DNA of 64,000 nucleotides from Enhydrobacter aerosaccus. GTDB lineage: Bacteria > Pseudomonadota > Alphaproteobacteria > Reyranellales > Reyranellaceae. Under the pieces are notes generated by a model that was not told the origin of the DNA, did no database searches, and saw nothing but the letters and a program-made list of their open reading frames with translations. The stretch covers positions 1 to 64,000 of the forward strand of contig CAIKZO010000070.1 of the NCBI GenBank assembly GCA_903832005.1. Direction: 5' to 3'. Numbering within the stretch: position 1 is the stretch's first letter; the number at the start of each line of letters is the position of its first letter. Made by a program: the position numbers and the translations under genes. Shown piece by piece: positions 1-64,000 of this stretch.

Positions 1-2203
1 CCAGCACGTTGCCGATCCTGTCGTACGACACCGACAGGTCGCGCTGCCAGCCGGCATTGCCGGGGTCCGCCGTCGCCAGCCGCTCGGCAATGGCGAGCCC
101 GTCGCGGAAACTCTTCAGCGCCTCCGGCAGATAGCCCTGCGCCACCAGCACGTCGCCGAAATTGTTGTACGACACCGACAGGTCGCGCTGCCAGCCGGCA
201 TTGCCGGGGTCCGCCGTCGCCAGCCGCTCGGCAATGGCGAGCCCGTCGCGGAAACTCTTCAGCGCTGCAGAGCTATCGCCAAGGGTGACATGAATGTCGC
301 CGGCCTCGACGCACGCATGGGCTTCGGCGGGCCGCCCCTCTTCGCCGATGGCGCCGGCGAGGAGCGCGACCATTTTCCACCAGGCAAGGGCGTCCTGCCA
401 AGCATAGGCCGCCGCACATGACTCCGCGACGCTTGAAAGGCCCAGCTGAATCGCTGCCCAGGGGCGCAGCGCCGACAGACGATGAAGGTCGGCGTCCCGC
501 AGCCGCATCATCTGGAGCGGCAATTCGGCGAGGCAGAATGGATCGAGCGCACTGAAATCGTGCTCGCTCGTCCGTTCCAGGAAGGCGTTCCACAGCCCGT
601 CGGCGAGGAGCCGAGTTCCCGCGGCTCGATCGATCACGAAAGTGCCGGCCTTCCTGCGATTGAGCAACCAGTCGCGCAGGCTCTTGTGGAAGAGCGTAAC
701 ACCCGCCGGGCGGTGCTCGAACAGGCTTGGAAGGCCTTCGTAGATCAGAGCTTCGTCACGGATCGACCAGCCGAAGAGCTTCCTGAGCCATGGCTCCGGC
801 ACGGGATGCTCGGCTGCGGCAAGGACTTCGAGCAGCGGCACGTAGCGCTCATAGTCTCCCCGATTGGGAAAATGCCGCCGGAACCAGCGCTCGTAGAGAC
901 CGACAAGGCCCTGCGGAAAGTCCTCCGGCGCTTCGAGTGGAAGCGTTCCCTCCGTGATCGCCTGCCCCAGCATGCGCAGATAGAGAAAGTTACCCTCGGA
1001 CGCGGCGAGAATGCGTTTAAGCAGAGATTCAGCCTTGTCGCGCGGCAAGTCCTGAGTCGCCAGCCATCCACGGACATAAATGCGCGCATCTTCGAGATTC
1101 TCCGCCGATTCCGCTTCTATGTGCACGGGAACAAGGCCGGCGAACTGGCGAAGGATGGGCTCTTCCGGCCGGCTAGTCACGACCAGGGCAATCCAGCCGG
1201 GGAGCTTTGCCGCATGGGCCGCCAGAATCTCGACCAGTTCGCTACGCCCATCGCGCACCGTCTCGTCGAGGCCATCGATCACGACCGCGAAACGGTTCTC
1301 GCGCCGGCCTCCGTCGATGGCGGCCGCCAATGGCTCGATCAGCAACCAGGAAAAGAGCGAGGCCGGGCTTCTGCGCTGTACCTCCTCGCGGTCTTCCCGC
1401 CTCAGCCGGTCGACCAGAAGCCGGCGGTAATCGGGCAGCCGGGTCGCCATCTGGAAGGCGAGCGTACGCAGCACGCGGCCGGCGTCGCGGCGGACATCGT
1501 CGTTGTAGAGACAGAGATTGATGCCGAGGACATGGACCCTGCGGTGGTGGGCCAGCCAGGCGGCAAAAGCGCTCTTGCCCGAGCCAGCGCCGCCGCTCAG
1601 CCAAAACAGGCGCGAGTGACGGGCCGAGTCCTGCCAGTCGGCGAGCTTCTCCTGCAGCCACTCACGGCCAACGAAGCCGTCGATCAGCTTGACGATGTCG
1701 GCGCTCTGCGACGCCGGCGCGAGGCGGCCTTGCAGCTCCTCGATCTCGGCGGCGAAGCGCTGCGCCTGCGGGCTGGCGAGCAGGTCGAGCAGCTCCTTCA
1801 ACTTGGGCCGGTACCAGCGCTCAAACGCCTCTGGTCCGGCCGCCTGGTGCCGGGCCCAGTCGTGCATGTCGAGCCAGTGGATGTGGCTCACCAGGGCGGG
1901 CGGCGCCTCCATCACCTCGGCGTCGAGCAGAACGGTGGCGATCGCGCCGCCTTTCTCGTGCAAAGCCAGGCCGAGCTCATCGAGGCAGACACCGGGATCG
2001 CGCACGGAATGGCGGGAGAGGAAGCCCAGGGTCCAGTCAGAGTCCTTCAGGCCGTCGACGATGCTACGGCGCCAGTCCTCGCCGGCCTTGATCGCCGACC
2101 TGTCGCGCCAGACGTCGTAGCCGGCGGCGATCAGGTCGCGCTCGATGCGATCGACGATCGGCTGGTTGTGGGCCTCGTGGCCGTAGCTCAGGAAGATCTT
2201 CAC
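1..2203 (-). CDS. TIR-NACHT-TPR NLR-like protein (C-terminus outside window)
   Basis: At least 734 residues are visible, read from a GTG start that overlaps the preceding stop (GTGA). Residues 1-115 form a TIR domain: it opens with VKIFLSYGHE, and CLDEL places a Glu at 76 where TIR NADases carry their catalytic Glu. Residues about 175-450 form a P-loop NACHT/STAND-type NTPase, with Walker A GGAGSGKS (204-211) and Walker B VVIDGLDE (307-314). From about residue 625 there are 48-residue TPR units containing LAIAERLATADPGNAGWQRD. This order (effector, NTPase switch, repeat sensor) is that of bacterial NLR-like defence proteins, in which TIR domains typically deplete NAD or make a nucleotide signal. 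That function is inferred from the family. The protein runs off the left edge, so the number of repeats is unknown. Domain calls are confident; an antiphage role is not shown. Confidence 0.88.
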   Translation of the reverse strand, partial: MKIFLSYGHEAHNQPIVDRIERDLIAAGYDVWRDRSAIKAGEDWRRSIVDGLKDSDWTLGFLSRHSVRDPGVCLDELGLALHEKGGAIATVLLDAEVMEAPPALVSHIHWLDMHDWARHQAAGPEAFERWYRPKLKELLDLLASPQAQRFAAEIEELQGRLAPASQSADIVKLIDGFVGREWLQEKLADWQDSARHSRLFWLSGGAGSGKSAFAAWLAHHRRVHVLGINLCLYNDDVRRDAGRVLRTLAFQMATRLPDYRRLLVDRLRREDREEVQRRSPASLFSWLLIEPLAAAIDGGRRENRFAVVIDGLDETVRDGRSELVEILAAHAAKLPGWIALVVTSRPEEPILRQFAGLVPVHIEAESAENLEDARIYVRGWLATQDLPRDKAESLLKRILAASEGNFLYLRMLGQAITEGTLPLEAPEDFPQGLVGLYERWFRRHFPNRGDYERYVPLLEVLAAAEHPVPEPWLRKLFGWSIRDEALIYEGLPSLFEHRPAGVTLFHKSLRDWLLNRRKAGTFVIDRAAGTRLLADGLWNAFLERTSEHDFSALDPFCLAELPLQMMRLRDADLHRLSALRPWAAIQLGLSSVAESCAAAYAWQDALAWWKMVALLAGAIGEEGRPAEAHACVEAGDIHVTLGDSSAALKSFRDGLAIAERLATADPGNAGWQRDLSVSYNNFGDVLVAQGYLPEALKSFRDGLAIAERLATADPGNAGWQRDLSVSYDRIGNVL
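23..265. repeat. Near-identical 144-bp TPR-coding tandem repeats
   Basis: The 99 bases at 23-121 are identical to 167-265, a period of 144 bp or 48 codons. They encode the TPR unit of the TIR-NACHT gene on the minus strand. Identity with no synonymous differences indicates recent duplication or gene conversion. The array continues past the window edge. Confidence 0.9.
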
Positions 2204-2403
2204 CGCGCGGCCTCGCCCCCGACGCCCGACTTGGCGACGCCATGGCGCAGGTCAATCCATTCCAGAGGCAGGCGCTTGGTCCGCAGCCACTCTCCCAGCG
2301 CCGGGAACACCTGCGTACGCAGGTAACTGCGCTCGGCCTGCATGTCGAGGAACATGCTGGTGATGAACACCGGTCGCGATTTCCAGACCGCCGCGCGCGC
2401 CAT
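2200..2403 (-). CDS. Truncated DUF4062 domain, stand-alone small protein
   Basis: This is a 67-residue product starting at ATG 2403, with a GGGGGCAGG purine-rich stretch just upstream. Residues 9-55 (PVFITSMFLDMQAERSYLR, then VFPALGEWL and EWIDLRHGV) match the first half of DUF4062, a domain usually found at the N-terminus of large NACHT, WD40 or TPR proteins such as NPHP3-like and TEP1-like ones. The second half, normally with the CxxEIDRCRPFFIGLLG block, is missing because a TGA ends the frame. That stop overlaps the GTG of the TIR-NACHT gene by 4 bases, so the two are probably translationally coupled. It could be a real split subunit or a relic of a once-fused N-terminus. An in-frame extension to 2568 exists but lacks a ribosome-binding site. 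Confidence 0.65.
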   Translation of the reverse strand: MARAAVWKSRPVFITSMFLDMQAERSYLRTQVFPALGEWLRTKRLPLEWIDLRHGVAKSGVGGEAAR

Positions 2404-2905
2404 GCCTGCCCCCACATTGAACGCGAACTCGACCGTCACCCCCGGCCAAAACCGAGACTGCCATGCCCGGTTGATCCTCGGTAGTCTTTGCACGTCCATA
2501 AAACTGACCAATCGACGTGTAAATTTTGCCCTTTGTTTATTGCCGGCAGCTTCGAGAGGTTGCAGCATTCCAAGGGGCGCGAGAGGGGTGACGAAATGCC
2601 GGCCGACAACGTGGGTGTACCGGTGCCGGCATCGCCTTGATTGGCGCGATCCTCTAGGTCGAGTACTTCCAGCCCACCGAAAATCGCGGCATGCTTTCGT
2701 GTTCCTGATTGGAGGCCGTCAGCGGCGGCCGATCGGAATTCCCTGTTATTTTCCCTGTTAGCAGGGAATTACCGTGGAGAAAGGTTCGTGGTGGACTGCG
2801 CCCACCGCCAGCGAGCACGGGAACTTTCTCTCCGGGCGAGCATGCATCGCAAATGAGATGGGATCGAAGATCACGGCCCCCGGGGTACCACCTTGTTTGA
2901 TCGTG
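2404..2905. other. Intergenic region upstream of the DUF4062/TIR-NACHT pair
   Basis: About 500 bases without a convincing gene. The part at 2490-2560 is AT-richer than its surroundings and lies directly upstream of the minus-strand DUF4062 gene, so it probably carries that promoter; I could not fix exact boxes. The part at 2737-2815 holds repeat copy A (listed separately). The rest shows nothing recognisable. Confidence 0.5.
2737..2815 (+). repeat. Two-part intergenic repeat, copy A
   Basis: The first part (2737-2770) has two TTCCCTGTT units and an inverted copy, so AATTCCCTG (2737-2745) can pair with CAGGGAATT (2762-2770). The second part (2777-2815) is a 39-bp block that is perfectly repeated at 4443-4481 and contains GGTGG and CCACC arms able to form a hairpin. 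Copy B has the same order and orientation, 1.67 kb away. I do not know a name for the family. It resembles small dispersed non-coding elements (REP/RIME-like) of rhizobia and relatives. Confidence 0.8.
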
Positions 2906-3901
2906 TTATCGGCGGCGCTTCGTGGAGAACGCGGCGTCGACGCCGTCCTCTGCCGAAAGCCGGCGCCAGCGATCAACACGCTCCGATGTTAGCGTGCCTC
3001 CGGAGATCGCAGCTTGAACGGCGCAGCCGGGTTCGCGCCCATGCGCGCAGTCCGAGAAGCGACAGTCCTGCGCCACCAGGAGAATGTCGTCGAAGACCTC
3101 CGCGATTCCGGTGGCCGCGTCGGCCAGTTGCAACTCTCGCATCCCGGGCGTGTCGAGCAGCCAGCCCCCTCCCTTAAGCCGATGCATTTCCCGGCCTGTG
3201 GTTGTGTGGCGCCCTGTGCCGTCGGTGGCGCGGATCGGCTGGGTGGCGATGTCGTCTGAACCGCGCAACGTGTTCACGAGCGTCGATTTGCCGACGCCTG
3301 AGGAACCGAGAAGCGCGACGGTTTGGCCTTTGCCGCACCATGCAGCGAGGCACGATACGCTGGCGGGGTCACGGCTGTTGACGATTTCGACCCGCAATCC
3401 GGAGTCGATCGCGCGTGCCGCCGCCGCGAAAGCATCCGAGGTGTCCGTCAGATCGGCCTTGGTGAGAACCACGACCGGGTTCACCCCCACCTCACGCGCC
3501 AGCACCAGATAGCGTTCCAGCCGCGCGACGCTGAAATCCTGGTTGCAGGAGGCGACGATAAAGAGCGTATCGACGTTCGCGGCGATCATCTGCTCCTTGC
3601 GTGCATCGGCCGGTGCACGCCGTTTGAACAGGTTCAGCCGACGAAGGACGCGTGTCGGCTGCAGCATGACCTTGTCGATAAGCAGCCAATCGCCGACTGT
3701 TGGATGATCGTCCGAGGGTTGGGCACCGGGAATATAGGGTGCAATCAGGTGCTGCGACCCAGCACCGACGACATCGATCTTACCACGATGAACGGCCATA
3801 ACCCGTACGGGATGGCATTGCAGCGCTTCCTCAACCGAAACCTGCTCGCCAAAAAAGGCACGCCAGCCGAGTTCTTCCAAAGCTTCTTCAGTCGATTTCA
3901 T
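2906..3901 (-). CDS. rsgA: Ribosome small subunit-dependent GTPase A
   Basis: RsgA is a circularly permuted GTPase that assists late maturation of the 30S ribosomal subunit. The 331-residue protein shows the permuted motif order: G4 as TKAD (147-150), then G1 GSSGVGKS (199-206), then G3 DTPG (250-253). A C-terminal zinc-knuckle pattern follows (C280, C285, H287, C293). An OB-like domain covers about residues 30-100. Length is normal for the family. It lies alone among accessory genes and between two copies of an intergenic repeat, with a small gene 27 bases upstream. It may be a transferred or second copy, since housekeeping rsgA is usually elsewhere; the window cannot decide this. Confidence 0.93.
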   Translation of the reverse strand: MKSTEEALEELGWRAFFGEQVSVEEALQCHPVRVMAVHRGKIDVVGAGSQHLIAPYIPGAQPSDDHPTVGDWLLIDKVMLQPTRVLRRLNLFKRRAPADARKEQMIAANVDTLFIVASCNQDFSVARLERYLVLAREVGVNPVVVLTKADLTDTSDAFAAAARAIDSGLRVEIVNSRDPASVSCLAAWCGKGQTVALLGSSGVGKSTLVNTLRGSDDIATQPIRATDGTGRHTTTGREMHRLKGGGWLLDTPGMRELQLADAATGIAEVFDDILLVAQDCRFSDCAHGREPGCAVQAAISGGTLTSERVDRWRRLSAEDGVDAAFSTKRRR

Positions 3902-3928
3902 ATGGCTGCCAGGATCCGTTAATACTGA

Positions 3929-4207
3929 TCATTGCGTCTTCGGTCTGGCGACCCTCGCCTGGCGTCGGCGAGGCTGCCACTCACAGTCAAACTCATTGCC
4001 GACCCGCCGTACCATCGTGATGAGCACGTCTCGATCGCGAGTCGAAAGACCGGCCGGCATTTCGAGGTCCCAATTCCGCCCCGTTGCGAAGGCGCTTCGC
4101 ACAACCCGCGGCTTGCCCACGGCGAAGCGATGGCCCGCCTCGGGCAGCCGCTTGTTGATTTCCGCACCGAGCTCCTCTGGCGTCTTGGTAGGTTTTCCAC
4201 TTTTCAT
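3929..4207 (-). CDS. Small conserved-looking hypothetical protein
   Basis: A 92-residue basic protein of unknown function, with a good AGAGGA ribosome-binding site 5-6 bases before the ATG. It opens with MKSGKPTKTPEELGAEINKR. The middle contains RFAVGKPRVVRSAFATGRNW followed by a hydrophobic stretch, DVLITMVRRV, and the C-terminus is Arg/Lys/Pro-rich. No signal peptide, membrane segment or catalytic motif is apparent. It ends 27 bases before rsgA on the same strand, so the two are probably co-transcribed. The amphipathic pattern and RBS favour a real gene over a chance reading frame. Confidence 0.6.
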   Translation of the reverse strand: MKSGKPTKTPEELGAEINKRLPEAGHRFAVGKPRVVRSAFATGRNWDLEMPAGLSTRDRDVLITMVRRVGNEFDCEWQPRRRQARVARPKTQ

Positions 4208-4539
4208 GTTGTCCTCTCGGTAGAACGGCGAATCCTATTTGAACGAGAGGGAAGCAGTGCCCCCACGAGCAGAGGTGACGTGAGGCTACGCGGTGTTCGG
4301 ACCAACGATACTTCCCAAATGCGGGAAGGCTGTGAACAGGTACGCCTCCTGACCACAGAAATCTCTGTTCCGCGCCAGAAATTCCCTGTTCCGGGATCAA
4401 AAATTCCCCGTTCTGAAAGAGGCGACCCACCAAATTCCCCTAGAGAAAGGTTCGTGGTGGACTGCGCCCACCGCCAGCGAGGCCGATACCTTCCAATAGC
4501 GGCGAGGCACGACGGCCGCCGCCGCACACTCCCGCCCGG
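4208..4539. other. Intergenic region holding repeat copy B
   Basis: A 332-base gap between the small gene and the end of the AAA-RyR gene. Bases 4359-4481 are repeat copy B. The remainder shows no convincing coding potential, and no clear terminator was found for the AAA-RyR gene that ends at 4540. Confidence 0.55.
4359..4481 (+). repeat. Two-part intergenic repeat, copy B
   Basis: At 4359-4440 there are four degenerate units of the type AAATTCCCTGTTCCG, spaced 20-31 bases apart. They are followed at 4443-4481 by the 39-bp block that is identical to 2777-2815. Copies A and B lie in the same orientation on either side of rsgA and its small partner gene. Confidence 0.8.
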
Positions 4540-7197
4540 TCAGCCCTTCAGCCAGACGATCCGGTACCCTGCCCGTGCAACCATGTCCGGGAAGTGGCGC
4601 ACCGAATTGCGATCCTTGCCCTTCTCCTTGTCGGGAAGGCGCGAATAGGGAATGAGCAGCGGGTGGATCTTCCTTGCGTCATCACGCGGGGTTCCACAGT
4701 GCCAGCCATTGCGAAGACGCTGATCCATCCATCCGTCGTGCTCGGCCTCGGCAAGCCGCTCCATGTGATGCTCGAGGTGACTGCGGATATCGGTCTCGGA
4801 GGGGGCGTCGTCCGACTGAGCTTGCTTCTCACCCTCGATCCCCAAACCGGCCAGCGCCAGGACCTCCGGGATTCGCCGGGCCGCCGCACGGTTGTCCTCC
4901 TTGTCGATCTCGGCGAGCCCGGCATAAGGCTTGTCGAAGTGTGGCTGCATCTTCCAGCCCTCGGTTGCCGCAAGCGTGCGCCAGGTCTCGTGGATACCCT
5001 CTGCGAGGATTTCGATCATTGCGGACATCTTGAAACCCAGGTTGCGATTGAGGATGGCCGCGAAATCATCGAGCTTCACATGCATGCCCAGTTGGGCGGC
5101 CGTTGGCAGCAACGAGCGTCGGATCGGGCCCCCTCCGACAGGCTTGAGCGGCGAGACCAGCTTCTCCAGAGAGCGTGAACCGTGCTTGTACCATGGCACC
5201 AGCAACAACGCATCGAGCAGATCAGAGTCGAAATCCAGACGATCGGCGTCACCACACTTGAGCACGCTGCGGATCAGCAACGCCCGTCGAAGAGGATGAC
5301 AGACATCGTCCCCATCGGGTGTCTCGGATCGCGGTATCTTGCGTTGGTTCGGACCGGCGACATCGTAGTAAGCGTCGAGCCGGCTGTGGAAATCAGGCCC
5401 TTTGCACAGCCGGAAATCCTGCCAGGCTTCCTTCTCCTCGGGAGTACTGCCGTTTTCCAGAGGACCAAAAGCCTCGAATGTGTGGCTGGTGCCACCGGCG
5501 AAGATGAATACGCATTTGCCGATGGCATGATTGAGCTGGCCTTCCTGGAAGCGGCCATCCTGCATCGGCGCCAGGAGATATTGCAGCCAGAAATAGCCGC
5601 GCGAATCGAACTCGTCCCAGAACACGGCGGGCGTCTTACCCGACAGGACAAGATCGCGGACCTGGTGAAACGCGCCCATGAGATCGGCCGGTCCCGCGAA
5701 TTGCGACAGGTTGAATTCCAGCCAGGCATCCTTCCCGAGGACCTCGTTGGCGATCTGCTTGACGCCGAACGACTTTCCCGCGCCCGGCGGCCCGAAGACG
5801 CCGAGCGAGAGGGGCTTCTTCGCCTTCTTCTCGTCGTGATAGCCGAGGATCAGGCGCTTGAAAGTGCGAAGGGTCTCGATCTCGGTACGGTCGGCGGTTA
5901 CGAGTTCGCCAAATACCGCGTGGGGAAGGCGCTTCAGGGCCGGCCGGCCTTCCAACACGACTTGCCGGGCGAGACCGACAAGAGAAGGCCTCGACGTAGA
6001 GCCAAGCGGCCGCTGCGACGATTCGACGATCGTCCAGGACGCCGCGCCGGATACCGGGCGAGTTGGCCGGTCCCAGGGAATGATGGCACGGGCGAAGGCC
6101 GATGTGGGCTTGAGGATTTCCGCCGCCAGGCGCGCGGCCGGATAATCCGTCGGCAACGTTTCCCCGAGCTGTCCGTGACCGAGGTCGAACAGATTCCGCG
6201 CCGCAGAGAGGCCCGCCTCGATCGCCGGGGCAAGGTCGAGTACTGGCAGCGCTCCGCCGACCTTCTCGGCCTTCAGATGGCGCGCCAGGCTAAGAGCGAG
6301 CGCGGCCATCTTCGGCGCGGAATATCCCATCACCTTTCCGTTAGCTCGAGCGCCCCATTCGCCTTCGGCGCCACCGCCATCGAAGGAGAGCGTGGCACGC
6401 GGCGCCTTCCTGTCGGAACGATCGACCCATAGCGCGCCGTCGGCAGCGAAGCTCACGATAAGGTGCCGACAGCGATTGAGACTCGCGAGAAGCGGATTGC
6501 GGGAGAGGCCGTCACGCACCTCCTCGACCGTCCGCTCCCAGCTCAGTCCCTGACTGATGCCGACGCATTCCTGGCGCAGTTCATCGGCCGAAACCAGACA
6601 GATCAGCCGATCGGCAAAGCGCTCGACCAACTCATGCCACAAGTCACCCTGGGCGATGGGCCGCGACATCTTGAGAAGGATCCACTCCGGCGGCTTCGTG
6701 TCCGCGGAAGGCAAAAGCCAGCCGGATTTCTGGGCGAGCAGCCGAAACTCCGATCCGGCATCTTCGAGCACCAGGATATCCGGCGGCGGCAGATCCGGCA
6801 GCGGCTTTGGGGCGTGCTCCGTGCAAGGCGAAGAGGTCCGCCCTTCCTCATGCCCGTACCCCATGATGAGATTGGTACGCCAAACCTTGGCTTTATCGTC
6901 CTCGCCCGACCGCCCCACAGGCTCCCAGGTGGCATAGGCGTGATGACCACACGGATTTTCGTCGAGCCCCGGCGTTTGAATACCGAGATGGCTGCTCCAT
7001 GAGTCCTCGCCCGCCTGGTCGAGCAGGCACTTGAGCGTCTTCTGCACAAGAGCGGCACCGCCCAATTCGTGCCGGTCGCGGACGCCGCGCTGCTGTTCGG
7101 TCGTCGGCCTCCCGCGTTCACCTTCATAGATGTGGTGATCCACGATCACATCGCCCGAGACGAGAATGGCGAAAGCAGGCGTGACGGGCTGGGTCAT
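4540..7197 (-). CDS. PfkB-like / AAA+ ATPase / tandem RyR domain protein
   Basis: An 885-residue multidomain protein; an upstream in-frame ATG at 7284 is possible, but 7197 opens directly into the first domain. Residues 7-300 look like a divergent PfkB/ribokinase fold: SGDVIVDHHIYEG, then GGAA, then WILLKMSRPIAQGDLW. It lacks the DTxGAGD catalytic loop, where FDGGGAEGEW sits instead. Residues 455-680 are an AAA+ module with Walker A GPPGAGKS (469-476), Walker B VFWDEFDS (525-532), a sensor-like FIFAGGTS (564-571) and an Arg in HSRLD (604-608). Residues 725-885 carry two RyR-type repeats: IHETWRTL with KEDNRAAARRIPEVLAL, and EHDGWMDQRLRNGW with the Hp-L-x-PY block and a final AGYRIVW. The gene stands alone in an accessory region. 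I infer an ATP-driven sensor or remodeller that uses a kinase-like fold to bind a small molecule or nucleotide. Its true role is unknown. Confidence 0.8.
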   Translation of the reverse strand: MTQPVTPAFAILVSGDVIVDHHIYEGERGRPTTEQQRGVRDRHELGGAALVQKTLKCLLDQAGEDSWSSHLGIQTPGLDENPCGHHAYATWEPVGRSGEDDKAKVWRTNLIMGYGHEEGRTSSPCTEHAPKPLPDLPPPDILVLEDAGSEFRLLAQKSGWLLPSADTKPPEWILLKMSRPIAQGDLWHELVERFADRLICLVSADELRQECVGISQGLSWERTVEEVRDGLSRNPLLASLNRCRHLIVSFAADGALWVDRSDRKAPRATLSFDGGGAEGEWGARANGKVMGYSAPKMAALALSLARHLKAEKVGGALPVLDLAPAIEAGLSAARNLFDLGHGQLGETLPTDYPAARLAAEILKPTSAFARAIIPWDRPTRPVSGAASWTIVESSQRPLGSTSRPSLVGLARQVVLEGRPALKRLPHAVFGELVTADRTEIETLRTFKRLILGYHDEKKAKKPLSLGVFGPPGAGKSFGVKQIANEVLGKDAWLEFNLSQFAGPADLMGAFHQVRDLVLSGKTPAVFWDEFDSRGYFWLQYLLAPMQDGRFQEGQLNHAIGKCVFIFAGGTSHTFEAFGPLENGSTPEEKEAWQDFRLCKGPDFHSRLDAYYDVAGPNQRKIPRSETPDGDDVCHPLRRALLIRSVLKCGDADRLDFDSDLLDALLLVPWYKHGSRSLEKLVSPLKPVGGGPIRRSLLPTAAQLGMHVKLDDFAAILNRNLGFKMSAMIEILAEGIHETWRTLAATEGWKMQPHFDKPYAGLAEIDKEDNRAAARRIPEVLALAGLGIEGEKQAQSDDAPSETDIRSHLEHHMERLAEAEHDGWMDQRLRNGWHCGTPRDDARKIHPLLIPYSRLPDKEKGKDRNSVRHFPDMVARAGYRIVWLKG

Positions 7198-7433
7198 GGT
7201 CGAATCTCGATTTGGAAAGACGTGTTGGTCTCGTCTCCACACTGGCATGTGCGGTTGAACAAGGCCAGACATTGCACGCAGCAATATGTGATGATGGATC
7301 GAGTTTTAAGTCGCGCGCTTCGCAAGTCTTCGCCAGCCAATTGCGTCTGGCCGTTCGGATAGACCGGCAACTGCAAGGCTGGGTGCCGAATTTGGCTAAT
7401 GTCGATGGCCCGGCAATTGCTCAGTATCGCGCC

Positions 7434-8741
7434 ATGACCAAACCTTTTCATCTCTCCTGGTTTCTCGGCCAGAGTTTCGCTTCCAAGAACTGGCGCTCCC
7501 TGTGGGCCGGCAGTGCTTCCGACGTCCAGCGCTGGATGATGCCCGACATCTTCATCGACCTTGCCAAGGGGATGGAGCGCGCGTGCATGGACTACATGAT
7601 CATCGAGGACTCCTCGAACGTGCCCTATACCTACAAGGGCAACCACGACACTTATCTGCAATACGCACAGGGCACGCCGAAACTCGACCCGCCGGTGCTC
7701 GTGCCGTACCTGGCGCAGGCCACGACGCACCTCGGCCTCGTGCCGACGCTCTCCATCTCGGAGTATCCGCCGTACCTGCTCGCGCGCCTCGTCAATTCGC
7801 TGGACCACGTCACCGAAGGTCGCATCGGTTGGAACTGCGTCACCGGCAGCAACGACGGCACCGCGCAGAACTACGGCAAGGACAAGCATCGTCCGCATGA
7901 CGAACGCTACGAGGTGGCCGACGAGTTCGCCGATGTCGTCACCCGGCTATGGGAAGCCTGGGACGAAGACGCGGTGGTGCTCGATCCCACGATCCCGATG
8001 TTCGCCGACGGCAAGAAAGTTCGCGCCATCAACCACGAGGGCAAATACTTCAAGGTGCGCGGGCCGATCAATGCGCCGCGCTCGCCCCAGGGAAGGGTGC
8101 CGATCGTGCAGGCCGGTGGCTCGGCTGCGGGCAAGAAGTTCGCGTCGAAGTGGGCCGACACCATCATCACCGAAGGCAGCAACATCTCGAAGATGAAGGC
8201 CTATCGCGAGGAGGTACGCAGCAATGCCGTCGCCGCCGGGCGCAATCCCGACGACATCAAGCTCCTGTTCCTGTGCTCACCGATCGTCGACACGACCATG
8301 GAGGCGGCGATCGAGCGACGCCGGCTGCAGCAGGAAGACTCGATGAAGTACGTCGACATGCAGCTCTCCGGAATGTCGCGGCTGACCGGCATCGACTTCT
8401 CCAAGTTCGATATGGACGAGCCGCTGCCGATGACCCTGACCACCAATGGCCACCAATCCTCGCTGGCCCGGTGGCTCGGCAAGCCTTTGCGCGAGATCGT
8501 GCGCACCTACGCCAGCAAGGGCAGCCTCGACTACACCGGCACGCCCGATCACGTGGCGGGCGTCATGCAGGACGTCATGCAGGAGGTGGGCGGCGACGGC
8601 TTCCTGTTCTCCGACACGCCGATCGACCGTCGCGGCGTGATGGAGATCTGCGACGGGCTGGTGCCCGAGTTGCAGCGTCGCGGCCTGACCCGCAAGGTCT
8701 ACGCCCACAGGCACCTGCGCGACAACCTGCTGGAGTTCTGA
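7434..8741 (+). CDS. LLM-class FMN-dependent monooxygenase (NtaA/SnaA/DszA type)
   Basis: A 435-residue member of the bacterial luciferase-like family closest in layout to nitrilotriacetate monooxygenase component A. It keeps the family signatures RIGWNCVTGSN, YEVADEFADVVTRLWEAW and PRSPQGRVPIVQAGGSAAGK, and a C-terminal block with DGLVPELQRRGL. Such enzymes oxidise a carbon-nitrogen or carbon-sulfur compound with oxygen and FMNH2 supplied by a separate reductase. No reductase gene is nearby. The start at 7434 is chosen because homology begins at MTKPFHLSWFLG; a longer reading frame to 7212 has no family-like sequence. It leads a three-gene unit with a sugar kinase and a BtpA protein. The substrate is unknown. 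Confidence 0.85.
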   Translation: MTKPFHLSWFLGQSFASKNWRSLWAGSASDVQRWMMPDIFIDLAKGMERACMDYMIIEDSSNVPYTYKGNHDTYLQYAQGTPKLDPPVLVPYLAQATTHLGLVPTLSISEYPPYLLARLVNSLDHVTEGRIGWNCVTGSNDGTAQNYGKDKHRPHDERYEVADEFADVVTRLWEAWDEDAVVLDPTIPMFADGKKVRAINHEGKYFKVRGPINAPRSPQGRVPIVQAGGSAAGKKFASKWADTIITEGSNISKMKAYREEVRSNAVAAGRNPDDIKLLFLCSPIVDTTMEAAIERRRLQQEDSMKYVDMQLSGMSRLTGIDFSKFDMDEPLPMTLTTNGHQSSLARWLGKPLREIVRTYASKGSLDYTGTPDHVAGVMQDVMQEVGGDGFLFSDTPIDRRGVMEICDGLVPELQRRGLTRKVYAHRHLRDNLLEF

Positions 8742-8763
8742 AAGCGAGAAGGGTCCCACGACG

Positions 8764-9651
8764 ATGAGCGGCGTGGCCCTGTTTGCCGGCGATATCAGCC
8801 TCGATGCCACGATGGGGGTGACGCACGTCCCCGCCGCCGACGAGAAAGTCCGCATGACCTCCTTTGCCGAAGCGACCGGTGGCGTGGTGAGCAACGCAGC
8901 CGTCGCCGCCCGGCGTGCTGGCCAGCAGGCCACGCTCCTCGCCACGGTCGGCACCGATATCGCGAGCCAGGCCGTGCCGGCGCTGCTCCGTGGCATGGGT
9001 CTCGAACTCGATATCGAAGCGACGGAGGGCATGCTCTGCCGTGCCATGATCGTCGTCGATGGTGCGGGTGAGAAACGGCTGCTGCTCTACCCAGGCGTTT
9101 CCATGTACCCCTCGCGACAGGCCGTGGAGCAGATCCGGCTCGACCGCTTCGCCTGGCTGCACACGGCGATCTACGAGCCGGACGCCGCCCGCGTCCTGAT
9201 CGAGCGCGCTCGGCAGGCGCGCCTGCCTTTTTCCATCGATCTCGAGCCCGTCACTTTTCGAGAGAGCATCGATGCACTCGCTCCCCACATCGCGGGAGCC
9301 GACGTCGTTTTCTGTAACGCCCGCGCCGCCGATCAACTGGGTGCGGGTGTCGTCGACCGCTTGCGACGGTTGGGGGCGAAATCCGTGATCCTGACTCTCG
9401 GGCCCAAGGGAGCGGTCTGGCATGGCGACTTCGGCGTCCATTCAGTTGTGCCGCCGTCGTCGCTTCCGATCGTCGACACAACAGGCGCCGGCGACTGTCT
9501 CGCCGGATGGATCGTCGCCGAGCGTCTGCGTGGCACCGCCCCGGACGAAGCGCTGCGCCTCGCCGTGACCGCCGCCAGCCTGAGCTGCGGGCGGCTGGGC
9601 GCCCAGGCGTCGTTTCCGACCCGCGATGACGTCGCTAAAATGATCGGATGA
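8764..9651 (+). CDS. PfkB-family carbohydrate kinase
   Basis: A 295-residue ribokinase-family kinase that transfers the ATP phosphate to a sugar or nucleoside hydroxyl. The N-terminal ATGG-type motif is present as EATGGVVSNAA. The anion-hole and catalytic-base motif DTTGAGD lies at 238-244, with D244 as the expected catalytic base. Length is typical. It starts 22 bases after the monooxygenase gene and overlaps the next gene by 4 bases (ATGA), so the three are almost certainly one operon. PfkB kinases paired with BtpA/SgcQ proteins suggest sugar-phosphate or nucleoside breakdown. The exact substrate cannot be read from sequence. Confidence 0.85.
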   Translation: MSGVALFAGDISLDATMGVTHVPAADEKVRMTSFAEATGGVVSNAAVAARRAGQQATLLATVGTDIASQAVPALLRGMGLELDIEATEGMLCRAMIVVDGAGEKRLLLYPGVSMYPSRQAVEQIRLDRFAWLHTAIYEPDAARVLIERARQARLPFSIDLEPVTFRESIDALAPHIAGADVVFCNARAADQLGAGVVDRLRRLGAKSVILTLGPKGAVWHGDFGVHSVVPPSSLPIVDTTGAGDCLAGWIVAERLRGTAPDEALRLAVTAASLSCGRLGAQASFPTRDDVAKMIG

Positions 9652-10514
9652 CCATGCCCCCCTCTTTGCCCTCAGCGCCACGTGTTCTCCCGCCCAAGGC
9701 CAACGCTTTGACGGAGCTGTTCCCCAAGCCCAAGCCTGTGATCGGAGTCATTCATCTGAAGCCGCTGCCCGGCGCACCGCGCTATGACGGCAGTCCCGTC
9801 CGCGACATCTACGAGGCAGCCGTCATCGACGCGCGGACTCTCTCGGCGGGCGGCATCGACGGCATCATCGTCGAGAATGCCAGCGACCTGCCGTTCTCGC
9901 GTCCCGACGATATCGGGCCGGAGACCGTGGCCGGGCTCACCGCCGCCTGCCTCGCCGTGCGCGGGGCGGTCGACCTGCCGATCGGCATCACCTGTGTCGC
10001 CAATGGTGTGATCCCTGCCCTTGCCGTTGCCAAGGCGGTGGGAGCGTCCTGGGTGCGCGCCAACCAATGGGTGAATGCCTATGTGGCCAACGAAGGCCTG
10101 CTCGATGGACCGGCGCCGCGCGCAATGCGCTACCGTGCCGCGATCGGCGCCCAGAGCGTCAGGATCTTCGCCGACGTGCACGTGAAGTTCGGCGCCCACG
10201 CGATCACCGCCGACCGCACCGTCTCCGAACAGGCAACAGATGCGGAGTGGTTCGACGCCGACGTGCTGATCGCCAGCGGAACACGGACGGGCTCGCCGAC
10301 GCAGCCGAAGGAAATCGAAGAGGTGAAGGCGGGCACCAACCTGCCGGTAATCGTGGGCTCGGGCCTCAGCGCCGAGCAGGTGCCTTCCCTCTTCGCCATC
10401 GCCGAAGGGGCGATCGTCGGTCAGTGGCTGAAGAAGGACGGCGTGTGGTGGAATCCCGTCGATCCAAAGCGCGTCGAGGCGCTGATGAAGGCAGTGGCCG
10501 CCGCCAGAACGTAG
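9648..10514 (+). CDS. BtpA/SgcQ family TIM-barrel protein
   Basis: A 288-residue protein with the BtpA family hallmarks: the N-terminal GVIHLKPLPGAPRY, GGIDGIIVENASDLPF, then ADVHVKFG, ASGTRTG and the C-terminal VGSGL block. BtpA was named for a role in photosystem I stability in cyanobacteria. In heterotrophs the SgcQ branch sits with sugar kinases and phosphotransfer genes and is thought to act on a phosphosugar or nucleoside-like substrate. The 4-base overlap with the PfkB kinase gene supports a joint pathway. The family is certain; the reaction is not. Confidence 0.85.
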   Translation: MTMPPSLPSAPRVLPPKANALTELFPKPKPVIGVIHLKPLPGAPRYDGSPVRDIYEAAVIDARTLSAGGIDGIIVENASDLPFSRPDDIGPETVAGLTAACLAVRGAVDLPIGITCVANGVIPALAVAKAVGASWVRANQWVNAYVANEGLLDGPAPRAMRYRAAIGAQSVRIFADVHVKFGAHAITADRTVSEQATDAEWFDADVLIASGTRTGSPTQPKEIEEVKAGTNLPVIVGSGLSAEQVPSLFAIAEGAIVGQWLKKDGVWWNPVDPKRVEALMKAVAAART

Positions 10515-10530
10515 AATGACCTGACAGGAT

Positions 10531-12075
10531 CTAGGTCCAGGAAACGGTCTCCATCTTCTCGGTGTATTCCTGCGGCGTCGGATCAAAGCCGACCAGCCTC
10601 TTGTCGTAGATCTGGATGTTGTTCGTGTTGCAGTGATAGATCGTCGGGCACTCCTCGAGCGTGGTGTCGACGATCTTGTGGTACATCTGCTCGCGCTTCG
10701 TGGGGTCGAGCTCGCTGCGCGCCCCGTCCAGCAGAGCATCCATCGCCGGCGAGTTGTACGCCGACGCCGTGCCCTTGCTGTGCAGAAACCACCAGGAGCA
10801 GGCATCGGGATCCGGCGCCACGATCGTGACGTCCTCCAGATGCTGGTCGAATTTCTGGTTGAGCCAGAGATTGTTGAAGCCGCCCATGTCGAGATTCTTG
10901 ATTTTGTAGGTGATGCCGATCTGGCTCACCATCGCAGCAACCAGTTCCAGCTCCTTGCGCAGCCAGTCTTTGTCGGAGGTGATGACCTCGACCTCGTAGC
11001 CCTTCACCCCGGCCTGGGCCATCAGCTCCTTGGCCTTCTTCAGGTCGCCGTTCTTGGGATACTTCACCAGCGGCGTGCGGTGCCCCATGAAGCCGGCGGG
11101 GATCTGGTTGTCGGTGACGCTGCCTTCGCCGTAGTAGATCTCGTTGACGATGGCTTCGCGGTCGATCGCATAGGAGATCGCCTGGCGCACGAGCTTGTTC
11201 TGCCAGGGAGCGTCCGGCTTGGTCTTGAGATTGAACTGCTGGTAGTCCCACTCCCAACCCGGCGTGGAGTTGATCGTGAACTTCCCGTCCTTGCGCAGCG
11301 CCGTCATGTCTTTCGGATCGGGGTGGGTCACGAAGTCGAGCTCGCCCTTCTGCAGGGCTTGCAGGCGCGTGGTGGAATCGGGAATGGCGCGATAGACGAG
11401 GCGGTCGAGCTTGGGAAAGCCTGGGCGCCAGTAATCCGGGTTTTTCACGAGGACGATCTCGGTGCCCTTCTTGCTCTCGATCTGGAACGGACCGTTGCCG
11501 ACGGGCATCGCGCTGTAGGCCTGGTTGCCCATCTCCTTGTGCGCCTTCATCGAGATCATCGTGCCCGCACCGCCCATGCTGACGCCGGGGAAGGCGCCGA
11601 ACGGCAGCTTGGTCTTGATCTCGACGACGTATTTGCCGTCAGCCTTCACCGTGTCGACGGCGAACAACGAGTTGCCCATGTAGGAGCTCTTTGACTCCAT
11701 GTGATAATTGAAGGTGTAGGCCACGTCCTCGGCGGTGAACTCGCCATAGCCCTTCTGCCACTTCACGCCTTCGCGGATCTTGAGGCGCCAGGTCAGAGGG
11801 TCGGGATTGGTCCAGTCGAGCGCCATGCCGGGCTCGACCTTGTGATCCTTGAAGTTGATCCGGATCAACCCGTCGAACACGTTGTACATGACCAGGCTGC
11901 CCTGGATGTCCATGCGAATGACCGGGCTGAGATTGCCGAACTCGCCGCCGAAGACGCCGACGCGGAGGTCGCGCCTGGTGCCTTGGGCAAGCGCCGGCGC
12001 GCGACCGGTGCCGAGCATCAGGCCCGCGCCGAGCGCACCCGCACCGAAGCCGCGCCGCGAAAGACCATAACTCAT
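10531..12075 (-). CDS. ABC transporter substrate-binding protein, peptide/nickel type (SBP_bac_5)
   Basis: A 514-residue periplasmic binding protein of the DppA/OppA class. The N-terminus carries a twin-arginine-like leader (SRRGFGAGALG, then a hydrophobic stretch ending ALAQG), so export through Tat is likely. The mature part has the usual family segments, for example DWTNPDPLTWRLKIREGVKW and QAISYAIDREAIVNEI. No permease or ATPase gene is adjacent, so it must use a distant transporter or the Dpp-like one at 16-19.6 kb. It is divergent from the LDH2-type dehydrogenase gene, with 61 bases between starts that probably hold both promoters. Confidence 0.9.
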   Translation of the reverse strand: MSYGLSRRGFGAGALGAGLMLGTGRAPALAQGTRRDLRVGVFGGEFGNLSPVIRMDIQGSLVMYNVFDGLIRINFKDHKVEPGMALDWTNPDPLTWRLKIREGVKWQKGYGEFTAEDVAYTFNYHMESKSSYMGNSLFAVDTVKADGKYVVEIKTKLPFGAFPGVSMGGAGTMISMKAHKEMGNQAYSAMPVGNGPFQIESKKGTEIVLVKNPDYWRPGFPKLDRLVYRAIPDSTTRLQALQKGELDFVTHPDPKDMTALRKDGKFTINSTPGWEWDYQQFNLKTKPDAPWQNKLVRQAISYAIDREAIVNEIYYGEGSVTDNQIPAGFMGHRTPLVKYPKNGDLKKAKELMAQAGVKGYEVEVITSDKDWLRKELELVAAMVSQIGITYKIKNLDMGGFNNLWLNQKFDQHLEDVTIVAPDPDACSWWFLHSKGTASAYNSPAMDALLDGARSELDPTKREQMYHKIVDTTLEECPTIYHCNTNNIQIYDKRLVGFDPTPQEYTEKMETVSWT

Positions 12076-12136
12076 CGCACTCTCCTGTCCGCTTCCAGGA
12101 GAGCATACTCGGGCATCGGCCGCTCAGGAGAAAAAC

Positions 12137-13201
12137 ATGCCCGCGTCCTACGAAACCCACCGCAAGCAGCTCGAACTGATCCTCGAGGCCTGGGGCATGC
12201 CGAAGAAGACGGCGGCCGGCACCGCCGAGATCATGAGCTGGGCCGACCTGCACGGCATCGACACGCACGGCATCTCGATGGTGCCGCCCTATGACGAGCG
12301 CCGCCGCAACAACAAGCTCGACGTGCGCGCCGAACCGAAGATCGTGAAGGAGACGCCGGTATCGGTGCTGATCGACGGCGGCGGCGGCCTCGGCCATCCC
12401 AATGGCCGGCGCGCCATGGAGATCGTCGTCGAAAAGGCAAAGAAGACCGGCATCGCCGTGGCGGCCGTGCGCAACTCGGGTCACTTCGGCGCCTGCGGCT
12501 TCTATGTGCTGCAGGCGGTCGAGGCCGGGCTGATCGGCATGGCGACGACATCCGCGAGCGGCATCCAGGTGGCGCCGACCAATGGCGCGCAGGCCCGCCT
12601 CGGCACCGATCCGATCGCCTTCGCCGCTCCGGGCAAGCCGGGCCAGCCGTTCCTGCTCGACATGGCGACGACGACGGTGGCTGCCGGCAAGATCCGCAAC
12701 AAGGCGAACGAGAAGCTGCAGACACCGCCCGGCTGGCTGGTGACCAAGGACGGGCTGCCCAGCACCGACCCGCTCGAGGTCAGCAAGGGTGGCTTCATGA
12801 CGCCGCTCGGCGGCACATCCGAGGGTAGCAGCCACAAAGGCTACGGTCTCGGCGCCATGGTCAACATCCTGAGTTCGGCGCTGTCGGGCGGCATGATGGT
12901 GACCGATCCGACCCGCAACACGCGGCCGGGCGCGATCGACATCGGCCACTTCTTCCTTGCGATGGATCCCGGCATGTTCCGGGACACCGCCGACTTCCAG
13001 GCCGACGTCGCGGCATTCTGCGACACGCTGCGCGAGACGCGGCCGGCCGACCCGGCCAAACCGGTTCAGGTCGCGGGCGATCCCGAGCGCCGCACGGCGG
13101 CGGCGCGCATGAAGACGGGCATTCCCGTCGGCCCCAACCTGCTCGCCAAGGTCAAGGAAATCGCCAAGGCGTCGGGCGCCGACTGGATCATGGAAGGCTA
13201 A
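12137..13201 (+). CDS. LDH2/malate-ureidoglycolate-type NAD(P)-dependent dehydrogenase
   Basis: A 354-residue oxidoreductase of the Ldh_2 family, which reduces 2-oxoacids or oxidises 2-hydroxyacids (malate, lactate, ureidoglycolate). The conserved DLHGIDTHG motif, the catalytic-His block RNSGHFGACGFY and the cofactor region TDPIAFAAPG are all visible. Length is normal. It is transcribed away from the orphan peptide-binding protein, and its stop lies 2 bases from the convergent TauD gene. Its substrate is unknown. Confidence 0.88.
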   Translation: MPASYETHRKQLELILEAWGMPKKTAAGTAEIMSWADLHGIDTHGISMVPPYDERRRNNKLDVRAEPKIVKETPVSVLIDGGGGLGHPNGRRAMEIVVEKAKKTGIAVAAVRNSGHFGACGFYVLQAVEAGLIGMATTSASGIQVAPTNGAQARLGTDPIAFAAPGKPGQPFLLDMATTTVAAGKIRNKANEKLQTPPGWLVTKDGLPSTDPLEVSKGGFMTPLGGTSEGSSHKGYGLGAMVNILSSALSGGMMVTDPTRNTRPGAIDIGHFFLAMDPGMFRDTADFQADVAAFCDTLRETRPADPAKPVQVAGDPERRTAAARMKTGIPVGPNLLAKVKEIAKASGADWIMEG

Positions 13202-13203
13202 AG

Positions 13204-14052
13204 TCAGGCCGGATTGGTAGGTCCCGACGTCAGGCGCCGCATGTGACGGCGCATGCCGTGATAGTCGTTGATGGCGTTGTGCATCGTGCGCCGGTTGTCC
13301 CAGATCGTGATCGTGCCGGGCTTCCAGTGGACCCGGCAGGTGAATTCGGGCCGCGTCGCATGCGCCTGCAGCCAGTCGATCATCGGCTTGCTCTCCTCGG
13401 GCGTCATGCCCTCGAAGGCGATCGTATGGCCGCGGCTGCAATAGAGCGCCTTCTGGCCGGTCTCGTCGATCGTGCGCACGATCGGATGCACCGCCTCGAA
13501 GGAGTCGGCGTCCTCGGTGCCGGTGATCTTCATGCCGCCGACCGCCGCGTGATGCGCCTTGCGGCCGCCGAGATGTTTCAGGCCCGCACTGTTCACGCCC
13601 TTCAGCGTGCCCAGCATCTCCTTCAGGCGATCCGATAGGCTCTCGTAGGCCGCGACCATGTCGCAATAGAGCGTATCGCCGCCGCGCTCGGGCGTCTCCA
13701 GCGCATAGAGCAGGGTCGCGAGCGGCGGGGTCTTCGTATAGGTCGTGTCGGAATGCCACTCGCCGCCGAAGTTCCGCTTCTCCGACGGCTCCTTGACGAC
13801 CTCGAACAGGAACGGGAAGCCATCCATGCCCTTCACGAAAGGATAGTGGTTGGGCTCGCCGAAGCGTGCGCCGAGATCCATCATTTCCTGTGGCGACAGG
13901 TTCTGGTCCCGGATCGCGATCACCTTGTGATCGAGGAACGCCTGATGGACCTGCGCCCAACCGTGGTTGTCCATGGTACGCACGTCGACACCGGTGACTT
14001 CCGCGCCGAGCGAACCGGCGATCGGCGTCACGGTAATGCTACTGTTGGCCAA
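13204..14052 (-). CDS. TauD/TfdA-family 2-oxoglutarate-dependent dioxygenase
   Basis: A 282-residue Fe(II)/2-oxoglutarate dioxygenase. The metal triad is visible as HSD in GEWHSDTTY and a distal His in NRRTMHNAIND, with the 2-OG-binding Arg shortly after in MRRHMRRL. I chose a TTG start at 14052 because GGAGGGG precedes it at the right distance; an upstream ATG at 14118 would add 22 residues with no family similarity. Family members hydroxylate taurine, other sulfonates, aryloxyalkanoates or related acids, and the substrate here is unknown. A paralogue lies at 19586-20452, on the other side of the Dpp-like transporter. Confidence 0.87.
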   Translation of the reverse strand: MANSSITVTPIAGSLGAEVTGVDVRTMDNHGWAQVHQAFLDHKVIAIRDQNLSPQEMMDLGARFGEPNHYPFVKGMDGFPFLFEVVKEPSEKRNFGGEWHSDTTYTKTPPLATLLYALETPERGGDTLYCDMVAAYESLSDRLKEMLGTLKGVNSAGLKHLGGRKAHHAAVGGMKITGTEDADSFEAVHPIVRTIDETGQKALYCSRGHTIAFEGMTPEESKPMIDWLQAHATRPEFTCRVHWKPGTITIWDNRRTMHNAINDYHGMRRHMRRLTSGPTNPA

Positions 14053-14132
14053 GCGCCCCTCCAGATGTTCTCGCCTTCGATGTGGCCTGATTAAAGACCC
14101 GACATCGATGACAAGCAATTCCTGCGGGGAGC

Positions 14133-14167
14133 AAAAAAATCGCCCGGGGCCAACAGCCCGCGGGCGA
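14133..14167 (-). terminator. Rho-independent terminator
   Basis: On the minus strand a GC stem (TCGCCCG at 14167-14161 pairing with CGGGCGA at 14146-14140, extended by inner GGGC/GCCC pairing) is followed by seven T residues. It lies about 40 bases after the stop of the small exported-peptide gene at 14206-14341 and would end its transcript. Confidence 0.8.
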
Positions 14168-14205
14168 AATTCGGGAGAGAGAAGACGGGCTGCTATGGGC
14201 AGCGA

Positions 14206-14341
14206 CTACTTGGCGTGGCTTTGCTTGTGAGCTTCGTCCGAGTGTTCACGCGCGGACTTCGAATGGGTCTGCGCCTGCGTCGCGTTCTGCTTGGCCGCCG
14301 GAGACGCCCAAGATCATCAATGCGAGTGCCATCGACTTCAT
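14206..14341 (-). pseudogene. Small exported peptide gene, frameshifted
   Basis: An ATG at 14341 follows a near-perfect AAGGAGG ribosome-binding site. The first frame gives a signal-peptide-like start (MKSMALALMILG) and then stops after 31 codons. A neighbouring frame takes over at about 14310 and encodes ASPAAKQNATQAQTHSKSAR and then EHSDEAHKQSHAK, ending at 14206. Joined, they would make a roughly 45-residue secreted peptide rich in Ala, Lys, Gln and His. The strong RBS, leader and downstream terminator argue for a real gene with a one-base indel, or a sequencing error. Function unknown. Confidence 0.6.
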
Positions 14342-14479
14342 GATTTCCTCCTTGTGGGTGTCCAGATTCAACGGGCGCTGCGACCGGGCGTTGCTCCGTG
14401 CCTTGCCGTACCCTCCCCTATCGCCTTACAGCCCCCATGCGGCATACTGGCCCCGACTTGAACCGAGAGGATGCTCGCC

Positions 14480-16078
14480 ATGACCGAGATGACCAGGCGC
14501 CTGTTGCTGGCGGGAACAGCTGCCGCGCCGTTCGCCACCTGGACGCGCATCGCCGATGCCGCCGTGCCGAAGGACACCGCCGTCTTTGCGAAGCAGATCG
14601 ACGATCTCATCTCGCTCGACCCCGGCGAGAGCTACGAGATCTCAGGCGGCGAGGTCGTCACGAACGTCTACGACCGGCTGCTGCGCTTCGAGGCAGAGGA
14701 TCTGAGCAAGCTGGTCGGCGGCGTGGCCGAATCCTGGACCGTGTCGGCGGACGGCAAGAGCTTCACCTTCAAGATCCGACCGAACCTCAAGTTCCACTCG
14801 GGCGCGCCGGTGACGGCGGAGGACGCGGAATTCTCCCTGCATCGTGTCGTCATGATCGCCAAGACGCCCGCCTTCCTCATCACTCAGCTCGGCTGGACGA
14901 AGGACACCGTCAAGGATCTGGTGAAGGCGAGTGGCGACACGCTGACGGCCAAGATCACCGCCGATCTCGCCCCCTCCCTGGTGCTGAGCCTGATGACCTC
15001 CATCGTGGCTTCGGTGGTGGAGAAGAAGGTGGTGCTATCGCACGAGTCGAACGGTGACTTCGGCAACGGCTGGCTGAAGACCAACTCGGCCGCGTCCGGC
15101 GCGTTCCGGCTGGTCTCGTGGAAGGCCAATGAGAGCGTCACCCTGGAAGCCAATCCCAACTTCCGCCTGGGCCCTCCCGGAATGAAGCGCGTCGTCATTC
15201 GTCACGTGCCTGAGCCTGCCTCACAACGCCTGTTGCTGGAGAAGGCCGACGCCGACTTCGCGCGCGACCTGACGCCGGACCAAATCAGGCCGTTGGCGAA
15301 CAATCCGGACATCAAGGTCGAGTCCTTCAAAGCGGCCAACACTTTCTACATGGGCCTGAACCTGGGCTACGAGCCGCTGGCCAATCCCAAGGTGCGCCAG
15401 GCGATGAAGATGCTGGTCGACTACGACGGCATGGCGAAGAGCTTCCTGGCCGGCCGCTTCTTCGTCCAGCAGAGCTTCCTGCCGATCGGCTTCTTCGGCG
15501 CCATTCCGCTCACGCCCTACAAGCTCGACGTGGCCAAGGCCAAGGCGCTGCTGGCGGAAGCCGGCTTCCCGGACGGCTTCGCAGTGAAGATGGCCGCGCC
15601 CAACGTCTCGCCGTGGACCGAGATCTCTCAATCGGTGCAGCAGACCATGGGCCAGGCCGGCATCAAGGTGTCGATCGAGCCGATGGAGCTGAAGGCGGTG
15701 ATCGGCCAGTACCGCGCCCGCACGCACCAGATCGCCATGCTGTCCTGGGGGCCGGACTATTTCGACCCGCACACCAACGCCGACAGCTTCGTGCACAACG
15801 ACGACAATTCGGACAATCCGAAGATCAAGCCGATCGCGTGGCGCAACAGGTGGTTCATCCCCGACATCACCAAGGACATGCTGGCGGCGGCCCGCGAGCT
15901 CGACACGACCAAGCGCGCCGAGCAATACGCCGTGCTGCAGAAAAAGGTGACGGACGAAGGTCCGTTCATCTTCATGTTCCAGAACAACATCCAGGTGGCG
16001 CGCCGCGCGACGACGACCGGCTACAATCCCGGCATCTCCGGCGACCTGAGCTACTTCCGCAACATCCGGAAGTCGTAA
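14480..16078 (+). CDS. ABC transporter substrate-binding protein, dipeptide type (DppA-like)
   Basis: A 532-residue periplasmic binding protein of the SBP_bac_5 family and the first gene of a five-gene importer. The start at 14480 is preferred over 14471 because GAGAGG then lies 9 bases upstream. The leader MTRRLLLAGTAAAPFATW resembles a Tat signal. Typical family segments include GGVAESWTVSADGKSFTFKI and KVRQAMKMLVDYDGMAKSF. It is followed after 4 bases by the permease gene. The cargo may be a peptide, an opine or another amino compound. Confidence 0.92.
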   Translation: MTEMTRRLLLAGTAAAPFATWTRIADAAVPKDTAVFAKQIDDLISLDPGESYEISGGEVVTNVYDRLLRFEAEDLSKLVGGVAESWTVSADGKSFTFKIRPNLKFHSGAPVTAEDAEFSLHRVVMIAKTPAFLITQLGWTKDTVKDLVKASGDTLTAKITADLAPSLVLSLMTSIVASVVEKKVVLSHESNGDFGNGWLKTNSAASGAFRLVSWKANESVTLEANPNFRLGPPGMKRVVIRHVPEPASQRLLLEKADADFARDLTPDQIRPLANNPDIKVESFKAANTFYMGLNLGYEPLANPKVRQAMKMLVDYDGMAKSFLAGRFFVQQSFLPIGFFGAIPLTPYKLDVAKAKALLAEAGFPDGFAVKMAAPNVSPWTEISQSVQQTMGQAGIKVSIEPMELKAVIGQYRARTHQIAMLSWGPDYFDPHTNADSFVHNDDNSDNPKIKPIAWRNRWFIPDITKDMLAAARELDTTKRAEQYAVLQKKVTDEGPFIFMFQNNIQVARRATTTGYNPGISGDLSYFRNIRKS

Positions 16079-16082
16079 CTCG

Positions 16083-17108
16083 TTGAGTGTCAGGAGCCTG
16101 GCCCATCGGTCGGTGAGCAGCCTCGCGTCGGTAGGGCTCACCTTCCTCGGGCTCACCTGCGTTACCTTCTTCATCGGTCGGGTCATCCCGATCGATCCGG
16201 TACTGGCTATCGTCGGCGACAAGGCCTCGCCCGAGACCTACGCGCGCGTGCGGACCGAGATCGGGCTCGACCTGCCGCTCCCGGTGCAATATTGGCGCTA
16301 CCTGTTGAAGGTGGTGCACGGCGATTTCGGCAGCTCCGTCATCACCTCGCATCCCGTGCTGCAGGACTTGCTGCAGGTGTTTCCTGCCACGCTGGAACTA
16401 GCGCTGCCCGCGCTATTCATCGGCGTGGTCGTGGGCATCCCGATGGGCGTGGTGGCCGCGACCCATCGCGGCCGCTGGCAGGACCAGGCGATTCGGCTGC
16501 TGTCCCTGCTCGGCTATTCGATGCCGGTGTTTTGGCTGGGCCTCGTCGGGCTGTTGCTGTTCTACGCCGTGCTCGGCTGGGTCGGCGGACCGGGCCGGCT
16601 GGACGTCACCTACGACGACATCGTGAGCCCGGTCACCGGCATGATCACGATCGACAGTCTGCTGGTCGGTGAATACGACGTCTTCTGGAACGCGGTCTCG
16701 CACCTGCTGCTGCCCGCATCGATCCTCGGCTACCTGTCGTTGGCCTACATCGCGCGCATGACGCGCAGCTTCATGCTGAGCCAGTTGCGGCAGGAGTATG
16801 TGCTGGCGACCTTGGCCAAGGGTCTCTCGCCGTGGAGGGTCGTCTGGGTGCATGCGCTGGGCAACGTCTGGGTCCAGCTCGTGACCGTCATCGCCCTCAC
16901 CTTCGGCGGCCTGCTCGAGGGCGCCGTGCTCACCGAGACCGTGTTCGCCTGGCCAGGGCTCGGCCTCTACGTGAAGAATTCCCTGTTCAACGCCGATCTC
17001 AATGCCGTGCTGGGCGGCACGGTGCTGGTGGGCGTGGTCTTCATCACGCTGAACATGCTCTCCGATCTGGTCTATCCGCTGGTCGATCCGCGCGCGAGGG
17101 ATCAATGA
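16083..17108 (+). CDS. ABC transporter permease, DppB-like
   Basis: A 341-residue inner-membrane permease with about six transmembrane helices and the N-terminal segment characteristic of DppB/OppB. It begins at a TTG four bases after the binding-protein stop. The cytoplasmic coupling (EAA-like) loop is visible around RQEYVLATLAKGLSPWRVVW. The C-terminal helix contains the ETVFAWPGLGLY motif common to the family. Its stop overlaps the start of the second permease (ATGA). Confidence 0.92.
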   Translation: MSVRSLAHRSVSSLASVGLTFLGLTCVTFFIGRVIPIDPVLAIVGDKASPETYARVRTEIGLDLPLPVQYWRYLLKVVHGDFGSSVITSHPVLQDLLQVFPATLELALPALFIGVVVGIPMGVVAATHRGRWQDQAIRLLSLLGYSMPVFWLGLVGLLLFYAVLGWVGGPGRLDVTYDDIVSPVTGMITIDSLLVGEYDVFWNAVSHLLLPASILGYLSLAYIARMTRSFMLSQLRQEYVLATLAKGLSPWRVVWVHALGNVWVQLVTVIALTFGGLLEGAVLTETVFAWPGLGLYVKNSLFNADLNAVLGGTVLVGVVFITLNMLSDLVYPLVDPRARDQ

Positions 17109-18001
17109 CGGCGGCTCGCACCTGGCTGTTGGATCCAGCGCCCGCCAGCCGCATGCAGGCGCGCTGCGGCCGCTGGTTCCGTGCGTGGCTCGGCTTCCGC
17201 CGCAACAAGCTCGCGATGACGGGGCTCGGCATCGTGTTGCTGCTGGTGCTGATGGCGGTCTTTGCCCCGCTAATCGCCGATCGACAGGCGACCACCTTGC
17301 AGGACTTGGGGAACCGCCTGCAGCCGGTGAGCTGGCAGCACCTCTTTGGCACTGATGAGCTGGGGCGGGATATCTTCGCCCGCGTGGTCTTCGGCTCGCG
17401 CATCACGCTCACCATCGTGGCCATGGTGGCGCTGATCGTTGTGCCGGTCGGCCTCGCCATCGGCCTGCCCGCCGGCTATTTCGGCGGCATCGTCGACAAG
17501 GTGCTGATGCGCCTCACCGACATTTTCCTCGCCTTCCCACGCCTCGTGCTGGCGCTGGCCTTTGCAGCCGCCCTCGGTCCGGGCATCGAGAACGCCGTGA
17601 TCGCCATCGCGCTCACCGCCTGGCCGCCCTACGCGCGCCTCGCCCGCGCCGAGACAATGACGCGACGGCGCGCGGAGTTCATCCAGGCCGCCGAGCTTCA
17701 GGGCGCTTCGGCGCTCCGCATCATCGCCACGCAGATCGTGCCGCTCTGCCTGTCCAGTGTGATCATCCGCCTGACCCTGGACATGGCCGGCATCATCCTC
17801 ACCGCCGCGGGGCTGGGCTTCCTTGGCCTCGGCGCGCAGCCGCCGGCACCGGAATGGGGTGCGATGGTCTCCTCCGGCCGGCAGGTGCTGCTCGACCAAT
17901 GGTGGGTCGCAACCATCCCGGGCCTCGCCATCTTCATCGTCAGCCTGGGCTTCAACCTGTTGGGCGACGGCTTGCGCGACGCGGGCGATTCACGGTCATG
18001 A
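17105..18001 (+). CDS. ABC transporter permease, DppC-like
   Basis: A 298-residue second permease of the peptide-type importer. The ATG at 17105 overlaps the DppB-like stop. The N-terminal cytoplasmic helix and RNKLAMTGLGIVLLLVLMAV membrane segment, HLFGTDELGRDIFARVVFGS, and the coupling loop around RRAEFIQAAELQGASALRII are standard for DppC. The reading frame extends further upstream, but that part lies inside the DppB-like gene and is not credible. Confidence 0.92.
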   Translation: MTAARTWLLDPAPASRMQARCGRWFRAWLGFRRNKLAMTGLGIVLLLVLMAVFAPLIADRQATTLQDLGNRLQPVSWQHLFGTDELGRDIFARVVFGSRITLTIVAMVALIVVPVGLAIGLPAGYFGGIVDKVLMRLTDIFLAFPRLVLALAFAAALGPGIENAVIAIALTAWPPYARLARAETMTRRRAEFIQAAELQGASALRIIATQIVPLCLSSVIIRLTLDMAGIILTAAGLGFLGLGAQPPAPEWGAMVSSGRQVLLDQWWVATIPGLAIFIVSLGFNLLGDGLRDAGDSRS

Positions 18002-18839
18002 CCGAGCCGCTGCTCACTGTCCGCAACCTCAGCGTCACCTATCCCGGCGACGACGGTGACGTTCGCGCCGTGCGCAACGTGAGTTTTACTCTGGGCCGCG
18101 AGCGCCTGGGCATCGTGGGCGAAAGCGGCTCGGGCAAATCGACGACGGGCCGCGCCATCATGGGCCTCGTCGGCCATCCGGGCCGTATCGCGGCGGACGA
18201 ATTGCGGCTGGGCGATACCGATCTACGCAGTCTCTCCGAGAGCGGCTTCCGCAGGCTACGCGGCAAGCGCATCGCCATGGTGCTGCAGGATCCGAAATAT
18301 TCGCTCGATCCGGTGATGACCGTCGGCCAGCAGATCGCCGAGACCCACCGCACCCATCTGCGCAGCAACAAGCGCGACGCCAAACGCGCGGCGCTGGAGA
18401 TGCTGGAAGCCGTGCAGATCCGCGACCCCGAGCGCGTCTACACCATGTACCCGCACCAGGTCTCCGGCGGCATGGGCCAGCGCGTGATGATCGCGATGAT
18501 GCTGATCGCGGGCCCCGAGATCCTGATCGCCGACGAACCCACCTCCGCGCTGGACGTCACCGTACAGACGCAGGTCCTGTCGATCATGGACGAGCTGGTC
18601 CGAAGCCGCGGCATGGGCTTGCTGCTGGTCAGCCACAACCTGCACCTGGTCTCCTCGTTCTGCGACCGCGTGCTGGTGATGTATGCCGGCCAGGTGCTGG
18701 AGACGTGCGAGGCCGGGAAGCTGTCCGAGGCAAAGCATCCCTACACACGCGGCCTGCTCGCCGCCCTGCCCCAACTCGGCCATCGACGACCGGAGCTGCC
18801 GCAGTTGCAGCGCGATCCCGCCTGGATGGCAGACCTCGC

Positions 18840-18843
<4 letters not shown>
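17998..18843 (+). CDS. ABC transporter ATP-binding protein, DppD-like
   Basis: A 281-residue ATPase subunit. Walker A is GESGSGKST (41-49), the Q-loop lies in LQDPKYSLDP, the signature is VSGGMGQ (155-161) and Walker B is ILIADEPTS (175-183). Part of the C-terminal oligopeptide-transporter extension is present (HPYTRGLLAALPQL). It overlaps both neighbours by 4 bases. It pairs with the next gene to form the ATPase heterodimer. Confidence 0.92.
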
Positions 18844-19585
<742 letters not shown>

Positions 19586-19589
<4 letters not shown>

Positions 19590-20452
19590 GCCGCCTCTTC
19601 CAGGGTCGAGCACGCGCCGCTGACACGGGTCTGGCGCATGTAGCGGCGGAAGCGATCGGCGTCGTAGGCAGCGCCGGCGTGGAGCAGGCAGCGATTGTCC
19701 CAGAGAACCACGTCGCCCGGTTGCCAGGCGTGGCCGTAGATGTGCTCGGGTTGGATCGCCTCTTCGGTCAGTCCGTCGATCAGGGCACGGCCGGCGGCCG
19801 GGCTCATGCCCTCGATCTCCCGCACATGGGAGCCCAGGAACAGGTTCTTCGCTCCGGTCGCCGGATTCGTCCGGACGAGCCGCTGGCGTACCGGCGGCAG
19901 CGAGGCTGCGATCTCCGGCGACACGGCGTCCGGTGCCACCTTCGAACGCGAGAAGACGTAATCGTGGATCGTAATCAGGGGATCGAGCTCTGCCTTGCGC
20001 GCGGGCGATAGCCGATCGTAGGCGGCGCGCAGCGAGACGAACATCGTGACGCCGCCTTCGGCCGGCGTTTCGTAGGCGCACATGATCGAGAGGAAGGCCG
20101 GCACCGGTTTGAACGAGGCATCCGAGTGCCACATGTTGTTGCCGGTCAGGAAGATCGTCTTCTTGTGCGTGCTGCCCAGCACCGTGCCGTCCTTCTGGAC
20201 GTTGCCGATGGTGCCGAAATATTCCGTTTTGCCGACACTGGTGTGGCTGGGTTCCGGATTGCCCAACTGGCGCGTGAGCGCGAGTTGGCGGTCGTCGTCC
20301 ATCGACTGGTCGGGGAAGCAGACGAACGAATAGCGGTCGACCGCGGCGTTGATTTCCTTCGTCAGCTCAGGCGTGAGCGGCTTGCTGACATCGACGCCGC
20401 GGATGCTCGCGCCGAATTCGGGATGCAGCTCTTCGTATTGTAGCTGGGACAT
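19586..20452 (-). CDS. TauD/TfdA-family 2-oxoglutarate-dependent dioxygenase
   Basis: A 288-residue Fe(II)/2-oxoglutarate dioxygenase, paralogous to the one at 13204-14052. The HxD motif occurs in NNMWHSDASF and the distal His in NRCLLHAGAAYD, followed by the 2-OG-binding Arg region FRRYMRQTRV. The N-terminus LHPEFGASIRGVDVSKPL is typical of 2,4-D/alpha-ketoglutarate dioxygenase-like members. It lies 7 bases downstream of the alpha/beta-fold gene on the same strand, the last gene of a minus-strand run. The substrate is unknown. Confidence 0.88.
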
Positions 20453-20459
20453 GCTGACC

Positions 20460-21209
20460 TCACTTCGGCAGGTGAGACTTGAGGAACGTGCGCACTTTAT
20501 TGATCGTGCGCGCCTTCAGCTCCGGCGGATCGCGCCACGGGAAGACCGTGATCTCCGCATTGGGCGCCAGCGAGGCGACGTCGATCGAGCTCTGCAGCGG
20601 ATGTGACGAGGTATCGTCCGGCAGGACCAGGATCGGCTTCGTGCACTTGGCAATGAAGTCGCGCGGCACACTGTAAAGAAAGTCGGGCTGCACGCCGAAA
20701 AGATTGTGCAGATACTTGTCGATTGTCTCCGCCGACACGCCGGGATTCTTTGCCTTGAAGCCCGCAAGCCAGTTGTCCGTGCTGTGGCGCATCATGACGC
20801 CGGGATCCTCGGGCCGGTGGCCCACGGTCTGGCAGAAGACGGCAGCGACGACGCGCTCCGGCGCACGCTGCAGAAGCTTGCCCGCGAAGCAGCCGCCGAT
20901 GCAGTAGCCCATGTAGAAGAACTGCTTGATACCGAGATGATCCATCAGCCCGAGCTGGTCGTCGGCGAAGGCGTCCCAGGCATTCTCGGTCGGCACCGGA
21001 CCTGTCGACTCGGCGGGCGCATTGGCATTGCGCTGGTCCATGGTGATACAACGGAAGTCGTTCTTGAACTCTTCCATCGCGTTGATCACGGCGTTCGGCC
21101 AGTTGGCGACCCGCGAGTTCAATCCACCGCCCGGAGTCACCAGCAACGGGAAGCCGGAGCCGGTCTCCTCGTAGCGAATGCGAACGTCACCGCGTTGATA
21201 GAACGGCAT
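20460..21209 (-). CDS. Alpha/beta-hydrolase-fold protein with Cys at the nucleophile
   Basis: A 249-residue alpha/beta-fold protein. The nucleophile elbow reads GYCIGG, so Cys103 replaces the usual Ser. The C-terminal segment where most relatives have a catalytic GH reads VFPWRDPPEL, with no His. A possible acid/His pair occurs earlier, in PDDTSSHP. The early LLVTPGGGLNSRVANW and MDQRNANAPAES segments match the oxyanion and strand-6 regions of the fold. It may be an atypical hydrolase or a non-catalytic binder. It sits between a 2-hydroxyacid dehydrogenase gene and a dioxygenase gene. Confidence 0.8.
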   Translation of the reverse strand: MPFYQRGDVRIRYEETGSGFPLLVTPGGGLNSRVANWPNAVINAMEEFKNDFRCITMDQRNANAPAESTGPVPTENAWDAFADDQLGLMDHLGIKQFFYMGYCIGGCFAGKLLQRAPERVVAAVFCQTVGHRPEDPGVMMRHSTDNWLAGFKAKNPGVSAETIDKYLHNLFGVQPDFLYSVPRDFIAKCTKPILVLPDDTSSHPLQSSIDVASLAPNAEITVFPWRDPPELKARTINKVRTFLKSHLPK

Positions 21210-21229
21210 TGAAACTCTCCAAAGCGTAG

Positions 21230-22213
21230 TCAGAACCAGGAAGACTTGTCGACGGGGTTGCGGAGCGGTTGTCCGGCAGCGAAGGCGCGGCAGTTGTCTG
21301 CCATGATGCCGAACCGGCGATCATCGAGATAGGGCCCATGTCCCGCCATATGCGGCGTCATCAGCACGTTGGGCAGCGTCCACAGCGGATGGTCGCTGGG
21401 CAGAGGCTCGATCTCATAGACATCGAGCGCGGCGCCCGCGATCGCACCCGCCTTCAGCGCCGCGACCAGGTCGTCGAGCTTCGTCGTCATGCCTCGGCCG
21501 ATGTTGATGAAGAAGGCCGATCTCTTCATGCGCTGGAAGCGGGCGCGATTGAAGAAGCCTTCGGTGGCCGGCGTGTGCGGCACCGTCAGGATCACGAAGT
21601 CCGCCCGCGGCAGCAGCTCGTCCAGCGCCGCCGCCGGATGCATCTCGGTCACCCCGGCGGGCACATCGGTGCGGCGCGCATCGGTCGCCAGCACGGTCAC
21701 GCCGAACGCCGAGAGCAGGCGCGCGGCTTCGGCGCCGATGCCGCCCAGGCCGACGATCAGCGCCGTCGCTTCGGGCAGATGCACGACGTCGCCCGCCTCC
21801 AGCGGGCTCTTTTTCCATTCACGGCGCAGTTGCTGTGGGATGAACGCGTGCAGTCCGCGAGCGAACGCCAGCACGAAGGCCATGATGTGTGCGCCGATGT
21901 GATCGTTATAGATCTCGCGGAAGTTCGTCACGCTCACGGAATGGCCGATCAGCTCCGGGTAGTAGAAACCAGCCGGCGGCGCGGCAAAGGGCGCCTGCAG
22001 CCAGCGCAGGTTCTTGGCCTTCGACAGCAGCTCCTTGCCGAGCGCACCGAAGGCTGCTTCCGCATCGACGATCTCGCGTGCGGCGGTGTCGGCGTCTTCG
22101 GCCACGACCACGCGGGCCTCTGGCACTTCTTCGCCCAGACGCTTGGCCCAGCCGCGGGTAATGTCGCTCTGCGGCGGCAGCATGACGAACTTGAACGAAT
22201 TCCGGCTGGCCAC
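21230..22213 (-). CDS. D-2-hydroxyacid dehydrogenase
   Basis: A 327-residue NAD(P)-dependent enzyme that interconverts D-2-hydroxyacids and 2-oxoacids. The Rossmann glycine motif GLGGIGAEAARLL is followed by an acidic strand end (ATDAR). The catalytic Arg lies in FFINIGRGM, the Glu in DVYEIEPLP and the His in MTPHMAGHGP. Length is standard. It is 20 bases from the alpha/beta-fold gene and 24 bases from the unknown gene upstream, so it is likely part of one minus-strand transcript. The organic acid it handles is not known. Confidence 0.9.
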   Translation of the reverse strand: MASRNSFKFVMLPPQSDITRGWAKRLGEEVPEARVVVAEDADTAAREIVDAEAAFGALGKELLSKAKNLRWLQAPFAAPPAGFYYPELIGHSVSVTNFREIYNDHIGAHIMAFVLAFARGLHAFIPQQLRREWKKSPLEAGDVVHLPEATALIVGLGGIGAEAARLLSAFGVTVLATDARRTDVPAGVTEMHPAAALDELLPRADFVILTVPHTPATEGFFNRARFQRMKRSAFFINIGRGMTTKLDDLVAALKAGAIAGAALDVYEIEPLPSDHPLWTLPNVLMTPHMAGHGPYLDDRRFGIMADNCRAFAAGQPLRNPVDKSSWF

Positions 22214-22237
22214 GATGTTTCCTCTCCCGAGGCGATT

Positions 22238-23002
22238 CTACGCGAGTCTATACTGCCGCTGGAAGAACGCCGAATGCATTCCGCTGGCGGGCGGCATGGC
22301 GGCGATATGCTGCGTGATCTGGGCGTTCGCCGCACCGTTTCCAGCCACCATCAGCACGACATGGTTCACCGGAATGGTCTTGAGCGTCCCTCGTTTCAGC
22401 AGCTCAATAAAGACATCTTCCGGCGTACCTTCGGGGACGGTGATCCAATATCTCAGGGCCCTGAGCATGCTCTGCGTTGTGGCCTCCTGCGCCCTGTAGT
22501 CGCCGGCGACATAGTGGGTCCCCAGCGTCTCGATCCTGGCAATGCAGATCGGCTCTCCCCCGGCCTTCGGATCTTCCGCACTGTGATCGGTATGCAGCCC
22601 GTGCGGCTGGGGAACCATGAACTTGCCATAGGCATAGTGTCCCTTGCGATAGCGCGCTGACGGCACGAGCACGCCCATCATCCGATCGACGTCGTCATTG
22701 TAGAGACGCATATACGCCGCCATCGGATCGGACTTCTCCGCGAGCCAACGGTCGTTGACGTACTCGGTCTGGACCTCGTTGAACCGTCGCGCGTATTCGA
22801 AGATTGCGTTGCTTGCTGCGTTGCGGAAACGCGCGATCGGCAGCGGCAGGTGGGTATGCGCTTCACGATCGTTGAAACTCTCGTGCAGGCGTTCGATGAG
22901 CGACCACTGATCGGCCGAGAACCGCACCGGCTCTACGATTTTCAACGTGGGCCCAAGGCTCTCCCACGCCTGATGAAGATGGTCTTGCAGAGCCCGCAGC
23001 AT
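22238..23002 (-). CDS. Uncharacterised protein, possibly a metal-dependent beta-helix enzyme
   Basis: A 254-residue soluble protein I do not recognise. It has no signal peptide or membrane helix. The segment PHGLHTDHSAEDPKAGGEP followed by ICIARIETLGTHYVAGDY resembles the HxD metal-binding strand of cupins or 2-oxoglutarate oxygenases, and later His residues (VNHVVLMV, TQHIA) could complete a site. This is a weak resemblance only. It lies 19 bases from the MFS transporter gene and 24 bases before the 2-hydroxyacid dehydrogenase gene. It may take part in the same unknown acid pathway. Confidence 0.65.
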   Translation of the reverse strand: MLRALQDHLHQAWESLGPTLKIVEPVRFSADQWSLIERLHESFNDREAHTHLPLPIARFRNAASNAIFEYARRFNEVQTEYVNDRWLAEKSDPMAAYMRLYNDDVDRMMGVLVPSARYRKGHYAYGKFMVPQPHGLHTDHSAEDPKAGGEPICIARIETLGTHYVAGDYRAQEATTQSMLRALRYWITVPEGTPEDVFIELLKRGTLKTIPVNHVVLMVAGNGAANAQITQHIAAMPPASGMHSAFFQRQYRLA

Positions 23003-23020
23003 GCACCAGCTAAGCGCTCT

Positions 23021-24226
23021 TCACGCGGGACGTCCAGTCGCCTTCCTCCCGTCGAGCCGCAAAAGAGGAACCAGGACAAAGGCCACGGCGGTCGATGCCG
23101 CGGAAACGACGATGAGCGGCGCCAATTGGTTATCGAAGACTTTCTCGTAGAGAAATGCGCCCACGTTGGCGGAGAAGACGTCCGCCAAGTTCATGATCGA
23201 CATCAACCCGGCGAAGGCGAACCCTTCGGCGCGGCTGGGGCAATGATCTGCCGCGAGCGTCAGCGTGGAAATCGTGCCGATCATCAGCGCGACGCCGTTG
23301 GCGAAATTCACGATCGCCGCCGAGACCTCGCCGTGCAGCAGCAGGAACGAGGCCGCCGACAGCGTGCCCAGGACAATGCTGAGATAGAGCTGGCTCTTCG
23401 TACTCATCGTCGCGAGGAACCAACGGTGCCAGAGCGCCCCCACGATCCATCCGGCCGAGGCGATCGAGCCCAGGATCCCGATGTAGGATTGCGAGAACTT
23501 CAGTTCATCCGTCATGTGATAGTAGAGCGGCGTGCCGAACCCTGGCGCGAACGTGTACAGAAAGAGGAACGCGGCCACGAGATACAGCCGCCGCGACGTC
23601 AGCGCCGCGACCGTGCCCTTGAGCGTCCGCAGCATTTCCGTGCGGTTGATCGGGATCCGCTCCTCGTCGAGCAGGTACACGGTCGCCAGCAACATCGCCA
23701 CCGGCGCGACGGCCGCGATTGCAGCGGCGGCCTGCAGGCTTCCCAAAGCCGTCAGATGCTGCACGAGTTCGCCGCCCGCGAGCGAGCTTGCCATGACGGC
23801 GATGTAGAACCACAGCCACTGCTGGTTCACGAAGGCACCGCTCAAGCCGAAGCGCTGGCCGTTCTCTGCCAGCAGGGCGCCGCACAACGTGCTGGCCATG
23901 GCCATCGCGTAGGAGGTGAACACGAGCAGCGGCGCGAACTCGGCCGGCGCGCTCAGCCGGGCCACCCAGGCATAAGACGCGGCGGCGAGAACGCTGGCCA
24001 CGATCAGGTAGCTCTTGCGGCGCAGGCCGAACAGCGGGACGAAATCCGACAGGAGCCCGTAGGCGGGCTTGATCACCCAGGCGAAATTGAAGAGCGCGAG
24101 ATAGGCGGTGACCTCGAGCGGCGTCCACCCGATCTCCTTCAGGTAGTGGTTGATCGGCTGGTAGAGGATGCCGACGCGGCCCTGCCCGATCCCTTCCACC
24201 ACGTAGACCGTGGCGAAGAAGAGCAT
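23021..24226 (-). CDS. MFS transporter
   Basis: A protein of about 401 residues with twelve predicted membrane helices, starting at the ATG that opens helix 1 (MLFFATVYVVEGIGQGRVGI). The open frame reaches 24574, but the extra part overlaps the TPR gene in another frame and reads as low-complexity shadow, so it was not included. A TTG about 48 bases further upstream is possible. The loop FVPLFGLRRKSYLI fits the conserved inter-helix MFS motif. The organisation resembles folate-biopterin or AmpG-like carriers, but the substrate cannot be assigned. Confidence 0.83.
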   Translation of the reverse strand: MLFFATVYVVEGIGQGRVGILYQPINHYLKEIGWTPLEVTAYLALFNFAWVIKPAYGLLSDFVPLFGLRRKSYLIVASVLAAASYAWVARLSAPAEFAPLLVFTSYAMAMASTLCGALLAENGQRFGLSGAFVNQQWLWFYIAVMASSLAGGELVQHLTALGSLQAAAAIAAVAPVAMLLATVYLLDEERIPINRTEMLRTLKGTVAALTSRRLYLVAAFLFLYTFAPGFGTPLYYHMTDELKFSQSYIGILGSIASAGWIVGALWHRWFLATMSTKSQLYLSIVLGTLSAASFLLLHGEVSAAIVNFANGVALMIGTISTLTLAADHCPSRAEGFAFAGLMSIMNLADVFSANVGAFLYEKVFDNQLAPLIVVSAASTAVAFVLVPLLRLDGRKATGRPA

Positions 24227-24258
24227 CAGCCGGCGGACATGCGGATCGTGTTTTGCTG

Positions 24259-25947
24259 TCAGGACGCGCAGCAATCTTTGGGTTGGTAGACCTTCGTCCT
24301 GCACATGCAGGACGAGGTGATCGGTACGTCGACCTTGGCCAAGGCCGTTGCAAGCTTGGCCTGGAAGACCGGCAGTTCCTGCGTCTCGCCACGCCGTTGC
24401 AGGCATTCGACCAGCCCATGCAGCGACCAGACGTTGTCGGGATGCTGGGTGGTGCGCTGGATGCGGTTGCTCAGGCCCAGATCGTCGCGATAGACGGTCT
24501 CCGCTTCCTCGTAATGGCCCTGCTCCATCAACAGGGCGGCCAGCGCATGGCGCGGCGGATGCATCCAGGCCCACGGCTCGGTGTAGAAGAGATTGTCGTC
24601 GCGATGCACCGCCTCGCGCAAATGGGCATAGGCCTGCTCGTAGTTGCCCCGGTGATATTCGACCTCGCCGTCGAGCATGGCCTCGCCGACGCCCAGCGTA
24701 TTGCGCGCGAAGTTGCCGAGGAATTTCTGCTCTGGCGGCATGCGCGCCACTGCCTCGCGGAAGAGCACGCGCTCGCGGTCGGCGGAGGCAGGATCCTTGA
24801 GCGTCGCGAACGCGATGCCGCGCGCATAGTGATGCATGGGTGTCGTGACCCTGAAGATCGCCGGATCGCCGGGCGGCGGCTGATCGATGATCTCCTGCCA
24901 GCGCCCGAACCGGACCTGCACATGCGTCCGCATCCCGTAGTAGGCCTCGGTGGTCATCACGAGCTTGGGACGATCCTTCATGGTGAGGATGTCGTGCGTC
25001 ATGATCTTGCGGATCTTGTCCGCCGCCGCGAGCGCGGGAAAGTATTGCCCCAGGAACATGCAGGTGTGGATCATCAGGTGCAGGTCGTGGCCGCGCGCCG
25101 TGACGTAGAAATTATACGAGCCCGCATAGTCGGCATACATATCGTCGGCCTCGATCGAGCGCTCGCTCACGATCTTGGCCTTCTCGTAGTCGCCGCACAG
25201 CGCGTAGATATGGCCCGGCATGTGGTTCATGTGCCCGGCATCCGGCGACAGATTGACGAGGCGATCGGCCGACGCCATCGCAGTCTCGGGATGGTTCGAC
25301 ATCTCCATCGTATGGATATGCAAGTGCAGGATCGCGAGATGCGGACGCTGGCCCGCCGCATCGGTCATCGCAATCGAACGCTCGATGAGCGCCACCGCTT
25401 CGAGGGTATCGGCGTTGCGGCCCGGCAGCCCGGTCTTCATGTCCCACAGACGGCGCGGTGTGCGCGTGATCAGCGCCTCGACCAGCAGCGCCATGATGTC
25501 GTGATCGTCGGGAAAGAGCCGGTGCACGCGCCGCATCGCGGCGGCGTAGTCGTCGTCCCACTTGTCGAATTGCTCGGGTGCCACGCCGTGCGGCTGCTGG
25601 AAGCGCTTGGCCAGCGCCTCGACCAGGTGCCGCTCCGCATCCTCGGCGCCCTCCGTCAGTCCCAGCGCGATCTGGAGATGCTCGAACGCGACCTTGGCGA
25701 AGCGATCCGCCTCGGCCTTGCCGAAGTCGCGCCAGGTGAGATTGTAGAAAGGCCCCGAGCCGTAGGCGATGCCCCAATGCGCCATGACGCAGTCCGGATC
25801 GAACTCGAGCGCCTTGCGGAAGCACTTCACGCCCTCTTCCTGGTTGAAGCCGAAGCACCAGTTGAGGCCGAGATCGAACCAGCGCTGCGCTTCCGACGAC
25901 GACGTGCGGACCTTGCGTGTGTGGCCGCCGAGGTTGAAGCGATCCAT
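24259..25947 (-). CDS. Tetratricopeptide-repeat protein with a His-rich core
   Basis: A protein of about 562 residues built of helical TPR-like repeats from end to end. The first unit is EAQRWFDLGLNWCFGFNQEE. A cluster of conserved-looking His residues, HLHIHTMEMSNHPE and HMNHMPGHIYALCGDY (about 205-255), suggests a metal site inside the superhelix. No signal peptide is apparent. A GGAG box precedes a GTG/ATG pair (25950/25947) that overlaps the stop of the PhnD-like gene, so the two are translationally coupled. The protein family is widespread but uncharacterised as far as I know. Confidence 0.8.
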   Translation of the reverse strand: MDRFNLGGHTRKVRTSSSEAQRWFDLGLNWCFGFNQEEGVKCFRKALEFDPDCVMAHWGIAYGSGPFYNLTWRDFGKAEADRFAKVAFEHLQIALGLTEGAEDAERHLVEALAKRFQQPHGVAPEQFDKWDDDYAAAMRRVHRLFPDDHDIMALLVEALITRTPRRLWDMKTGLPGRNADTLEAVALIERSIAMTDAAGQRPHLAILHLHIHTMEMSNHPETAMASADRLVNLSPDAGHMNHMPGHIYALCGDYEKAKIVSERSIEADDMYADYAGSYNFYVTARGHDLHLMIHTCMFLGQYFPALAAADKIRKIMTHDILTMKDRPKLVMTTEAYYGMRTHVQVRFGRWQEIIDQPPPGDPAIFRVTTPMHHYARGIAFATLKDPASADRERVLFREAVARMPPEQKFLGNFARNTLGVGEAMLDGEVEYHRGNYEQAYAHLREAVHRDDNLFYTEPWAWMHPPRHALAALLMEQGHYEEAETVYRDDLGLSNRIQRTTQHPDNVWSLHGLVECLQRRGETQELPVFQAKLATALAKVDVPITSSCMCRTKVYQPKDCCAS

Positions 25948-26759
25948 CACGCGAGCTCCGGATAGCCGAGTGCCGCGGCCTGCCGCTCGTAATCGAGCAG
26001 CCCGGCATAGGCCGCCGGGTCCGGCATCGAAATGTTGCGCAGCCGCAGGCCTTCGAGCACGGGGCGGCGGGCCGGGTCAGCGGCCAGGCGCAACAACGCG
26101 GCTTGCAGGCGCGCGGCCTCCTCGACCGGAGTCGCGATCGACGTGACGAAGGGGATCGCCGGACTATCCGGCGTCTGGCCGATCACACGCAGCGAGTCGA
26201 CGACCTCGGGACGATGGTCCTGGAAGAAGACATAGGTCAGGCAGTCGATCGAGGCGGCGTCCAGCTCGCCCGACGCCACGCGCGCGATGCTGTTGGGATG
26301 CGTGCCGGTCTCGACGACGGACCCGAAGAAGGGCTTCCCTCCGGCGAGCCGGGCGAAGAGGAGCCGCGGCAGGTTCATCCCCGAGTTGGAGTGAAGGCTG
26401 TTGAGCGCAAAGGTCGCGCCCCTCAGATCTTCCGGCTTCTCGAAGCGGGAATCCTTGCGCACGAGGATGAAGGCGGAATGGGTGGCCTCGCCACAGCCCG
26501 GCGCGTCATAGGTCGGCACGCCGAGCAACCGATACTGACCGCTGTAGATGGTTTGCAGCGGGTAGCCACAGGTCTGGGAGAACAGGACCTCGTCGCCGAT
26601 CTTGTCGGGCACGGGACCGCGCGTGAAGGTCAGTTCAGTGGGCAGGTCCGACCGGCCGTCGCGCCGCACCTCGTCGGCGAGGGCTTCCCAGAAGGCCGCA
26701 TTCCGGGGCCGCATCTCGGGCAGATTGTACATCGGCAGGCTGGCGGTCAGCATCGTCAT
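25947..26759 (-). CDS. PhnD-like substrate-binding domain protein
   Basis: A 270-residue type-2 periplasmic-binding-fold protein of the phosphate/phosphonate class (PhnD/SsuA-like). Characteristic segments are ASLPMYNLPEMRPRNAAFW, HSAFILVRKDSRFEKPEDLR and SGELDAASIDCLTYVFF. There is no obvious signal peptide from this start, which follows a GAGAG box, so it may be cytoplasmic or use an unrecognised leader. It is coupled by overlap to the TPR gene and lies after an MFS gene, with no ABC permease nearby. A soluble sensor role is possible. Confidence 0.82.
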   Translation of the reverse strand: MTMLTASLPMYNLPEMRPRNAAFWEALADEVRRDGRSDLPTELTFTRGPVPDKIGDEVLFSQTCGYPLQTIYSGQYRLLGVPTYDAPGCGEATHSAFILVRKDSRFEKPEDLRGATFALNSLHSNSGMNLPRLLFARLAGGKPFFGSVVETGTHPNSIARVASGELDAASIDCLTYVFFQDHRPEVVDSLRVIGQTPDSPAIPFVTSIATPVEEAARLQAALLRLAADPARRPVLEGLRLRNISMPDPAAYAGLLDYERQAAALGYPELA

Positions 26760-26807
26760 TGTACTCTCGCGAACGGGACCAAATCTTCCGCCATTGGCCT
26801 TTCGCAA

Positions 26808-28169
26808 TCAAATGGGCCGCCTCTGGTGGCGCAGCCGCCGGAAACTCACAGTCGCGGCGATCGCCGCCATGCCCGCGGCCGTTCCGACGGCCAAGGTGCT
26901 GCTGTGCGCGGGATAGAGGCCGAAGAAGAGCGATACCACCGCCGCCCCCATGGTCTGGCCGAGCAACCGGGCCGTCGACAGCATGCCGCTGGCACCGCCG
27001 CTGCGCTCGCGCGGCGCGGAAGAGATGATCGTGCGGCTGTTGGGGGCCTGAAAGAATCCAAATCCTATGCCGCAGACCGTCATTCGCCAGACGATGTCGA
27101 TTGTCTCGGGATGGTCCGGCAGGGCGGCCAGCGTCGCCAGCCCAACGGAAAGCACCAGCAATCCGATGCCGCACAGAAGGCCCGAGGGATGTCGGTCGGC
27201 CAGGCGGCCGGCGATCGGTGCGATCACCGCCGTGGCCAGGGGCCATGGCGTCATCAGCAGCCCGGTCGCCACCGCATCGCGACCGAGCACGCCGTGGAAG
27301 TAGAAGGGCAGCGACACGAAGGCCAGCGTCTGGGCGGCAAACGAACAGACCGACGTTCCGATCGACAGGCCGAACACCGGTAGGCGCAGCAGATCGACCG
27401 GCAACAGCGGCGAGGCAAGCGTCAACTGACGGCGGACCAGCAGCACGCCAGCGACGAAAGCCACGGCGAGCTCGCCCGCCTGCACCCACCGGCCATCGCC
27501 ATGGCCCAGCCCATCGACGCCGATGACGAGCAAGCCGAAGGTCAGTGCGCTGAGCCCGGCACTGGCAAAGTCGAACGGATGCACCGTGCGCGGATTCACC
27601 GGTAGCGACCGCAGCGCGACCGTAAAGGCCACGATACCGATCGGCACATTCACCGCGAACAGCCAAGGCCACGCGGCCACCGAGAGGATGGCGGAGGCGA
27701 CAGTAGGCCCAAGCGCCGAGGAGGTGGCGACGACCAACGCGTTCAGTCCGATGCCGCGCCCCAGCTGGTCGCGCGGATAGATGTAGCGGATCAGCGCGCC
27801 ATTGACGCTCATGATGCCGGCCGCCCCGAAGCCTTGCAGGATGCGCGCAAGGATCAATGTCGACAGAGCGTCCGATAGTGCACAGCCAAGAGACCCCAAT
27901 GCGAATACGGCCAAGCCCACTTTGTATACGCGGCGATAACCAAAATTCTCGCCGAGCGATGCGAGCGGCAGCAGCGAGATCGTCACCGCCAGCTGGTAGG
28001 CATTGACGACCCAGACGGAGTCGGCGGGAGTGGCCCGCACATCGACCGCAATCGTCGGCAAGGCGACATTGGCGATGGTGCCGTCCAGCACCGCCATGGT
28101 GACAGCGAGGGTGACGGTAAGCATCGCCCAATAGCGCTGCGGCAACGGCAGGCCGTCGGAAACATCCAT
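26808..28169 (-). CDS. DHA2-type MFS drug/proton antiporter (EmrB/QacA-like)
   Basis: A 453-residue multidrug-efflux-type carrier with about fourteen hydrophobic segments. Family signatures include MAVLDGTIANVALPTIA in helix 1 (motif D1 of DHA2), the helix 2-3 loop GENFGYRRVYKVGL and ARILQGFGAAGIMS. The start at 28169 gives the usual short cytoplasmic N-terminus; an upstream start at 28202 adds 11 residues. No EmrA-like fusion protein or TetR regulator is adjacent. It probably exports a hydrophobic compound. Confidence 0.9.
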   Translation of the reverse strand: MDVSDGLPLPQRYWAMLTVTLAVTMAVLDGTIANVALPTIAVDVRATPADSVWVVNAYQLAVTISLLPLASLGENFGYRRVYKVGLAVFALGSLGCALSDALSTLILARILQGFGAAGIMSVNGALIRYIYPRDQLGRGIGLNALVVATSSALGPTVASAILSVAAWPWLFAVNVPIGIVAFTVALRSLPVNPRTVHPFDFASAGLSALTFGLLVIGVDGLGHGDGRWVQAGELAVAFVAGVLLVRRQLTLASPLLPVDLLRLPVFGLSIGTSVCSFAAQTLAFVSLPFYFHGVLGRDAVATGLLMTPWPLATAVIAPIAGRLADRHPSGLLCGIGLLVLSVGLATLAALPDHPETIDIVWRMTVCGIGFGFFQAPNSRTIISSAPRERSGGASGMLSTARLLGQTMGAAVVSLFFGLYPAHSSTLAVGTAAGMAAIAATVSFRRLRHQRRPI

Positions 28170-28234
28170 GACTGTTTGTATCGATCCGATGCAGCGGATC
28201 AACGCTCTTTCAGCGCGACATTACCGCTGCACGA

Positions 28235-28453
28235 CTATTCGGCGGCGAGCAGGCCTATCGCAAGTTCCGCGTCTTTCGGATGCGCAGAGCTGACCTCACC
28301 GGACGGTCTATGGGCGCGATCATTGCGCATTCGTGACATCCGCCCGCGTCGTGACGCGCCTTTGGCAATTTCACGGAGAAGCGAGACTTCGCGGAGGATG
28401 AACTGCTTTCGTTCGAGCACGGACAAGGCCTTCATGATCCCAACAATGTTCAA
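28235..28453 (-). CDS. Small hypothetical protein
   Basis: A 72-residue basic protein of unknown function, or 66 residues if it starts at the inner ATG (28435). The first half, MKALSVLERKQFILREVSLL, is a likely amphipathic helix. The second half is Arg- and Ser-rich with no recognisable motif. It sits between the divergent glgE operon and the MFS gene. The coding call rests on open frame and helix pattern only. Confidence 0.4.
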   Translation of the reverse strand: MNIVGIMKALSVLERKQFILREVSLLREIAKGASRRGRMSRMRNDRAHRPSGEVSSAHPKDAELAIGLLAAE

Positions 28454-28542
28454 ACGACGACAAGGTTGCGCGACAAAATCGCGAACTCCGGCTTTTCACC
28501 GTCGATGGCGCAACCATTTGGCGTGAAACGGCTTTTGTCCCT

Positions 28543-31485
28543 ATGGAGTGGCGAGGCACAGGCGGGGCGACCGCTCTTTCGCGAAAAATTTACTACATGG
28601 AGTCGCGACTCGCTGGACCTGTCGCCGGATGGAGGCCGCATCTTCATCGTGCGCAGGCGCTGGGCTTCGATCATCTTTGCATTCCCCCCGTATTCTCTCC
28701 CGGTCCGACGGGAAATGTCTTTCTCGCCGCCGAGGTCGAAGGTTCCGATCGTACCGTCGAGGCCGCGAGCGCTCTTTGTAAAGAACACGGGCTCGCCCTT
28801 CTCCTAGACGTCGTTCTCGATCGTGTGGCCGCAGACGGTCCGCTTGCACGATCCCTGCCAACACATCCTTCCTCGACCGATGGCACGATTGTGGATCCGA
28901 GGCAGGACACCGCGCTGGCCGTCACCCTCCGATATGACGGCGGTGCGGAAACACTCCTGACGCGCTTCTGGATCGACCATCTCGAAAAATTGGGACAGAG
29001 CGGTGCGACCGGCTTTCGCCTGCTGGGAATCGATCAGGTACCGCCACGCGTCCTGGGCGAGATCAGGCGCGCCGTTCCCCATCTCGCCTTCCTGGCCTGG
29101 ACGCCCGGTATCTCGCGCGAGCGCCTGACACGACTGGCTGATGTCGGTCTCGACGGCGTCTTTGCCTCGACGCCGTGGTGGGATGGCAAGGCCAGCTGGT
29201 ACGTCGAGGAGCACGAGGCGTTGCGGCGGATCGCGCCGGTCATCGCGCCCGTGGAAGCGCCCTTCGGCGAGCGGTTGGCCGAACGCGGCCTCGCGCATAG
29301 CCGGCGGATACTCAAGATCGCGGCAGCCACCGGCGATGGTTTGCTGGTGCCCATGGGCTTTGAATTCGGTTCGCGACGACGGCTCGATCCACGCTTCACC
29401 AGCGTCCACGACCTGCCGGAGGCCTCCCGTAATGCCAAGGGCGACCTCGACGCCGACATCACGGAAGCCAATGTCATGGTCGACCGGCTCGCGTCGAGCG
29501 GCCGCACTCTGCTCGCTCTTACGGGCCCTGGCAGCAAGATCACCCGAATTCGCCGCGGCATGGAGACTGTCATTTCCATCACACCGGACGACGTCGACAT
29601 CACAACCGAGGAGCCCGCACCCGCGATCGTCGATCCCGGCCGGCAACGCACCCTGGCCTTGCGCAATGCCACCAAGGCACCGCGCATCGTGATCGACAAC
29701 ATCACGCCCCGGGTCGATGGCGGCCGCTTCGCCGCCAAGCGCTGCATCGGCCAATCCGTCACGGTGGAAGCCGACGTCTACATGGACGGGCATGACGTGC
29801 TGGCCGTCGATCTGCAGTGGAAGCCGCTCGATGAGGCGGACTGGCGTCAGGAGCCGATGAAGCATATCGGCAACGATCGCTGGCAGGCCACGATGACGCC
29901 GAGCCGTGTGGGACGTTGGACCTTCACCGTCGAGGCCGCGCTAGACGAGTTGGCTACCGTGCGCCATGCGCTCGAGCTTAAGAAGTCGGCAGGCGTCGAT
30001 GTCTCGGTCGAGACGGCGGAAGAGAAAGCACTGGTGGAATCGGGCGTGTATCGCTCCTTCACCGTGCGTCACGAGCCTGCGCTCCTGCTCGACGTCGAAC
30101 GCACCCAGGCCGGCTTCGCAAGCTGGTACGAACTCTTTCCGCGCTCGATCACCGACGATCCCAAGCGGCACGGCACCTTCACCGACGTGATCGGCACCTT
30201 GCCGCGCGTGCGCGACATGGGCTTCGACGTGCTCTACTTCCCACCAATCCATCCGATCGGCCGAAGCCATCGCAAAGGCCGCAACAACACGCTGACGCCG
30301 ACACCGGACGATGTGGGCAGCGCCTACGCCATCGGCAGCGACGAGGGCGGACACGAGGCGCTACACCCGCAGCTCGGCACGCTCGACGACTTCCGGCGCC
30401 TGGTGGCGGTGGCGCGCGACAATGGTCTCGAGATCGCCATCGACTTCGCCATCCAGTGCTCGCCCGACCATCCGTGGCTCAAGGAACATCCGGACTGGTT
30501 CCGCCATCGACCGGACGGGACGATCAAGCACGCCGAGAATCCTCCCAAGAAGTATGAAGACATCGTGAACGTCGACTTCTACGCCGAGGGCGCGATTCCC
30601 GACCTATGGGCCGCGCTGCGCGACGTCGTGCTGTTCTGGGCCAAGGAAGGCGTGCGCATCTTCCGCGTCGACAATCCGCACACCAAGCCTCTGCCCTTCT
30701 GGCACTGGATGATCGCCGACATTCGCGGCCGCTATCCTGACGCAATGTTCCTGGCGGAAGCCTTCACCCGGCCAAAAATGATGTATCGCCTTGCCAAGGT
30801 CGGCTTCTCGCAATCCTACAGCTACTTCACCTGGCGCAACACCAAGCAGGAGCTGACGGACTATCTCACCGAGCTCTCGACCACGGATGTCGCCGAGTTC
30901 TTCCGGCCGAATTTCTTCGTCAACACGCCCGACATCAACCCCTACTACCTGCAAGGCTCCGGGCGCGCCGGGTTCGTGATCCGCGCCGTGCTTGCCGCGA
31001 CACTGTCGGGCCTGTGGGGCGTCTACTCCGGCTTCGAGATCTGCGAAGCGGCTGCCCTTCCCGGACGTGAGGAATATCTCGATTCGGAAAAATACGAGAT
31101 CCGCATCCGCGACTTCAACGCGCCTGGCAACATCGTGGGCGAGATCACCGCACTCAACCGCATCCGCAAGGCGCATCCAGCGTTGCATAGCCATCTCGGC
31201 GTCTCTTTCTATAACTCGAGCAACGACCAGGTCATCGCCTACGGCAAGACCGCGCCCGGCCACGACGACATGATCTTCACGGTGCTGAGCCTCGATCCGC
31301 ACCATGCGCAGGAGACGAGCTTCGAGATCCCGCTCTGGCACTGGAAGCTGCCGGACCACGGCTCGCTCGAAGCCGAGGACCTGATGACCGGACGGCGCTT
31401 CACTCTGGGCGGCAAGCGGCAATGGCTACGACTTGATCCTTCATCGGCGCCTTTTGCGCTGTGGCGACTGTGGAGCACGGCATGA
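28543..31485 (+). CDS. glgE: Alpha-1,4-glucan:maltose-1-phosphate maltosyltransferase
   Basis: GlgE extends alpha-1,4-glucans using maltose-1-phosphate (GH13_3). The 980-residue protein is about 300 residues longer than mycobacterial GlgE. Residues 1-370 are an extra, degenerate amylase-like domain. About 380-500 form the DUF3416 N-terminal sandwich. Then comes the catalytic barrel with nucleophile D710 in FRVDNPHTKP and acid/base E739 in FLAEAFTRP, and last a beta-sandwich. The true start could be slightly later, but KIYYMESRLAGPVAGW near the N-terminus fits the family. It opens a seven-gene operon and overlaps treS by 4 bases. The usual GlgE partner, maltokinase, is fused to the next protein. 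Confidence 0.93.
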   Translation: MEWRGTGGATALSRKIYYMESRLAGPVAGWRPHLHRAQALGFDHLCIPPVFSPGPTGNVFLAAEVEGSDRTVEAASALCKEHGLALLLDVVLDRVAADGPLARSLPTHPSSTDGTIVDPRQDTALAVTLRYDGGAETLLTRFWIDHLEKLGQSGATGFRLLGIDQVPPRVLGEIRRAVPHLAFLAWTPGISRERLTRLADVGLDGVFASTPWWDGKASWYVEEHEALRRIAPVIAPVEAPFGERLAERGLAHSRRILKIAAATGDGLLVPMGFEFGSRRRLDPRFTSVHDLPEASRNAKGDLDADITEANVMVDRLASSGRTLLALTGPGSKITRIRRGMETVISITPDDVDITTEEPAPAIVDPGRQRTLALRNATKAPRIVIDNITPRVDGGRFAAKRCIGQSVTVEADVYMDGHDVLAVDLQWKPLDEADWRQEPMKHIGNDRWQATMTPSRVGRWTFTVEAALDELATVRHALELKKSAGVDVSVETAEEKALVESGVYRSFTVRHEPALLLDVERTQAGFASWYELFPRSITDDPKRHGTFTDVIGTLPRVRDMGFDVLYFPPIHPIGRSHRKGRNNTLTPTPDDVGSAYAIGSDEGGHEALHPQLGTLDDFRRLVAVARDNGLEIAIDFAIQCSPDHPWLKEHPDWFRHRPDGTIKHAENPPKKYEDIVNVDFYAEGAIPDLWAALRDVVLFWAKEGVRIFRVDNPHTKPLPFWHWMIADIRGRYPDAMFLAEAFTRPKMMYRLAKVGFSQSYSYFTWRNTKQELTDYLTELSTTDVAEFFRPNFFVNTPDINPYYLQGSGRAGFVIRAVLAATLSGLWGVYSGFEICEAAALPGREEYLDSEKYEIRIRDFNAPGNIVGEITALNRIRKAHPALHSHLGVSFYNSSNDQVIAYGKTAPGHDDMIFTVLSLDPHHAQETSFEIPLWHWKLPDHGSLEAEDLMTGRRFTLGGKRQWLRLDPSSAPFALWRLWSTA

Positions 31486-34400
31486 ACGCCCCTACCCCCG
31501 AATTCGCTGCCCAGATCGTCAAGTCGGCCGACCAGGCCCTCTGGTACAAGGACGCGATCATCTACCAGGTCCATGTGAAGTCGTTCTTCGATTCCAACGA
31601 CGATGGCATCGGCGACTTTCCCGGCCTGATCTCGAAGCTCGATTACATCGCCGACCTCGGCGTCAACACGCTCTGGCTGCTGCCCTTCTATCCGTCGCCG
31701 CGGCTCGATGACGGCTACGACATCAGCGACTACCGCTCGGTCCATCCCGAGTACGGCACCATGGCAGATGTGAAACGCTTCATTGCCGCCGCCCACAAGC
31801 GCGGCCTGCGCGTGATCACCGAACTGGTCATCAACCACACGTCCGACCAGCATCCGTGGTTCCAGCGCGCCCGCCGCGCCAAGCCCGGCTCGGCGCTCCG
31901 CGACTTCTACGTCTGGTCCGACACCGACCAGAAGTACCAGGGCACGCGCATCATCTTCGTCGATACGGAGCGTTCGAACTGGACGTGGGATCCTGTCGCC
32001 AATGCCTTCTACTGGCATCGCTTCTATTCCCATCAGCCCGACCTCAACTTCGACAATCCGAAGGTGATGGAAGCCGTGCTGAGCGTGATGCGCTTCTGGC
32101 TCGACCTCGGCATCGACGGCTTGCGGCTCGACGCCGTGCCCTATCTCGTCGAACGCGAGGGCACCAACAACGAGAACTTGCCCGAGACCCATGTCATCCT
32201 GAAGCGCATCCGCGCCGAGCTGGACAGGTCTTATCCCGACCGCATGCTGCTGGCCGAGGCCAATCAGTGGCCCGAGGACACCAAGGACTATTTCGGCCAG
32301 GGCGACGAATGCCACATGGCCTTCCATTTCCCGTTGATGCCGCGCATGTACATGGCATTGGCGCGCGAGGATCGCTTCCCGATCACCGACATCATGCGCC
32401 AGACGCCGCAGATCCCCGACGCCTGCCAATGGGCGATCTTCCTGCGCAACCACGACGAGCTCACCCTCGAAATGGTGACCGACTCCGAGCGCGACTATCT
32501 CTGGCAAACGTATGCCACCGACCGGCGCGCGCGCATCAACCTCGGCATCCGCCGGCGTCTGGCGCCGCTGCTCGAGCGCGACCGCCGCCGCATCGAACTG
32601 CTGAACTGCCTGCTGCTGTCGATGCCAGGCACGCCCGTGATCTACTATGGCGACGAGATCGGCATGGGCGACAACATCCGCCTCGGCGACCGCGATGGCG
32701 TGCGCACGCCGATGCAATGGGCGCCCGATCGCAATGGCGGCTTCTCGCGCGCCGACTTCAATGCGCTGACCTTGCCCACGATCATGGACCCGCTCTACGG
32801 CTACGAGACGGTGAACGTCGAGGCCGCCTCACGCGATCCCTATTCGCTGCTGCACTGGACGCGCCGCATGCTCTCGGTGCGCCGCACGCATGCAGCCTTC
32901 GGTCGCGGCACGCTGCGCTTCCTGTATCCGAGGAATCGCAAGGTGCTCGCCTATCTGCGCGAGCATGAAGGCGAAGCGCTCCTCTGCGTGGCCAACGTCT
33001 CGCGCACGCCGCAAGCCGTGGAGCTCGACCTGTCGGAGTTCGCCGGGCGCGTGCCGATCGAGCTGAACGGTGGCTCGCTGTTCCCGCCGGTCGGTCAGCT
33101 CACGTATCTGCTCACCCTGCCGCCCTTCGGATTTTATTGGTTCATCCTCGCCAAGGAAAGCGACGCCCCGTCATGGCACACACCCGCGCCCGAGCCGATG
33201 CCTGATTACGTGACCCTCGTATTGCGCGACACGCTCGGCGACGGTCTCAAGCTGTCGGCCGACCCGTTGCTCAACCGCGACACCCTGCCGGCCTACCTCA
33301 CCAAGCGCCGCTGGTTTTCCGCCAAGAGCGACAAGCTCGATACAGCGCACCTCGCCTATACGGCACGCCTCCCGGGCGGCGATCGCGAGCTCTTGTTGGC
33401 CGAGGTCGAAACGACGAGCGGCGGCGCCGCCACGCGTTGGCTTTTGCCGCTGTCGATCATCTGGGAAGATGAGTCTTCCGGTGCCCTCCCCGGCCAGCTG
33501 GCCCTCGCCCGCGTGCGTCGTGGTCGCCGGGTCGGCCTGTTGACGGATGCCTTCGCGCTGCCGGCCTTCGCCCAGCAGATGACGACTCTGTTGGCCGACG
33601 CCGCCACCATCGATACGCCGGAAGGCCAGATCCTGTTCAAGCCGACGCCGGAGATGGAGGAGTCGCTCCGTCGCAAGCCGGACGCGCCGGTGATGTGGCT
33701 GACCGCCGAGCAATCGAACAGCTCCCTGATCGTCGACGATGCCGTGATGCTCAAGATCTTCCGCAAAGTCACGGCAGGCGATCATCCGGAAGCGGAGATG
33801 GGCCGTTACCTGACGGCGCATGGCTACATGAACTCGCCGCTGCTGCTGGGCGAAGTCGTACGGGTCGATGCCGAGGGGCAGCAGCATTCGCTGGCCGTGG
33901 CGCAGAGCTTCATCCGCAATCAGGGTGACGCCTGGACCTGGACGCTCAACCAGTTCAAGCGCGCGCTCGATCATCTCGGCATCCACGAAGCGGCCGCCCA
34001 GTCGCGCGCCGACGACGTGGAGGACTACAAGGACTTCGCGGCGACCATCGGCCGGCAGCTCGCGGCCATGCATGTGGTTCTGGCACGTCCCACCGACGAC
34101 GAGGCGTTCAAGCCCCAGGTTGCGACGAAGGCTGACGTCGCCCGCTGGCGCGAACGCACCGATGCGCTGCTCACACAGGCCTTCGACCTGATCGCCAACC
34201 GCACGAAGACCAACGACGGCGACGACACGATCGCCGAGCAGTTGCTGGCCCAGCGCGAGACGCTCTCCGCCGAGATGGACCGGCTGCAGGCAGCCGCCCT
34301 GGGCGCATTGATGACGCGCATTCATGGCGACTTCCATCTCGGCCAGGTGCTGGTGGCCACCGGTGATGCCTACATCATCGACTTCGAAGGCGAACCCGGC

Positions 34401-34778
34401 CGGCCACTCGCCGAGCGGCGTGGCAAGGCCAGCCCCTTGCGCGACGTGGCGGGCCTCTTGCGCTCGTTCGATTATGCCGTTGCCACGACCCTCGATCCCA
34501 AGAGCCTGGCCAGCGCCACCTTGCCGGAAGACGTGCGCAGCCGCTTCGTCTCGCGCCTGCGCGACGGCGCCAGCAAGGCGTTCCTCGACGCCTATTACGC
34601 CGGCGTCTCCGAACTGGCCGGGCTGAAGAGCGAGGAGCTGCTCGACTTCTTCCTGATCGAGAAGGCCGCCTACGAGGTGATCTACGAGGCCTCGAACCGG
34701 CCGGCCTGGCTCTCGATCCCACTGCAGGGGCTGCACCGCCTCGTCAGCCACATCATCTCCAAGGGAGGCTCGGCATGA
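31482..34778 (+). CDS. treS: Trehalose synthase-maltokinase fusion
   Basis: A 1,098-residue bifunctional enzyme. Residues 1-555 are GH13_16 trehalose synthase, which interconverts trehalose and maltose, with nucleophile D217 in [10 protein letters not shown] and acid/base E259 in [12 protein letters not shown]. From about residue 570 to the end lies maltokinase (Pep2/Mak), which phosphorylates maltose with ATP; its kinase-fold motifs are [12 protein letters not shown] (about 946) and YIIDFEGEP (about 964). Fusion delivers maltose straight to the kinase and then to GlgE. The ATG at 31482 overlaps the glgE stop; a start 21 bases earlier is possible. Confidence 0.95.
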
Positions 34779-36970
34779 CACCGCCCGCCACCGCACGCCA
34801 GACCCTCGTGCGCGAAGAAGCCGATGCGCTGGCCTATGCGCGCCACGGAGATCCTTTCAAGGTGCTCGGTCCGCAGGAGACACCGGAGGGCCGCGTCATC
34901 CGCGCCTTCCTGCCCGGCGCCGAGTCCGTCGACATCCTGCGCCGCAAGGATCGCGTACGTCTGGGCACGCTGGCCAAATCGACATCCGAGGGCCTGTTCG
35001 AGGGACCGATCGCCGACCGCTCACCCTATCTCCTACAGATCGCCTGGCCCGGTGCGATTCAAGAGACGGAAGATCCTTATTCCTTCGAGCCGCGGTTGGG
35101 CGATCTCGACCTGCATCTGTTCAATGAAGGGCGCCATTTCGAAATGGCCCAAGCGCTGGGCGCCAATCCGGCGATGGTCGATGGCGTCACGGGCGTAACC
35201 TTCGCCGTTTGGGCGCCCAACGCGAGCCGTGTCGCGGTGGTCGGCGACTTCAATGCCTGGGACACGCGGCGACATCCGATGCGACTGCGCTATCCGTCGG
35301 GCGTCTGGGAGATCTTCGTGCCGCGCCTCGGCGCCGGCGCCCACTACAAGTTCGACATCGTCGGCCGCAATGGCGAGCGCCTGCCGCAGAAGGCCGATCC
35401 GGTCGCGCAACAGAGCGAGAAGCCGCCGCATACCGCCTCGATCGTACCCTCGCCTGAACCACTGGTCTGGAGCGATGCCGACTGGATGTCCTCGCGCGCC
35501 AAGCGCCACGCCCCCGACGCGGCGATCTCGATCTACGAGGTGCACCTCGGCTCATGGATGCAGCTCGACGGCGGCCTGTCATGGGACAGCGTCGCGGAGA
35601 AGCTGATCCCCTATGTCGTCGACATGGGCTTCACCCATCTGGAATTGCTGCCCATCACCGAACATCCGTTCGGCGGCTCGTGGGGCTACCAGCCACTCGG
35701 CATGTTCGCGCCGACGGCGCGGTTCGGGTCTCCCGACGGCTTCGCCCGCTTCGTCGATCGCCTGCATGCCGCGGGCATCGGCCTGATCCTTGACTGGGTG
35801 CCAGCTCACTTCCCGACCGACAGCCACGGGCTCGCCCGCTTCGACGGGACTGCGCTGTACGAAAATCTCGACCCGCGCGAAGGCTTTCATCGCGACTGGA
35901 ACACCTTCATCTATAATTTCGGTCGGCGCGAGGTTCAGGGCTTCCTGATCGCGAGTGCGCTCTATTGGCTGGAGCATTTCCACATCGATGCGCTGCGCGT
36001 CGATGCGGTCGCCTCGATGCTCTATCGCGACTACAGCCGCCCGGCCAACGACTGGGTCCCCAACATCCATGGCGGCCGAGAGAATCTCGAGGCCGTGGGC
36101 TTCCTGCAGCATCTGAACGCCGTGGTGACCGAGCGCTGCCCGGGCGCAATGGTGATCGCCGAGGAATCGACGGCCTGGCCGGGCGTCACCCAGCCAGTTT
36201 CCAACCGCGGCCTCGGCTTCTCTTACAAATGGAACATGGGCTGGATGCACGACTCGCTCCAGTACATCGAGCACGATCCGATCCATCGGGCCTGGCATCA
36301 CGACGAGATTACCTTCGGCCTGCTCTACGCTTTCTCGGAGCGTTTCATCCTGCCGATCTCGCACGACGAAGTCGTGCACGGCAAAGGCTCGCTGCTCGCC
36401 AAGATGCCGGGCGACCGTTGGCAGAAGTTCGCCAACCTGCGCGCCTACCTCGGGTTCATGTGGACCCATCCCGGCAAGAAGCTCCTGTTCATGGGCTGCG
36501 AGATCGCCCAGGAGCGCGAGTGGAACCACGACAGTCAGATCGACTGGCACCTGCTGGGCGATCCCGCCCATGCCGGCATCCAGCGCCTGCTGCGCGACCT
36601 CAATCGGCTCTACCGCGCCGAGCCTGCCCTGCACGAGCGCGACACCGAACCGAGCGGCTTCCGTTGGATCGTGGGCGACGATCGCGCCAACTCCGTCTTC
36701 TGCTACCTGCGTAGCGGCGGCAACGATGCGGCACCGGTCCTCGTTGTCTGCAACATGACGCCCACCCCCCATCATAACTACCGCGTCGGCGTGCCTCATC
36801 ACGGCGCGTGGAAAGAGATCGCCAACACCGACTCGCAATTCTACGGCGGCAGCAACATGGGCAATCAGGGCGTCGTGCAGTCGAGCCAGCAGCCGGCGCA
36901 CGGCGAGCAGCAGTCGATCGAACTCACCCTGCCGCCGCTATCCACCATCATGCTGCGAGCCGAGACCTAA
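34775..36970 (+). CDS. glgB: 1,4-alpha-glucan branching enzyme
   Basis: GlgB cuts alpha-1,4 chains and re-attaches them as alpha-1,6 branches (GH13_9). The 731-residue protein has both N-terminal carbohydrate-binding sandwiches: N1 at about 20-115 ([13 protein letters not shown]) and N2 at about 125-230 ([20 protein letters not shown]). The catalytic barrel follows, with nucleophile D410 in [10 protein letters not shown] and acid/base E463 in [10 protein letters not shown], and then a C-terminal beta domain. It supplies branched product for GlgE extension. It overlaps treS by 4 bases and ends 3 bases before glgX. Confidence 0.96.
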
Positions 36971-36973
36971 CCG

Positions 36974-39079
36974 ATGGGAGTCCATCCGGACCGCCTCGCC
37001 CCCGGGGCGCCCTATCCGTTGGGCGCGACCTGGGACGGTCTCGGCACCAACTTCGCCGTCTTCTCGGCCAACGCCACCCGCATCGACCTCTGCCTGTTCG
37101 ATCCCCAGGGCCGGCGCGAGGTGAAGCGCCTCACCCTGCCCGAGCAGACCGACGAGGTCTGGCATGGCTACCTGCCCGGCGGCCGCACCGGCTTGATCTA
37201 CGGCTACCGTGCCTACGGCCCCTACGATCCACCACGCGGCCATCGCTTCAACCAGCACAAGCTGTTGCTCGATCCCTATGCGCGCGCGACGGCGGGCGAC
37301 TTGCGGGCGTCGGAGGCGATGTTCGGCTATCGCGTGAACTCGCCGCGCGCCGACCTGTCGTTCGATCGCCGAGACAGCGCACCCGGCATGCTCAAGGCTG
37401 TCGTCACCAGCGATACCTTCAACTGGGCTGACGACCGTCCGCCCAACATTCCTTGGTCCGACACGATCATCTACGAGGCGCACGTCAAGGGCCTGACCCA
37501 TCTCCGGCCCGATCTGCGCGCCAACGAACGCGGCACCTTTGCAGCGCTTGCCGATCCCGCGATGATCGACCATCTCCGCCGGCTCGGCATCACGGCGATC
37601 GAGCTGATGCCGATCCATGCCTTCGTGCAGGACCGTCACCTGCTCGAGAAGAGCCTGCGCAACTACTGGGGCTACAATACGCTCAGCTTCTTCGCCATCG
37701 AGCCGCGTTATCTGGCCGACAAGTCGCAGGACGAGATGAAGGTCGCGGTGCGCCGCCTCCATGCCGCCGGCATCGAGGTGATCCTCGACGTCGTTTACAA
37801 TCACACCGCCGAAGGCAGCGAATTGGGACCGACGCTGTCGTTCCGCGGCCTCGACAATGCGAGCTACTACCGGCTCGTGCCCGACAGTCCCCGCCACTAC
37901 ATCAACGACACCGGCACCGGAAACACGCTGAACCTTTCCCATCCGCGCGTGTTGCAGATGGTCATGGATTCGTTGCGCTACTGGGTCGAAGAATTCCATA
38001 TCGACGGCTTCCGTTTCGACCTCGGCGTCACCTTGGGCCGCGAGGGTAACGGCTTCGATCCGGGATCGGGATTCTTCGATGCGGTGCGCCAAGACCCTGT
38101 GCTGTCGCGGGTGAAACTGATCTCCGAACCGTGGGACCCGGGTCCCGGCGGCTATCAGCTTGGCCAGCATCCGCCGGGCTGGGCGGAGTGGAACGATCGC
38201 TTCCGCGACGGCGTGCGCCACTTCTGGCGAGCCGACGACAACACACGCTCCGACTTCGCCGCGCGCCTCGCGGCCTCGTCCGACCTGTTCGACCATCGCG
38301 GCCGCAGGCCCTGGGCGTCGGTGAACTTCGCCGCCTGCCACGACGGCTTCACCCTGGTCGACACGGTGAGTTACGCCGAGAAGCACAACGAGGCCAACGG
38401 CGAGGACAACAAGGACGGCACGAACGACAACAACTCGGCGAACTGGGGCGCCGAAGGTCCGAGCGAAGATCCCGCGATCCTCGACAAGCGCCGCAAGCTC
38501 CAGCGCGCCATGCTGGCGACCCTCTTCACGGCGCAGGGCACGCCGATGCTGCTGAGCGGCGACGAGTTCGGCCGCACGCAGAACGGCAACAACAACGCCT
38601 ATTGTCAGGACAACGAGACGTCGTGGCTCGATTGGGACATGGCTGAGAGGGACGATGCGCAGATGCTGTCGACCTTCGTCGGCCGCCTCGCCGCCTTGCG
38701 CCATCGTCATTCGATCCTGCGCTGTGCTCGCTTCCTGCACGGCAAGGATGAACCGGCGCCCGGCGTCCTCGACATCGTGTGGTTCGACGAGCGCGGGCTG
38801 ATCCTGTCGCCGGATGACTGGAACAACCCGCAAGGCCGCCTGCTGGCGCTGCGTCGCGCCGCCAGGAACGACGAGGACGGCTCGGTCACCATCCTGACCA
38901 CCTTCTTCAATTCGACCCACGACGACCACAACTTCAAGCTTCTCGAGCCACACCTGCCGATGCGCCTGCTGATCGATTCCGCGGATCCGGCGGCGCCGGA
39001 ACGCGATGTCGAAGGCGAGGTCTTTGTCCGGGCAAACAGCGTCGTGTTGACCGAAAGCATCCTCAAGGGGAAATCATGA
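36974..39079 (+). CDS. glgX: Glycogen debranching enzyme
   Basis: GlgX hydrolyses alpha-1,6 branch points, preferring short side chains (GH13_11, isoamylase type). The 701-residue protein begins with a CBM48 domain (YPLGATWDGLGTNFAVFSAN). Its barrel holds nucleophile D349 in GFRFDLGVTL and acid/base E385 in LISEPWDPG. The transition-state Asp lies in FAACHDGFTL. Length fits GlgX. It sits 3 bases after glgB and overlaps treZ, so debranching is co-produced with trehalose formation as in classical treXYZ operons. The alternative name TreX would fit its operon role. Confidence 0.94.
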   Translation: MGVHPDRLAPGAPYPLGATWDGLGTNFAVFSANATRIDLCLFDPQGRREVKRLTLPEQTDEVWHGYLPGGRTGLIYGYRAYGPYDPPRGHRFNQHKLLLDPYARATAGDLRASEAMFGYRVNSPRADLSFDRRDSAPGMLKAVVTSDTFNWADDRPPNIPWSDTIIYEAHVKGLTHLRPDLRANERGTFAALADPAMIDHLRRLGITAIELMPIHAFVQDRHLLEKSLRNYWGYNTLSFFAIEPRYLADKSQDEMKVAVRRLHAAGIEVILDVVYNHTAEGSELGPTLSFRGLDNASYYRLVPDSPRHYINDTGTGNTLNLSHPRVLQMVMDSLRYWVEEFHIDGFRFDLGVTLGREGNGFDPGSGFFDAVRQDPVLSRVKLISEPWDPGPGGYQLGQHPPGWAEWNDRFRDGVRHFWRADDNTRSDFAARLAASSDLFDHRGRRPWASVNFAACHDGFTLVDTVSYAEKHNEANGEDNKDGTNDNNSANWGAEGPSEDPAILDKRRKLQRAMLATLFTAQGTPMLLSGDEFGRTQNGNNNAYCQDNETSWLDWDMAERDDAQMLSTFVGRLAALRHRHSILRCARFLHGKDEPAPGVLDIVWFDERGLILSPDDWNNPQGRLLALRRAARNDEDGSVTILTTFFNSTHDDHNFKLLEPHLPMRLLIDSADPAAPERDVEGEVFVRANSVVLTESILKGKS

Positions 39080-40788
39080 GCGGATTTGGCGCGGCCTATC
39101 TCGGCAACAATCGCGCGCGCTTTCGCCTGTGGGCGCCGGCGCAGCAGACAGTCGAGCTGGAACTTAACGGCGGCGCGTTATTTCCGATGACGTCGCAGCC
39201 GGACGGCTGGTTCGAGGCCGAGGTCGATTGTGCGCCGGGCGACAAATATTTCTACAAACTGGGCTCCGGCGAAAAAGTGCCCGATCCGGCCTCGCGCGCA
39301 CAGGCCGACGACGTGCACGGCCCGAGCGTCGTGGTCGATCCGAAGGCTTTCGAGTGGCGGCAGACCAAGTGGCGTGGGCGGCCATGGCACGAGACGGTGC
39401 TGTACGAACTTCACGTCGGAAGTTTCGGCGGCTTCGCCGGCGTGCGCGCCGAACTCAACCGCCTGGCCGACCTGGGTGTCACCGCGATCGAGTTGATGCC
39501 GATCAACGAATTCTTCGGCAAGCACAACTGGGGCTACGACGGCGTGCTGCCCTATGCACCGGACGGCGCCTACGGCACGCCCGACGAGCTGCGCACCTTG
39601 ATCGACGAGGCGCACGAGCGCGGACTGATGGTGTTCCTCGACGTGGTCTATAATCACTTCGGACCAGAAGGAAATTACCTCGGCCTCTACGCCCCGCAAT
39701 TCTTCCGCGACGACATCAAGACGCCTTGGGGCTCGGCAATCGATTTCCGCCAAAAGCCAGTGCGCCAGTTCTTCGTCGAGAATGCGCTTTACTGGCTGAA
39801 CGACTATCGCTTTGACGGTCTGCGCTTCGATGCCGTGCACGCCATCGCCGACGAGACCTTCCTGGGCGAACTGGCAACCGAGGTCCGGGCCAAGGTCGAT
39901 CCCAGCCGGCAGATCCATCTGGTGCTGGAGAACGACGACAACGCCGCACATCACCTTCGTCAAGGCTTCGACGCGCAGTGGAACGACGATGGCCACCATG
40001 TGCTGCACGCCCTGCTGACCGGCGAGCACGACGGTTACTACAGCGACTACGCCGCACACGCCGCCGATAAGCTGGCGCGCTGCCTCTCTTCCGGCTTCGT
40101 CTATCAGGGCGATCCGTCGCCCTATCGCCAGGGCGCGGCACGCGGCACCAAGAGCGACGACCTGCCGCCCACGTCGTTCGTGCTGTTCCTGCAGAATCAC
40201 GACCAGATCGGCAACCGGCCGCTCGGCGACCGACTTACGACCCTGGCCGATCCTCAGGCCCTGCGCGCGGCGACGGCGCTGCTGCTGCTCAGCCCCAGCA
40301 TTCCGCTCCTCTTCATGGGCGAGGAGGATATGAGCCGCACGCCGTTCCAGTTCTTCACCGACTACACCGGAGATCTGGCCATCGCGGTGCGTGACGGGCG
40401 CCGGCGCGAGTTCGCGGGCTTCAAGGGCTTCGACGGCAAGGAAATCCCCGACCCCAATGCGGTCGAGACCTTCGACAACAGCCGCTTCAAGCCCAAGGTC
40501 GAGAGCGAGGACTTCCATCGCAAGCTCCTGCAGGCGCGAAAGCTCCTGCTCATGCCGCGCCTGAAGGGCACGCGTTCGATCGAGGCTGTCGCGATCGGGC
40601 CGGCGGCCGTGCGGGCCAGCTGGCGCCTGGGCGACGGCGCCACGCTCACGATCCTCACCAATCTCGGACGCGACGTCTGTGAAGCGACCTTGCCCCAGGG
40701 CATGCCGATCTTCGCGACCGACGGCGCGGTGGTCCCCGGCATGCTGCCCGGCTTCAGCACGCTTGCTTTCCTCGAAGTCCCCACATGA
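39076..40788 (+). CDS. treZ: Malto-oligosyltrehalose trehalohydrolase
   Basis: TreZ (GH13_10) releases trehalose from malto-oligosyltrehalose made by TreY. The 570-residue protein has an N-terminal sandwich (RARFRLWAPAQQTVELEL). Its barrel carries nucleophile D252 in GLRFDAVHAI and acid/base E285 in HLVLENDDNA; VLFLQNHDQIGNRPLG holds the third Asp region. Length is standard. It overlaps glgX and malQ by 4 bases each. Confidence 0.95.
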   Translation: MSGFGAAYLGNNRARFRLWAPAQQTVELELNGGALFPMTSQPDGWFEAEVDCAPGDKYFYKLGSGEKVPDPASRAQADDVHGPSVVVDPKAFEWRQTKWRGRPWHETVLYELHVGSFGGFAGVRAELNRLADLGVTAIELMPINEFFGKHNWGYDGVLPYAPDGAYGTPDELRTLIDEAHERGLMVFLDVVYNHFGPEGNYLGLYAPQFFRDDIKTPWGSAIDFRQKPVRQFFVENALYWLNDYRFDGLRFDAVHAIADETFLGELATEVRAKVDPSRQIHLVLENDDNAAHHLRQGFDAQWNDDGHHVLHALLTGEHDGYYSDYAAHAADKLARCLSSGFVYQGDPSPYRQGAARGTKSDDLPPTSFVLFLQNHDQIGNRPLGDRLTTLADPQALRAATALLLLSPSIPLLFMGEEDMSRTPFQFFTDYTGDLAIAVRDGRRREFAGFKGFDGKEIPDPNAVETFDNSRFKPKVESEDFHRKLLQARKLLLMPRLKGTRSIEAVAIGPAAVRASWRLGDGATLTILTNLGRDVCEATLPQGMPIFATDGAVVPGMLPGFSTLAFLEVPT

Positions 40789-42602
40789 ACGACGACGCCA
40801 TCCGCAGCCTGGCCCGACGCGCGGGCATCGCGGTGGATTGGACCGACGCCGGCGGCGAAGCCAAGCGCGTCTCGGTCGATTCGCTCAAGGCCATTTTGAC
40901 GGCGCTCGACCTGCCCGACGCAACGACGAGCCAACCGCCGCCCCTGATCACGACCACGGTGGGCCTGCCGACGCCCTTGAACGATATCGATCGCGTCGTC
41001 GCCGCCGAACTGGCCTTGGAAGACGGCTCCATTGCGCCGGTGAAGCTGCGCCAGCTTGCGCACGGCATGGCCGTCCCCGCGATCCGTATCCCCGGTTACC
41101 ACCGGCTGCGCTACGGCGATCGCGAGACGGGACTCGCGGTCGCGCCCAAACGCTGCGTGACTGTCGACGATATCGCGCCCGACAAGAAGCTCTGGGGCCT
41201 GATGGCGCAACTCTATTCGCTGCGCCGCGATGGCGATGGTGGCATCGGCGACACTGGCGCCCTCGCCGCACTGGCGGAAGCCGCCGCGCGAGAGGGCGCG
41301 GACGCCGTAACCCTCAGTCCCGCCCACGCGCTGTTTCCTTCGGCGCCCGAGCGCTATGGGCCCTACTCGCCATCGAGTCGCCTGTTCCTCAATCCGCTGC
41401 TGGCGGATCCGGCGGCGGTGTTCGGCACGGACAGAGTGCAAGCCGCCGGTGGGTCCGAGCCCGGCCTGATCGACTGGCCGCGCGCATCGGCGGCGAAGTT
41501 CGCGGTACTGCGACATCTCTTCGACACTCTGACCGATCCAACGCTGCTCGCCGACTTCGACGCCTTTGTCGTGGAAGGCGGCGAACGCCTCGCCGGACAT
41601 GCGCGCTTCGAGGCCGCGCAGGACAGCTCGCCCGACTCCATCCGCTATCATCTCTTCCTGCAATGGGTGGCCGCGCGTGCCTTTGCCGCCGCCCAGGCGC
41701 GGGCTCGCGCGGCGGGCATGAAGATCGGCTTGATCACCGATCTCGCCGTCGGCATCGATCGCAGTGGCAGCGAGGCGGCGACGCGGCCGCAGGACGTGCT
41801 GAATGGTCTCAAGATTGGCGCACCCCCCGACATATTCAATCCGAAGGGACAGGACTGGGGCCTCACCACTTTCTCGCCGCACGGCCTGCTCGCCAGCGGC
41901 TTCGAGCCCTTCATCGCCACCCTGCGCGCGGCGCTGCGTCATGCTGGCGGCGTGCGCATCGACCACGCGATGGGGCTGATGCGGCTCTGGCTGATCCCGG
42001 ACGGCGCGGCGGCCTCGGAAGGCGCCTACGTCTCCTATCCACTCGACGATCTCCTGCGCCTGCTGGCGCTCGAATCGCACCGCCACAAGGCCATCGTCAT
42101 CGGCGAGGATCTCGGCACCGTTTCGCCCGACTTCCGGCGCCGGTGCCGCAAGGCCGGACTGGCCGGCATGGATGTCCTGTGGTTCCAGCGTGACGGCACC
42201 CGCTTCCTGCCGCCCGCGAAATGGCGCGGCGAGGCGGTTGCCATGACCACGACGCACGACCTGCCGACTGTCGCCGGTTGGTGGAAGACCGCGTCGGAGA
42301 CCGACCGGCTGGCCCTGTGGGATGCCTTTGGCAACGCGGGCGTTGCGGAAGGTCCCCTGCCGCCCGCCGACCAACCAACATCTGCCGTCGATGCCGCCGT
42401 GGCCTTCGTTGCCGCAACGCCGACGCCGCTCGCGCTGGTCGCTCTCGAAGACATCGTCGGCACGACCGAGCAACCCAATGTGCCCGGCACGATCGACGAG
42501 CATCCCAACTGGCGCCGCCGCTTCGATCTGCCGTCCGACGAGCTTCTGCAGCAGCCCGATGCGGCACGGCGGCTGAAAGCCTTGCGCGAGCGCCGCTCGT
42601 GA
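40785..42602 (+). CDS. malQ: 4-alpha-glucanotransferase (amylomaltase)
   Basis: MalQ (GH77) transfers maltodextrin segments between chains and releases glucose. The 605-residue enzyme carries nucleophile D393 in VRIDHAMGL and acid/base E441 in IVIGEDLGTV. The substrate-site segment YGPYSPSSRLFLNPL matches the family. It probably reshapes chains left by GlgX and TreY. It overlaps treZ by ATGA and treY by GTGA. Confidence 0.94.
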   Translation: MNDDAIRSLARRAGIAVDWTDAGGEAKRVSVDSLKAILTALDLPDATTSQPPPLITTTVGLPTPLNDIDRVVAAELALEDGSIAPVKLRQLAHGMAVPAIRIPGYHRLRYGDRETGLAVAPKRCVTVDDIAPDKKLWGLMAQLYSLRRDGDGGIGDTGALAALAEAAAREGADAVTLSPAHALFPSAPERYGPYSPSSRLFLNPLLADPAAVFGTDRVQAAGGSEPGLIDWPRASAAKFAVLRHLFDTLTDPTLLADFDAFVVEGGERLAGHARFEAAQDSSPDSIRYHLFLQWVAARAFAAAQARARAAGMKIGLITDLAVGIDRSGSEAATRPQDVLNGLKIGAPPDIFNPKGQDWGLTTFSPHGLLASGFEPFIATLRAALRHAGGVRIDHAMGLMRLWLIPDGAAASEGAYVSYPLDDLLRLLALESHRHKAIVIGEDLGTVSPDFRRRCRKAGLAGMDVLWFQRDGTRFLPPAKWRGEAVAMTTTHDLPTVAGWWKTASETDRLALWDAFGNAGVAEGPLPPADQPTSAVDAAVAFVAATPTPLALVALEDIVGTTEQPNVPGTIDEHPNWRRRFDLPSDELLQQPDAARRLKALRERRS

Positions 42603-44854
42603 CTCCGCGCGCCACCCAGCGGCTGCAGTTCCACAAGGACTTCACTTTCGCCGATGCCGAAAAACTGGTGGCCTATTTCGCCGAGCTGGGTATCAGCCAC
42701 CTCTACGCCTCGCCGATCACGACAGCGCGCAAGGGCTCGCTGCATGGCTATGACGTCGTCGATCCCACGCGGGTCAATGCGGAGCTGGGCGGCGAGGACG
42801 GGTTGAAGCGTCTGGTTGAAGCCCTGAAGCGGCGCGACATGGCGCTGATCGTCGACATCGTGCCCAACCACATGGCCGCCTCGCCCGAGAATGCCTGGTG
42901 GATGGACGTGTTGGCCCACGGACGTGGCAGCCGCTACGCGCGCTTCTTCAACATCGACTGGGAGGCTGACGACAAGGTCTTCCTGCCGTGGCTCACGCAG
43001 CCCGCCGACGAAGCTCAGGCGGCCGGCGAGATCGACAAGCTTGGCCTTCCCAAGCCGGGCGCCTATCGCCTCGGCTGGTGGCGCACGGCCGGCGACCGCA
43101 TCAACTGGCGGCGCTTCTTCGATATCAACGAACTCGTCTGCTTGCGCATGGAGGAGGACGAGGCGTTCGAGGCGGTGCACGCGACCATCCTGCGTCTGCA
43201 TGCCGAAGGCGTCATCGACGGCCTTCGCGTAGATCACATCGACGGTCTTGCCGATCCCGCCGGCTATTGCCGCAAACTGCGCGCGCGCATCGGCGAGAGT
43301 TACCTGGTGGTCGAGAAGATCCTGCTGGGCGGCGAGACCCTCGCCCTCGATTGGCAGTGCGACGGCACCACCGGCTACGATTTCATGGATCAGGTGAGCG
43401 CCGTGCAGCACGATCCTGCCGCGGCCGCCCCGCTGGCCACGGCCTGGGCCGAGCTCACCGGCCGCCCCGCCGATTTCGAGATCGAGGAACAAGCCGCCCG
43501 CCGCGAGATCCTCGCCCGCAGCTTCGGCGCGCAACTCGAGGCCTGCGTCAAAGCGTTTGCCGCGCATGCGCCTATGGCGGAGGTGAGCCGCCCGGCCTTG
43601 CGCCGCGTCGTCACCGAGTTGCTGGTCCATTTCCCCGTCTACCGGACCTATGCGACGGCGAACGAACGGCCGGCGGCGGACGAGCCCTTCCTGTCAAAGG
43701 CCATCGCTGGCGCCAAGAAGACCGGCCTCGCCTCCGATGGCTGGCTGGTCGATCTGCTGCACCGCTGGTTCCAGGACAAATCCCTGTCCGCCGAGCCGCT
43801 GCGGCGCTTCCAGCAGTTGAGTTCGCCGATCGCCGCCAAGTCCGTCGAGGACACGGGCTTCTATCGCTATGGCCGCCTGCTCTCGCGCAACGACGTGGGC
43901 TTCGATCCGCACCGTTTCGCCAGCACGCCCGACGCCTTTCACGCCGAGATGCGCCAACGCCTTGCGACCATGCCGAATGCCATGCTCGCCACCGCGACGC
44001 ACGACCACAAGCGCGGCGAAGACATGCGCGCACGCCTTGCCGTGTTGAGCGCGAAGGCGGGCCCCTGGAGCCTGCGTCTGTGGGATTGGGTGGGACGCCT
44101 CGCGCCGCTTCACGCCGCCGATGCGGCGATGCTGCTGCAGACGATCGTCGGCGCCTGGCCGCTCGACCTGACGTTAGAGGATAGGCCGGGCCGCGAAGCT
44201 TTCGCCCAACGCGTGATCGGCTGGCAAGAGAAGGCGCTGCGCGAGGCCAAGCTGCGCAGCGACTGGGCGCAGCCGAACGAGGCCTACGAGAAAGTCGCGC
44301 GCACGGCTGTTCTCGATCTCCTGGCCAACGACAAGCATCTTGCGCTGCTCACCGACATCATCGCCTTTATCGAAGAGATCGCGCCGGCCGGCGCGGCGAA
44401 CGGCCTGGCCCAACTCGCCCTCAAGCTCACCGTGCCCGGTATGCCCGACCTCTATCAGGGCTGCGAGTACTGGGATTTCAGCCTGGTCGACCCGGACAAC
44501 CGCCGGCCGGTGGATTTTGCGGCGCGCGGCAAGAGCCTCGGCACGACGGACCTCGCAACGGCGCTGTCGTCATGGCGCGACGGCCGTATCAAGCAGCTCG
44601 TCACGCACCGGCTGCTCGGCCTGCGCCGCGCGCGGCCGGCGCTTTTCGAGAAGGGCAGCTACGAGCCGATCGACGGACCCGACAGTGTCGTGGCCTTCTC
44701 CCGCCGCCTCGGCGACGACGCGATCTGGGTGATGGTCCCCCGCCTGCCCGACCAATTGTCGGTCAACAAGGACGGCTGGTTCCGCCCGCCAGGACGGACG
44801 GAGCTGTTCGAAGACCGGCTCCCGCTGTCGGTGTTTTCCACATTTGCGGCCTGA
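42599..44854 (+). CDS. treY: Malto-oligosyltrehalose synthase
   Basis: TreY (GH13_26) converts the reducing end of a maltodextrin into an alpha,alpha-1,1-linked trehalosyl end. The 751-residue protein starts at a GTG overlapping the malQ stop. The open frame continues upstream inside malQ, but family similarity begins at TPRATQRLQFHKDFTF. Conserved blocks are HLYASPITTARKGSLHGYDV, nucleophile D212 in GLRVDHIDGL, acid/base E239 in YLVVEKIL, and TATHDHKRGEDMRARL. It is the last gene of the operon. No clear terminator is seen downstream. Confidence 0.95.
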   Translation: MTPRATQRLQFHKDFTFADAEKLVAYFAELGISHLYASPITTARKGSLHGYDVVDPTRVNAELGGEDGLKRLVEALKRRDMALIVDIVPNHMAASPENAWWMDVLAHGRGSRYARFFNIDWEADDKVFLPWLTQPADEAQAAGEIDKLGLPKPGAYRLGWWRTAGDRINWRRFFDINELVCLRMEEDEAFEAVHATILRLHAEGVIDGLRVDHIDGLADPAGYCRKLRARIGESYLVVEKILLGGETLALDWQCDGTTGYDFMDQVSAVQHDPAAAAPLATAWAELTGRPADFEIEEQAARREILARSFGAQLEACVKAFAAHAPMAEVSRPALRRVVTELLVHFPVYRTYATANERPAADEPFLSKAIAGAKKTGLASDGWLVDLLHRWFQDKSLSAEPLRRFQQLSSPIAAKSVEDTGFYRYGRLLSRNDVGFDPHRFASTPDAFHAEMRQRLATMPNAMLATATHDHKRGEDMRARLAVLSAKAGPWSLRLWDWVGRLAPLHAADAAMLLQTIVGAWPLDLTLEDRPGREAFAQRVIGWQEKALREAKLRSDWAQPNEAYEKVARTAVLDLLANDKHLALLTDIIAFIEEIAPAGAANGLAQLALKLTVPGMPDLYQGCEYWDFSLVDPDNRRPVDFAARGKSLGTTDLATALSSWRDGRIKQLVTHRLLGLRRARPALFEKGSYEPIDGPDSVVAFSRRLGDDAIWVMVPRLPDQLSVNKDGWFRPPGRTELFEDRLPLSVFSTFAA

Positions 44855-45085
44855 TTTAGCGTGTAACATAAATCACTCGCGGCGGCGTGGAATGCAGACA
44901 CGCAGCTCAACGCACGGGAGCCGAGGGGAGGAAAAGACCCAAGAGCGGAAATCCGTCAGCTAGCGACCAGGACCTCACGGTGCGTAGGTAGCAAACATGG
45001 TCAGTCGGAGTGGCGCCCGACCCGCGAGAATTCTTCCCACCGCCGGCACCGCTGCCATAATGCCGGGCAAGTGGGGGAAACAAAA

Positions 45086-46402
45086 ATGACGACAATGACC
45101 GACGCCGGCGCGAAGCAGCCGTTCTATCGAAGCATGCTCTTTCTCATGCTGCTCGCCATGATCGTCGGCGTGGTCATCGGCCTGGCGTTTCCCAAAGCGG
45201 GTGTCGGCCTGAACGCCCTGCCCGCGGCCTTCCTCAAGCTGGTCCGCATGGTCGTCGGCATCATCATCTTCGTGACGGTGGCGCTCGGCATTGCGCGGCT
45301 GGGCGACATCCGCAAGATCGGACGCCTGGCGCTGGTCTCGCTGATCTACTTCGAGGTCGTGACCAGCCTCGCCTTTGCCTGGGGCGCGTTGGTCGGCAAC
45401 GTCGCCCAGCCGGGCGCGGGACTGCACATGAACGCCGCCTCGGTGAACATGACCTCGGTCGCGACCTTCACCTCGCAGGCCCAGCAGCATCGCGGCGTCG
45501 TCGATTTCCTCCTGGGCATCCTGCCCGCCAATCCGGTCGGCCCCTTCCTCGACAACAATATCCTGCAGGTCCTGGTGCTGGCCCTGTTCATCGGCTTCGG
45601 CATCACGCGCCTCGGCACCCAGCACAAGGCGCAGGCGATCGCCGCGCTGGAGAACGTCGAGCGGATCTTCTTCGCGATCATCGGCTTCATCATGAAGGTG
45701 GCACCGCTCGCCGTGGCCGGCGCCATGGCCTTCATGGTCGGCAACTACGGGATCGGCACCCTGGCGTCACTGGCCAAGCTGGTGGTCTCCATCTACTTCG
45801 CCTGCATCGTCTTCATCGCCGTCGTCTTCACGATCATTGCGCGGATCAGCGGCTTCAGTTTCTGGAAGTTCGCCGGGTACCTGCGCGAGGAGATCGTGCT
45901 GGCGTTCGCGACGGCGTCCGGCGAGACGGTGCTGCCGCGCCTGCTCGCCAAGACCGAGCATGCCGGGTGCTCCGGCCAGGTCTCGGGCTTCGTGCTGCCC
46001 ACGGGCTATTCGTTCAACCTCGACGGCGGCTCGATCTACCTCACCATCACTTCGCTGTTCATCGCCCAGGCGTTCGATGTGCACCTGTCGTTCTGGGACC
46101 AGCTCACGATGATCGGCATCTTCCTGCTGACGTCGAAGGGCATCGCGGGCGTCGCGGGCGCGGGCATGGTGGTCCTGGCCTCGTCGCTCCTGCTGATGCC
46201 GGAGATCCCGATGGCAGGTCTCGTACTGGCGCTGAGCGTCGACCGTTTCTCCGATCCCATCCGCACCGTGACCAACATCCTCGGCAATGCGATGGCCACG
46301 ATGGTCGTCGCGCGCTGGGTGGGCGAACGCGACGACAGCAGGCTGGCGCGTGTGCTCGACGGTCAGCCGGTGGCCGGCGACGTCGAGACCGCCGCGCTCT
46401 AG
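45086..46402 (+). CDS. Dicarboxylate/amino acid:cation symporter (DAACS family)
   Basis: A 438-residue inner-membrane symporter of the GltP/DctA family, which takes up C4-dicarboxylates, glutamate or similar acids with protons or sodium. The start at 45086 follows GGGGGAA at 8 bases. Family signatures are visible: the Ser-rich hairpin region as ATASGETVLPRLLAK, then GFVLPTGYSFNLDGGSIYLT, and GVAGAGMVVLA. About eight membrane helices and two re-entrant loops are expected. It stands alone, convergent with the MmgE/PrpD gene, whose stop it overlaps. The 231 bases upstream carry no recognised gene. Confidence 0.92.
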   Translation: MTTMTDAGAKQPFYRSMLFLMLLAMIVGVVIGLAFPKAGVGLNALPAAFLKLVRMVVGIIIFVTVALGIARLGDIRKIGRLALVSLIYFEVVTSLAFAWGALVGNVAQPGAGLHMNAASVNMTSVATFTSQAQQHRGVVDFLLGILPANPVGPFLDNNILQVLVLALFIGFGITRLGTQHKAQAIAALENVERIFFAIIGFIMKVAPLAVAGAMAFMVGNYGIGTLASLAKLVVSIYFACIVFIAVVFTIIARISGFSFWKFAGYLREEIVLAFATASGETVLPRLLAKTEHAGCSGQVSGFVLPTGYSFNLDGGSIYLTITSLFIAQAFDVHLSFWDQLTMIGIFLLTSKGIAGVAGAGMVVLASSLLLMPEIPMAGLVLALSVDRFSDPIRTVTNILGNAMATMVVARWVGERDDSRLARVLDGQPVAGDVETAAL

Positions 46403-47799
46403 AGGCCTCTGAATGCGGAAGCGACGTCGGGAGTCTTTTCGAGGCACATCATCTCGTTCAGCAGCTGGTCGGTTCGGCCCGCGCCAAGAACAGGCGCGGC
46501 ATTGAGCCGGAACTTGGCCTCGACCTCCGCCGACGTCATTGGACGTTCAGTCGAGCCGCGCGGATAATGAATGAGCGGCGAATTGAACCGGACGTTGCGG
46601 GCCTCGATCGTGACCCGGCCCGCGGGCCGCCGAGCCGGTCCGCTCATCATCGCATCGACTTCCGGATCGATCACTGCGTGGACCCGGTCGGCAAACGCCT
46701 TCAGGTCATCTCGCGCGAAGGCTTCGGACACATACCAACTTGCCGCCGGTATGAGCCGATAGGCCAAGGCGGCGAAGGCGAACGGAAAGCTGAACTGCGC
46801 ATCGACCATCGTCGTCGGGCGCCGATCCATGAAATCGCGCGCGAGGCCGGCAGAGGTATGGAGGGTCACGGCGGAGATTTCCTCGGGTGCGATCGCGTGC
46901 TCCGCAAGAAGCGCATCGAACGCTTCCATCGCCGTATGCATCCAGCGGCAGGCGGCATAGGGCTTGAAGCTGCCCGACAGCAGGCGCCACGTGCCGCCGA
47001 GGCCGGCGACCAGCCCGGCGGCGTCGAACCGGTCCGAGCCGATCATGCGCCAGAAGCCGCTTTCGCCGTCCAGCACGTCGCGCGCACCATCGAGGCCCGC
47101 GGCATCGAACTGGACCGCCCGCACGCCCGACTCGGCGGCCGGACCGTTGAAATCCTTGAAGGACACCAGCGGACGCCGCTCCCAATTGTACTTCCGCAGG
47201 CTGGGGACGTTGGCGAAGGTCGCGGCAAAGCCGATCGCGTTCTCGAGGGCCGGTGCGGCGAGATCCAGCTGCCGCCCATAGGCAATCGCGGAGCCGATCC
47301 CCTGATGCTGGCAGACGCCATAGACCTGGCGAAAGCGCTCGATCGTCGGCTGCACCGCCTCGATCAATCTCGCATTCACTTCGTACGCGGCCACGAGTGC
47401 GGTGAGGAAAGCCGGACCGCTCACCGTCCGCATGAAGGGCGCGCTCAGCGCGGCAGCCATCAGGCTGGCCGAGGGATGCCCCATGCCCTTGCCGTCGACC
47501 TCGTGGCCGTCGTCGAAGTCGAGCGCATTCATGGCGACAGCATTGGCGAAGGCCGCGGCTGCCGGGCCGTATCGGCGTCCGGCGCCGAGTACCGGACAGG
47601 GCCCGTCACGATGCTCGAGATCGAGAACGGCGAGCGCGCGCCGGCCAAGATCGGATCCCGCGCCGGCGATGCCGCAGCCGATCGTATCGAGGAGATGCAG
47701 CTTCACGTGCAGCCGGACCGGTTCGGACAAATCTGCGAGCGTCAGCTGTGCGGCGAAAGCCGCCAACTGACGTGTGAGCGAGGACTGACCGTCAGGCAT
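46399..47799 (-). CDS. MmgE/PrpD family protein (cytoplasmic)
   Basis: A 466-residue member of the MmgE/PrpD superfamily, which includes 2-methylcitrate dehydratase, cis-aconitate decarboxylase and isomerases of related acids. Conserved blocks include LDTIGCGIAGAG, NALDFDDGHEVDGKGMGHPS and SFKPYAACRWMHTAME. There is no export signal, unlike the relative at 57965-59422. No prpB/prpC genes are near, so a methylcitrate role is not supported. An operator-like inverted repeat lies 22-44 bases before the start codon. The start has a poor ribosome-binding site and may be slightly different. Confidence 0.88.
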   Translation of the reverse strand: MPDGQSSLTRQLAAFAAQLTLADLSEPVRLHVKLHLLDTIGCGIAGAGSDLGRRALAVLDLEHRDGPCPVLGAGRRYGPAAAAFANAVAMNALDFDDGHEVDGKGMGHPSASLMAAALSAPFMRTVSGPAFLTALVAAYEVNARLIEAVQPTIERFRQVYGVCQHQGIGSAIAYGRQLDLAAPALENAIGFAATFANVPSLRKYNWERRPLVSFKDFNGPAAESGVRAVQFDAAGLDGARDVLDGESGFWRMIGSDRFDAAGLVAGLGGTWRLLSGSFKPYAACRWMHTAMEAFDALLAEHAIAPEEISAVTLHTSAGLARDFMDRRPTTMVDAQFSFPFAFAALAYRLIPAASWYVSEAFARDDLKAFADRVHAVIDPEVDAMMSGPARRPAGRVTIEARNVRFNSPLIHYPRGSTERPMTSAEVEAKFRLNAAPVLGAGRTDQLLNEMMCLEKTPDVASAFRGL

Positions 47800-47814
47800 T
47801 CAGTATATCGGCCA

Positions 47815-47843
47815 TTGACAAATATTGCGAATAGTGCAATATT
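47815..47843 (+). promoter_or_regulatory. Candidate promoter with overlapping inverted repeat
   Basis: A consensus -35 box TTGACA (47815-47820) is followed after 17 bases by a -10-like AATATT (47838-47843). The spacer carries the inverted repeat AATATTGC (47821-47828) and GCAATATT (47836-47843) separated by 7 bases, a typical dimeric-regulator operator layout. It could serve the candidate small RNA on the plus strand, regulate the minus-strand MmgE/PrpD gene, or both. Confidence 0.5.
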
Positions 47844-47849
47844 ACGCGT

Positions 47850-47925
47850 TGCTCTATGGATCGTCCAGCAACCCTGACACCGCTGGCGGCCCCAACCCTA
47901 AATCTGGGGGCCGCCCATTATTTTT
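47850..47925 (+). ncRNA. Candidate small RNA of about 75 nt
   Basis: Between two minus-strand genes, a plus-strand promoter-like sequence is followed by an intrinsic terminator, bounding a predicted transcript of about 75 nt. It contains the motif CAACCCT twice, once before and once in the terminator loop. A 35-codon reading frame from ATG 47856 to TAG 47963 also crosses it, but it has no ribosome-binding site and runs past the terminator. The family is not recognised, and expression is inferred only. Confidence 0.4.
47885..47925 (+). terminator. Rho-independent terminator
   Basis: A perfect 9-bp GC stem, GGCGGCCCC (47885-47893) with GGGGCCGCC (47907-47915), has a 13-nt loop and is followed by CATTATTTTT. 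The T-rich tail lies only on the plus-strand side, so it acts in the plus direction, although both flanking genes are on the minus strand. A second, weaker hairpin (TTCCATT/AATGGAA) follows at about 47924-47942. Confidence 0.75.
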
Positions 47926-47959
47926 CCATTTCTTTAATGGAAGGTTGCGGTAACCGCTA

Positions 47960-48844
47960 CTAGGCCTTGGGGGCCACCTTGTCCTGCGTCTTGAGGTCGA
48001 AGTCGCTGGCGTCGTGGCGCTCGTGGAGCTGCTGCGCGGGATCGCCCTGGAGGCGATTTACGATGCGGCCACGCTTCACGGCGGGACGGGCGCCGATCTT
48101 GTCGGCCCACTTCACGACGTTCTTGTACTCGTGCACCGCGAGGAATTCGCCACCGCCGTACAGCAGGCCCTTGGCGAGGCCGCCGTACCACGGCCACACG
48201 GCGATATCGGCGATCGTGTACTCATCGCCGCCCAGGTAGGGCGTCTCGGCCAGCCGCCGGTCGAGCACGTCGAGCTGGCGCTTGGTCTCCATGGTGAAGC
48301 GGTCGATCGCATATTCGATCTTCACGGGCGCGTAGGCGTAGAAGTGACCGAAGCCACCGCCCAGGTAGGGCGCGCTGCCCATCTGCCAGAACAGCCAGGA
48401 CAGGCACTCCGCGCGCGCGGCACCGTCCTTCGGCAACAGTGCGCCGAACTTCTCGGCGAGCCAGACCAGGATCGCACCCGACTCGAAGACGCGGATCGGC
48501 TTGGCTCCGCTGTGGTCGACCAGCGCCGGAATTTTGGAATTCGGATTGGCGGCGACGAAGCCGCTGCCAAACTGGTCGTTGTCGTTGATCTTGATCAGCC
48601 AGGCGTCGTACTCGGCGCCCTTGTGACCGAGCGCCAGCAGCTCTTCGAGCATGATGGTGACCTTCTGGCCGTTCGGCGTGCCCAGCGAATAGAGCTGGAG
48701 CGGATGCTTGCCGACCGGCAGCTCCTTCTCGTGGCGTGCGCCCGCGGTCGGACGATTCATGCTGGCGAAGCGGCCGACGCCGGCCGGGCCGCCCGTGTTC
48801 CAGGCCCAGACCTTGGGCGGTGTGTATTCGGATGAGTTGCTCAT
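47960..48844 (-). CDS. yghU: Glutathione-dependent disulfide-bond oxidoreductase (YghU-type GST)
   Basis: A 294-residue glutathione transferase of the Nu class (YghU), which has disulfide-bond reductase activity with two bound glutathiones. The N-terminal PPKVWAWNTGGPAGVGRFAS and NRPTAGARHEKELPVGKHPL regions are specific to YghU. The thioredoxin-like part contains LYSLGTPNGQKVTIMLEEL and NPNSKIPALVD, with ESGAIL as the gamma-glutamyl contact. The all-helical GST C-domain starts near residue 140. Length is typical. It is a single gene. Confidence 0.93.
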   Translation of the reverse strand: MSNSSEYTPPKVWAWNTGGPAGVGRFASMNRPTAGARHEKELPVGKHPLQLYSLGTPNGQKVTIMLEELLALGHKGAEYDAWLIKINDNDQFGSGFVAANPNSKIPALVDHSGAKPIRVFESGAILVWLAEKFGALLPKDGAARAECLSWLFWQMGSAPYLGGGFGHFYAYAPVKIEYAIDRFTMETKRQLDVLDRRLAETPYLGGDEYTIADIAVWPWYGGLAKGLLYGGGEFLAVHEYKNVVKWADKIGARPAVKRGRIVNRLQGDPAQQLHERHDASDFDLKTQDKVAPKA

Positions 48845-48962
48845 GGTTCAAACCCCTTGTTCGCAGACACACAATCTAGCACGCTGAAAAGCCCCGTTTC
48901 ATGGGCCATCTGCGCGTAAAGCCGCGATGTGATGGTTGAGGACGACCACAGGAGGAATTGCG

Positions 48963-49715
48963 ATGTCATTCTACCGAGGCATGACCTGCGAGAACGTGAC
49001 CCTCAAGGACGCCAAGGGCACGCCGATCACCGCCTATGTGGCCAAGCCCTCGGGTCCCGGCCCGTTCCCGGGCGTCGTGCTGATCCATCATCTGCCGGGC
49101 TGGGACGATTTCTACATGGAAACCACCCGCCGCTTCGCGCACGCGGGCTATATCGCGATCTGCCATAACCTCTACGAACGCGAGGGCGGCCAGAACAATC
49201 CGGACGATGTGGCCGCCAAGGTGCGCGCCGAAGGCGGCGTCGCCGATGCCCAGATGGTGGGCGACACCGAGGCTGCCGTGAAGTGGGTGCGCGCGCAGAA
49301 GGAGTGCAACGGCAAGGTCGGCCTGATCGGCTCCTGCTCGGGCGGCCGCCACGCCTATATCTACGCCTGCCAGAAGAACGACATCGATGCCTGCGTCGAC
49401 CTCTGGGGCGGCAGGGTGGTGATGGGCAAGGAAGAGCTCAACGCCAAGACGCCGGTCGCGCCGATCGACATGACCAAGGACCTGTCATGCCCGCTGCTCG
49501 GCATCTTCGGCAACGACGATCGCGCACCCAGCCCCGAACAGGTCGACCAGCACGAGGCCGAATTGAAGAAGCTCGGCAAGAACTACGAGTTCCATCGCTA
49601 CGACGGCGCCGGCCACGGCTTCTTCTACTGGCACCGGCCGCTGTACCGGATCGACCAGTGCATGGACGCCTGGGGCAAGGTCTGGGCCTTCTTCGGCAAG
49701 CATCTGGCGAAGTAG
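48963..49715 (+). CDS. Dienelactone hydrolase family protein
   Basis: A 250-residue alpha/beta hydrolase of the dienelactone-hydrolase type. The triad is visible: Cys125 in GSCSGGRHA, Asp186 (or Asp185) in FGNDDRAPS and His218 in GAGHGFFYW. AGGAGG lies 7 bases before the ATG at 48963. Family enzymes open lactone rings or act as carboxymethylenebutenolidases in aromatic breakdown, though many members have other ester substrates. It leads a tight run with the small protein, aldo/keto reductase, monooxygenase and importer genes. Confidence 0.9.
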   Translation: MSFYRGMTCENVTLKDAKGTPITAYVAKPSGPGPFPGVVLIHHLPGWDDFYMETTRRFAHAGYIAICHNLYEREGGQNNPDDVAAKVRAEGGVADAQMVGDTEAAVKWVRAQKECNGKVGLIGSCSGGRHAYIYACQKNDIDACVDLWGGRVVMGKEELNAKTPVAPIDMTKDLSCPLLGIFGNDDRAPSPEQVDQHEAELKKLGKNYEFHRYDGAGHGFFYWHRPLYRIDQCMDAWGKVWAFFGKHLAK

Positions 49716-49727
49716 GAGGACGAGGAC

Positions 49728-50033
49728 ATGTGCACCTCGATCATCGAGATCGCGCCCGCCGAAGGCATGGCCAAGCGTGGCGACGCGTGGTTCCCGCTGT
49801 CGCAGACGGTGGTCGCCTACGACCATGCGCGGCATGCGCCGCTGGGCGACGTCATCACGCTCGACTTCGTCAACGCCGCCCTCGATCCCGGCGCGCGCGC
49901 CGGGGTCGAATTGAGCCTGGAGAGCGCCAAGGAACTGCGCGCCGCGCTCGACCGCGCGATTACCGCGGCCGACTTCGAAGAGGCGGAAGTGCGCGGCAAG
50001 AGCGCGCCCCTTCGCCTCGTCCGGAGCGCGTAA
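49728..50033 (+). CDS. Small conserved protein (DUF6295-like)
   Basis: A 101-residue acidic-to-neutral protein beginning MCTSIIEIAPAEGMAKRGDA. It has a GGAGGACGAGGAC purine-rich stretch before its ATG. The sequence VVAYDHARHAPLGDVITLDF, followed by ELSLESAKELRAALDRAI, looks like a small alpha/beta fold that ends in a helix. I associate it with the uncharacterised DUF6295 family but could not confirm that. It lies between the dienelactone-hydrolase-like gene (12 bases) and the aldo/keto reductase gene (5 bases), so it is likely co-expressed with them. Confidence 0.7.
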   Translation: MCTSIIEIAPAEGMAKRGDAWFPLSQTVVAYDHARHAPLGDVITLDFVNAALDPGARAGVELSLESAKELRAALDRAITAADFEEAEVRGKSAPLRLVRSA

Positions 50034-50038
50034 GGACG

Positions 50039-50971
50039 ATGCCGCGTTCTCTTTCACGTCGGAGCGTGACCGGCGGCTTGGGCGCCGCCACGCTCGCGTC
50101 GCCGTTCTTCACGTTCGAGGGCGCCCGGGCACAGGGCGCGCTGCTGACGCGTCCAATCCCGCACGGCAACGGCGAGACGCTGCCGATGATCGGGCTGGGA
50201 ACCGCCGTCGTGTTCAACGTCGGCACCAAGCCGGAAGAGCGTGCGGGTCCGACCGCTGTCGTCCGCGCGCTCGTCGAGGGTGGCGCCACCCTGGTCGACA
50301 CCGCGCCCTCCTATGGGCAGGCGCAGATCGTGGTCGGCGACATTCTCGCTGCCACGAAGCTGCGACCACGCGCTTTCGTCTCGACCAAGCTCGAGGAGTA
50401 CCGGCCGGGCGGCGAGGCCGCGGAAACACGCGCGGCGCTGCAACAGCTGCAGACCGACAAGGTCGACCTGCTGCAGCTTCACAATGTGAACAAGGCCGAC
50501 CAGGACATGGGCGGCGTCAATGCGCTGAAGGCCCAGGGCCTGTGCCGCTACACCGGCATCAGCACAACCTTCGAGCGCGCCTACGATGCGGTCGAAGCCG
50601 TCGTGAAGCGTGCCAAGCCGGATTTCCTCGAGATCGACTACGCCATCGACAATCGCAAGGCCGAGGATCGGCTGCTGCCGGCGGCGCTCGACTCGGGAAC
50701 GGCGGTGCTCGTGGCGCTGCCCTTCGGCCGCGGCCGGTTGTTCCGGACCGCACTGGGCAAGAAGCTGCCCGAGTGGGCGTCGGAGTTCGACTGCGCGAGC
50801 TGGGCGCAGTTCTTCCTCAAGTTCGTGCTCGGCCATCCTGCGATCACGGCCGCCATTCCCGGCACCAAGCAGGCCGACCATATGATCGACAATCTCGGCG
50901 CCGCCCGCGGCCGGCTCCCGGATGCCAAGCAGCGCGCCCGCATGATCCAGTATCTGGAGACCTTGAACTGA
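50039..50971 (+). CDS. Aldo/keto reductase with Tat signal
   Basis: A 310-residue aldo/keto reductase with a full catalytic tetrad: D87 and Y92 (DTAPSYG), K117 (FVSTKLE) and H148 (LLQLHNV). Residues 1-33 form a twin-arginine leader (SRRSVTGGLGAATLASP, ending ARAQG), so the folded enzyme is probably exported. That is unusual for an NADPH enzyme, because the cofactor would have to be bound before export. The start at 50039 is set by the leader; the frame is open further upstream inside other genes. It shares one base-pair overlap (TGATG) with the monooxygenase gene. Confidence 0.87.
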   Translation: MPRSLSRRSVTGGLGAATLASPFFTFEGARAQGALLTRPIPHGNGETLPMIGLGTAVVFNVGTKPEERAGPTAVVRALVEGGATLVDTAPSYGQAQIVVGDILAATKLRPRAFVSTKLEEYRPGGEAAETRAALQQLQTDKVDLLQLHNVNKADQDMGGVNALKAQGLCRYTGISTTFERAYDAVEAVVKRAKPDFLEIDYAIDNRKAEDRLLPAALDSGTAVLVALPFGRGRLFRTALGKKLPEWASEFDCASWAQFFLKFVLGHPAITAAIPGTKQADHMIDNLGAARGRLPDAKQRARMIQYLETLN

Positions 50972-52284
50972 TGGCCAAGCGCCAGATGCATCTGATCGCC
51001 TACCTGAAGACCGGCCCGACGGCGATGCACACCGGCGGCTGGCGCCATCCGGAGTCGACGCTGCACGATATCCTCGAGCCCAGCCGCTACGAGCTGATCG
51101 CGCGCGAACTCGAGGCCGCACGATTCGACGGCTGCTTCTTCGCCGACCTGTTCGGCCTCTACGACATCCACGGTGACAGCTACGACGCCTATGTGCGGGG
51201 CGGCGGCCAGATCTCCTTCCTCGACCCGACCGTCGTGCTGCCGGTGATGGCGGCCGCGACGCGCCATCTGGGACTGGGCGCCACGCTCTCGACCAGCTTT
51301 CACTCCGCCTATCACCTGGCGCGCTGGTTGGCGTCGCTCGACGTCATGAGCAAGGGCCGCGTCGCCTGGAACGTCGTGACTTCCGCGACCGACTTAGAGG
51401 CGCGCAACGCCGGCCTCGACGAGCTGCCGCCGCGCGAGCTGCGCTACGATCGCGCCGACGAGGTGCTCGAAGCCTGCTTCGCGCTCTGGAACGGCTGGGA
51501 TGAAGGCGCCTTCGTGCTCGACAAGAAGGCTGGCATCTTCGCCGATCCCTCGAAGGTGCATTACGCCAATTACCAGGGCCGCTGGATCAAGACACGCGGA
51601 CCGCTGTCGATCCCACGCAGCCCGCAGGGCCGGCCGGTAATCATGCAGGCCGGCAGTTCCGATCGCGGCCGCGAGTTCGCCGCGCGCTGGGCCGAGGTGG
51701 TCTTCACCATCCAGCGCGGCAAGGACGAGATGATCGCCTTTTACACCGACCTCAAGGCGCGCATGGCGGCGCTGGGACGCGCGCCGGAAGAATGCGCGGT
51801 CCTGCCGAGCGTCTCGGTGGTGCTGGGCGAGACCGAGTCGATTGCGCGCGAAAAGGCGGCCTTCCTCGACAGTTTGATCAGCCCGGAGCTCAATCGCGCC
51901 GCGACCTCGAGCGGCCTGGGCGCCGACATCACCAAGCTCAAGGACGGCGTGTCGCTCTCCGAGCTGCAGGGCAACCAGGGCATGAAGGGCACCGAGCAGG
52001 TGCTGCAGCAGCAGATGAAGGCGCAGGGCCTCAGCCTGACCCAGGTCGCGGCAGAGCGCGGCAAGGGGCGCGAACTGGTCGGCACCGCCGAGATGGTGGC
52101 CGATCGTTTGCAGGACATCTTCGAGTCGGGCGCGTGCGATGGCTTCGTGGTGGCGCCGACGAATTTCCCGGGCATGTTCGAGCAGTTTTGCCGGAGCGTC
52201 GTGCCCGAGTTGCAGCGCCGCGGCCTGTTCCGGACTGAATATACGGGGCGCACCTTGCGCGAGAATCTGAGGGGAACACCATGA
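50971..52284 (+). CDS. LLM-class FMN-dependent monooxygenase (NtaA type)
   Basis: A 437-residue flavin monooxygenase, the second NtaA/SnaA/DszA-type member in the window. Family signatures are GRVAWNVVTSATDLEARN, PRSPQGRPVIMQAGSSDRG, and the C-terminal DGFVVAPTNFPGMFEQF and VPELQRRGLF. It starts inside the aldo/keto reductase stop (TGATG) and overlaps the binding-protein gene by 4 bases. This places substrate import and oxygenation in one transcript. No flavin reductase gene is adjacent. Amino-polycarboxylate or sulfonate-like substrates are possible by analogy but unproven. Confidence 0.9.
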   Translation: MAKRQMHLIAYLKTGPTAMHTGGWRHPESTLHDILEPSRYELIARELEAARFDGCFFADLFGLYDIHGDSYDAYVRGGGQISFLDPTVVLPVMAAATRHLGLGATLSTSFHSAYHLARWLASLDVMSKGRVAWNVVTSATDLEARNAGLDELPPRELRYDRADEVLEACFALWNGWDEGAFVLDKKAGIFADPSKVHYANYQGRWIKTRGPLSIPRSPQGRPVIMQAGSSDRGREFAARWAEVVFTIQRGKDEMIAFYTDLKARMAALGRAPEECAVLPSVSVVLGETESIAREKAAFLDSLISPELNRAATSSGLGADITKLKDGVSLSELQGNQGMKGTEQVLQQQMKAQGLSLTQVAAERGKGRELVGTAEMVADRLQDIFESGACDGFVVAPTNFPGMFEQFCRSVVPELQRRGLFRTEYTGRTLRENLRGTP

Positions 52285-53324
52285 GCATTTCGATCACACG
52301 CCGCACCTTGATGGCCGGTGTCGCGGCGACACCGTTGGCGGCATACGCCCAAGGCGCCAACGATCTCAAGGGCACGACGGTCGTGTTTGCGAGTTGGGGC
52401 GGCGCCTACCAGGACGCGGAGAAGGTGAGCTACTGCGAGCCCTTCGCCAAGGCGACCGGTGCTACTGTCGTGCAGGACGGGCCGATGAACGTCGCCAAGT
52501 TCCGCGCCATGGCGGGCAGCGGCACGCCCGACTGGGATGTGGTCGACGTCACCGGCGGCTTCCTCGAAGTCGCGGCCAAGGATGGCCTGCTGGAGAAGAT
52601 CGACACCAAGCTGGTGAACATCGGCCGGCTCGATCCGCGCTTCGTCCATGAATACGGCGTGGGCGCCATCGTCTGGTCGTACAATCTCGGCTACAGCACG
52701 GCGGCCTACGCCAACGGCGCGCCCACGACCTGGGCCGACCTCTTCGACCTCAAGAAGTTCCCCGGCAAGCGCACCCTGCTCGACCAGCCGGTCGCGTCGC
52801 TCGAAGTCGCGCTGCTGGCCGATGGCGTCGCGCCCGACAAGCTCTATCCACTCGACGTCGACCGCGCCTTCAAGAAGCTCGACCAGATCAAGGCGCAGAC
52901 CGTGTTCTGGTCGACCAACTCGCAGAGCCAGCAGCTCTTCGTCGACCGCGAGGTGACGATGGGCATCATCCTGAACGGCCGCGTCTATGACGCCCAGCAG
53001 AAGGGCGCCAAGATCGCTCTGTCGTGGGAGCAGAACATCCAGGCCGTCGACTATCTGGTCGTGCCCAAGGGCAGCAAGAACCGCGATGCCGCGATGCGCC
53101 TGATCGACACCATGACGGTCGCCGAAAACCAGACCAAGGTCGCCAACCTGATCGCCTATTCGCCGACCAACCTCGCCGCGGTGAAGGACGTCGACAAGAA
53201 GGTCGAGCCGTGGCTCTGCACCACGCCGGAAAACCTGCAGAAGGGCTTCGTGATGAGCCAGCTCTACTGGCGCGACCATCTGAAGGACCTCACCGAGCGC
53301 TGGACGGCCTGGAAGATCGCGTGA
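52281..53324 (+). CDS. ABC transporter substrate-binding protein, polyamine type (PotD-like)
   Basis: A 347-residue periplasmic binding protein of the spermidine/putrescine class (SBP_bac_6/8). The leader ITRRTLMAGVAATPLAAYAQ resembles a Tat signal. Typical features are VVFASWGGAYQDAEKVSYCE at the N-terminus, GAIVWSYNLGYSTAAY, and KNRDAAMRLIDTMTVAENQ. It is the first gene of a complete Pot-type importer and is coupled by overlap to the monooxygenase before it. The ligand is likely the monooxygenase substrate or a related amine. Confidence 0.9.
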   Translation: MSISITRRTLMAGVAATPLAAYAQGANDLKGTTVVFASWGGAYQDAEKVSYCEPFAKATGATVVQDGPMNVAKFRAMAGSGTPDWDVVDVTGGFLEVAAKDGLLEKIDTKLVNIGRLDPRFVHEYGVGAIVWSYNLGYSTAAYANGAPTTWADLFDLKKFPGKRTLLDQPVASLEVALLADGVAPDKLYPLDVDRAFKKLDQIKAQTVFWSTNSQSQQLFVDREVTMGIILNGRVYDAQQKGAKIALSWEQNIQAVDYLVVPKGSKNRDAAMRLIDTMTVAENQTKVANLIAYSPTNLAAVKDVDKKVEPWLCTTPENLQKGFVMSQLYWRDHLKDLTERWTAWKIA

Positions 53325-54145
53325 CGACAGTCGACCGGCGACTCTGGCTGCTCCTGCCCGCCGGGCTGACGCTGACGGTGGCGTTCCTGCTGCCTGTCGG
53401 CTGGCTGCTGTCGCGCGCCTTCACCTTCCCACAGCCGGGCTTCCAGAACTTCGTGCTGCTGTGGGAACGGCCGGTTTACCTCCGGGTCATGGGCAACACG
53501 CTGTGGATCAGCGCGATCGTGACGCCGATCACCGTGTTGCTGGCCTTTCCGGTGGCGCATCTGATGGCGCACGGCTCGCCGCGCCTGCGGCGCTGGCTGG
53601 TGTTCCTCGTGCTGGTGCCGTTCTGGACCAGCCTGCTGGTGCGCAGCTTCGCCACGGCGATCCTGCTGCAACGCCATGGCGTGCTGAACTCCTTCCTGAT
53701 CGCTTTCGGCTTCACCGAGGAGCCGCTGCCGCTGCTCTACAACATGGCCGGGCTGCTGGCGGGATGCGTGCAAGTGCTTCTGCCGTTCGTGATCTTCCCG
53801 CTCTATTCGTCGATGGCGCGCATCGATCCCGCCTACATGCGGGCAGCCTCGACGCTGGGCGCGACACCGGTCCGCGCCTTCCTGCGGGTTTATCTCCCGC
53901 TCACCCTGCCCGGCCTGATGACCGGCGCCACGCTCGTGTTCATCAGCACGCTCGGCTACTACATCATCCCGGCGCTGCTGGGCGGTGCGCGCCAGCAGAT
54001 GATCGCGCAACTCATCCAGGACCAGATCGCGACCTTCGGCAATTGGGGTGTGGCCGGTGCGCTGTCGCTGGTCCTGCTCGCGGCCACGGCGGCACTGCTG
54101 GCGCTGCTGCAATTCACCGTCGGACTGAAGGAGATCGCGCGATGA
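53321..54145 (+). CDS. ABC transporter permease, PotB-like
   Basis: A 274-residue permease with six predicted helices, starting at a GTG that overlaps the binding-protein stop. The segment FWTSLLVRSFATAILLQRHG and the coupling loop around MRAASTLGATPVRAFLRVYL are standard for PotB/PotH. It overlaps the second permease gene by 4 bases. Confidence 0.92.
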   Translation: MTTVDRRLWLLLPAGLTLTVAFLLPVGWLLSRAFTFPQPGFQNFVLLWERPVYLRVMGNTLWISAIVTPITVLLAFPVAHLMAHGSPRLRRWLVFLVLVPFWTSLLVRSFATAILLQRHGVLNSFLIAFGFTEEPLPLLYNMAGLLAGCVQVLLPFVIFPLYSSMARIDPAYMRAASTLGATPVRAFLRVYLPLTLPGLMTGATLVFISTLGYYIIPALLGGARQQMIAQLIQDQIATFGNWGVAGALSLVLLAATAALLALLQFTVGLKEIAR

Positions 54146-54945
54146 ACGCGGACGGCATGACGCCGTGGCGGCTGCTGCGCGGCGCGCTCTGCATCCTGGT
54201 CGCTGTCTATCTTCTCGCGCCGCTCGTCGTCGTCGTGATCATCTCCTTCAGCTCGGCGTCGTTCCTGCAGTTCCCGCCGCCCGGCCTGTCGCTGCGCTGG
54301 TATGCGCAGCTGCTGTCGACCCCAGCCTGGACCAACGCCCTGCTGGTGAGCGTGAAGCTTCTCGTGCCGTCGTCGATCCTGGCCACGTTGATGGGCACCG
54401 CCGCGGCCTATGCGCTGGTGCGCGGCCGCATCCCGGGTGCCACCGTTATCATGGCCTGCCTGATGCTGCCCATCGTCGTGCCCGGCATGATCACGGCGGC
54501 GGCGCTGTTCGGCGTCTATCGCGGTATGGGCCTCAACGGCACGCTGACCGGGCTGGTGATCGGCCACACCGTACTCAGCCTTCCCTACGTCGTGGCGACC
54601 GTGGCCTCGGCGCTGCGCGTGCAGGATGCGCGGCTCGAACAGGCGGCCTCGACCCTGGGCGCGCCGCCGTGGACCGCGTTCCGGCGCATCACGCTCCCAT
54701 TGATCTTGCCGGCCGTGCTGTCCTCGCTGCTGCTGGCGGCGATCCTGTCGTTCGACGAGCTGATCGTCTCGCTGTTCGTGAGTTCGGCCCGCGTCCGGCC
54801 TGTCGCCGTGCAGATGTGGTCGAATCTGCTGGGCGACTTCGATCCCACGATCGCGGCCATCGCCACGGTCTGCTTCGGGTTCGCGCTGCTGGTGCTGATT
54901 GCCGACCTTGCATTGCGCGCCGGCCGCGGTCTGCGGCTGGCGTGA
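54142..54945 (+). CDS. ABC transporter permease, PotC-like
   Basis: A 267-residue second permease. It has the N-terminal helix LVAVYLLAPLVVVVIISFSS, the FPPPGLSLRWYAQLL loop, the coupling loop LEQAASTLGAPPWTAFRRIT and the FDELIVSLFVSSARVRP segment, all typical of PotC/PotI. It overlaps both neighbours. Confidence 0.92.
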   Translation: MNADGMTPWRLLRGALCILVAVYLLAPLVVVVIISFSSASFLQFPPPGLSLRWYAQLLSTPAWTNALLVSVKLLVPSSILATLMGTAAAYALVRGRIPGATVIMACLMLPIVVPGMITAAALFGVYRGMGLNGTLTGLVIGHTVLSLPYVVATVASALRVQDARLEQAASTLGAPPWTAFRRITLPLILPAVLSSLLLAAILSFDELIVSLFVSSARVRPVAVQMWSNLLGDFDPTIAAIATVCFGFALLVLIADLALRAGRGLRLA

Positions 54946-54953
54946 TCCAACCC

Positions 54954-56012
54954 ATGACCAACGTCCTCGAACTCTCCGGCGTGCAGAAGCGATACGACGC
55001 GGTGGTTGCCGTCGATGCGCTCGACCTCAGCCTGCGCAGCGGTGAATTCCTCACCCTGCTCGGCCCCTCGGGCTCCGGCAAGACGACGACGCTGATGATG
55101 GTCGCGGGCCTGCAGCAGCCGGATGCCGGCACGATCACGCTGAACGGTGCCTCCGTGGCAAAGCTGCCGCCCTATCGGCGCGACATCGGCATGGTGTTTC
55201 AGCATTATGCGCTGTTTCCGCATATGACCGTCCGGCGCAACGTCGCCTTCCCGCTCGAAATGCGCGGCGTGAGCAAGACGGAGGCGCTTCGCCTGGTCGA
55301 CGAGGCCTTGCAACTGGTCGGGCTTCCCGATCACGGTGACCGGTTGCCGAAGCAGTTGTCAGGCGGCCAGCAGCAGCGGGTCGCGCTGGCCCGCGCGATG
55401 GTCTATCGCCCGGCACTGCTCCTCATGGACGAGCCGCTGGGCGCCCTCGATCGCAAGCTGCGCGAGCAGCTGCAGCTCGAGATCAAGCGCGTGCACCAGG
55501 AGCGCGGCATCTCGGTGCTCTATGTCACGCACGACCAGGAAGAAGCGCTCACCATGAGCGACCGCATCGCCGTCTTCAACCAGGGGCGCATCGAGCAGAT
55601 CGGTTCTCCGGAAGAACTCTACGACCGGCCGGCCACACGTTTCGTGGCGGGCTTCATCGGCGACACGAACTTCCTGTCCGGCAAGGTTCTCGCCGTGTCG
55701 GATGGCAGGTGCGAGATCGAGACACCCGCCGGCCGGTTGCAGGCGAGGGCAACCCAAGGTCTCCTCGTCGGCGCCTCGGCATCCGTCGCCGTGCGGCCCG
55801 AGCGAGTCGTGCCGGCCGCTTCGGCTGCCCTACGCGGCACGATCACCGACGTGATCTTCCTCGGCACGTCACGCAAGTACGTGGTGCGGCTCAAGGACGG
55901 GACCGAATGCGTCGTGCTGCGCCCCGCCAACGAAGCTGCCCTCGGAGCGCGCGGCAGCGAGGTCGAGCTCGGCTGGGCCCCCGCCCACGCCACCGCCTTC
56001 CGGGACGGTTAG
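54954..56012 (+). CDS. ABC transporter ATP-binding protein, PotA-like
   Basis: A 352-residue ATPase of the Pot family. It has Walker [10 protein letters not shown] (37-45), Q-loop [14 protein letters not shown], signature [14 protein letters not shown], Walker [13 protein letters not shown] and the H-loop [11 protein letters not shown]. The C-terminal TOBE domain begins near residue 240. A GTG at 54942 that overlaps the PotC-like stop would add four residues and may be the true coupled start. Its stop overlaps that of the convergent htpG. Confidence 0.92.
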
Positions 56013-57895
56013 CGCAGTCCGCGCAGCACGAACGTGTTCATCCGCTTGGCGAAGCCCGCCGGATCGGCCGGCACTTCGCCATCCAGGATATGCGCCTGGT
56101 CCAGCAACAGGCCCGCGAGATCCTTCATCTCTTCTTCCCGGCCGCCCTGCTGGGCGCTGCCCAGCGCGCGCACCAGCTCGTGCGTCATGTTGAGCTCGAG
56201 GATCGGCTTGGGACCGGCACCGCGGCTCTGGCGCGCCAGCAGACGCTCGAGTTCGCGGTCGCGGCCCTGGGCATTGGCCACGAGGCACGAGGCGCTCTCG
56301 GTCAGCCGCTGCGAGGCGCGGACATCGGATACCTGGTCGCCCAGCGTGTCCTTCACCCCCTTGAGGACGGCGGCCTCGTCCTCCGACGCGGGTTTGTCGG
56401 CCGCATCGTCCTTGTTCAGGAGCGGCACCAGCCCGAAGTCGATGTCGCCCTGGCTCAGCGACTTCAGCGGCTTGCCGTCGAAATCCTGCGGCATCGTCGT
56501 CCAGAAGGCGTCGATCGGATCGGTCAGCAGTAGTACCTCGATGCCGCGCGCCCGAGCGGCCTCGAGCTTGGGATTGGATTTCAGCCGCTCGACGCTCTCG
56601 CCCGCCAGGTAATAGATCTCCGTCTGGTTGGACTTGAAGTCGGTCACATACTCCTTGAGCGAGCGCAGCTCCTCGCCCGCCGTCGCCGTCGTCGAGAAAC
56701 GCGCCAGCGCCAGGATCTGGCCGCGGCGCTCGTGATCCTCGTACAGGCCTTCCTTCAGCACCGGACCGAAAGCCTTCCAGACCTTGGCATAGGTCTCGGG
56801 TTCCTTGGCGGCCGAGCTCTCCAGCTCACCGATCACGCGCGTGGTCAGGCCATTGCGGATCTGCACCACCTGCGGATTGTTCTGCAGCATCTCGCGCGAC
56901 AGGTTGAGCGGCAGGTCCTCGCTGTCGACGACGCCGCGCACGAAGCGCAGGTAGGTCGGCAGCAGGTCGGCATCGTCGGTGATGAAGACGCGGCGGACGT
57001 AGAGCTTTACCCGCCCCTTGCGCGCGGTGTCGCCCATGTCGAACGGTGCCGTCGACGGTACGAACAGCAGCACCGCATAGGACTGCCGGCCCTCGACCTT
57101 GTAGTGCAGGGTGAGCGCGGGATCGTCAAAAGCCATGGCGATCGAGCGATAGGCCTGGGTGTAGTCCTCGGGCTTAAGCTCCGACTTCGAGCGCTGCCAC
57201 AGCGCGCTGGCCGAGTTGATCTGGCGCGCCTCGCCCTTGTCATCGACCAACTCGATCGGGAACAGGATGTTGTCCGAATAGGTGCGGACGATCCGCTCGA
57301 TCTCGTAGGTCTGCAGGTACTTGACCGCGTCCTCCTTGAGATGGAGCACGATCTCGGTGCCGCGCGGCACCCTCTTGGCCTGCTCTTCGCTGGCCGGTGC
57401 CATCTCGAAGCCCGCACCGCCCGTCGAGGTCCACACCCAGGCTTCGGAGGATCCGGCGCGGCGGCTGGTCACCTCGATCCGGTCGGCGACCATGAAGGCG
57501 GCATAAAAGCCCACGCCGAACTTGCCGATCAGGCCCAGCCCTTCCTTCGCATCCTTGATGCCCTGCAGGAAGGCCTTGGTGCCGGATCGCGCGACCGTGC
57601 CGAGATTGTCGATCAGCTCCTGCCGGTCCATGCCGATGCCGGTGTCGGCAATCGTCAGCGTCTTGGCCTCGGCGTTCGGCATGATGCGGATGGCGAGCTT
57701 CTCTTCACCGGCCAGTAGCTCCGGCTTGGAGATCGCCTCGTAGCGCACCTTGTCGAGCGCGTCCGACGCGTTGGAGGCCAGTTCCCGCAGGAACACGTCG
57801 GTCTCCGAATAGACCGAGTGCACCATCAGGTTCAGCAGTTCGGCGACTTCCGCCTGGAACTGGTGCGTCTGCGCGTTGCCGGAAGCCTCGGTCAT
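56009..57895 (-). CDS. htpG: Chaperone protein HtpG (Hsp90)
   Basis: A 628-residue bacterial Hsp90, an ATP-dependent chaperone. GHKL ATP-binding motifs are [16 protein letters not shown] (N42 and D46 region), DTGIGMD (84-90) and [16 protein letters not shown] (about 123-138). The middle-domain Arg lies in [10 protein letters not shown]. The usual C-terminal dimerisation domain follows. Length is normal and the gene is monocistronic. It is a housekeeping stress gene and gives no clue to the neighbouring operons. No clear heat-shock promoter was identified. Confidence 0.97.
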
Positions 57896-57964
57896 TCTTG
57901 CCGCCCGTGTGTTTTGGATCAGGTCGGCGAGGCATATAGGAAATGAGGCCGGATGGACAAGGCC

Positions 57965-59422
57965 TCAGGCGGTTAAAGCAAACCGCCCCAGGAACGCCTC
58001 GATATCGCTCGCTTGGTCGAAGCTCCACAGCGCCTGCAGCAGGCCATCGACCTCTACGGCCGGCCAGCGGCCAGCGACGTTGCTGCGGAACTTGGCGCTC
58101 ATACCCTCGCGGCTCATCGGCAGGCCGGGGAAGCCCGGCATATTGTCGACCTGGCGCGTGACGGTGCTGCCGTCGGTCAGGGTCGCGGTGAGGCGCGTCG
58201 GCGGGGCATTGCCCTTGAACTTGGAGAACTCCGATTCAGGCTTCACCGTGATCTTCTGCATCAGCGCCAGGATCTTCGGATCGTGCAGCTTCTCGGGCGC
58301 ATAGCTGGCGTTACTGATGTCGCCATCGACCATGGCGCGCGCCGTGAGGTACGGCAGGCTGTGATCGGCGGTGTCGCGGTTCTTGGGCGTCCACTTCTCG
58401 GGGTCGCGACCGGCCTGTTCGTAGCCGCGCGGGGTGGCGCCGATCTGCAGGGCCGTGATCTTGTCGACGCTGCCGATCGCCTTGGCCATCTCGAGGCCGG
58501 CCACGATCGCGGTCTGGGAATAGACCACGGCCGGATAGGCCTTCACGCCGCAATCGTGGATGCGGAAGCGCACGTCGCGCTTGCCGAAGTCGGCGACGTT
58601 GATGTCGGCCTTCGGCGCCACCAGCTCGAAGAAGCCCTTGCGTCCCTCGAAGATCGGCGCGGGCCCCGTCAGGCCGGCGCGCGCCAGCTGGGTCACGAAC
58701 ACGGCGTTGCGCTCGGCTTCGGAGTCTGAGAGGCCCTTCCAGTCGGAGTTGGTTTGCGTCCGCGTCTGGCCCATCGGGATATGGTCGTTGAGCGCCAGAT
58801 TGACCGCCTGCACCAGGCGCTCGCGCGGCAGCTTCATCAGCTTGCCCGTGGCCAGCGCCACGGCAGGCAGGCTGAAGATCGTCGGGTCCCAGTTGTGGCC
58901 CAGCGCATCGATCTTATCGATCAGACGGCAGTTGATCTCGTAGGCCAGCACGATCGCGGTGATCGCATCGGCGGCACTCGCCTTCTCCGCTTCCGCAACC
59001 GCCAGGCAGGCGCCGATATGGTCGCTCGGATGGACAGCGCCGAAGACCGGCGAGGCGTAGGCGTCGTTCAGGTCGTAGTAACGGATCGCCGCGCCGTTCG
59101 CGAAGCTCGCCAGGTCGGGCATCGTACGACGGTGCGTGCCGAGCACCGTCGACGGTCCGTCTTTGGACGCCAGGGCCAGGTCGCGACAGATGCGCACCGG
59201 CGGTTCATCGAAGGCCGCGATCGCGCAGGCGAAGGAGTCGACGATGTGCGACTTCACCCTCTCGACAGTCGCCGCGTCGAGATCCTGGAAGCTCAGCGTG
59301 TCGGCATACTCGGCCAGCCGCTCGGCGAGAGGCCGGATAGGCTCAGCCCGCGCAATGAAGGGAGCCGGCATGACGGCGGCACCTGCAGCCAGGGCCAGAA
59401 CCTTGCGACGTGCCAGCTTCAT
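57965..59422 (-). CDS. MmgE/PrpD family protein with Tat signal
   Basis: A 485-residue MmgE/PrpD protein preceded by an apparent twin-arginine leader: ARRKVLALAAGAAVMPAPF, cleavage near ARA. Family blocks follow: HIVDSFACAIAAFDEPP, NGAAIRYYDLNDAY, HPSDHIGACLAVAEAEKA and VKAYPAVVYSQTAIVAGLEM. Known members work in the cytoplasm, so export is unusual. It is the most downstream gene of a minus-strand cluster with a Bug-type binding protein, a hydrolase, a two-cupin protein, an IclR regulator and an SDR. An organic-acid isomerisation or dehydration is likely, but the substrate is unknown. Confidence 0.87.
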   Translation of the reverse strand: MKLARRKVLALAAGAAVMPAPFIARAEPIRPLAERLAEYADTLSFQDLDAATVERVKSHIVDSFACAIAAFDEPPVRICRDLALASKDGPSTVLGTHRRTMPDLASFANGAAIRYYDLNDAYASPVFGAVHPSDHIGACLAVAEAEKASAADAITAIVLAYEINCRLIDKIDALGHNWDPTIFSLPAVALATGKLMKLPRERLVQAVNLALNDHIPMGQTRTQTNSDWKGLSDSEAERNAVFVTQLARAGLTGPAPIFEGRKGFFELVAPKADINVADFGKRDVRFRIHDCGVKAYPAVVYSQTAIVAGLEMAKAIGSVDKITALQIGATPRGYEQAGRDPEKWTPKNRDTADHSLPYLTARAMVDGDISNASYAPEKLHDPKILALMQKITVKPESEFSKFKGNAPPTRLTATLTDGSTVTRQVDNMPGFPGLPMSREGMSAKFRSNVAGRWPAVEVDGLLQALWSFDQASDIEAFLGRFALTA

Positions 59423-59437
59423 TGCGCTTCCCTCTCG

Positions 59438-60403
59438 TCAGTCGAGGCTGGCTCCCGTGCGTTTCACGATCGGTCCCAGGCGCTCGAGGTCGGTGGCCAG
59501 GATCCTGGCCAGTTCATCGGGCGTACAGGCCGCCGGCTCCGCGCCCAGTGCCACGATACGCTGCTTTATATCAGCCGACGCGAGTATGGGCTGCAGTGCA
59601 GCGTTCAATTGCGAAACGACGTCGGCCGGCGTGCCCGCGGGCGCGAACATGCCGTGCCAACCCGACGCCACCTCGACGCCCTTGATGCCGTGCTCGGCCA
59701 AGGTCTCGATCTGCGGAAGCGCCGGCAGCCGGTTGGGACCGATCACCGCCAGCGCCTTCAGCCGTCCGGCCTGGATGTGGCTCATGGTCGTGGCCGAATC
59801 GAACATGAAGTCGATCTGGCCTGCGAGGAGATCGTTCACCGCCGGCGCCAGCCCCTTGTAGGGCACGTGGTTGGTCTCGACGCCCGCCACCGTGTTGAAC
59901 AGCTCGGTGGCGATCTGGATCAGGCTGCCGCTGCCCGCCGAGCCGTAGTTCAGTGTTTTCGGCTTGGCCTTGGCCAGCGCCACGAAGGCCTCGACCGTAT
60001 CGACGCCGAGCTTGGGATTCACGACCAGGATGAAGTTGGTGCGCGCCGTCAGCGAGACCGGGGCAAAGCTCTTCACCGGATCGAACGGCAGCTCCTTGTA
60101 GAGGAACGGATTGAGGTTGAGCGTGCTGCCGCCGGTGACCATCAAGGTGTAGCCGTCGGCCGGAGCGCGCGCGACCGCGGCGGCCGCGATGTTGCCGTTG
60201 GCGCCGGGCTTGTTCTCGTTGATCACGGGCTGGCCGGTCTTCTGCGACAGCGCCTCGCCGATCGAGCGCGCGATCGTGTCGATCGAGCCGCCGGCCGACA
60301 CCGTCACCACGATATGGATCGGCTTGGTGGGATAGGCCCCTTGCGCAAGCGCGCGGCCGGCCGCGAGGACAACGGGCAAGGCGAACAGGGTACGGCGCTT
60401 CAT
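59438..60403 (-). CDS. Bug-family tripartite tricarboxylate transporter binding protein
   Basis: A 321-residue periplasmic receptor of the TctC/Bug family, which captures carboxylates or aromatic acids. The Sec-type leader is MKRRTLFALPVVLAAGRALA. The signature YPTKPIHIVVTVSAGGSID with NKPGANGNIAAAAVARAPAD is diagnostic, as is the C-terminal VASGWHGMFAPAGTPADVV. No tctA/tctB membrane genes are adjacent. Orphan Bug receptors are common and often share transporters or signal to regulators. An upstream in-frame ATG at 60415 overlaps the hydrolase gene and is less likely as the start. Confidence 0.93.
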   Translation of the reverse strand: MKRRTLFALPVVLAAGRALAQGAYPTKPIHIVVTVSAGGSIDTIARSIGEALSQKTGQPVINENKPGANGNIAAAAVARAPADGYTLMVTGGSTLNLNPFLYKELPFDPVKSFAPVSLTARTNFILVVNPKLGVDTVEAFVALAKAKPKTLNYGSAGSGSLIQIATELFNTVAGVETNHVPYKGLAPAVNDLLAGQIDFMFDSATTMSHIQAGRLKALAVIGPNRLPALPQIETLAEHGIKGVEVASGWHGMFAPAGTPADVVSQLNAALQPILASADIKQRIVALGAEPAACTPDELARILATDLERLGPIVKRTGASLD

Positions 60404-60411
60404 GGCAGGTC

Positions 60412-61200
60412 TCACTTTACGCTGGCGATGAACTTGGACAGGGCTTCATTGAAGATCGCGGGCTTCTCGAGATAGACCGCGTGGCCTGCGCCCGGGACGA
60501 CGACGACCGGCGCCTGCGGACGCACGGCGGCGATCTCGACGTTGCGGGCGGGCGGCGTGATCACGTCGGCGTCGCCGTAGAGGAATTGCACCGGCATCTC
60601 CGCCGGCAGGCGGGCGATGTCGGCCTTGACGTCACCCGACGCCAGCATGCGCGCGGCCTGGGCATAACCATCGGACCGAACAGCTGCCATCGTGTCGACA
60701 ACCCTCCGGATCATGGCCGGCGTCGCCTCGGGCCCGAGCAGGCGCGGCCCGCGCTTCTCGGCCATCTCGCGTGGGCCGAGCGTGGCAACGTCGCCGATGC
60801 GTTGCGCCAACTGCTTCTCGCGGTCGGCCGCTGGCAGCTTGGCATGGCCGCCGGCCACGCTGGCCAGGGTCAACGACAGGATGCGCGCCGGACGATCGGC
60901 CGCGAACGAGGCGGCCATCAGCGCGCCCAGCGAATGGCCGACGAGATGGCACGACACGATGCCCTGCGCGTCGAGGAAATCCGCAAGCGCTGCGGCATAG
61001 TCGGCCGCAACCGGCGCCTCCATCGGCAGCGCCGTCGAGTCGCCATATCCCGGCGCATCCCAGGCAACGACGCGCAGGTTCTTCGACAAGCCAGCAAGCT
61101 GGTCGTCGAAGGCGCGCGCCGCCGAGCCGATACCGTGCAGCAGGACGAGCGCTGGACGATTAGAAATCCCGGCGCCCGCCTCTCGATGGCTGATGCTCAT
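60412..61200 (-). CDS. Alpha/beta hydrolase
   Basis: A 262-residue hydrolase with a standard triad: Ser in VGHSLGALMAASF, Asp in YGDADVITPP and His in GAGHAVYLEKP. The oxyanion strand is LVLLHGIGSAARAFDDQL. It resembles 3-oxoadipate enol-lactonase and C-C bond hydrolases of aromatic degradation, which would suit the cupin and SDR neighbours, but that is inference. It overlaps the cupin gene upstream by 4 bases. Confidence 0.9.
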   Translation of the reverse strand: MSISHREAGAGISNRPALVLLHGIGSAARAFDDQLAGLSKNLRVVAWDAPGYGDSTALPMEAPVAADYAAALADFLDAQGIVSCHLVGHSLGALMAASFAADRPARILSLTLASVAGGHAKLPAADREKQLAQRIGDVATLGPREMAEKRGPRLLGPEATPAMIRRVVDTMAAVRSDGYAQAARMLASGDVKADIARLPAEMPVQFLYGDADVITPPARNVEIAAVRPQAPVVVVPGAGHAVYLEKPAIFNEALSKFIASVK

Positions 61201-62147
61201 GCCGCTTCGAACGTCACGGTCTCGGGCTGGCCGGTGCCGACGGCCATGGTGAAGACCGCATCGACGACGCCGTCGTTACGGAAGTAGTGCGGACGGCCTG
61301 CCGGATTGAACAACAGGTCGCGCGGTCCGAGCTGGCGCTCGACGGTCTCGCCGTCCTGTTCCCAGCCCGCGGTGATCGTGCCTTCGAGCACGAAGAACGT
61401 GTCCTCGACATCGCGCACGAAGGGACGCACGGCGACGCCCTTGGGCAGGTGGATCATGTCCATGCGATAGCCGACGGCGGGCGCGCCACCCTCACCCACG
61501 TACGGCAGGCGCGCAAAGCCCGCCTTCTCCCAGATCGGCTTGCGGTCGCGATAGCGCACCACGTGCTTGCCCAGTTCCTGATGGCGACGGTCGGTGCTCT
61601 CCGGCGAGAACAGGTGGATCTTCTCCGCTCCGCCCGCACCGAAGCGGCGCGACAGTTCGAGTTCCTTGTCCTTGGGATGGCAGACATGGACCGGCATGTC
61701 GGGCGTGCCGCTGCCGACCGTGATCTGCATCAGCACCGGCTCGACGCCGTCGTTGCGGAAGCCATGCGGGCGGCCGCTCTTGTTCAGCAGCAGGTCCTTC
61801 GGTCCAAGCTTCACCTCGACCACCTCATCGCCCCACACCGTGCCAACCGTCAGCACGCCCTGCAGGATGAAGAAGTGCTCGACGACTTCGTGCGCGTGAC
61901 TGGCGGCGAACTTGCCGACCGGCTGGTTGACCAGGCTGAAGGTGAAGTGCTGCGCCTTCAGGGTCGAGGGATCGCTGACCTTGGGCGAGCCACCGGCGCC
62001 GACATAGCGGAGCTGGGCGCGGCTGAGATCGGGGAACGGACGCGAGGCGGGAAAGGCGTCCCAGTCGAACGTCTTCTCGGTGAAGAGGCCCATATGGGCG
62101 CGCATATCGTCGGCAAGCGAGCTCGACTTGATCAGATTGTCCGGCAT
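61197..62147 (-). CDS. Two-cupin-domain protein
   Basis: A 316-residue bicupin. The first cupin (about 70-145) has a plausible metal site, HAHEVVEHFFILQG, with a further His in GRPHGFRNDG. The second (about 225-300) has the same fold, VRDVEDTFFVLEG and GRPHYFRNDG, but has lost the first His pair. Both halves share the KDLLLN/RDLLFN and GRPH-x-FRND segments, which shows internal duplication. It may be a dioxygenase, an isomerase or a non-enzymatic binder. It lies 30 bases downstream of the IclR regulator gene. Confidence 0.85.
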   Translation of the reverse strand: MPDNLIKSSSLADDMRAHMGLFTEKTFDWDAFPASRPFPDLSRAQLRYVGAGGSPKVSDPSTLKAQHFTFSLVNQPVGKFAASHAHEVVEHFFILQGVLTVGTVWGDEVVEVKLGPKDLLLNKSGRPHGFRNDGVEPVLMQITVGSGTPDMPVHVCHPKDKELELSRRFGAGGAEKIHLFSPESTDRRHQELGKHVVRYRDRKPIWEKAGFARLPYVGEGGAPAVGYRMDMIHLPKGVAVRPFVRDVEDTFFVLEGTITAGWEQDGETVERQLGPRDLLFNPAGRPHYFRNDGVVDAVFTMAVGTGQPETVTFEAA

Positions 62148-62177
62148 GTCACTTCCTCCTTCTAGAGAAACTCGAAA

Positions 62178-62969
62178 TCAACTCTTGCGCGCGAGCCAGC
62201 GCGAGATCTCGCTGGCTGCGTTCAGAACGGCATCCTTGAGCGCGCCATGCATCGCCTGCTCGTCGATATGGGCATTGACGGCGGTGACGTTGATCGCCGC
62301 CGCGACTTTTCCGGTGCCGTCGCGCACCGGAGCGGCGATGGCGCTGACGCCCGCCTCGAAGAAGGCCTGGCTCACGGCGTAGCCGCGCGCGCGGTCCTGG
62401 GCGAGCAGCGCCTTCAGGGCCTTGAGCGACACCGGCGTCTGCGGCGTGAAGCGCACGAGCGGCTCCTTGCCGAACAGCGCGGCCAGTTCCTTGTCATCCA
62501 TCTCGAAGATGGTCATGCGGCCCATGATCGTGGCATGGGCGGGAAAGCGCGTGCCGATGTTGACGCTGCTGGCGATCGTGCTGCGCGCGGGAAACCGCGC
62601 GACATAGACGATCTCGCGCTTGTCGCGGATCGCCATGTGCGAGGAGAGCCCAGTCTCGTCGCGCAGCCGCTGCAGGATGGGCTGCGCCACCTCGACCATG
62701 TCGAGCGAGGCGAGATACTCGAAGCCGCCGCGCAGCAGCGCCGGTCCCAGGGTGAAATGCCGCTTGTCCTCGTCACAGCGCACGTAATCCATCGACTGCA
62801 GGGTCTGCAGCAGGCGGAACACTTTCGTACGCGGTAGCGATAGCGCTTTCGCGATCTCCGGCGCGGTGAAGCTGCGGTTCTCGCCGCCGAACAGCGACAG
62901 GATGCCGAGCCCCTGCGCCAGCGCCGGCACGATGTACCTGTTCTCGGAGGGTGCGGCGGTGTCGGTCAT
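62178..62969 (-). CDS. IclR-family transcriptional regulator
   Basis: A 263-residue regulator. The winged-helix DNA-binding domain covers about 10-70 (ALAQGLGILSLFGGENRSFT, EIAKALSLPRTKVFRLLQTL). The IclR ligand-binding domain follows from about 80 (LRDETGLSSHMAIRDKREIV; GYAVSQAFFEAGVSAIAAPV). IclR proteins control catabolic operons in response to small organic acids. Co-orientation with the downstream cupin, hydrolase, Bug and PrpD genes suggests it regulates them, perhaps with autoregulation. Confidence 0.93.
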   Translation of the reverse strand: MTDTAAPSENRYIVPALAQGLGILSLFGGENRSFTAPEIAKALSLPRTKVFRLLQTLQSMDYVRCDEDKRHFTLGPALLRGGFEYLASLDMVEVAQPILQRLRDETGLSSHMAIRDKREIVYVARFPARSTIASSVNIGTRFPAHATIMGRMTIFEMDDKELAALFGKEPLVRFTPQTPVSLKALKALLAQDRARGYAVSQAFFEAGVSAIAAPVRDGTGKVAAAINVTAVNAHIDEQAMHGALKDAVLNAASEISRWLARKS

Positions 62970-62970
62970 G

Positions 62971-63732
62971 TCAGTTGAACACGAAGCCGCCGTTGACGGG
63001 CAGCAGCTGGCCGGTGACGAAGCCCGCGCCCTGCCCCAACAGGAACACGACCGCGCCTGTCACGTCGTCAGGATGCTGCAGCCGCTGCATGGCGCGGCCG
63101 GTGACATAGTGCTGCCGGCGCTCCTCGGGCACGTACTCGGTCGCCTCGACCTCCACCAGGCCGGGCGCGATGGCGTTCACGGCGATCTTGTCCGGTCCCA
63201 GCTCGCGCGCCAGCGAGCGCGTCATCGAGATCACGGCGCCTTTGCTCCCGACGTAATGCAGCAGGCGCGGCGCGCCCCACAAGGCGGTGTCCGAGGCGAT
63301 GTTGACGATGCGACCACCGACCGTGGAGCGGCGCAGCAGCGGCGCCATCGCCTTGGTCATCAGCCAGGTCCCGCGCACGTTGACGGCCATGACCTTGTCC
63401 CAGGTCTCGATGTCGATCTCCTCGAAGGTTTTGCCGCCGATGCCGGTGGCGATCGCGCCGTTGTTCACGAGACCATCGATCGCGCCACACTCGGCCGAAA
63501 TCTTGGCGGCAAACGCCTCGATCGACTTCGGGTCACCGAGATCGACAGAAGCGAACATGGCCTTCGCGCCGAGCTTTGCCGCAGTCGCCTCGCCCCACTC
63601 TCTATTGATGTCGGCGACAACGATCATGGCCGCTCCGGCCGCCGCACAGGCCTCAGCGAAGGCGCGGCCGAGGCCGCGGCCGGCGCCGGTGATCACGATG
63701 GTGCGGCCCTCCAGATTCATGGCGAGGCTCAT
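62971..63732 (-). CDS. Short-chain dehydrogenase/reductase
   Basis: A 253-residue classical SDR. It has the cofactor motif TGAGRGLGRAF, NNGAIATG after strand 4, the catalytic Ser in NIASDTALWG and YVGSKGA for the Tyr-Lys pair. It ends with the usual GQLLPVNGGFVFN. The start at 63732 overlaps the stop of the permease gene (ATGA); an inner ATG at 63720 is also possible. It lies one base from the IclR gene, so it belongs to the same transcript. The substrate is unknown. Confidence 0.92.
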   Translation of the reverse strand: MSLAMNLEGRTIVITGAGRGLGRAFAEACAAAGAAMIVVADINREWGEATAAKLGAKAMFASVDLGDPKSIEAFAAKISAECGAIDGLVNNGAIATGIGGKTFEEIDIETWDKVMAVNVRGTWLMTKAMAPLLRRSTVGGRIVNIASDTALWGAPRLLHYVGSKGAVISMTRSLARELGPDKIAVNAIAPGLVEVEATEYVPEERRQHYVTGRAMQRLQHPDDVTGAVVFLLGQGAGFVTGQLLPVNGGFVFN

Positions 63733-64000
63733 GTGGCGAGCCGGGCGCGCGCCGGCAGGTAATGCAGCACGCGCCCCTCGATGGCGACGACGATGCCGTA
63801 GAGCGCGATGCCAATGAGAGTGAGCATGATGATGGTGACGAAGACCGCCGCTGTGTCGCCCGCGCCCTCGGCAAAGGCCAGCATGTAGCCGAGACCGATG
63901 TTGCCGCCGACCAGCTCGCCCACCAGCACGCCGATCACCGCGAGGGTGGCGGCGATGCGCAGGCCCGCGAACAGCGGCGGCAGGGCCGCCGGAAACTCGA
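63729..64000 (-). CDS. ABC transporter permease, TauC/SsuC-like (N-terminus outside window)
   Basis: Only the last 90 or so residues are visible. They read EFPAALPPLFAGLRIAATLA, then IGVLVGELVGGNIGLGYML and two hydrophobic helices ending in RVLHYLPARARLAT. The P-x-I/L-F-AGLRIA segment is the coupling region of nitrate/sulfonate/taurine-type permeases (BPD_transp_1). The stop overlaps the SDR start. Binding protein and ATPase genes are expected beyond the right edge. Confidence 0.88.
   Translation of the reverse strand, partial: EFPAALPPLFAGLRIAATLAVIGVLVGELVGGNIGLGYMLAFAEGAGDTAAVFVTIIMLTLIGIALYGIVVAIEGRVLHYLPARARLAT

What the first reader, a model, noticed from the sequence alone, without database searches (positions are those of the whole stretch)
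4540..7197. PfkB-like / AAA+ / tandem RyR protein: candidate undescribed sensor-effector
One polypeptide joins a kinase-like fold that lacks the DTxGAGD catalytic loop, an intact AAA+ ATPase (GPPGAGKS, VFWDEFDS) and two C-terminal RyR-type repeats. RyR modules are best known from ryanodine receptors and occur in bacterial nucleotide-centred conflict systems. The sequence shows the domains. I infer that a small molecule, perhaps a nucleotide or ADP-ribose derivative, is sensed by the PfkB or RyR part and drives AAA+ remodelling. I know of no characterised protein with this architecture.
Basis: partly seen in the sequence, partly recalled or inferred. Interest (0 to 1): 0.8.

Follow-up and report, generated by a model that had tools for sequence, protein, structure and literature searches.

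The report
Pseudokinase–AAA+–ryanodine-receptor-domain protein family
The gene encodes a well-conserved but undescribed bacterial protein that joins a dead sugar-kinase fold, an ATP-driven motor and a paired ryanodine-receptor-type domain with a complete set of ADP-ribose-pocket residues; across many phyla its relatives sit beside NAD-cleaving immune proteins, nucleotide-sensor proteins and an ion channel that carries the same receptor domain, so it is probably one part of an NAD-derived alarm system.

Summary
All three domains are confirmed: a PfkB/ribokinase fold without its catalytic Asp, a complete AAA+ motor, and a tandem RyR domain. It founds a conserved family (192 loci confirmed in one scan, 80 read) spread patchily over many bacterial phyla and an archaeon. 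RyR repeat 2 has the four residues (H820, W823, H845, D862; identical spacing) by which the phage enzyme RyDEP holds cyclic ADP-ribose. Within four genes of it, 37 of 80 loci encode TIR or DUF4062 domains (known NADases) and 40 encode SLOG-like proteins or further RyR proteins, including a 2TM-RCK channel ending in RyR and a RelA/SpoT-SLOG-RyR protein; two loci fuse it to SLOG. These associations fade with distance. Neither PADLOC nor NCBIfam contains the family. Best reading: an AAA+ regulator reading an ADP-ribose-type signal in a TIR/DUF4062–SLOG–RyR defence or stress system. Ligand, motor target and anti-phage activity are inferred. The window copy is incomplete: a TIR-NACHT-TPR gene cut by the contig end and a DUF4062 remnant lie beyond rsgA, and no channel was found in this genome.

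The parts
4540..7197 (-). Whole gene: pseudo-PfkB–AAA+–tandem RyR protein, 885 aa
   Evidence: AlphaFold2 pLDDT 92.4, pTM 0.91; 80 relatives fetched, most with the same architecture
6076..7173 (-). PfkB/ribokinase-fold domain, residues 9-374, predicted inactive as a kinase
   Evidence: Z 19.5 to pseudouridine kinase; HldA E 1.7e-9
6310..6339 (-). Degenerate catalytic loop, residues 287-296 (GKVMGYSAPK), where DTxGAGD is expected by topology
   Evidence: column counts over 83 relatives, no Asp conserved
5089..5889 (-). AAA+ module, residues 437-703
   Evidence: conserved motifs; Foldseek ClpC/FtsH/ORC2/RFC
5770..5793 (-). Walker A GPPGAGKS, residues 469-476
   Evidence: G469, P471, G474, K475 invariant in 83 relatives
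5611..5625 (-). Walker B VFWDE, residues 525-529
   Evidence: D528 and E529 invariant in 83 relatives
4828..5040 (-). RyR repeat 1, residues 720-790: keeps a His (H736), has Asn (N769) as the likely counterpart of the catalytic Asp
   Evidence: conservation; Pfam RyR gives two stretches
4552..4797 (-). RyR repeat 2, residues 801-882, with H820, W823, H845, D862 = RyDEP H75, W78, H100, D117
   Evidence: spacing +3/+25/+42 identical to RyDEP (PMC13232231); 75-77 of 83 relatives keep H820, W823, D862, and 67 keep H845
2..2203 (-). Nearby TIR–NACHT/NPHP3–TPR gene, catalytic Glu present, cut off by the contig end (possible partner; rsgA lies between, so not one operon with the finding)
   Evidence: Pfam TIR_2 1.2e-20, NPHP3_N 1.7e-22; E76; window starts at base 1 of contig C70
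2230..2373 (-). Remnant of a DUF4062 domain (about 48 residues), out of frame in front of the TIR gene
   Evidence: 42.5 bits to a DUF4062 model built from neighbours of relatives; Pfam itself gave no hit

Best explanation
It is the AAA+ regulator of an NAD-derived nucleotide signalling system, probably anti-phage. Inferred chain: (1) a TIR- or DUF4062-bearing STAND protein senses infection and cleaves NAD+ to ADP-ribose or a cyclic ADP-ribose. (2) The ligand enters the pocket of RyR repeat 2 (H820, W823, H845, D862), while the inactive PfkB-like domain, which keeps only its substrate-side residues, may bind a ribosyl or sugar ligand or act as a scaffold. (3) Binding switches the AAA+ ring, which remodels a partner, most likely the SLOG protein (fused to it in two loci), the RyR-tailed channel or the STAND protein. 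(4) Output comes from the partners: the RCK-RyR channel or SLOG-SLATT membrane protein, NAD+ loss, or alarmone synthesis by RelA/SpoT-SLOG-RyR. Shown here: the domains, motifs, conservation, gene linkage and fusions. Taken from two preprints: phage RyR-domain proteins bind or cleave cADPR; DUF4062 is an NADase. Inferred: ligand identity in this family, the remodelling target, and the defence role.
For: RyR repeat 2 pocket residues and spacing identical to RyDEP; E819, H820, D862 invariant in 64 full-length relatives. Enrichment within 1-2 genes against 5-10 genes away: TIR 27/261 v 3/170 (p 4e-4), DUF4062 13/261 v 0/170 (p 2e-3), SLOG 24/261 v 0/170 (p 5e-6), other RyR proteins 19/261 v 1/170 (p 7e-4); 21 of 80 loci have both an NADase-domain gene and a SLOG/RyR gene. 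TIR catalytic Glu kept in 47 of 49. SLOG typically starts 6-40 bp after the gene on the same strand. In-frame fusions to SLOG in L083 and L092. Neighbour channel: 2TM + TrkA_N + RyR. RelA/SpoT–LSDAT–RyR proteins. Closest relative L015 (64-67% identical) has a DUF4062-NACHT-TPR gene ending ~20 bp upstream on the same strand and a TIR gene nearby. Patchy distribution: 1 of 200 other Chloroflexota genomes, no DNA match for the gene listed in 60 congeners, phyla interleaved on the tree. DUF4062 NADase: PMC13174449.
Against: No ligand, ATPase or phage data exist. Animal RyR R12 domains with the same residues bind ATP/ADP, so a plain adenine nucleotide may be the ligand. The neighbour control (genes 5-10 away) does not correct for general clustering of defence genes. 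No single partner is universal (26 SLOG, 20 RyR, 32 TIR, 15 DUF4062 of 80 loci, many truncated by contig ends). In the window the TIR gene is separated by the housekeeping gene rsgA and cut by the contig end, and no channel was found in the genome. PADLOC has no match. SLOG identity of the small neighbour rests on weak Pfam hits (YAcAr 0.013, DprA 0.008) and motif. A Streptomyces relative lacks RyR altogether.
Confidence: 0.55

Rival explanations
1. Signal terminator: RyR repeat 2 is itself an enzyme like RyDEP, cleaving cyclic ADP-ribose to ADPR, and the protein switches the alarm off or sets its threshold.
For: The RyDEP catalytic dyad H75/D117 corresponds to H820/D862, near-invariant here; repeat 1 has Asn at the likely Asp position, as for a non-catalytic half; standalone RyR proteins serve phages for this purpose.
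Against: In the preprint the other tested homologues did not cleave the signals despite high conservation, although six of eight bound them. A large AAA+ motor is not needed for hydrolysis.
Confidence: 0.15
2. Adenine-nucleotide (energy) sensor or assembly module: the RyR tandem binds ATP/ADP as in animal RyR3, or glues RyR proteins together, and the system is a stress or ion-homeostasis device, not immunity.
For: RyR3 R12 domains are solved with ATP, ADP and AMP-PCP (titles); neighbours include an RCK channel and a RelA/SpoT-like protein; the RyR domain shared by three protein types suits mutual assembly.
Against: Enrichment of TIR and DUF4062 domains and the patchy, interleaved distribution point to conflict biology.
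Confidence: 0.2
3. An active but unusual carbohydrate or nucleoside kinase fused to an AAA+ domain, with a metabolic role.
For: Clear ribokinase fold; GD15-16, D20 and GG46-47 kept; D273 and E278 are conserved acids of unknown role.
Against: The GAGD Asp and the NxxE motif are absent in the whole family; no recurrent metabolic neighbours; rarity in related genomes.
Confidence: 0.06

Closest known systems
Phage RyDEP family of RyR-domain proteins (PMC13232231)
   Same: PF02026 domain with the four ADPR-pocket residues at identical spacing
   Different: RyDEP is a standalone phage protein acting as a homodimer; here a tandem RyR is the tail of a bacterial AAA+ protein and the first repeat has diverged
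[quoted passage not shown]
   Same: Tandem RyR fold; ligand residues conserved in repeat 2
   Different: No channel in this polypeptide; joined to AAA+ and a PfkB fold. A neighbouring protein does join RyR to a channel, of 2TM-RCK type
Swarozyc / DUF4062 NADases (PMC13174449)
   Same: DUF4062 proteins are frequent neighbours in relatives; a DUF4062 remnant lies in the window
   Different: Swarozyc is described as acting by NAD+ depletion; here DUF4062 or TIR genes are linked to putative ADPR receptors
Thoeris (TIR ThsB + SIR2-SLOG ThsA)
   Same: TIR plus SLOG-type receptor logic
   Different: No ThsA-like gene identified in the window; receptors are RyR, SLOG or SLOG-SLATT proteins and the RCK channel, with an AAA+ regulator
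PfkB/ribokinase family (HldA, pseudouridine kinase)
   Same: Fold and substrate-side motifs
   Different: Catalytic Asp and NxxE motif absent
SLOG/SLATT nucleotide-centred conflict systems (Burroughs et al. 2015, from memory; the paper is not held)
   Same: SLOG, SLATT, LSDAT and TIR domains recur in the neighbourhoods
   Different: The pseudo-PfkB–AAA+–RyR protein is not known to me from that work; could not be checked

Membership tests
RyR domain family PF02026 | Profile match above the curated cut-off | tested here: met
   79.9 bits v 27.4
RyR domain family PF02026 | Tandem repeat fold as in RyR Repeat12 | tested here: met
   Foldseek to RyR3 R12 and Bt-hRyR chimera, E 4e-8 to 1e-6, ~185 columns
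RyR domain family PF02026 | Ligand residues H, W, H, D | tested here: met
   H820, W823, H845, D862; spacing as in RyDEP
RyR domain family PF02026 | Binding of ADPR or adenine nucleotides | not testable with these tools
   needs binding assays
PfkB/ribokinase kinases | Ribokinase fold | tested here: met
   Z 19.5, 288 residues, rmsd 4.8
PfkB/ribokinase kinases | Catalytic Asp of DTxGAGD | tested here: not met
   no conserved Asp at 288-297 in 83 relatives
PfkB/ribokinase kinases | NxxE motif | tested here: not met
   region 200-224 lacks it
PfkB/ribokinase kinases | Pfam PF00294 match above cut-off | tested here: not met
   not listed for this protein; best E 0.09 in 2 of 61 relatives
AAA+ ATPases | Walker A, Walker B, Arg finger, sensor 2 | tested here: met
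   98-100% conserved: Walker A G469/P471/G474/K475/S476, D528-E529, R606, R675
AAA+ ATPases | Pfam AAA match above cut-off | tested here: not met
   19.1 v 21.2 bits; the fold search supports AAA+ nonetheless
AAA+ ATPases | Oligomeric ring, ATPase activity | not testable with these tools
   needs biochemistry
Thoeris | ThsA (SIR2-SLOG or equivalent effector) with TIR ThsB | tested here: inconclusive
   TIR gene present but cut by the contig end; genes beyond it cannot be seen
Swarozyc (DUF4062 NADase) | Complete DUF4062 domain with catalytic Glu | tested here: not met
   only ~48 residues remain in the window
Known or candidate defence proteins of PADLOC-DB 2.0.0 | Profile match of the protein | tested here: not met
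   no family at E 0.001

The most novel reading that the evidence does not exclude
A previously undescribed, widespread bacterial and archaeal ADP-ribose signalling system in which TIR/DUF4062 NADases make a signal read by RyR domains shared between an AAA+ pseudokinase regulator, a ryanodine-receptor-like RCK ion channel and a RelA/SpoT–TRPM-type-SLOG protein: a prokaryotic counterpart of the cADPR/ADPR–RyR/TRPM ion-channel signalling of animals.
Probability: 0.35. Interest if true: 0.92.

Novelty: new variant of a known kind. Interest (0 to 1): 0.76.

Why it matters
Whether cyclic ADP-ribose acts directly on ryanodine receptors in animals is a long-open question. A bacterial operon that places the RyR domain next to NAD-cleaving TIR/DUF4062 proteins, and on an ion channel, would give that link a simple testable setting, and would add an AAA+ motor with a pseudokinase to the parts list of nucleotide-based immunity.

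Tried and rejected
Single-sequence scans of genome contigs and viral contigs found nothing; the three-sequence profile found 192 relatives in genomes and none in viral contigs. PfkB by profile: not detectable. Housekeeping role: no recurrent metabolic neighbours. Phage origin: only short RyR-only matches in phage records. The PfkB kinase at 8764-9651 with an intact DTTGAGD loop was considered as a partner and set aside: opposite strand, in a luciferase-like monooxygenase/BtpA/transporter neighbourhood. Single-linkage clustering first lumped TIR, DUF4062, NACHT and WD40 proteins as one 'STAND' group and lumped the channel with the RelA/SpoT protein through their shared RyR; both were split by domain. 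Some 'RyR neighbours' (L018, L040, L055, L079) are probably frameshifted tails of the family gene itself, so the RyR-neighbour counts are slightly high. L042's long form is a truncated copy read into an aminopeptidase-N-like sequence, not taken as a functional fusion. The small neighbour (A7) has no solved relative by sequence. Burroughs et al. 2015 is not held, so prior description of part of these neighbourhoods cannot be excluded.

Full report
WHAT IS THERE. The ORF at 4540-7197 on the minus strand encodes 885 aa from an ATG at 7197. Pfam gives RyR far above its cut-off, in two stretches, AAA below its cut-off, and no PfkB. An AlphaFold2 model built on 64 sequences has mean pLDDT 92.4 and pTM 0.91. 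A second model of residues 1-400 (pLDDT 91.7) matches ribokinase-fold enzymes: HldA E 1.7e-9, pseudouridine kinase Z 19.5 over 288 residues at rmsd 4.8, and many others at Z 17-19. The C-terminal part matches the tandem Repeat12 domain of ryanodine receptors over ~185 columns, and the full model also draws AAA+ proteins such as ClpC, FtsH, ORC2 and RFC.

THE FAMILY. A tblastn search of plasmids found a 45% identical full-length relative on a Methylobacterium plasmid and a 33% identical relative without RyR on a Streptomyces plasmid. A profile of the three (A1) found 192 relatives in 84,980 species genomes; the best 80 were fetched, most of them matching residues ~11-881 and nearly all in one open frame. 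They come from Pseudomonadota, Verrucomicrobiota, Planctomycetota, Chloroflexota, Acidobacteriota, Bacteroidota, Actinomycetota, Myxococcota, Armatimonadota, KSB1, Omnitrophota and one methanogenic archaeon (record titles). No viral contig holds one. It is rare: 1 of 200 Chloroflexota genomes other than the centre; in 60 congeners of the host, the listed DNA matches fall on the flanking rsgA, monooxygenase and repeat sequence, none inside the gene. On a FastTree tree of 83 rows, phyla interleave (Planctomycetota 8 changes for 10 rows, Verrucomicrobiota 5 for 5, all groups 28 against a least possible 14). Part of this may be paralogy or binning error, but it fits horizontal spread.

ACTIVE SITES. 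In 83 relatives the kinase-like domain keeps G15-D16, D20 and G46-G47, the substrate-side features of PfkB kinases, but no Asp is conserved in 288-297 where DTxGAGD should be, and the NxxE motif is missing. I call it a pseudokinase by anatomy; activity was not tested. The AAA+ motifs are essentially invariant (P471, G474, K475, D528, E529, R606, R675). RyR repeat 2 has H820, W823, H845 and D862. The preprint on phage RyDEP (PMC13232231) gives its cyclic-ADPR contacts as H75, W78, H100 and D117: the same residues at the same spacing (+3, +25, +42). E819, H820 and D862 are invariant in the 64-sequence alignment. Repeat 1 keeps a His (H736) but has Asn (N769) at the likely position of the Asp.

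NEIGHBOURS. Gene order in the 80 loci, typed by Pfam, shows five recurrent companions. (a) TIR proteins, many of them large multi-domain (STAND-like) proteins, in 32 loci within four genes; the catalytic Glu is kept in 47 of 49 TIR sequences including the window's. (b) DUF4062 proteins in 15 loci; DUF4062 was reported in 2026 to be a TIR-like NADase giving ADP-ribose and to defend against phage (PMC13174449). (c) SLOG-like proteins in 26 loci, either ~190 aa and starting usually 6-40 bp after the family gene on the same strand, or ~575 aa with a SLATT/DUF4231 part; two relatives are fused to SLOG (L083, L092). The SLOG label rests on weak hits to YAcAr and DprA and on motif. (d) A channel-like protein of ~600 aa: two hydrophobic helices around a pore-like loop, TrkA_N/RCK domains and a C-terminal RyR. 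(e) A ~850-aa protein of RelA/SpoT domain, TPR, TRPM-type SLOG (LSDAT) and RyR. The associations fall off with distance: genes 1-2 away against 5-10 away, TIR 27/261 v 3/170, DUF4062 13/261 v 0/170, SLOG 24/261 v 0/170, RyR proteins 19/261 v 1/170 (Fisher p 4e-4, 2e-3, 5e-6 and 7e-4). In all, 56 of 80 loci have at least one, although many are cut by contig ends. These counts treat loci as independent and do not correct for general clustering of defence genes. Genome searches find full-length or nearly full-length channel-RyR genes in about 12 of the 33 relatives' genomes searched against 3 of 201 Chloroflexota genomes drawn evenly; in G872 the channel lies on the same contig 633 bp from the family gene with a SLOG gene in the gap.

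THE WINDOW COPY. Downstream on the same strand lie a small unknown gene, rsgA (2906-3901), then a TIR–NACHT/NPHP3–TPR gene (2-2203) cut by the contig end, preceded by an out-of-frame DUF4062 remnant (2230-2373). rsgA and the small gene are shared with congeners, so accessory genes flank a core gene on both sides. The genome has no channel relative but has a 573-aa protein with the SLOG-like domain on another contig. In the nearest relative (L015) a DUF4062-NACHT-TPR gene ends about 20 bp upstream on the same strand and a TIR gene is nearby.

READING. The parts fit one scheme: NAD-cleaving sensor proteins, ADP-ribose-type receptors (RyR, SLOG), membrane or alarmone outputs, and an AAA+ regulator carrying the receptor domain. 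Each link to ADP-ribose is indirect: pocket residues, neighbour domains, and preprint biochemistry of distant relatives. I give 0.55 to the overall scheme, with the domains near certain, an ADPR or adenine ligand likely, and the remodelling step the least supported. PADLOC and NCBIfam hold no matching family and my paper searches found no description, but a key 2015 paper could not be read.

Noticed in passing
window 2230-2373 (-): Out-of-frame remnant of a DUF4062 NADase domain directly in front of the TIR-NACHT-TPR gene (42.5 bits).
   Followed up: partly
window 2-2203 (-): TIR–NACHT/NPHP3–TPR gene with its catalytic Glu, cut by the contig end; its TPR part contains near-identical tandem repeats.
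   Followed up: partly
L014:4446-6216 (Priestia aryabhattai plasmid): A standalone 94-aa RyR-domain protein follows an adenylate/guanylate cyclase gene and, further up, a Pycsar effector gene on one strand, with a TIR-domain gene convergent: RyR may also serve cyclic-nucleotide defence.
   Followed up: no
L024:8757-11294, L029:3448-6021, L043:7961-10525, L045:12918-15452, L049:1159-3822, L056:7641-10259: RelA/SpoT-like domain + TPR + TRPM-type SLOG (LSDAT) + RyR in one ~850-aa protein: an unusual alarmone-enzyme/nucleotide-sensor fusion.
   Followed up: partly
L053:4037-5776, L074:5509-7332 and others: 2TM channel-like protein with TrkA_N/RCK domains and a C-terminal RyR; the pore loop reads LESG instead of the K+ filter TVGYG.
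   Followed up: partly
L012:7299-13547: 2082-aa SIR2-family protein next to the Methylobacterium plasmid homologue, with transposase genes between: another NAD-consuming neighbour.
   Followed up: no
L121:8480-10201 (own genome, contig C156): 573-aa protein with the SLOG-like domain, far from the finding; candidate trans partner.
   Followed up: partly
window 2737-2816: Short (~80 bp) dispersed repeat with 76-94% identical copies in many genomes of the same genus.
   Followed up: no
L042:10001-14485: Truncated family gene reading in frame into an aminopeptidase-N-like sequence in a Myxococcales genome; looks like an insertion relic.
   Followed up: partly
L013:11509-13635 (Streptomyces plasmid): Family member that ends before the RyR part, with no RyR found downstream: pseudo-PfkB–AAA+ can exist alone.
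   Followed up: partly
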